Source: a virus
DNA length: 22,118 nt
IMG/VR virus record: IMGVR_UViG_3300044843_000329
Span: 1-22,118 of that record
Reading direction: 5' to 3' (one strand)
Shown in pieces: positions 1 to 22,118 of this stretch. Below the pieces are notes generated by a model. The model was not told the origin of the DNA and did no database searches. It saw nothing but the letters and a program-made list of their open reading frames with translations. The stretch's first letter is position 1; the number at the start of each line of letters is the position of its first letter. Made by a program: the position numbers and the translations under genes.

Positions 1-9
1 ATAAACACA

Positions 10-1431
10 CTACCACTCACCAAAGTCATTGTTTTTATTAGTATCTTCTAAATTCTTGAAATACTCTTCTGCCTGCTCTTCCATACGGTTAATTTCTTCT
101 AATTGCCATTCCTTTGATCCATATTTAGGCTTAATAGGCACAGGCGCATGGGTGTAGGAATAGCTTTCTCTCCATGCGTATAAAACGGCTTCGCAAATGT
201 CTGAGTGGAACCTACGGCTAATAACTTTCTTATCGGGCGTACTTTTGTCTAAATCCCATTCCACTCTCATACAGTCATGAGCAAATACTGAATCTTCCTT
301 AGCTTTAAGTCTACCTGTGCGTAAAGCATCATTCATTAATTCTATGTACTCTACTTTCCTAATCTTTTCAGCTGGTTGCACTGATATCTTGTAACGCTTT
401 GATATTTCTTCAGAAATCTTTTTACCTAAACCACCTGTGTCAACTACGATCTTGCTAAAATCGTATTGCATTCTAAGTGTTTCTATTTGTTGAACAAGCT
501 CCGTAATACCTTGATGCTTTGTGACAACTTCTTCGACAAGATAAGTCGAAGGACTAGATTCACTCCAAGCAAGAACACATAAGGCATCAGCGTCATTATA
601 ACCCAAGTCAACACCAAGAATGTAATTCCATTTAACGATAGGTAATTCATCATAATCATTTATATGTTTACTATAATGATATACAAGAGAATCTACATCC
701 AACACCCATTTACCAAACCACTCTCTTTGGATACTTGGATTGTCAGCTGTCACACCACGACGTTTTAATTCTTGTTCAAATACTTGCTGATGCGACATCC
801 CAGACTTTTTAGATATGAAAGGATTATCCCAAAAACCCCAAGAATGCTGAGACCAATCTCTGCTGCGGCTACATACATAAAAATACCCACTAGGAAGAAC
901 ACCAGGAGTACCGATAAGGCAAAGAGTACCGGCATGATCAAGCAAAGCAGGGCCGATAATATCATTAACCAATTCATCAATAAACGAAGGGAATGACTGA
1001 CATTCGTCAATATAGACTTTTTTGATCGCAAGTCCTCTGAATTTTTCAATTTCACTTTTATCAGCTGCTCCTGTGCAATAGATAGTCGAACCTGAGGGAA
1101 AAGTCACAGATAGCTCAGAAGAGTTAAATACGCCTCCCAATCCAAATTGTCTATTTATTTTTTTGAGTTCCGGCCAAACAATCCGCTTAGCATTGCTACG
1201 AGAAAGAGTAATGTAAACACAAATAGTATCCTGGTTATTTACAGCAGTGTGAACAAGGTCGGCAGCACAAGACACAGTCTTACCTGCACGGCGTGTTGTA
1301 ACTGCCACCTTGAATCGGCTAGGGTCTGCAACAAACTTTAATTGCTGATCAAATAGAAAATCCTCAAGCTTAAATGGTTTGCTCTTACGTTTTTTAAGCT
1401 CACCTAATACATGTTCAAGATTGGGTTTCAT
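10..1431 (-). CDS. terL: terminase large subunit (packaging ATPase/nuclease)
   Basis: This is the motor that pumps phage DNA into the prohead and cuts the concatemer. At 473 aa it has the usual length. The N-terminal ATPase has a phage-style Walker A (TTRRAGKT, ending near residue 52), a Walker B with the catalytic pair D142-E143 (VYIDECQ), and a coupling motif IGTPG near residue 175. The C-terminal RNase H-like nuclease has three acidic motifs: GVDLGYND near 275, VVDTGG near 332 and HSDICEA near 411. It is the last complete gene of the leftward operon. Its ATG overlaps the end of the preceding gene and has no clear Shine-Dalgarno, so translational coupling is likely. The portal gene that often follows is not in the window on this side. 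Confidence 0.96.
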   Translation of the reverse strand: MKPNLEHVLGELKKRKSKPFKLEDFLFDQQLKFVADPSRFKVAVTTRRAGKTVSCAADLVHTAVNNQDTICVYITLSRSNAKRIVWPELKKINRQFGLGGVFNSSELSVTFPSGSTIYCTGAADKSEIEKFRGLAIKKVYIDECQSFPSFIDELVNDIIGPALLDHAGTLCLIGTPGVLPSGYFYVCSRSRDWSQHSWGFWDNPFISKKSGMSHQQVFEQELKRRGVTADNPSIQREWFGKWVLDVDSLVYHYSKHINDYDELPIVKWNYILGVDLGYNDADALCVLAWSESSPSTYLVEEVVTKHQGITELVQQIETLRMQYDFSKIVVDTGGLGKKISEEISKRYKISVQPAEKIRKVEYIELMNDALRTGRLKAKEDSVFAHDCMRVEWDLDKSTPDKKVISRRFHSDICEAVLYAWRESYSYTHAPVPIKPKYGSKEWQLEEINRMEEQAEEYFKNLEDTNKNNDFGEW

Positions 1432-1660
1432 TTAGTAATTCTTTTGCCAGCTTTTTAAGCTCGTCATCCGGTACTGCTGCTAGTTCTTCTTTTTGCTCTT
1501 TTTGCGCTTTAGACAAATCTGTCAATAATTTAACATAAGCTACTAAATCACGGGCAGACTTATCCGAAAGCTTCCTAGTAGACACTTCTTGGTAAATGTG
1601 ATTTATATCACGCTTTACCGCGTCACTAGCTTTTTTGAGCAGTTTGTTTAGATCGTCCAC
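1415..1660 (-). CDS. small helical protein upstream of terL, candidate small terminase
   Basis: An 81-aa, mostly helical, charged protein with a C-terminal stretch rich in E, K and L (DDELKKLAKELL). It starts with GTG, preceded by GAGG at 6-nt spacing. It overlaps the upstream gene at its start and terL at its end. Position directly before terL is typical of a small terminase subunit. No HTH is obvious, so that role rests on context only. The HTH protein at 2237-2596 is the competing candidate. It could equally be an oligomerisation fragment or an unrelated packaging accessory protein. Confidence 0.72.
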   Translation of the reverse strand: MDDLNKLLKKASDAVKRDINHIYQEVSTRKLSDKSARDLVAYVKLLTDLSKAQKEQKEELAAVPDDELKKLAKELLNETQS

Positions 1661-1865
1661 TCTGTACCTCTGGTGCTAAAATTACTGATTTAATATTTGT
1701 CAAGGGAATAATAGCACTGATACCACGGCTTTCTACAAGCACTCCATTAGATTCCAAAGACAAAGATACATCAGGATGCTTTTCAGGGAAAATAGAAATA
1801 GCACCTAGAACGGATGTTCCGGGGATTGTTATAGCATTAATGATTTCTACTGATTTTACTTTCAT
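1626..1865 (-). CDS. hypothetical beta-rich protein
   Basis: A protein of about 79 aa, rich in V, I, S and G in alternating patterns (SVEIINAITIPG, AIIPLTNIKSVIL), consistent with a small beta-barrel or beta-sandwich. The chosen ATG at 1865 has AGGAG four bases upstream, overlapping the TAG stop of the preceding gene. An upstream in-frame ATG at 1889 would lie inside that gene and lacks a comparable site. It sits between the GNAT-like gene and the small helical gene in the packaging operon. No function is recognised. Confidence 0.7.
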   Translation of the reverse strand: MKVKSVEIINAITIPGTSVLGAISIFPEKHPDVSLSLESNGVLVESRGISAIIPLTNIKSVILAPEVQSGRSKQTAQKS

Positions 1866-1872
1866 ACCACTC

Positions 1873-2268
1873 CTAGACAAAGGGATCAAAATCCCATTCT
1901 TTTGGTTTTAACGATCTCCCTACTTTAGTGAGATGCGTACAAACATTTATATTTTGAGGCATAAGCATTTTAGCTATGCCCATTTTTCTCCAAGCTTTCT
2001 TTACAAAAAGCCAATCAAGAACATTACCACGGTAGCAAACATAACCAAGAATAACATCAGGATCTTCCTTTAACGCTGCTACTTTGATTGTACAGTATGG
2101 GAGCCTTTTTTCCAAAGACACCTTGTAATTGGCAAAGAAAGAATCTTTTTTAATTCTACCAAACCAATCACACCCGTGATACAAGCCTAAAAGCCAGGTG
2201 GAATATATCAGAGGTAGGTCTTCTTCCCTAACATCTCTAACCAGGATCATATTTGATGTAACTTGCAT
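1873..2268 (-). CDS. GNAT-like acetyltransferase fold protein
   Basis: A 131-aa protein resembling a compact Gcn5-related N-acetyltransferase. It begins with a typical GNAT first strand and helix (ILVRDVREEDLPLIYSTWL). A middle strand (VILGYVCY) is followed by the acetyl-CoA-loop signature RKMGIA within FVKKAWRKMGIAKML, matching R/Q-x-x-G-x-A. It is slightly short for the family, and the C-terminal part (THLTKVGRSL) departs from ordinary GNATs. Proteins of this kind occur beside terminase genes in several phages; their substrate is unknown. The ATG has a weak AGAAG and overlaps the upstream HTH gene by 32 bp. Catalytic activity is inferred from the fold signature only. Confidence 0.78.
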   Translation of the reverse strand: MQVTSNMILVRDVREEDLPLIYSTWLLGLYHGCDWFGRIKKDSFFANYKVSLEKRLPYCTIKVAALKEDPDVILGYVCYRGNVLDWLFVKKAWRKMGIAKMLMPQNINVCTHLTKVGRSLKPKEWDFDPFV

Positions 2269-2596
2269 ATCTTCTAATTATCCTGTTTATAGTGTTAGTA
2301 TGTAACTCTACCGCTTCCGATATTTCCTTAGCAGGTCTACCTTCACAATGCATCTTCCAGATTTCTTTATCAATCTTACGTTTGAATTTAAAATCATGAA
2401 GCATTTGACCGGCTAATTCAAAATACCTCTGCTTTTCCAAAAAGGATTGGGGAGTCCACATTTGTTGAAAATGAAAACTATCCCAATGAATTAACGGATG
2501 GCCAGGGACATCGCTGTTCTCGATATCCTTAAAGCCTTTATCCGCTAACTTTTTGTACCACTTCTTCTGTAGCTTTTGAAATTCCTTCTGCGTCAT
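2237..2596 (-). CDS. helix-turn-helix protein, small terminase or regulator candidate
   Basis: A 119-aa basic protein with a C-terminal helix-turn-helix near residues 78-112 (GRPAKEISEAVELHTNTIN, then IIRRY), the pattern of a homeodomain-like or resolvase-like HTH. The N-terminal half is aromatic and basic (KKWYKKLADKGFKDIE). DNA binding is well supported. Its place in the operon that ends in terL makes it a candidate small terminase subunit, but most small terminases carry the HTH at the N terminus, so a transcription regulator is equally possible. It overlaps both neighbours. The Shine-Dalgarno is weak (AAAGAG). Confidence 0.8.
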   Translation of the reverse strand: MTQKEFQKLQKKWYKKLADKGFKDIENSDVPGHPLIHWDSFHFQQMWTPQSFLEKQRYFELAGQMLHDFKFKRKIDKEIWKMHCEGRPAKEISEAVELHTNTINRIIRRYASYIKYDPG

Positions 2597-2858
2597 TTGC
2601 TTGCTCTTTCTTTGGCGCTTTGTCAGGATGCATCAGATAAAATGCTAGCTCGTTTGCTTTAGCTTTTCTCATCATTTTGCCTAGAAGGTCTGCGTCAAAC
2701 GAATCTTCATTTTGAGGCAAATGTTGGACAAAAGCTGCAAATAGCTTTTTGGTGTCGGCATTAACTTCAAATCCTTGTGAGGATAGAAATTGCTCAGCCT
2801 GTGCTTCAAAAGCTTCTGGGGTTTGAGCTAACTTAGTCAGTCTGGCTTTCCGAAACAT
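2538..2858 (-). CDS. hypothetical helical protein
   Basis: A 106-aa helical protein with a charged, Glu/Lys-rich C terminus and no recognised motif. The ATG has a good AAGGAG at 6-nt spacing. Its 3' end overlaps the HTH gene by about 59 bp in another frame and its 5' end overlaps the coiled-coil gene by 26 bp, so the reading frames are packed as in the rest of this operon. I do not recognise the family. Confidence 0.72.
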   Translation of the reverse strand: MFRKARLTKLAQTPEAFEAQAEQFLSSQGFEVNADTKKLFAAFVQHLPQNEDSFDADLLGKMMRKAKANELAFYLMHPDKAPKKEQANDAEGISKATEEVVQKVSG

Positions 2859-3105
2859 TCTCAGCTCCTTGTTGGGATTGTTCTTTTTGTTGCTGTGCTT
2901 TTTTAAGCTCTACATATTCTTTGTTAACGTCAACAAGTTTATTGTTAATATCAACAAGAGCAATCTTCATTTGCTCGATTTGATACTGAAGCTCACCAGC
3001 TTTAGTACACAAATCAATGTAGTCTTTCTTCAGTTGTTCCTCTGATCTCATTAGTTTTACTCCTTTTGCCTTAAGTGCTCTGCGTTGTTTTCTATTCAAC
3101 TTCAT
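2833..3105 (-). CDS. coiled-coil protein with basic N terminus
   Basis: A 90-aa protein opening with a very basic segment (MKLNRKQRRALKAKG), a start often seen in small phage proteins. A heptad-like coiled coil follows, roughly residues 20-72 (LQYQIEQMKIALVDINNKL), and then a polar Gln/Glu/Ser tail. It is the first gene of the leftward operon. Its ATG lies six bases after a consensus -10 (TATAAT at 3117-3112), so its mRNA from that promoter would be leaderless or nearly so. No Shine-Dalgarno is visible in those bases, although the longer transcript from the upstream promoter would carry a leader. Function unknown; scaffold or adaptor are guesses. Confidence 0.75.
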   Translation of the reverse strand: MKLNRKQRRALKAKGVKLMRSEEQLKKDYIDLCTKAGELQYQIEQMKIALVDINNKLVDVNKEYVELKKAQQQKEQSQQGAENVSESQTD

Positions 3106-3111
3106 ATATGT

Positions 3112-3140
3112 ATTATACCAAATTAGACTTAAAAAGTCAA
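3112..3140 (-). promoter_or_regulatory. sigma70-type promoter giving a leaderless mRNA
   Basis: On the minus strand, TTGACT (3140-3135), a 17-nt spacer and TATAAT (3117-3112). Six bases then separate the -10 from the ATG at 3105, so the predicted +1 is the A of the start codon. The -35 and spacer contain a short dyad (GACTT/AAGTC, 3126-3138) that could be an operator. Confidence 0.8.
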
Positions 3141-3142
3141 TA

Positions 3143-3190
3143 AGTATTACGCCGCTTACATAATATATATAATAATTGTGGCGTATTACT
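3143..3190. repeat. imperfect inverted repeat in the divergent control region
   Basis: The arms AGTATTACGCCGC (3143-3155) and GTGGCGTATTACT (3178-3190) pair at 11 of 13 positions across a very AT-rich 22-nt centre. It lies between the two leftward promoters, inside the leader of the longer transcript. It may be a repressor operator, an RNA hairpin or part of a replication origin. The sequence alone does not decide. Confidence 0.6.
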
Positions 3191-3207
3191 AAGTTACATA
3201 TGTAGTT

Positions 3208-3235
3208 ATTATACCAGTATTTTTTAGCTTGTCAA
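3208..3235 (-). promoter_or_regulatory. upstream sigma70-type promoter with extended -10
   Basis: On the minus strand, TTGACA (3235-3230), a 16-nt spacer and TATAAT (3213-3208), with TGG directly before it, making an extended -10. It would give a leader of about 95 nt before the gene at 3105. That leader contains the imperfect dyad at 3143-3190. The ATG just downstream of this promoter is followed at once by TAA and is not a gene. Confidence 0.78.
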
Positions 3236-3277
3236 GTACTATTTTATAAGTAGTTGATATTATTACGATCAAAATTC

Positions 3278-3320
3278 TTGACAAATAATTCTTGTTTTTG
3301 TAAAAACGTTATGTTAATAT
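3278..3320 (+). promoter_or_regulatory. rightward early promoter candidate
   Basis: A perfect -35 TTGACA (3278-3283) is followed at 17 nt by TAAAAA (3301-3306), a poor -10. An alternative is TTGTTT (3292-3297), a 17-nt spacer and TAATAT (3315-3320) with an upstream TG forming an extended -10. Either would transcribe the rightward operon beginning at 3342. Which one is used cannot be settled by eye. Confidence 0.6.
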
Positions 3321-3331
3321 ACAAACATAAC
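3308..3331. promoter_or_regulatory. perfect 8-bp inverted repeat, operator candidate
   Basis: The arms GTTATGTT (3308-3315) and AACATAAC (3324-3331) are exact inverted copies around an 8-nt AT centre. The element covers the likely -10/start point of the rightward promoter and ends one base before the AGGAGG at 3332-3337. It fits a repressor operator, or a hairpin that would sit against the ribosome binding site. No repressor gene is recognised in the window. Confidence 0.55.
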
Positions 3332-3341
3332 AGGAGGTACT

Positions 3342-3602
3342 ATGGAATTAAATATTGGCAGATTGATTGATTGGGATGGCGAAGAAGGTCTTATCGAGGA
3401 CGAACAAGGTGACGTTATACGCGTTACTTTCGAAGACTTCAATCCACATGACCTAAAACATGTTGTAGTCGGTTCTACTGTTATTATTACAGAGAAAGGC
3501 TACTTAGAGCTTACTTCACAAAGCTTTTCGCATTACCTCGAAGAGCCTTTTGATGAATTAGCTTTTATGGATGATTCTGATGATTCTGAAGAAGATAGTT
3601 GA
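3342..3602 (+). CDS. highly acidic OB-like small early protein
   Basis: An 86-aa protein, the first gene of the rightward operon, with a strong AGGAGG and 4-nt spacing to ATG. Residues 5-55 have the strand pattern of a cold-shock-like OB fold (GRLIDWDGEEGLIEDEQGD, then VIRVTFEDF and VVVGSTVIITEKG). The aromatic RNA-binding residues of true cold-shock proteins are missing. By count there are 25 Asp/Glu against 4 Lys/Arg, and the tail is almost purely acidic (DDSDDSEEDS). Such charge in a first early gene recalls DNA mimics such as T7 Ocr, but that is inference. Alternatives are a transcription or RNA-binding modulator. Its stop codon lies within the -35 of the next promoter. Confidence 0.8.
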   Translation: MELNIGRLIDWDGEEGLIEDEQGDVIRVTFEDFNPHDLKHVVVGSTVIITEKGYLELTSQSFSHYLEEPFDELAFMDDSDDSEEDS

Positions 3603-3627
3603 CTTTTTGTTTTGTTTGAGGTATAAT
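3599..3627 (+). promoter_or_regulatory. sigma70-type promoter giving a leaderless mRNA
   Basis: TTGACT (3599-3604), a 17-nt spacer and a perfect TATAAT (3622-3627). The next gene's ATG begins at 3635, eight bases after the -10, so transcription should start at or one base before the ATG. The -35 overlaps the stop codon of the preceding gene. Its first ten bases (TTGACTTTTT) and the GGTATAATA around the -10 match the leftward leaderless promoter at 3140-3112. Confidence 0.82.
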
Positions 3628-3634
3628 AGTATCT

Positions 3635-4504
3635 ATGAAATTGACAAATAAGTTAAATCTTCCTCAGCCAATAGTTAAAGCCGTGTCTAACGATGGTTAC
3701 AGCAGCGGCGATTGTGATATCTCTGTCACGTCGCTGCTGAAGCCACCTCAGATGCGAACACTTGAGCTTCGTCATGAAGATCAACTTACCGAAGATGTGT
3801 CTGATAGAATTTGGAGCTTACTCGGTCAAGTTGTACATGGTATTCTTGAAAGAGCTGAAGAGACAGCTATTGCTGAGCAAAGACTTGTAATCGAAGTAGA
3901 AGGCTGGAAAGTCAGCGGACAAATGGATAGATTTCTTTTGAAAGAAGGAATTCTACAAGATTATAAGTTTACTTCAGTATACAAAGTAAGAGACGGTGTT
4001 CCAGAAGAGTATGCTAAGCAATTAAATATCTATGCCCATATTCTTCGAAAACACGGTAAGACAGTAAACAAGTTGCAGATTGTAGCTATATTGCGTGATT
4101 GGTCTAAGAATCAATACATGCGTGAAGGAGATCCCTATCCGGCACATCAAGTAGTACTGCTAGACGTGCCGTTAATCCCTGATGAAGAGGTGGCAGCTTA
4201 TGTGCGTGAGCGCGTGTTGGTGCACAAAGAGGCCGCCTCTCTTCCCTCTGATCAATTACCAGAATGTTCAGCGGAAGATCGATGGGCAAAACCTGATGTA
4301 TGGGCTTTGATGAAGAAAGGGCAAAAGAAAGCCGTAAGACTTACTCAAAGCGAAGAGGCAGCTAAACTAGCATTAGAAGCTGCTGGGCCTAACCATAGCA
4401 TCAAGTTTAGACCAGGAGAAAGCACACGTTGTAAGAGCTACTGTTCTGCAGCACCTTTCTGTGAGCAATATAAACGTATGAAGAAAGATGAGGATGAAGA
4501 ATGA
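3635..4504 (+). CDS. Cas4/RecB-like PD-(D/E)XK nuclease with cysteine cluster
   Basis: A 289-aa nuclease of the PD-(D/E)XK superfamily, probably acting on DNA ends in phage recombination or replication. The visible motifs are H68 in GQVVHGILE, GxxD with D98 (VSGQMDRF) and the core D109-Y110-K111 (LQDYKFTS). The C terminus has C266-x3-C270-x5-C276, and a lone C27 sits near the N terminus. This layout resembles the iron-sulfur clasp of Cas4 and AddB, though those have C-x2-C. Start choice: the ATG at 3635 has no Shine-Dalgarno but lies right after a consensus promoter, and the next in-frame ATG (residue 40) would remove C27. It overlaps the next gene by ATGA. An exonuclease role is inferred; no CRISPR array or other cas gene is present. 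Confidence 0.88.
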   Translation: MKLTNKLNLPQPIVKAVSNDGYSSGDCDISVTSLLKPPQMRTLELRHEDQLTEDVSDRIWSLLGQVVHGILERAEETAIAEQRLVIEVEGWKVSGQMDRFLLKEGILQDYKFTSVYKVRDGVPEEYAKQLNIYAHILRKHGKTVNKLQIVAILRDWSKNQYMREGDPYPAHQVVLLDVPLIPDEEVAAYVRERVLVHKEAASLPSDQLPECSAEDRWAKPDVWALMKKGQKKAVRLTQSEEAAKLALEAAGPNHSIKFRPGESTRCKSYCSAAPFCEQYKRMKKDEDEE

Positions 4505-4731
4505 AAATTAAAACAGATGACTTGAGAATGTTAATGGATTATATGGAAAAAGAGCTAGTAGAAGAAGTGGACATCTCTGAAGTAGCAGCTAACTTTGCCA
4601 TATACGCTACTTTTTCAGACATTGAGGGGCGTGAATGCGAAATCACACTATATGACTCTATTCGCGATATGCGTCCTGATTTGACTAAAAAAATGCAATT
4701 AAGAACACGAATTAAAAAAGGAGATACATAA
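4501..4731 (+). CDS. hypothetical small acidic protein
   Basis: A 76-aa protein with an acidic N-terminal helix (MDYMEKELVEEVDISEV) and a basic C terminus (MQLRTRIKKGD). Its ATG overlaps the stop of the nuclease gene (ATGA) and is preceded by GAGG at about 9 nt. It is coupled to the next gene by a TAATG overlap. No family is recognised. Confidence 0.75.
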   Translation: MKIKTDDLRMLMDYMEKELVEEVDISEVAANFAIYATFSDIEGRECEITLYDSIRDMRPDLTKKMQLRTRIKKGDT

Positions 4732-4943
4732 TGAGTGATGGTATGACAGAAGTATTTAGACATAAGAAGATTGTTAGAAAGAAAATTAACAAATATGTCA
4801 CTTTATTCTTAGATAAGAATGATGACATTGTTATTATTGAAAACACATTAGGAGGACCTCAACTTACAAATCGAATTTATTTAAAGGTTAAAACTTTTAA
4901 TAAGATCATAAAAGCTTTAAAAGGAATGACTAATGGATTTTAA
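4731..4943 (+). CDS. hypothetical small basic protein
   Basis: A 70-aa protein with a basic N terminus (RHKKIVRKKINKYV), followed by beta-like segments (TLFLDKNDDIVIIENT) and a basic C-terminal helix. Start ATG overlaps the previous stop (TAATG) and has AAGGAG upstream. Its end overlaps the start of the next gene by 11 bp. No family is recognised; the basic character would fit nucleic-acid binding. Confidence 0.72.
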   Translation: MSDGMTEVFRHKKIVRKKINKYVTLFLDKNDDIVIIENTLGGPQLTNRIYLKVKTFNKIIKALKGMTNGF

Positions 4944-5127
4944 ACATGAAATTAAATTACATTTGTTTGGAGCTGCTTTACAGTCTATCATAACTAGAGA
5001 GGGCGGACTACTTGTAAAAACTCCTAGACAAATTGCTGAAGAAGCTATGAAGTATGCTGAAGCTTCTACTGATGTATGGTTTGCTAATTTAGCTTCAACA
5101 AAGGATAAAAATGATGAGCCCGCTTAA
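4933..5127 (+). CDS. hypothetical small protein
   Basis: A 64-aa, mainly helical protein (PRQIAEEAMKYAEAS) of the type often found in phage early operons. The ATG has AAGGAA upstream and overlaps the end of the preceding gene. Its 3' end overlaps the small membrane-protein gene beginning at 5111. The family is not recognised. Confidence 0.7.
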   Translation: MDFKHEIKLHLFGAALQSIITREGGLLVKTPRQIAEEAMKYAEASTDVWFANLASTKDKNDEPA

Positions 5128-5272
5128 GTTAGGATTGATGGTATATGCACTTGTATTAGGATTTGTACTTGTAAGAGCATTATTAACTGCTATACATTAC
5201 AAAATAGTAATATCTCTACTAAAAGAGGATATTAAGGATCTTATTAAACCAAAGGAGAACAAAGATGAGTAA
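5111..5272 (+). CDS. 53-aa single-pass membrane protein
   Basis: A short reading frame beginning ATGATG at 5111 and ending TAA at 5272. It encodes one hydrophobic segment at about residues 7-29 (LGLMVYALVLGFVLVRALL), then an amphipathic, charged tail ending KPKENKDE. AGGA lies 6 nt upstream. It overlaps the previous gene by 17 bp and the SSB-like gene by 8 bp, exactly as its neighbours overlap each other. Without it there would be a 137-bp hole in an otherwise closed operon. The second ATG at 5114 is an equally possible start. Function unknown. Confidence 0.68.
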   Translation: MMSPLKLGLMVYALVLGFVLVRALLTAIHYKIVISLLKEDIKDLIKPKENKDE

Positions 5273-5738
5273 ATCAAACACATCTAGTGCTGGTGGCAAT
5301 TGGGCTACACGCACAAAAACAGCAACTAAATCAGTACCTCTTTCAAAGAGCACTGGTGATCGTGGAGAACGCCGTACAGCGGTTGTAGAATCTTTCACGC
5401 CTAAGTCTTACAAGACTGGAAGTTTTGGCGTAGAAGTGAAATATTCTGTAGCTGGCTTGCAGCGTCCTGTGTACGAAAATATTGTCTTGACAAAGCTGTC
5501 TGACAATGGTACTATGGAACCTACGAAATATGGTGAAAGTAATCTTAAACGAAGACTTCAGGCATTCGGATTGGATAGCGAAGCTATTAACGCATTCCCG
5601 ATTCCTAAGTCTCCTAAAGATGCTGGTAACGAAGCGTATGCACTTTCCGGCGCTCCCGTTGCCATTTACCTGGTAGACGAGGAATACCTTGGAAAGCCAA
5701 CTAAGCGTGTTCGAGCGGTATTCCCTGCTGAAGGGTAA
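5265..5738 (+). CDS. SSB-like / DUF669-like protein
   Basis: A 157-aa protein with a Ser/Thr/Lys-rich flexible N terminus (residues 1-36). A beta-rich domain follows (RTAVVESFTPKSYKTGSFGV, then YENIVLT), then LKRRLQAFGLD and a last strand pair (VAIYLVDEEYLGKPTKRVRAVF). This order resembles phage DUF669-type proteins, which commonly lie beside replication genes and are thought to bind single-stranded DNA through an OB fold. It stands directly before the DNA polymerase, which supports that role. GGAG precedes the ATG. The assignment is by pattern and context only; no conserved DNA-binding residue can be pointed to. Confidence 0.62.
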   Translation: MSKSNTSSAGGNWATRTKTATKSVPLSKSTGDRGERRTAVVESFTPKSYKTGSFGVEVKYSVAGLQRPVYENIVLTKLSDNGTMEPTKYGESNLKRRLQAFGLDSEAINAFPIPKSPKDAGNEAYALSGAPVAIYLVDEEYLGKPTKRVRAVFPAEG

Positions 5739-5741
5739 CTT

Positions 5742-5795
5742 ATAGCCGTGAATGTGAATCGGCTCGATAGCCGTGGTCCCGGGCTTATACGGGAC
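5742..5795 (+). promoter_or_regulatory. structured leader before DNA polymerase, attenuator or translational operator candidate
   Basis: The 68-nt gap between the SSB-like gene and the polymerase gene is far more structured than other gaps here. ATAGCCGTG occurs twice (5742-5750 and 5767-5775). The CGGCT between them (5760-5764) can pair with the AGCCG of either copy, so two hairpins are mutually exclusive. A third, 6-bp stem GTCCCG (5776-5781) with CGGGAC (5790-5795) follows, then ATTTTACTT, a weak terminator-like tail. The polymerase ATG at 5807 has no Shine-Dalgarno. T4 gp43 represses its own translation at a hairpin; a similar arrangement here is inference. Confidence 0.55.
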
Positions 5796-5806
5796 ATTTT
5801 ACTTAC

Positions 5807-7762
5807 ATGAATTATAAAATTATAAAATCAGTAAGAGAATTAAACGAAGTACTTGTCGAATGGCAAGGTCTTCTAGCATGTGATATCGAGACACATCCAG
5901 GGCATATTTTAGGAATATCACTTGCACCGGAAAAAACAAAGAACGGCGTAGTAGCTGTTTACATACCATTAAAAGTTTATGACAAAGAGACGAATACGTT
6001 TATTGAGGCTTGCGATAAAGACTTGGCACATCATATTGGAAGTGTGTTATTGGATTATCGCTTGGTTGGTCATAATTTTACTTACGACAAAAGCCATATA
6101 GACAGGCAGTATAAAGTAGACACTCAATGGGCAGCAGATACCCGTATTATGTGGCACTTAGCGTCAGCACCAGCAGGTCCCAGGCCGTATGGGCTTAAAG
6201 ATGCCCAAGTGGAGCTGCTGGGCTACGCAGAGAAAGGTAATACAGAGCTAATAGCTAATATAAAAGCAAATGGAGGTAAAGGAAAAGGCGAAGACATGCA
6301 TTTAGCTGATTTAGAAGTATTAGCTAAATACGCCGCTTTAGATGCCCACTCCACTATTGAATTGTATAAGAAATTGTCACCATTTTTTGATACCAATGAT
6401 TATTGGTGGATGTTAGAAAAAATGATGCAGTATAATATTTTGCTGCAGAAAAATACAGACCTTGGCGTAACAGTTGACGTTCAAGGGTTAGAAAAATCAC
6501 ATAATAGATTATTAAGGGTGAAAGAAGCTGCCAAGGTTAGATTCCAAAAGGAGCTAAAGAATGAAATTGCGTCCCTCGAAAAAGACTGGGCAGATCGTAG
6601 AATTGCCGAGTATAAACGAGAAAGTAACAAGGCTTGGTATGCTAATCATCCAGAAAAATGGGAAAGGTTTAACCTCAATTCTGACTCGCACAAAAGGGAA
6701 TTGTTTTTTGAAAAGCTCGGCCATACTCCCACTAACTTCACTGAATCAGGCAAACCTAGTGTGGACGGGGACAGCATCAAACGAATCCCAAGTAATTTTG
6801 TGGAGGCTTACTTAAAATATGAAAAAGCTAACACCTTATCTACTAATTTCTCTGGACCTTATTTGTCAAGTTGTGGAGATGGTAGGCTCCATCCTGGTTT
6901 TAACATTTGCGGGACTGTGTCATATCGTCTCAGTGGTTTTAAGCCTTATCTTCTTAACGCCCCTTTTGATGAAAAAGTTATACTTAAAAACCTTAAATGT
7001 GATGAAGGCTATGTTGGGGTACACGCGGACTTATCGGCAATCGAACCAACAATTACGGCGCATTACAGTGAAGATCCCTCACTCCTCAAAGTCTTCAGGG
7101 ACGGGTTAGGTGATATTTATCTTGACTTAGCTTTAGAGCTATTTAAGAATGACAAGGAATTGCACTATGGGTATAATCCTAATATACCAATCACAACGGA
7201 AGTTAAAGAGAGATTTGCTAAGCAGCGTAAAGTCGCTAAGGTTATTCAGCTTGCAGTACAGTATACAGGTACAAAACACACAGTGGCTAAAAACCTTACA
7301 AAAGAAGGCATACCGACTACTGTCGAACAAGCAGACGAATACGTAAAAGCTTATTGGCGTAAGTTTGACGCTGTCAAAAAGTTTAACTACCAATTACGGG
7401 AAGTTAATAGAGATCAAGGTTATCTTAGAAATGTAATAGGGAGGATAATACGTGTACCCGATCCGGAATATAAAGACTTATCTAACAGATTTATACAAAG
7501 TAGTGCGCACGACGTACTCGTACTATGGGTGCTTAGTATCTACCGGCGTTGCAAAGAGGAAGGCATTGAAATCAAGCCTATCCTACTTGACTGTCACGAT
7601 AGTACCAGCAATCAAGTACCTAAAGAGCAAGCCAAAAGACTCAGAGAAATATATGGAGCCACCCTCAACGTTTTAAATCATGAGTTAGGCTTGTGTGTAA
7701 AAATTAAAGCAGAAGCAAAGACTTTTAATACCTTAGCAGGTTTAAAAAACGAAGAAGAATAA
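5807..7762 (+). CDS. family A DNA polymerase with 3'-5' exonuclease domain
   Basis: A 651-aa replicative polymerase of the Pol I/T7 type. The proofreading domain has exo I D26-I-E28 (ACDIETHP), exo II GHNFTYD near residue 90 and exo III Y-x3-D (YAALDAHS) near 180. The polymerase domain has motif A with D408 (DLSAIEP), motif B R474-x3-K478-x3-L482-x3-Y486 and motif C C596-H597-D598-S599. The deviations are Leu at the position equivalent to E. coli Phe762, a Thr inserted between Tyr486 and Gly488, Pro-Thr after motif A Glu where Leu-Arg is usual, and HDS instead of HDE. The two catalytic aspartates are present, so it should be active. The start has no Shine-Dalgarno; a structured leader precedes it. 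Confidence 0.96.
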   Translation: MNYKIIKSVRELNEVLVEWQGLLACDIETHPGHILGISLAPEKTKNGVVAVYIPLKVYDKETNTFIEACDKDLAHHIGSVLLDYRLVGHNFTYDKSHIDRQYKVDTQWAADTRIMWHLASAPAGPRPYGLKDAQVELLGYAEKGNTELIANIKANGGKGKGEDMHLADLEVLAKYAALDAHSTIELYKKLSPFFDTNDYWWMLEKMMQYNILLQKNTDLGVTVDVQGLEKSHNRLLRVKEAAKVRFQKELKNEIASLEKDWADRRIAEYKRESNKAWYANHPEKWERFNLNSDSHKRELFFEKLGHTPTNFTESGKPSVDGDSIKRIPSNFVEAYLKYEKANTLSTNFSGPYLSSCGDGRLHPGFNICGTVSYRLSGFKPYLLNAPFDEKVILKNLKCDEGYVGVHADLSAIEPTITAHYSEDPSLLKVFRDGLGDIYLDLALELFKNDKELHYGYNPNIPITTEVKERFAKQRKVAKVIQLAVQYTGTKHTVAKNLTKEGIPTTVEQADEYVKAYWRKFDAVKKFNYQLREVNRDQGYLRNVIGRIIRVPDPEYKDLSNRFIQSSAHDVLVLWVLSIYRRCKEEGIEIKPILLDCHDSTSNQVPKEQAKRLREIYGATLNVLNHELGLCVKIKAEAKTFNTLAGLKNEEE

Positions 7763-7765
7763 TAA

Positions 7766-7794
7766 TTGACATTATGATAAAGGTTTGTTATAAT
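7766..7794 (+). promoter_or_regulatory. perfect-consensus sigma70 promoter
   Basis: TTGACA (7766-7771), a 17-nt spacer and TATAAT (7789-7794): exact consensus hexamers at the ideal spacing. It lies between the polymerase stop and the ClpP-like gene, whose ATG at 7815 has GGAG upstream. It would drive the second half of the early operon independently. The -35 begins 4 nt after the polymerase stop codon. Confidence 0.87.
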
Positions 7795-7814
7795 GTTTTA
7801 ACAATGGAGAACAA

Positions 7815-8624
7815 ATGAAAAGACGATCTGGAAAACAATTAATAATGGAATTAATCCCCTTAGTTCTGTTATCGATAATGTTAGGAATGTGTGTTAAATC
7901 TCGTGGTTCAGAAGTAATTATGTTATCTGAGGAAAACACAGTAGCTTTAAATATGCCTATTTTTGGGCCTACCGTAGCCACTGTGCAAGAGCAATTGTTA
8001 GAAAAAGACAAGAACCTGAGAAAAGGTAAGCCTATTTATCTTGTTTTGAATTCCCCTGGTGGAAGCATTCAAGATGGTCTTAACATGATTGAAGTGGCTA
8101 AAGGATTGGGACGTCCTGTCCATACTATCAGTCTTTTTAGCGCAAGTATGAGCTTTGTTACTAGCCAAAAGCTTAATGACAGGCTTGTTACAGACGCCAC
8201 TATTATGATGAGCCATAGAGCATCCGTAGGAGGAATCGGCGGTAATATCCCAGGTTCATTTCTTACATTTGCTAACTTCCTAGCTAAGTATCTTTCCGAT
8301 ATTAACAAAGGAATTGCGCAAAGATCCGGTATGACTTTGGAAGCTTATGAAAAGCTTGTAGCTGATGAATTATGGATGAATGGTGATGAAGCTATCCGAC
8401 TTAAGTTTGCTGACCGTAAAGTTAACTTAAAATGTGATAAATCTTTGTCAGGGTACGGTCCTGTTCAAGAGCTTAGTCTTGGATTCTTTTCTGTAAAGTT
8501 GCAATTTCACAAATGCCCTATGATCACTGCTCCTAAGTTTGCCGGTGGAGATCAGTACATAGCTAATTTGTTAGCAAACGACAAAATTGAATTCATTAAC
8601 CGTTATAAACATTTACTTCAGTAA
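7815..8624 (+). CDS. membrane-anchored or exported ClpP-like serine protease
   Basis: A 269-aa protein with a crotonase/ClpP fold. The triad reads Ser111 (FSASMSF), His134 (MMSHRAS) and Asp184 (ADELWMNGDEA), nearly the spacing of E. coli ClpP precursor (111/136/185). The LNSPGGSI loop is conserved. Unlike cytosolic ClpP it starts with a basic stretch and a hydrophobic segment (about residues 9-25, ending MLGMC26), which reads as a signal anchor or signal peptide. The C26 context is a poor lipobox. A tail of about 60 residues follows the core. SppA and NfeD proteases also use this fold in the envelope. Phage ClpP homologues often mature capsids, but this gene sits in the early operon behind its own promoter. 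Confidence 0.85.
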   Translation: MKRRSGKQLIMELIPLVLLSIMLGMCVKSRGSEVIMLSEENTVALNMPIFGPTVATVQEQLLEKDKNLRKGKPIYLVLNSPGGSIQDGLNMIEVAKGLGRPVHTISLFSASMSFVTSQKLNDRLVTDATIMMSHRASVGGIGGNIPGSFLTFANFLAKYLSDINKGIAQRSGMTLEAYEKLVADELWMNGDEAIRLKFADRKVNLKCDKSLSGYGPVQELSLGFFSVKLQFHKCPMITAPKFAGGDQYIANLLANDKIEFINRYKHLLQ

Positions 8625-8635
8625 GGAGGAATCGT

Positions 8636-9403
8636 GTGGACTACATCTATAGTCTTTACTCTGCTACCGCTAATTATGGCTCTAGCCCTCATTTTCTGGT
8701 ACTCAGTGAGATTAACAGCGAAGGGTTTTGCTCTCTCTACCAGGTTACGAAGGGAACCGCAGAGGCGATTGAGCAGGCAGGAACTACTAAGGGATTTAAA
8801 GGTGTTGTATGGTCAGAAAGGCTCTGGCTCGACTTCGACAACGAAGACGCCGCCCGAAGGGCCTCTAGCAAGTTGAAAGGAATGGGATACGATTATGTAT
8901 GTTATACGACTGGTAATAGGGGTTTGCATTATGGCATTCTTCGCCATAATAAACCTAGCCATCTTTTGCCTGCACTCGATAAAGCTTGGGTTAAAGCGAA
9001 TTTCCCAGAAGCAGACATCTCGATCTACACCCATTTACATCCGTTCAGAATACCGGGAACCCGACACGAAAAAACTGGAAGAAGAAAGGAACTCATCTCT
9101 GCTAGCCCTGGAATACCTCTCGTGCTTCCCCCACTTAAAAAAGAAGAGATGCAAATTAGTTCACCTGGACAAATCGAAGGAAAGAGCATATTTGATTGTT
9201 TTCATGTGATGGCAAACACTGTACCAATTACTAGTGGACAAAGACATGAGACTATGGTAAGATTGCTGTATGCTCTTAAAAACGATGCAGGCGTACCAAT
9301 GGACATAGCAATGTGGTGGACAGCAGAGTGGAACAAGATGCTGAGTGAACCGAAGGAAGAGCATGAAATCGAAAAAGCCGTACGATCAATATACGAAAGA
9401 TGA
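8636..9403 (+). CDS. AEP-family primase with PriCT-like tail
   Basis: A 255-aa archaeo-eukaryotic-type primase, probably making primers for the family A polymerase. Motif I is D66-x-D68 (LWLDFDNED), motif II contains H98 in TTGNRGLHYGI, and motif III is likely D127 (ADISIY), followed by the typical FRIPGTRHEKTG segment. Residues about 195-255 (RHETMVRLLYALK, then HEIEKAVRSIYE) match the PriCT-1 helical domain that follows such primases. GTG at 8636 is chosen because AAGGAGG ends 6-7 nt upstream. No helicase is fused or adjacent, so a separate phage or host helicase would be required. Its end overlaps the HNH gene by 41 bp. Confidence 0.85.
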   Translation: MDYIYSLYSATANYGSSPHFLVLSEINSEGFCSLYQVTKGTAEAIEQAGTTKGFKGVVWSERLWLDFDNEDAARRASSKLKGMGYDYVCYTTGNRGLHYGILRHNKPSHLLPALDKAWVKANFPEADISIYTHLHPFRIPGTRHEKTGRRKELISASPGIPLVLPPLKKEEMQISSPGQIEGKSIFDCFHVMANTVPITSGQRHETMVRLLYALKNDAGVPMDIAMWWTAEWNKMLSEPKEEHEIEKAVRSIYER

Positions 9404-9731
9404 AATTGATAAATATCGATTTCAGTTTATAAAAAACACTCTACGACGAGCCAGCTATAGATGGCCTTGGCGAAGCGTAGCGACTAAACGAGCATGGCTC
9501 GAATGGGGAAAGTACCAATGCGAAAAATGCAAAAAAGTAGTCCCGGCAAAAGAAAAGCAACTAGACCACACTCTGCCCGTAGTGGACATAAAAAAGGGAT
9601 TCGAAGGTTGGGACAAGTACTGCGAGAGACTGTTCACCGACTCCTCGGGCTTCAAGGTCCTATGTTTAGAGTGCCACGAAAGCAAGACAAAAAGGGAAAA
9701 CACATTACGAAGGAAGTATAAAAATGAGTAA
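9363..9731 (+). CDS. HNH endonuclease
   Basis: A protein of about 122 aa with an HNH (beta-beta-alpha metal) nuclease module. A zinc knuckle CEKC (residues about 53-56) pairs with CLEC near the end, the first catalytic His lies in LDHTLPV, and the last His in CHESKTKREN. The N-terminal half is basic and helical (TKRAWLEWGKYQ). ATG at 9363 has AGGA at 5-nt spacing; a GTG at 9345 would add 6 residues. Phage HNH proteins are either homing endonucleases or partners of terminase. Being free-standing in the replication operon far from terL, it is more likely the former or a recombination nuclease. Confidence 0.86.
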   Translation: MKSKKPYDQYTKDEIDKYRFQFIKNTLRRASYRWPWRSVATKRAWLEWGKYQCEKCKKVVPAKEKQLDHTLPVVDIKKGFEGWDKYCERLFTDSSGFKVLCLECHESKTKRENTLRRKYKNE

Positions 9732-10416
9732 AGTATTAGTCATAGCTGATACGCAAGCACCTTTTATACATCAAGATTATCTTAAGTTTTTAAAGGCAGT
9801 ACAGAAAAAGTATAGTACTACAATTACTATACACGTAGGTGATTTAGTTGATCATCACGCTTTAGGCGATTGGGATCACGATCCAGATGGGTTTAGTGCC
9901 GGTCAAGAGCTTAAAGAAGCTATTAAACAACTTACACCTTTCTATAAAGCATTTCCCAAGATGCTTGTATGTAAAGGTAATCATGACGAGCGTATCTTTA
10001 GACGAGCCATGAAGTATGGAATCCCTCGGGCGTATTTAAGAGAATACAGAGATTTTCTCAAGGCTCCAAAAGGGTGGAAATGGCTTGATAAGGTAGAAGT
10101 AGACAATGTAGTGTATAAGCATGGTCTTGGGTACTCAGGTGTCCAGGGAGCTATAAACGCCGCTAAGGACGAGCTTAAATCGTGCGTTATAGGTCATTTA
10201 CACGCTGATGCTGGTGTGTTGTTCTGGGCCAATTCCCAAGTGCTATTATTCGGTATGAATGTAGGCTCAGGAATTGATAAAGATGCTTATGCTTTTGAGT
10301 ATGGAAAGCACATGCGTAAAAAGCCCATCCTAAGCTGCGGAGTTGTTATTGATGGCAATCCCGTGCTTGTCGTAATGCATCTTAACAAAAGAGGACGTTG
10401 GACGGGTAAGTTATGA
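9724..10416 (+). CDS. calcineurin-like metallophosphoesterase
   Basis: A 230-aa two-metal phosphoesterase. The motifs in order are D9-x-Q11 (IADTQAPF), GD40xxD43 (HVGDLVDH), GNHD88E (CKGNHDER), a single His (YKHGLGYSG) and GHLH (VIGHLHADAG). The usual D-x-H first motif is D-x-Q here, a change that alters a metal ligand. Phage members act on nucleic acids, nucleotides or protein phosphates, and the substrate cannot be read from sequence. AAGGAAG precedes the ATG, which overlaps the HNH gene by 8 bp. The stop overlaps the next start as ATGA. Confidence 0.9.
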   Translation: MSKVLVIADTQAPFIHQDYLKFLKAVQKKYSTTITIHVGDLVDHHALGDWDHDPDGFSAGQELKEAIKQLTPFYKAFPKMLVCKGNHDERIFRRAMKYGIPRAYLREYRDFLKAPKGWKWLDKVEVDNVVYKHGLGYSGVQGAINAAKDELKSCVIGHLHADAGVLFWANSQVLLFGMNVGSGIDKDAYAFEYGKHMRKKPILSCGVVIDGNPVLVVMHLNKRGRWTGKL

Positions 10417-10649
10417 AATGGCTAACTGAACTAAAGCTAACACTCACTCAATGGATAGTTGTATCTTTATCTATAATTGTGGGCGTATTACTAGTAGTTT
10501 TTGATCTTAAAAACAAAGAACTACGTGCAGCTAAAGTTAAGTTAGCAGAGAAAGAGCTTGACATAGCTATAGCTAAAGATTCAGCTAAAATTAAACAAAA
10601 GAAGAAAAAGCTAAAAGAAGCTAAAAATAAATTGAAGGAGGTAATGTGA
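10413..10649 (+). CDS. membrane-anchored basic coiled-coil protein
   Basis: A 78-aa protein with an N-terminal transmembrane helix at about residues 12-31 (TQWIVVSLSIIVGVLLVVF). A highly charged, Lys-rich helix follows to the C terminus (KIKQKKKKLKEAKNKLKEV). This is the shape of an inner-membrane spanin (Rz-like), but it lies in the early operon rather than beside the lysozyme and no partner is certain. It is the first of a run of envelope-directed small proteins. It is coupled to its neighbours by ATGA at the start and a stop/start overlap at the end. Confidence 0.74.
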   Translation: MKWLTELKLTLTQWIVVSLSIIVGVLLVVFDLKNKELRAAKVKLAEKELDIAIAKDSAKIKQKKKKLKEAKNKLKEVM

Positions 10650-10906
10650 AAGTGAAATACCATAAAAGTCTACCTATAGTTGTTATTGAAGCAATTGATC
10701 ATTGCATGGACACTCCTCGCAATTTGAGAGAAGATGTGATGAAATTTCACGTTACAGGCATTTTGTTTGCTGAGACTAAGGATGCTTGGTATTTAGCAAG
10801 CTGGTTATTTATGAAAGACATCAATGATGCCAATAATGAAGGCTTTATGATTGTCAAAACTCCTGGTGCTAAATTAACCGTATTAGGGCATGTAAATAAT
10901 GAATAA
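10646..10906 (+). CDS. hypothetical protein
   Basis: An 86-aa protein with no membrane segment and a mixed alpha/beta pattern (SLPIVVIEAIDHCMD, then AWYLASWLF and GFMIVKTPGAKLTVLG). It starts at GTG 10646, or at a second GTG at 10652; AAGGAGG at 10635-10641 could serve either. Its 3' end overlaps the next gene by 8 bp. The family is not recognised. Confidence 0.7.
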   Translation: MKVKYHKSLPIVVIEAIDHCMDTPRNLREDVMKFHVTGILFAETKDAWYLASWLFMKDINDANNEGFMIVKTPGAKLTVLGHVNNE

Positions 10907-11150
10907 ACTAATAATTACATTATGCTTAGTATCCCAGCTAGCTTTAGCTGAATCTAAAGAATGTAAAGATTATGTTAAAGCTTGCGAAGAGACTGTAGCA
11001 GCTCAAGATAAAGCTATTGACAATTTAAAAAAATCTGTTAAGATACTTAAAGAAGAGTTGGAACAGGCCGAAAACAAAACTCCTAGTTGGGTAGTGCTTG
11101 TAGGAGGGATAGCAATCGGCGTAATACTAAACTCTACTATAAGGAGATAA
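10899..11150 (+). CDS. secreted or membrane coiled-coil protein with signal peptide and C-terminal TM
   Basis: An 83-aa protein with a clear Sec signal peptide (LIITLCLVSQLALA, likely cut before ESKEC). A periplasmic coiled coil with two Cys follows (CKDYVKACEET, then LKKSVKILKEELEQ), and then a C-terminal hydrophobic segment (WVVLVGGIAIGVILN). The predicted topology is periplasmic domain with a C-terminal membrane anchor. The next gene, a lipoprotein-like metzincin, follows one base later after AGGAGATAAC. Candidate roles are spanin-like lysis helper, superinfection exclusion or protease partner; none is proven. Confidence 0.74.
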   Translation: MNKLIITLCLVSQLALAESKECKDYVKACEETVAAQDKAIDNLKKSVKILKEELEQAENKTPSWVVLVGGIAIGVILNSTIRR

Positions 11151-11151
11151 C

Positions 11152-11649
11152 ATGCTTAGATACTTTATTGTTTTAGCGCTATTCTTAGCCAATGTTGGAT
11201 GCGGAAGAAGCGTATGGCCTGCTCACATTAAGTTTAATTCTAATACAATGAGCCCTGATGTAACTTTTGTTCTTACTCAGTATGTAAAAGACTTAAATAA
11301 ACTAATGGATCAAAAGGTGTTAAAGTTTGATTCAGACACCGATCCTGATTCTCTTAGGTCTTACACTATCTTTGTAAAACTAGCTTTAGAAGATGTAGAG
11401 GGTAATAAAGCTGGTATAGCTGAGGTAGGTCCTTATGATTGTTTTATTACAATCTATCCTTTAGCTTATAGGTCTGATATTGTTAAGACTGTGTTATGGC
11501 ACGAAATTGGCCATTGTGTTGGGTTAAGGCATATTGACGTGGGAAGAGAGATTATGTCCCCTGGTGTGGGACATTTTAGCTCTTATCCTGAGCAAAAGAT
11601 TAGAAATTTCCGAAATGAATTCTTATTAATGTTTAGACTTCTTCAATAA
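11152..11649 (+). CDS. metzincin-type zinc metalloprotease with lipoprotein-like signal
   Basis: A 165-aa exported protease. The N terminus is a signal peptide ending in LANVGC17, which looks like a lipoprotein signal although the residue at -3 is not ideal. The catalytic helix is HEIGHCVGLRH (H117, E118, H121, H127), the exact HExxHxxGxxH zinc motif of metzincins. Eight residues later comes a candidate Met-turn (REIMSPG, M135). The catalytic domain is compact, as in matrixin-like bacterial proteases, with no visible propeptide. AGGAG precedes the ATG. It should act in the periplasm or at the outer membrane. Such enzymes are unusual in phage early operons. Substrate unknown; envelope remodelling, receptor removal or defence evasion are possibilities. 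Confidence 0.87.
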   Translation: MLRYFIVLALFLANVGCGRSVWPAHIKFNSNTMSPDVTFVLTQYVKDLNKLMDQKVLKFDSDTDPDSLRSYTIFVKLALEDVEGNKAGIAEVGPYDCFITIYPLAYRSDIVKTVLWHEIGHCVGLRHIDVGREIMSPGVGHFSSYPEQKIRNFRNEFLLMFRLLQ

Positions 11650-11659
11650 GGTGATCTAA

Positions 11660-11887
11660 ATGACTGATTCAAAGAATAAGTATTGTTGCGCAGGAAAGAC
11701 TAACTTATACGAAATGTGCGCTTACTGTTATAACTCTTTCTTTGCCGATCCTGATGCCTTTGTGCCTCAAGATGAGTACGATTCTTACCATGATGCTGGT
11801 ATATTTACGCCACCTGTATGCGAATGTGGTAGCGAAGCTGCAGGAGGAACTACTCATAGTCACTGGTGTCCCAAGAGCCCTTCATGA
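11660..11887 (+). CDS. cysteine-rich, probably zinc-binding small protein
   Basis: A 75-aa acidic protein with eight Cys and several His arranged in pairs (YCCAGKTNLYEMCAYC and CECGSEA, then HSHWC). These suggest one or two structural zinc sites. There is no signal peptide, so it should be cytoplasmic. AAGGTGAT precedes the ATG. Its stop overlaps the ATG of the next gene. The family is not recognised. Confidence 0.73.
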   Translation: MTDSKNKYCCAGKTNLYEMCAYCYNSFFADPDAFVPQDEYDSYHDAGIFTPPVCECGSEAAGGTTHSHWCPKSPS

Positions 11888-12105
11888 GGATTATAGGTGC
11901 TAAAAACAAACAAGACCTCACTCGTGGGGATGAGGAAGCTTTAATAAGAGCTGTGTACGAAAGCACGTCTTTGCATAACATAAAGAATATAAGGTTTATC
12001 AGGTCTATACTTGAAAACCTGTTTATCTTTAGAGAGGATCAATATGACCTGTTAATGCGGCGTATTAAGAAGGAATTCGATAAAGGGAGGATAAGTGAAG
12101 ATTAA
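11884..12105 (+). CDS. hypothetical helical protein
   Basis: A protein of about 73 aa, helical and charged (DEEALIRAVYES, then LMRRIKKEFDKGR). ATG at 11884 is chosen because it forms an ATGA overlap with the previous stop, like the neighbouring junctions. A GTG at 11866 would add six residues. No motif is recognised. Confidence 0.68.
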   Translation: MRIIGAKNKQDLTRGDEEALIRAVYESTSLHNIKNIRFIRSILENLFIFREDQYDLLMRRIKKEFDKGRISED

Positions 12106-12286
12106 CTGTAAAGAATGCAAGGAGGAGACAGAACATGTGGACCAAGGTAGCGATATTCGTCCTGACCGTAGGTTTTATTGTACAGTGTGTAGGAACACCA
12201 ACCCAAAACCATTGCCCAAAGACGAGGATAACAAACAGGACAAAAAGGTGGACCGAAAACGATCAAAAGGTCTTAGAAAAAGCTAA
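12095..12286 (+). CDS. zinc-ribbon small protein
   Basis: A 63-aa protein with two CxxC knuckles (CKEC near residue 5 and CTVC near 29), the layout of a small zinc ribbon, followed by a very basic tail (KKVDRKRSKGLRKS). It starts at GTG with GGGAGG upstream, overlapping the preceding stop. From 12135 onward the same DNA is also read in another frame by a secreted protein with its own ribosome binding site. The zinc ribbon suggests nucleic-acid or RNA polymerase binding; this is inference. Confidence 0.66.
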   Translation: MKINCKECKEETEHVDQGSDIRPDRRFYCTVCRNTNPKPLPKDEDNKQDKKVDRKRSKGLRKS

Positions 12287-12389
12287 GATTAGATGCAAGG
12301 AGATTTATAACGACGCTCCTTGTTTAAAAAGATTTGAAAAGTTAGAAGAGTTGAGGTATACTGCTAGGTGTGGAGTGACAAATGACTGA
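12135..12389 (+). CDS. secreted or membrane cysteine-containing small protein, out-of-frame overlap
   Basis: An 84-aa protein starting inside the zinc-ribbon gene in a different frame. The N terminus is a signal peptide or anchor (WTKVAIFVLTVGFIVQC), with a Cys at its end whose context is a poor lipobox. The mature part has four or more Cys, including CKEIYNDAPCLKRF and TARCG, likely disulfide-bonded in the periplasm. AAGGAGGAG stands about 9 nt before the ATG, so initiation there is well supported, and the last third lies beyond the zinc-ribbon gene. The nesting recalls Rz/Rz1 spanin genes, but the outer gene here is not a spanin. Confidence 0.68.
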   Translation: MWTKVAIFVLTVGFIVQCVGTPTQNHCPKTRITNRTKRWTENDQKVLEKAKIRCKEIYNDAPCLKRFEKLEELRYTARCGVTND

Positions 12390-12495
12390 AATTATATTTA
12401 TTTGGCCTGGGGTTTTTCAGGTTTGGCAAGACGATGTCCTAATCTACGAAGGAACCTCTTATAAAATGGCTCAACTAGCCACAGTACCGTTCTAA
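12382..12495 (+). CDS. 37-aa hypothetical protein at operon end
   Basis: A short frame of 37 aa (MTEIIFIWPGVFQVWQDD at the start) that overlaps the previous stop by 8 bp and has GGAG upstream. Aromatic and hydrophobic residues alternate, as in a small beta-hairpin. It is the last rightward gene, ending 11 bp before the convergent lysozyme. Its length makes it uncertain. Confidence 0.5.
   Translation: MTEIIFIWPGVFQVWQDDVLIYEGTSYKMAQLATVPF
12461..12481 (-). terminator. weak rho-independent terminator candidate for the late operon
   Basis: Reading leftward, just past the lysozyme stop, there is a stem TGGCT/AGCCA (5 bp, 5-nt loop) followed by TTTTAT. It lies inside the last rightward gene. The stem is short, so termination may be partial. 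No good rightward terminator was seen between the convergent operons. Confidence 0.35.
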
Positions 12496-12506
12496 ACAGG
12501 AAATAC

Positions 12507-12941
12507 TTAAACATCATTACAGAACATGGCCTTTTCAGCGGCTCGGCGCTTGACTAGGCCATTTAGCTTTTGACCTCCGGCATACACCCACTTATCAAAC
12601 TCATGGGAAGCAGCATTCTTCTTACCTTCCCTTAAAAGCTTATACATAGTGCTCTTTTTAAAGGCTCCTATGCCTATATTGTATATAAAACATACAAGGG
12701 CATCAAATTCATACTGCTTTAGCTTGTTTTCAAATAGATTGGTAAGCTCTAAGCCTATATCTAGGACGTGGGCCATTAATAGGTAATCGGCTGTCCTTTG
12801 CGTTATAGTGAGCCCAAATTGAATGCCTTTGCCTGTGGTACCCCATCCTATGGTCCATACCCCAGCAGAGTCCTGGTAAGCTTTTAAACGGCAAGATTCA
12901 AACCTTTTAATTAGGTCTATAGCCCTTTCGGAAGGAATCAT
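12507..12941 (-). CDS. GH24 lysozyme endolysin (T4 type)
   Basis: A 144-aa muramidase cutting the N-acetylmuramic acid to N-acetylglucosamine bond in peptidoglycan. The T4 lysozyme triad spacing is present: E15 (KRFESC), D24 (YQDSAG) and T30 (VWTIGWGTT). The C-terminal segment (VYAGGQKLNGLVKRRAAEKAMF) is typical of the family. It has no signal peptide or anchor, so it depends on the holin encoded just upstream. The two genes overlap as ATGA. Last gene of the leftward late operon. Confidence 0.96.
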   Translation of the reverse strand: MIPSERAIDLIKRFESCRLKAYQDSAGVWTIGWGTTGKGIQFGLTITQRTADYLLMAHVLDIGLELTNLFENKLKQYEFDALVCFIYNIGIGAFKKSTMYKLLREGKKNAASHEFDKWVYAGGQKLNGLVKRRAAEKAMFCNDV

Positions 12942-13315
12942 TTTTTATCTGATTGATTGAGCTTGTCTATGAGCAAGTGAATTATGGACATGCCAGAGAT
13001 ACGCTCAATATTCTCCATTACACTTTTAAGCTCGGTAAGTCCTATAAAACCGGCTAAAACTTTGACAATAGGAACCGCATCTCCTGTCATATATTGCTCG
13101 GTAAGGAACCCTAGCATAATGACGGCCTCATACACAGTCGTTTTAATGATTGTGCGCTTAAGTCCCGAAGAGGTGATCCTCTTCTTCTCCTTTCTAGCCG
13201 CCATTATGCCTGAAATCAAATCCACCACAGTAAGCACCATTACGGTGATTAGTGTAGCCTTAATGGGCATAAACACCATTGCTATAGAAGCTAAGAATGC
13301 TGTAAACTTTTGCAT
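12938..13315 (-). CDS. holin, toxin-secretion/phage-lysis family
   Basis: A 125-aa membrane protein resembling the phage_holin_4 family. Hydrophobic helices lie near residues 5-30 and 65-95. The family-like segments are VVDLISGIMAARKEKKRITS, GLKRTIIKT and the C-terminal NELKS-like ELKSVMENIERISG. It should form the membrane lesion that releases the lysozyme. Its start overlaps the stop of the adhesin gene (TAATG) and its end overlaps the lysozyme start, so the adhesin-holin-lysozyme set is translationally coupled. Confidence 0.9.
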   Translation of the reverse strand: MQKFTAFLASIAMVFMPIKATLITVMVLTVVDLISGIMAARKEKKRITSSGLKRTIIKTTVYEAVIMLGFLTEQYMTGDAVPIVKVLAGFIGLTELKSVMENIERISGMSIIHLLIDKLNQSDKK

Positions 13316-14163
13316 TAGGAAAATGTTACCGTCTCAGAAGAAGTTGAAGTGGCTGTAATAGTGTATATCTTATAGCCAGGTACAGATGTGCTCACTGAGC
13401 TTGTCACACCTGCTGAGAAAGTAGCTGTACGTGTATCGGGAATTTTTAGTATAATTACGCCCGAGCCACCATTAGATCCCATAGAGTTATAGCCACCGCC
13501 TCCACCGCCTCCGGTGTTAGCAGTGCCTGCTGTATTGCTAGCTCCTGAAGCATTTCGTCCGTTACCGCCTCCACCTGTGCCACCTGTTCCACCTGCGCTG
13601 GCTCCCCCGCCTCCTCCACCGCCTGCATAATAAACAGCAGAACCTGTGATAGAGCTTTGACTACCAATACCGCCATTTCCTCCGCTATTACCTGCTCCAT
13701 TGCCTCCAACTGCACCAGCACCGCCACCGCCACCTGCTGCTGTAGCTCCGTTAACAGCTAAACCTCCGTTATTACCTTGGGAAGGAGTACCACTGCCTGG
13801 TGTACCTGAAGCGTAAGAACCGCCATCTTCTGTTCCGGCACCGCCGCCACTTCCACCTGATCTACCGTCTTTGTTAGCAGTGCTAAAAGCTCCACCACCC
13901 CCGCCACCTGCGGAAGTGATTAGGTCAAATACAGAATTTCCACCGTTAGTGCCTTTGTTTGAGGCAGCTCCACCTGTACCGCCTGCTCCAACGGTTACAG
14001 TATAAGGTATGTTTAGACTGACTGTATAATCTACATCAGTCCTAAATCCACCAGCTCCCCCTCCACCAAAGTCACCTCCACCGCCGCCTCCGGCGACGAC
14101 AAGGTAATCTAGCTTTAGGCCAGCTTCAATCTTTCTAGCAGCTATAAGCCTTAGAAGATTCAT
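13315..14163 (-). CDS. glycine-rich tail adhesin
   Basis: A 282-aa protein with a short N-terminal attachment segment. The hallmark DYLVVAGGGGGG is followed by about 200 residues with many runs of 4-7 Gly separated by short Ser/Asn/Ala/Thr loops. The C terminus is a beta strand closure (GVIILKIPD) and a Thr/Ser-rich tail. The pattern resembles glycine-rich phage tail-tip proteins in which poly-Gly-II helices pack in a sandwich and the loops bind the host receptor, as in T-even gp38-type adhesins. SD AGGA lies before ATG. It is probably the main host-range determinant of this region. Confidence 0.85.
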   Translation of the reverse strand: MNLLRLIAARKIEAGLKLDYLVVAGGGGGGDFGGGGAGGFRTDVDYTVSLNIPYTVTVGAGGTGGAASNKGTNGGNSVFDLITSAGGGGGGAFSTANKDGRSGGSGGGAGTEDGGSYASGTPGSGTPSQGNNGGLAVNGATAAGGGGGAGAVGGNGAGNSGGNGGIGSQSSITGSAVYYAGGGGGGGASAGGTGGTGGGGNGRNASGASNTAGTANTGGGGGGGYNSMGSNGGSGVIILKIPDTRTATFSAGVTSSVSTSVPGYKIYTITATSTSSETVTFS

Positions 14164-14164
14164 A

Positions 14165-14602
14165 TTAGTATCCTAGGGCGTAAGTACCGTAATAGCTTGT
14201 ACCATCATAAAATAGATTTATAATATCTATCTTACCAGTAGTATTAGAAAGGGTAGGAGCCCCCGCTGCACCCCATTTTACGCTTACTGGGAACGTAATA
14301 GTTCCAGGAGTAGCGCCCTGTACAATTTTGAGCAAATATGCTCCACCGGTGACAGGATTAGAGAGGGTGAGGACAAGAGGGCCTGCTGCATTAATAGTAA
14401 CTTGTTGGACAGGTCCGTTTGCAAAGTCTAAAGTAAAGTTGGCAGCTTTTGTGCCAGCATCGTATAATTGCGGAGTAAGGTTATAGTTTTGTGTGGGAAA
14501 TCCGCTTAGAGTTCCGGTAAGAGCATCGTATACAGAGTTTTGTGTAGGTGCTCTGTTGATAATACCGTTATTTATTTGGTCTTGGGGTTTGATAAATGAC
14601 AT
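14165..14602 (-). CDS. tail fibre or fibre-tip structural protein
   Basis: A 145-aa beta-rich protein (QQVTINAAGPLVLTLSNPV, then YLLKIVQG) with a C-terminal segment IDIINLFYDGTSYYGTYALGY typical of small phage fibre head domains. It lies between the long repeat fibre and the adhesin, so it probably joins or caps them. The Shine-Dalgarno is weak, and a strong hairpin lies just upstream. Confidence 0.7.
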   Translation of the reverse strand: MSFIKPQDQINNGIINRAPTQNSVYDALTGTLSGFPTQNYNLTPQLYDAGTKAANFTLDFANGPVQQVTINAAGPLVLTLSNPVTGGAYLLKIVQGATPGTITFPVSVKWGAAGAPTLSNTTGKIDIINLFYDGTSYYGTYALGY

Positions 14603-14626
14603 AAAATTCTTTAATTATAAGGGATT

Positions 14627-14655
14627 GCTCCCCGTGGTGCGCGGCCACAGGGAGC
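14627..14655 (-). terminator. strong 11-bp hairpin between fibre genes
   Basis: The arms GCTCCCTGTGG and CCACGGGGAGC (minus strand) pair over 11 bp with one G-U wobble and a 7-nt loop. The hairpin lies just after the stop of the 798-aa fibre gene. No U-tract follows directly (AATCCCTTATAATT), so it may be a partial terminator, an mRNA processing or stability element, or a spacer that separates expression levels. Confidence 0.5.
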
Positions 14656-14665
14656 TTCCCAGGTA

Positions 14666-17062
14666 TTAGATGATGAACCAATTTGTTCCGTTAGAATAAA
14701 TCATTACTGATTCATAAGGAACTACGATTAAGTAAGAGGCTTCTCCATCAATAAATTGTCCAGCTGGTGGAACAATCGCTATTGGGTTAGAAGAGCTTGC
14801 TTGACCGGATTCATCTTTGACGATGAACATGCGTCCAGAAGCCATAGTTACAGCGGATGGTAACGAGATGGTTTTTCCACCAGTTACCGAAGTTACGCCT
14901 ACGATATGGTTCTGTATTGCTATTGTCATGCCAGAAGAAGTACCCTGATAAGGGACTCTTTGACTTCGACCAAATATGATACCCAAAGCTGGGTTACCAT
15001 TGATCATAGTCTGACCGCCTGCAGTAAACGCCATTGAAGACGAGAACGCAACGGGACCAGTCATAGAAGAGGTACCATCTAGCTTTAATCGAGCATTATC
15101 AGCAGCATCAATGTAAGACTTTGCAGCGCTTACGCTCATTGCTTGATCTGTTTGAGATCCAGCACTTGAGTTAACTACTGCAGCTGTCTTTGCACGAGCA
15201 TCTGTGAAGAACAGTTTTGAACCTTCAGCAAGATCTGTACTTGACTTTCCAGAGAAAGCAGTATTAAATCTAGCTTGAGTGTAATACAGATTTGTTCCTT
15301 CAGCTAAATTGGTAGTCGTTTTGCTTGCAAAAAGACCATCAATATTGCTTTGAAGTGTAGAATCTGCAGACTGTAGCAAGGACACTTTGCCATCTACATA
15401 CGATTTAGTAGTAGGATCGGCTTCCAATACATCCAAACGTCCATCCAACGCATTATCTGCGCTGTTTACGTACGCTTTAGTGACTGGATCGACTTCTAAT
15501 ACGTCTAATCGTAAGTCAAGAGCACTGTCACCAGCTTGGCGATCAGATACTTCTTGTGCTAATGCAGCATTGTTACTTGTAACATAGCCAGCAAATGCAC
15601 TGTCATTAGAGGTGTCAACACTGTTAATTAAACTGACGATTTCGGCGAAAGAATCCTTATCGGCTTCAGAAGCAGATAGGATTGCGTCGATTCGACCTTT
15701 TTCAGTGTTTACTTGTCCTTGTAGATCAGATACTTCACCATCAACATAAGTTTTAGAGACAGGATCTAACTCAAGAACATCCAAACGCCCGTCAAGAGCG
15801 GATTGGATACCATCTACATATGCCTTGGTAGTAGGATCTTGTTCGAGCACATCGAGGCGTCCGTCTAACAGCCCTTCAGCTGCCATCGCACGTGACTCTT
15901 CTGCTTCGATCATTCCTTCTACACTTTGAATTGCAGATTGACGATCAGAGATTTCTTGTGTAATTTGTCCTTGAAGTCCGCTTACTTCTCCATCCACATA
16001 GGATTTTGTAGTAGGGTCTTGCTCAAGGATGTCAAGTCGGCCATCAAGAAGACCTTCTGCAGCCATAGCGCGTACTTCTTCAGCACTAACTGCGCTTTGT
16101 CTGTCAGAAATTTCCTGAGTTATTTGTCCTTGGAGATCTAAAACTTCCGCATCAACGTATGCTTTAGTCGTAGGATCTTGTTCCAGAACGTCTAAGCGTC
16201 CATCGAGCAAGCCTTCTGCGGCCATAGCGCGTGATTCCTCACCGCTAACTGCAGATTGTCTGTCAAGGATTTCTTGGCTGATTTGGCCTTGTAAATCGCT
16301 CACTTCGCCATCTACGTAGGTCTTGGACACTGGGTCCAATTCCAAAACGTCGATTCTAACGTCAAGAGCTGAGATTTCTCCGTCTACATAAGCTTTAGTA
16401 GTCTCGTCTTGCTCTAAGATGTCCAATCTGGAATCTAAAGAAGACTGTACTCCATCAACGTATGTCTTTGTGACAGGATCAGCTTCTAAATCGCTGATTC
16501 TGCTACTTAAAGCAGAGTCGGCGCTTTGACGTGCAAGCTCTTCTGCAGTTACAGCAGAAATTCTAGCACTAGCTTCACCGCTTACGGATGAATCTACATA
16601 AGATTTAGTGACAGGGTCAGCTTCAAGTACGTCGATGCGAGCATCAAGCGCACTTACAGCAGACTGTCGATCAGCAATTTCCTGATCAACTTTGTCGTCC
16701 ATTGCTCCGATTTGGTTTGCAATGGTAGCAGCAAAGTTAGCATCTCCACCTAAAGCATCAGACAGCTCTTTCAAGGTGTCTAATACCGCAGGAGCAGAGT
16801 TTACTAACGCTGCAATCCGTTGATCTGCGTAGTCCATTGCATCTTGCTTGGCCTTACTGATAGATCCGACTCCGGATCCTTCAATAACGTCTAAGCGCAA
16901 TTGCATTGCACTGTCAGCAGACTGACGGGAAGACTGTTCACTGCTGATGCTTAAGCTCAGAGAGTTAAGATCAGACTGAACAGCTCCTTTGGCTCTTTGT
17001 GATGTAAAGAAAAGTTGGCTAGAGCCTTCAACCAACTTATCTGTATTTCTAATAAATGCCAT
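14666..17062 (-). CDS. long repeat-containing tail fibre
   Basis: A 798-aa fibre. Residues about 140-560 hold ten copies of a motif LExDPxTKxYVD, several with the longer unit DLQGQITQEISDRQSA and AAEGLLDGRLDVL, consistent with a trimeric coiled coil/beta shaft. Fibre repeats of the type LAEGTNLYYTQAR occur twice near residues 585-625, with a diverged copy at the N terminus (LVEGSSQLFFTSQRA) that may attach to the virion. The last 60 residues (FIVKDESG, then YLIVVPYESVMIYSNG and NWFII) form a head domain also present in the 116-aa protein upstream. AAGGAAT precedes the ATG. Confidence 0.88.
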   Translation of the reverse strand: MAFIRNTDKLVEGSSQLFFTSQRAKGAVQSDLNSLSLSISSEQSSRQSADSAMQLRLDVIEGSGVGSISKAKQDAMDYADQRIAALVNSAPAVLDTLKELSDALGGDANFAATIANQIGAMDDKVDQEIADRQSAVSALDARIDVLEADPVTKSYVDSSVSGEASARISAVTAEELARQSADSALSSRISDLEADPVTKTYVDGVQSSLDSRLDILEQDETTKAYVDGEISALDVRIDVLELDPVSKTYVDGEVSDLQGQISQEILDRQSAVSGEESRAMAAEGLLDGRLDVLEQDPTTKAYVDAEVLDLQGQITQEISDRQSAVSAEEVRAMAAEGLLDGRLDILEQDPTTKSYVDGEVSGLQGQITQEISDRQSAIQSVEGMIEAEESRAMAAEGLLDGRLDVLEQDPTTKAYVDGIQSALDGRLDVLELDPVSKTYVDGEVSDLQGQVNTEKGRIDAILSASEADKDSFAEIVSLINSVDTSNDSAFAGYVTSNNAALAQEVSDRQAGDSALDLRLDVLEVDPVTKAYVNSADNALDGRLDVLEADPTTKSYVDGKVSLLQSADSTLQSNIDGLFASKTTTNLAEGTNLYYTQARFNTAFSGKSSTDLAEGSKLFFTDARAKTAAVVNSSAGSQTDQAMSVSAAKSYIDAADNARLKLDGTSSMTGPVAFSSSMAFTAGGQTMINGNPALGIIFGRSQRVPYQGTSSGMTIAIQNHIVGVTSVTGGKTISLPSAVTMASGRMFIVKDESGQASSSNPIAIVPPAGQFIDGEASYLIVVPYESVMIYSNGTNWFII
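15387..16632 (-). repeat. ten-copy protein repeat array inside the fibre gene
   Basis: Ten units centred on LExDPxTKxYVD, spaced irregularly from 24 to about 92 residues. The three longest central units are nearly identical in protein, but their DNA differs at many synonymous positions, so this is a degenerate repeat at DNA level. Confidence 0.85.
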
Positions 17063-17074
17063 TTAGGCTATTCC

Positions 17075-17425
17075 TTAAATAATATACCAAGCACCCACGC
17101 CATCACTAACCACAGTGATAGCTTCGTAGTTGACTACGAGGGTGTACCCCAAGGCAGCGCCATCTAACTGTTCACTACCTGAAGGGGCTATAGTGATATT
17201 TCTAACACTGCAATTGCCACCTTCATCTTTAATAACAAATACTTTTCCATTGCCAGCTTCAGCAGCTAATGGAAGAGTGATAGTGATTGCACCGCCTGGG
17301 ACGGAAGAATCCACTCCGATATAGTAATCGGAAGGCGTAGGCGAGTACGATCCCGTCACTTCGATGCGGTTGATAATAGACGATCCAGGTCCATTCTGTG
17401 CAGCGTATCGTACAATCGTACCCAT
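17075..17425 (-). CDS. small virion protein sharing the fibre head domain
   Basis: A 116-aa beta-rich protein. Its second half (FVIKDEGG, NITIAPSG, YTLVVNYEAITVVSDG and AWYII) matches the C terminus of the 798-aa fibre encoded next to it, while the fibre shaft is absent. It may be a cap, a collar, or a short fibre assembled with the long one. AGGAG precedes the ATG. Confidence 0.72.
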   Translation of the reverse strand: MGTIVRYAAQNGPGSSIINRIEVTGSYSPTPSDYYIGVDSSVPGGAITITLPLAAEAGNGKVFVIKDEGGNCSVRNITIAPSGSEQLDGAALGYTLVVNYEAITVVSDGVGAWYII

Positions 17426-17426
17426 G

Positions 17427-17786
17427 TTATTCTCCTAGACGTTTGTATGTAAAGAATACATCAGCTACACCAGTACCGCTGGTGCGTGTGTATTTAAGTT
17501 TAAGATGAGGCAAGGAACTACCGTACAAGTCCACTACGATAGGACTTGTAAACGTTGGGATTGCAATAGACAATCCTGCTGTTCCGTTGATGCTCAAATA
17601 AAGGGGAGTGTAGTTGATTCCGTCAACGCTTCCCATTACTTCGAGCGTACCTACAGGCGAACCTGTATAGTTTAATTGGATTCCGACCACATCAGCCTGC
17701 AAAGAAGACGGACAGTTTATTTCAAAACTGGCTCCCATGCTCTGACTGGAAGAAATCTGTGCTGGTTTTAGTACAAATTTACCCAT
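17427..17786 (-). CDS. beta-sandwich virion protein
   Basis: A 119-aa protein with regular beta strands (VVGIQLNYTGSPVGTLEVMG, then VADVFFTYKRLGE), the look of a small jelly-roll or decoration domain with a GSVDG turn. The final YKR/GE is common in tail-associated proteins. It lies between the ejection-like proteins and the fibres. AGGGA is upstream. No specific family is assigned. Confidence 0.7.
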   Translation of the reverse strand: MGKFVLKPAQISSSQSMGASFEINCPSSLQADVVGIQLNYTGSPVGTLEVMGSVDGINYTPLYLSINGTAGLSIAIPTFTSPIVVDLYGSSLPHLKLKYTRTSGTGVADVFFTYKRLGE

Positions 17787-17789
17787 TTT

Positions 17790-20567
17790 TTATTTTCCCT
17801 TTTTTTGTTCCCTGAGTTGTTCAGGGGTAGAATAGATGTTTGGTAGTTTACTAGCTTTTAACGAGCTAGGAGCGCTTTTAGGAGCCTGCGGAGCTTGAGG
17901 CACTGGTTGGTATAGGCTTTGGTTACTCATGATGTTATTGGGCGCTATAGAGCGTTCCAGAGGCTGTCCTAAAAATAAGCTGAGACCTAATCGGGTCTGA
18001 TAAGGTATTGTTACCTTCTTGTGCGTAGCGTCAATAAGCTTTTCCATAATTTGCTCTTTCATGCTGTCATATAACGCCGGATAAATTGTTGAAATTGTTT
18101 TAATATCATCAGGAGTGATGGTGCCATCTTTAACATGTTTAATTACCATCAAAGGTTGTTCTGCGATAGCTAAAGCTCTATTATATTTAGCTATTTCTAC
18201 ATCTGAAGGCTGTCTAGCAGGCTCAAGAGGACCTTGTTGAGCTGTATCAGGCTTGATTGAGGCTAAATAAGACATTGCTCTAGCTGATGTAGCTCCTAAA
18301 TATGCAGCATGGTCAGGTAAATAGTGACCTAAGTCACCAGAAATGTTCTCTAATCCAGTAGGATCTACCTGAGCAGCTGACACTGCCCTGTCTAAAAGCT
18401 GTAAACTCTTAGCTGTAGGTGCTGAAATTACTTCTACCGCCGATACTAAGGGCTTAAAGATAGAAGAGATAGCCTTTTGTTGCTTAGCTGCACCTCTATA
18501 GGCTGAATTGGCAGCTTCAAACATAGATTTAAAGCCTGCACCGGATGCTTCTGCTCCACTTGCTATGTATTTAAGCATAGAAAGCCTAAAAGCATCAGAA
18601 GCTTCCTTACCTACTATGCCTATAGCAGCTCCGGTAGCGGCTCCACCGATTCCACCAATACCTAAGCTACCTAATATCGCACCCATTCCACCGGGTACTT
18701 TTGACAGAATAGAATCTAAAACAGCATCTTCTTTGGTTTTGCCAATTCTTTCAAATAATTGCCCTAAAGCTCTTAAACGCTCAGCTCCTTCTTTGCCAAA
18801 GACAAATTCACGGGTCTCAGGCGTCATACTATCAATTTCTCTTATAACATTTTTAAGATCCATTACCCCATTCTTTGTAGGAATGCTTATTTGATCTAAA
18901 TGTGCTTTTCTAACAGAATTAGCTAGTTCAGGAAAGTCTTTTTGCAATACATTAAATAATTCTGCTTTCTTTTCAGATGTCAATCCTTTTAACACTTTTT
19001 CAGCATTGCTTGGATCTGCAATCTTTTCTATAAAATCTTCAGCATCCCCAAACCGTTTAATGCCTACAGCTTCTCCTAACTTACCTAGTTTTTCCCTAAG
19101 CATCCTAGAAGCAGCTGTAGCATTTTTATATTGAGCGCTAAACTGAGGAGCTACAATATCAATTACTTCTTTTTGAGCAAGCTCTTCGTTACGCTTTAAA
19201 ACGCCATACACCATATCGGCGATATCACTATGGCCTTTTTTGTATAAATCTTTTCCAGTTTGAGTAATGTAGCTTTTTAACTGATCAAAGTTTTTTAAGT
19301 TTTGTAAATCGACAGCAATCTCATTAACAAGGGCCATCTTTCCTGTACTAGGCTTTATGTGTAAATTAAACTTAACGGCCTCATCTGCTAACTCATTTCC
19401 AACTTTAGCACCAAAAGTGGCAGGTAAGGGTGAGTCTTTTAATACAGGACTTATAGGAGCATACAAATCATCAACAATTTTCTTACCTTCGGAAGCAATA
19501 CCAGACACCGCGTCCTGTAAAGACTTACCTATTTCGCTTCTAACGGCTTCTTTTCCTACATCTTTTTCAGTCTTACCTAAAGCAGCTAATACGTTATCTT
19601 TTAATGTATCTCTAAACTCATCTACAGACTTTCTTACTTTTCTGCCTGCTACTGTCTCAGCTTTACCTAGTCTTTCAGCTTCAGCACGTAATACACTTTC
19701 ACCTGTTAAACCAGCCTTCACTTCAGGAGAAATTTCCACACCAGCTTTAGCGGCTAATTCATCTACATCGCCTACGCTAGGTACTCCTTCAGCTTTAGAC
19801 TTAAGTGCTGATATAAGCTTACCAGCTGTACTTTCTTTTGTAGCCTTCCATAAAGGCTGTACAACAAATCTATTAGCTCCTGAGCCAACTATACCAAACC
19901 CAGCACCTGTCACACCAGCTAACCCTACATCAATCAAAGACTGACCTACAGATTTTTCTGGCTCAAGAGCAAAATGTTTAGATACTTCATCGCCTGATTG
20001 AATTAAAGCAGCTTGAGCAAATTCCCTAGACCCTGCCTGCAAAGCTTGGCGTGTAAAAGATCCTTCAGCTGCTCCGATAGCTTTAGCTGCTGCTGTACCA
20101 AATCTAGTAAAAGATGAACCTAATATCTCTAATCCTTTAGCCACACCTGTCTCAGGAGCAGCTACTACGGCTCCCACAAGCCCTGCTACTTTACCTGCAG
20201 CGGCTAAACCTGGATTTGTAGCATCTTGTTCCCGTACTTCTTGAGGATTAAGCATGCCTGTCTTTACGCCAATAATATCTGACACACCCAACGTAGCGGA
20301 GCTTAAAGCATTTCTAGCAAACGTTTTAGTTTGTTGTTCTGTGGAAGAATACTTAGCATACTTAAGCATGTCTTCCAAATCTGCAGTCTCAGGCTCCCTA
20401 AAGCCTTGCATCAAAGCATCTTGCAGTTTGTTAGGAGCAATAGCTTGTATATTCCCTTTCGAATCTATAAGAGGAATAGAATGCGTACCGCTAGCTATAC
20501 CTGCATCCGCAGCTTCTTGCGTAAGGTCTTCGGCTACCTTTGTAGAATTATTAAAAACAACTGGCAT
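17790..20567 (-). CDS. large internal/ejection-like virion protein
   Basis: A 925-aa, Ala/Lys/Glu-rich helical protein. Glycine-zipper hydrophobic stretches stand out near residues 125-137 (GKVAGLVGAVVAA), 210-230 (LAGVTGAGFGIVGSG) and 625-655 (GAILGSLGIGGIGGAATGAA), in an otherwise soluble sequence. The N terminus (about 55 aa, GTHSIPLIDSKGNIQAI) looks like a small separate domain. Size, composition and position before the fibres suggest a podovirus internal-core protein that leaves the capsid and helps DNA cross the envelope. No lytic transglycosylase motif is recognised. No clear Shine-Dalgarno; the start is 3 bp from the preceding gene, so coupling is likely. Confidence 0.72.
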   Translation of the reverse strand: MPVVFNNSTKVAEDLTQEAADAGIASGTHSIPLIDSKGNIQAIAPNKLQDALMQGFREPETADLEDMLKYAKYSSTEQQTKTFARNALSSATLGVSDIIGVKTGMLNPQEVREQDATNPGLAAAGKVAGLVGAVVAAPETGVAKGLEILGSSFTRFGTAAAKAIGAAEGSFTRQALQAGSREFAQAALIQSGDEVSKHFALEPEKSVGQSLIDVGLAGVTGAGFGIVGSGANRFVVQPLWKATKESTAGKLISALKSKAEGVPSVGDVDELAAKAGVEISPEVKAGLTGESVLRAEAERLGKAETVAGRKVRKSVDEFRDTLKDNVLAALGKTEKDVGKEAVRSEIGKSLQDAVSGIASEGKKIVDDLYAPISPVLKDSPLPATFGAKVGNELADEAVKFNLHIKPSTGKMALVNEIAVDLQNLKNFDQLKSYITQTGKDLYKKGHSDIADMVYGVLKRNEELAQKEVIDIVAPQFSAQYKNATAASRMLREKLGKLGEAVGIKRFGDAEDFIEKIADPSNAEKVLKGLTSEKKAELFNVLQKDFPELANSVRKAHLDQISIPTKNGVMDLKNVIREIDSMTPETREFVFGKEGAERLRALGQLFERIGKTKEDAVLDSILSKVPGGMGAILGSLGIGGIGGAATGAAIGIVGKEASDAFRLSMLKYIASGAEASGAGFKSMFEAANSAYRGAAKQQKAISSIFKPLVSAVEVISAPTAKSLQLLDRAVSAAQVDPTGLENISGDLGHYLPDHAAYLGATSARAMSYLASIKPDTAQQGPLEPARQPSDVEIAKYNRALAIAEQPLMVIKHVKDGTITPDDIKTISTIYPALYDSMKEQIMEKLIDATHKKVTIPYQTRLGLSLFLGQPLERSIAPNNIMSNQSLYQPVPQAPQAPKSAPSSLKASKLPNIYSTPEQLREQKKGK

Positions 20568-20569
20568 AA

Positions 20570-22096
20570 TTATTTCTTAGTTGTAGGAACGCTTTCGCCA
20601 ATTACAGGCATAGGTAAATTTAACCCAACACCTTTAAGTTTAGTTGTATATCTTTTAAAGTCTTGCATTTTAGATCGTATCATAATATCGATCTTTTTGT
20701 CAAGAGCTTCTTTTGTAGTTAGGGGTCCGCTTAGCAGAGGCTCTACGAAGTTTTTAAACTCTTGGTCGGACATACGGGTTTCACCTGTCACTGCTTTTAC
20801 GATAGGAGCAAGGGCTACTTTATAAGTGTTTAAAAGCTCAAGGCGTTGTATAGGATTTTTATAAGCACTAAGCTGACTGAGCACATGCTGATCGGACATA
20901 ATTTCTTTAAAATCGCTTATGCCCTGCATAGCAGCTTGATAGTCTGTATAAGCATCTTTAGTGTCTGCTTTAGCTTTGTCAGGTAAGTTGCGTCTATCGA
21001 TGTATGAATAAATCTGCTCATCAGATGGTCTCTCTGCGGTAGGAGCCTGTGTCATTTGTGACAACTGTCTATCTGCAGCTAACTGAGCTTGTTGATTTTG
21101 ATACTGTTCTTTCTTTGATTCTAATTGAGCTTGAAATAACTTGTTCTGCTCAGAGGCTTGTGCTGACTTAGACTGGGCAGCTAATTGGTTAGCCTTAAGC
21201 TGAACTAAAGACATAATCTGTGCTTTAGTAGCTGCCTCTGCTTGTTCTACGTCACCATACATTTTGTAGTAGGCTGTAAGTAGGTTATTCTTTTTATTTA
21301 AATCTAGCTTTTGAGATTCTACGTCTCTGTCAATTGCTGATTCAAGAGCTTTATAAGCTAAGTTAGGTCCTCCGGTCATTCCTGCGCCGATACCTCCAAG
21401 TATAAGGCCAAGCGTAGTGGAGATTTTACCAACTGTACCCATGTTAGCCATGTAACGTCCAGGGTCAATTTCATTGTTCATGATTGACTGGTTTACTTGA
21501 TCCATCATTTTCTGTAAACGTTGTTTTTCGGAAGAAGCTTTTGCGGCTAAGTTTTGTATATCAGTAGCTGCTGTTTGATACACTTGAGCTTCTTTGGATG
21601 CCTCTTGTTCTTGGATAGACTTAACTTTTTCACCAGTCTCAGCAGTAACTTTCATTTCCTTTTCAAACGCGCTTTCTGGAGCTTGTACTGCTTCTGACTG
21701 CACTGCTGCAGGAGCTTTTGATACGTACTTAGAGGTATCATATCTTGTAGGACCTTGGGGTGCTTTAGGCTCTAATGCTTGAAACATGCCGGGAGGCTGA
21801 TACTCAGCAGGCTCAGATAGCCCTGCCATGCCTTGCTGTACAAATTGCATACGGTCAGGTTCAGGTATTACTTCTTCTTCTTGAGACTGTTCAACGGGAG
21901 CAGGTACTTGTCCACCTTTAGCCATTTTCTTTCTTAGCTTTTCCATAGGAGACTCTTCCATAGGAATCTCGCGCATTTCTTTTTTAAGGCTGGCTGGAAT
22001 GTTAGAATTGGAGATATGAATTAAATGACCATCTGGATGTTCAAAAATGGTGTGAGATCCAGTAGCTCCAACTTTTTTGAAATCTTTTAGATTCAT
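20570..22096 (-). CDS. structural protein with HicA-like N terminus, ejection-protein candidate
   Basis: A 508-aa protein. Residues 1-45 contain GSHTIFEHPDGHLIHIS, the GSH-x-HPDGH pattern seen in the HicA fold. A linker with MAKGGQV and a Pro/Glu/Gln-rich region follows. A coiled coil (about 140-215), a hydrophobic glycine-rich segment (LGLILGGIGAGMTGG, about 228-245) followed by AIDRDVESQKLD, and a Gln/Ala-rich coiled coil complete the protein. Similar proteins with an MAxGG motif and this glycine segment occur in podoviruses as minor virion proteins. Start at 22096 overlaps the stop of the upstream gene (ATGA). Confidence 0.7.
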   Translation of the reverse strand: MNLKDFKKVGATGSHTIFEHPDGHLIHISNSNIPASLKKEMREIPMEESPMEKLRKKMAKGGQVPAPVEQSQEEEVIPEPDRMQFVQQGMAGLSEPAEYQPPGMFQALEPKAPQGPTRYDTSKYVSKAPAAVQSEAVQAPESAFEKEMKVTAETGEKVKSIQEQEASKEAQVYQTAATDIQNLAAKASSEKQRLQKMMDQVNQSIMNNEIDPGRYMANMGTVGKISTTLGLILGGIGAGMTGGPNLAYKALESAIDRDVESQKLDLNKKNNLLTAYYKMYGDVEQAEAATKAQIMSLVQLKANQLAAQSKSAQASEQNKLFQAQLESKKEQYQNQQAQLAADRQLSQMTQAPTAERPSDEQIYSYIDRRNLPDKAKADTKDAYTDYQAAMQGISDFKEIMSDQHVLSQLSAYKNPIQRLELLNTYKVALAPIVKAVTGETRMSDQEFKNFVEPLLSGPLTTKEALDKKIDIMIRSKMQDFKRYTTKLKGVGLNLPMPVIGESVPTTKK

Positions 22097-22118
22097 TTCT
22101 TTTTACCTTTGCTTTTGC
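22093..22118 (-). CDS. 3' end of an upstream late gene (partial)
   Basis: Only the last residues are in the window, reading ...KSKGKKK then TGA at 22095-22093. The stop overlaps the start of the 508-aa gene as ATGA, the junction style used elsewhere in the operon. A lysine-rich end is common in virion proteins, but identity cannot be told. Confidence 0.45.

Follow-up and report, generated by a model that had tools for sequence, protein, structure and literature searches.

Why do short units that recur along one viral protein with only a few residue changes differ so widely in their DNA? The preliminary description of this locus offered two answers, namely old duplications held by selection on the protein, or selection for synonymous change that prevents recombinational loss of the repeats. 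The window analyzed here is the whole of an IMG/VR virus record, 22,118 bases long. All repeats are carried by a single minus-strand open reading frame of 798 aa (Table 1). Its product is a phage tail fibre by sequence similarity to annotated fibre and tail proteins, and the gene sits among virion and lysis genes. The tail and tail-fibre PHROGs phrog_1197, 7032, 8713 and 2631, together with others, match the protein with E values of 1e-16 to 1e-9, mostly within residues 65–140, and phrog_30158, of unknown function, matches it in five stretches. Sequence matches in the PDB are to the phage fibres 9d93 gp4 and 6v8i gp68, at alignment-profile positions 72–124. The N-terminal part (residues 1–137) contains the stretch LVNSAPxVLDTLKELSDALGGD, which is conserved in the alignment of relatives. 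A terminase large subunit (10–1431), a phage lysozyme (12507–12941) and a holin (12938–13315) are encoded on the same strand as the fibre; the record also encodes a glycine-rich protein, DNA polymerase A, a Clp-type protease and a calcineurin-like phosphoesterase. No close isolate phage is found among the matches listed, where the best terminase match is at 25% (Pelagibacter phage) and the eight DNA polymerase matches listed are at about 24%. In the genome collection, three metagenome-assembled contigs match the fibre, one at 77% over residues 56–121 (Proteobacteria bin) and the other two at 29% and 43% identity in the best segment; from none of them do we claim a host.

Table 1. Position of the fibre gene and its parts in the window
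Feature	Position	Strand	Basis or remark
Fibre gene with repeats	14666..17062	-	Open reading frame; PHROG and PDB sequence matches
N-terminal part, residues 1–137	16652..17062	-	PHROG/PDB matches; conserved in the alignment of relatives
Unit 1, residues 138–158	16589..16651	-	21-aa core
Unit 2, residues 184–204	16451..16513	-	21-aa core
Unit 3, residues 208–228	16379..16441	-	21-aa core
Unit 4, residues 232–252	16307..16369	-	21-aa core
Unit 5, residues 285–305	16148..16210	-	First of three AAEGLLDGRLD-LEQDPTTK copies
Unit 6, residues 338–358	15989..16051	-	DNA repeat family and core
Unit 7, residues 398–418	15809..15871	-	DNA repeat family and core
Unit 8, residues 422–442	15737..15799	-	21-aa core
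Unit 9, residues 514–534	15461..15523	-	21-aa core
Unit 10, residues 538–558	15389..15451	-	Joint of the shaft with the exchangeable tip
Switch interval, gene nt 736–1010	16053..16327	-	L005/L006: L007-like 5' part, window-like 3' part
C-terminal tip, residues 559–798	14666..15388	-	Replaced in L007

The C-terminal tip presumably binds the receptor. Its residues 717–788 have a faint likeness to the T4 gp9/gp10 family; the Pfam match (T4_gp9_10_N, E 0.039) falls short of the cut-off set for that family. Foldseek with the predicted model, which is of low confidence, returns T4 gp9 and TSP4 with no matched range given, and two of the six best rows have an rmsd above 30, which is meaningless. Residues 711–798 of the model have pLDDT of 61–85. 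The adjoining 116-aa gene (17075–17425, minus strand) is a paralogue of the fibre C-terminal domain with 43% identity to residues 717–798, and both are weakly similar to the T4 gp9/gp10 N-terminal family. Another small minus-strand gene (14165–14602) has tail-fibre PHROG matches. By eye, its product resembles an ANFxI...ANGPxQ...NPVTGGxYxLKLVQ module inside the L090, L095 and L114 fibres, so that the module would be a free-standing gene in the window and a built-in part of those three fibres.

The motif L-E-x-D-[PE]-[TV]-[TS]-K-x-Y-V-[DN] occurs ten times in the protein, starting at residues 146, 192, 216, 240, 293, 346, 406, 430, 522 and 546. The interval first proposed for the repeats, 15387–16632, contains all ten copies, and the three stretches singled out there as examples are units 7, 6 and 5, in which the protein is kept and the synonymous sites have diverged. 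Units 5 and 6, compared over 41 aa, show 22.75 synonymous differences at 30.1 synonymous sites (pS 0.76, pN 0.12). For the 45 pairs of 21-aa cores (Nei–Gojobori) the mean pS is 0.81 and the mean pN is 0.24; dS is uncomputable in 30 pairs, and in the remaining 15 dN/dS is about 0.08–0.37. The comparison of dN with dS between units thus bears out the preliminary description, as the paralogues combine saturated synonymous sites with low dN, the pattern of ancient repeats under purifying selection. DNA repeat families of at least 41 nt have 61–80% identity to the reference copy, and a tandem-repeat finder reports a single array at 72%.

The saturation is complete at the level of codons. Where two units have the same amino acid, the codon is identical at 280 of 672 positions (0.417). 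A shuffle of synonymous codons confined to this gene yields 0.406 (sd 0.022, z 0.48), a null drawn from the codon usage of the phage gives 0.405, and segments chosen without any unit definition give 0.408 against a null of 0.409. Since codon identity equals that of the shuffle, the "scrambled" DNA is randomized within codon usage and is not different beyond random. The DNA of the units retains no memory of the duplications, and strikingly scrambled DNA repeats can reflect saturation alone.

The relatives show how old this state is. The whole-protein search gave 179 relatives, of which the best 80 were kept, and a shaft-only search gave 23 loci. Five relatives are close: L003 and L004, with 4 and 5 base differences, the mosaics L005 and L006, and the more divergent L007. 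Ten motifs are present in each of the window, L003, L004, L005 and L007. The truncated L006 spans nine units, eight found by motif search and one masked by an ambiguous codon. Copy number, which the preliminary description proposed to compare, is therefore conserved together with unit order in these five relatives over the sequence available for each. Between the window and L007, orthologous units have a dS of 0.22 and a dN of 0.03. At the DNA level, a unit is 0.79–1.00 identical to the L007 unit in the same position and 0.49–0.76 identical to other units; this retained positional identity rules out homogenization of the units by concerted evolution. Orthologous units are more alike than paralogous units for L007 and L087, and only partly so in L096_98 and L091. 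Shaft dN/dS is 0.12 for the window and L007, 0.10 for L087 and L089 and 0.18 for L093 and L095, while L091 and L092 have no amino-acid changes in the shaft at a dS of 0.012. Three clustered substitutions at 15977–15980 (gene nt 1083–1086) are private to the window; they change VSDLQ to VSGLQ and are absent from L003–L007.

Next after the five close relatives is the group L087–L099, 44–85% identical in the best segment. In L087 the first unit spacings, 46-24-24-53-53, are those of the window and are followed by an extra 35-aa step. Nine of the ten window units have reciprocal best partners in L087, all collinear (window units 1, 2, 3, 4, 6, 7, 8, 9 and 10 with L087 units 1, 2, 3, 4, 5, 8, 9, 12 and 14). 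Codon identity is 0.478 in these partner units, 0.392 in other pairs and 0.427 in the aligned N-terminus. The collinear partners place the duplications before the split of the two lineages, at which synonymous sites are themselves nearly saturated, and saturation makes this age a lower bound only. Among L087, L096_98 and L091, clean collinearity is seen in L087 alone. In L096_98 and L091 only some units, mainly 5–8, line up in order, and several window units, above all 1–4, have best partners that break the order or serve more than one unit; conservation of the entire shaft is therefore not universal. L096 and L098 are parts of one contig, 3300005805_000007 (38,352 bases), in which about 99 bases at one end recur at the other, within the fibre gene. 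The overlap points to a relative assembled completely, as a circle of about 38 kb, compared with 22 kb for the window record.

Recent copies of units are not found in the near relatives tested, where the longest exact repeat is 14 nt in the window, 17 nt in L007 and 12 nt in L087. Recent duplication does appear in more distant fibres, namely Synechococcus phage S-CAM7 (L083), L100, L209 and one L104 gene, so in-place duplication also occurs. The S-CAM7 gene (L083:2878-5217) encodes a fibre-like hypothetical protein with a 73-nt exact internal run, and the protein resembles the window shaft at 35% over pieces of residues 153–586. L114:6001-9159 has 14 motif copies and an N-terminus similar to that of the window; its paralogues are unsaturated, with codon identity up to 0.57, and its gain of units via a large in-gene duplication is still traceable. 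Repeats in an antisense open reading frame of L100 are a by-product of the sense-strand repeats and were disregarded. Across eleven distinct family proteins, some of them truncated, the number of motif copies is 3–14, a range that includes the ten of the window. Comparison of codon identity with a synonymous shuffle separates old repeats, as in the window family, from the younger ones of S-CAM7, L100, L114 and L209.

The relatives also differ by whole pieces of the gene. L005 is identical to L007 from its start (about gene nt 232) through nt 1010, and from nt 826 onward its sole differences from the window are at three bases private to the window. L006 is a mosaic like L005, with the base of the window present already at nt 825. 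On these alignments, L005 and L006 appear to be the products of an in-register switch within the shaft; all mosaics described here, that of L091 and L094 included, come from metagenomic contigs and may partly have arisen as chimeras during assembly, as the ambiguous bases of L006 in this region caution. Window and L007 begin to diverge at gene nt of about 1650–1680, inside unit 10. In blocks of 30 nt, their identity is 0.80 in the block that starts at gene nt 1621 but 0.30 in the one that starts at nt 1681, and it returns to 98.6% over the last ~30 bases of the gene. For residues 571–798, dS is 1.88 and dN is 1.03, indicating that the tip has been replaced. L094 and L091 agree at 93% over a 183-nt flank and at 98.7% over a 1,587-nt flank, and between these flanks lie inserts of 471 and 291 nt with no in-register similarity. 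The left joint is at LEQDPTTK and the right joint is near LDGRLD. The L094 insert aligns with the window at 75% over 312 columns (gene nt 823–1129) and covers units 5 and 6. These cases suggest that pieces of shaft and tip swap between phages, with the conserved shaft motifs acting as in-frame joints for tips and cassettes, and we infer that exchange is the usual mode of change. A piece exchanged at a motif joint need not match its neighbours in DNA.

The same cassette and tip replacements, with their joints at the motif, could mean that this lineage never passed through tandem duplication of the units and that its shaft was built piecemeal from diverged phages. The variable unit number among relatives, and the lack of DNA-similar units in the window, L007 and L087, fit such an assembly. 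We nevertheless find it rather unlikely. The similarity of units 5 and 6, at the low pN they show over 41 aa, implies common descent somewhere, the collinear partners in L087 indicate a shaft mostly inherited whole, and other fibres have younger duplications within the gene.

A further reading is that the DNA is scrambled because selection made it so. Long shared runs would lose units through recombination or slippage, and selection would then spread synonymous differences that limit runs of about 10–12 nt and longer. The arrangement of codons would leave the units with fewer and shorter exact runs in common than chance gives and would guard against recombination reducing their number, with tips and cassettes still exchanged in register between phages. 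We consider both this natural codon scrambling and such an arrangement of codons unlikely, and the chance-level codon identity in the window speaks against them. Their main support is a deficit of shared runs summed over eight family members, with the near-duplicates L007, L089, L092 and L097 excluded. Repeated 10-mers number 349 against 459 expected (P 0.0013, a statistic chosen post hoc), runs of at least 12 nt between paralogues 32 against 51 (P 0.0013) and 12-mers 113 against 176 (P 0.006). Codon identity, summed likewise, falls a little below expectation (P 0.018), chiefly through L091 (P 0.004). Summed runs of at least 6 and at least 9 nt are not significantly low (P 0.25 and 0.13), nor are those of at least 15 nt (10 against 15, P 0.10). 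Kinship of L093 with L095 and of L091 with L094 means that the eight members are not independent, and several statistics were applied to them. Individually, repeated 10-mers are depleted in L087 (27 against 73 expected, P 0.0003), L093 (36 against 60, P 0.025) and L095 (12 against 33, P 0.009). The deficit of the window itself is weak (34 against 51, P 0.08), as is that of L091 (P 0.09). It is not found in L090, L094 and L096_98, three of the eight members, nor in L007. In contrast, 35 non-repeat control open reading frames show an excess of 10-mers under the same null (174 against 134, ratio 1.30). Assembly bias is an unlikely cause of the missing 10–12-mers, as longer exact repeats are present in other contigs of the same collection and assembler words exceed 12.

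An allele-swap test, in which synonymous alleles are exchanged between orthologues, does not depend on codon usage. Shaft chimeras hold more 10-mers than the real genes for the window and L007 (P 0.047) and for L093 and L095 (P 0.012), while L087 and L089 give no signal (P 0.75) and L091 and L092 have only three informative codons. With whole genes, the P values are 0.095 (window–L007), 0.24 (L091–L092) and 0.028 (L094–L097). The chimera controls are near or slightly above zero (L024, 15 pairs, z -1.8 to 1.8; L040, 11 pairs, z -1.4 to 2.0), and these two control clusters themselves exceed the shuffle null in 10-mers. Under a rule set in advance, the deficit was not reproduced in the new members: replication failed in three of four new clusters, L100, L114 and L209, all with large excesses, and L112 agreed by half (10-mers 14 against 28, P 0.08; runs 3 against 3.5, P 0.53). 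The duplications in L100, L114 and L209 are younger and make a poor test of old repeats, yet the stated prediction failed. The distance between units has no effect on the deficit over the eight members (near 82/111, mid 158/204, far 139/175). In the window, pairs of units no more than 65 aa apart have a shorter mean longest run (7.3 against 9.3 nt, P 0.015), an effect of proximity that did not generalize across the eight. Shaft dS against L007 is not clearly raised (residues 130–460, dS 0.218 and dN 0.031; N-terminus, dS 0.192 and dN 0.027). For the whole unit span dS is 0.280 against 0.180, and this span includes residues 461–570 (dS 0.648, dN 0.117) beside the swapped tip. The modest shortage of exact repeats seen in some family members is no more than suggestive. 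On the whole, the saturated synonymous sites look ordinary, and avoidance of similar DNA stretches in some relatives is hinted at only faintly. Of the two answers offered at the outset, old duplications held by selection on the protein are upheld by saturation, purifying selection and orthology; selection for synonymous change is not established.

The AlphaFold monomer of the fibre, computed from a six-row alignment, has a mean pLDDT of 54 and a pTM of 0.22. At this low confidence it shows long helices that are broken at or beside the second Asp position in all ten motifs; four further breaks lie ahead of residue 580. In the eleven family proteins, the distinct unit spacings of 70 aa or less are 24, 35, 42, 46, 53, 59, 60, 61 and 68. 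Seven of the eight between 25 and 70 aa fit 24+7a+11b, a rule noticed post hoc, and the exception is 61 in L112. Insertion of complete coiled-coil heptads and hendecads would produce such spacings. The shaft is probably a segmented coiled coil and the fibre probably homotrimeric, a structural reading that draws on motif resemblance, the post hoc spacing rule and the low-confidence monomer model. The similarity of the units could also arise by convergence, with many coiled-coil segments driven to one short motif and no duplication at all; the coiled-coil arithmetic of the spacings fits this reading, and TKxYVD-like motifs do recur in the otherwise different fibre L100. Identity around units 5, 6 and 7 covers about 40 residues, far past the motif, and makes convergence highly improbable.

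Taken together, we think it likely that the duplications are old, that the protein is kept by purifying selection, that the fibre is a probable segmented coiled-coil trimer and that its pieces are exchanged at motif joints. Each unit of the long fibre would be a helix ending in LExDPxTKxYVD, which would break and then restart the helix. Since the ancient duplications, purifying selection has acted on the protein while synonymous sites have moved to random codon usage, and each unit has evolved as its own lineage with no homogenization. In-register recombination among related phages would continue, and the tip and a mid-shaft cassette would have been replaced from other phages at the conserved-motif joints.

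Several known systems resemble parts of this fibre. T4 fibritin is a segmented coiled coil. Its C-terminal domain is described as having been swapped in the past (PMC3797505). Alpha/beta coiled coils are homotrimers whose helices are interrupted by the short TK-containing beta-layers MATKDD and VYTKAE, and the majority of their known structures are viral, mainly from phages (PMC4786415); the likeness of DP[TV]TKxYVD in the window to these beta-layers is in motif only. A narrow search found no literature on synonymous divergence between phage fibre repeats. In engineered genes, codon diversification of repeats prevents recombination (PMC12365220), and codon scrambling is also mentioned elsewhere (PMC10094428). 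In the engineered genes as in the window, repeats of one protein sequence are encoded with differing codons, but the engineered scrambling is designed, whereas for the window random drift suffices. Should the run deficit prove real, it would amount to a natural version of this design and would document selection against losing units. Direct repeats in mitochondrial DNA have been compared with randomized sequences, and negative selection is reported there to be lacking (PMC4417187). The question and the null are similar to ours; the genome is different, and part of the phage family has a modest deficit. For repeats within proteins, Persi, Wolf and Koonin (2016) describe paralogous repeats that typically diverge, in dN/dS, an order of magnitude faster than orthologous ones (PMC5120217), in a main text where the words "virus" and "phage" are absent. 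As in the repeats described there, each window unit is individually conserved between orthologues. Unlike them, the window units show little acceleration, with paralogous dN/dS of about 0.08–0.37 at saturated dS against 0.10–0.18 for three orthologous pairs. Old repeats under purifying selection are already known, and the shaft analyzed here is a clear-cut case from a phage, with its synonymous sites fully saturated.
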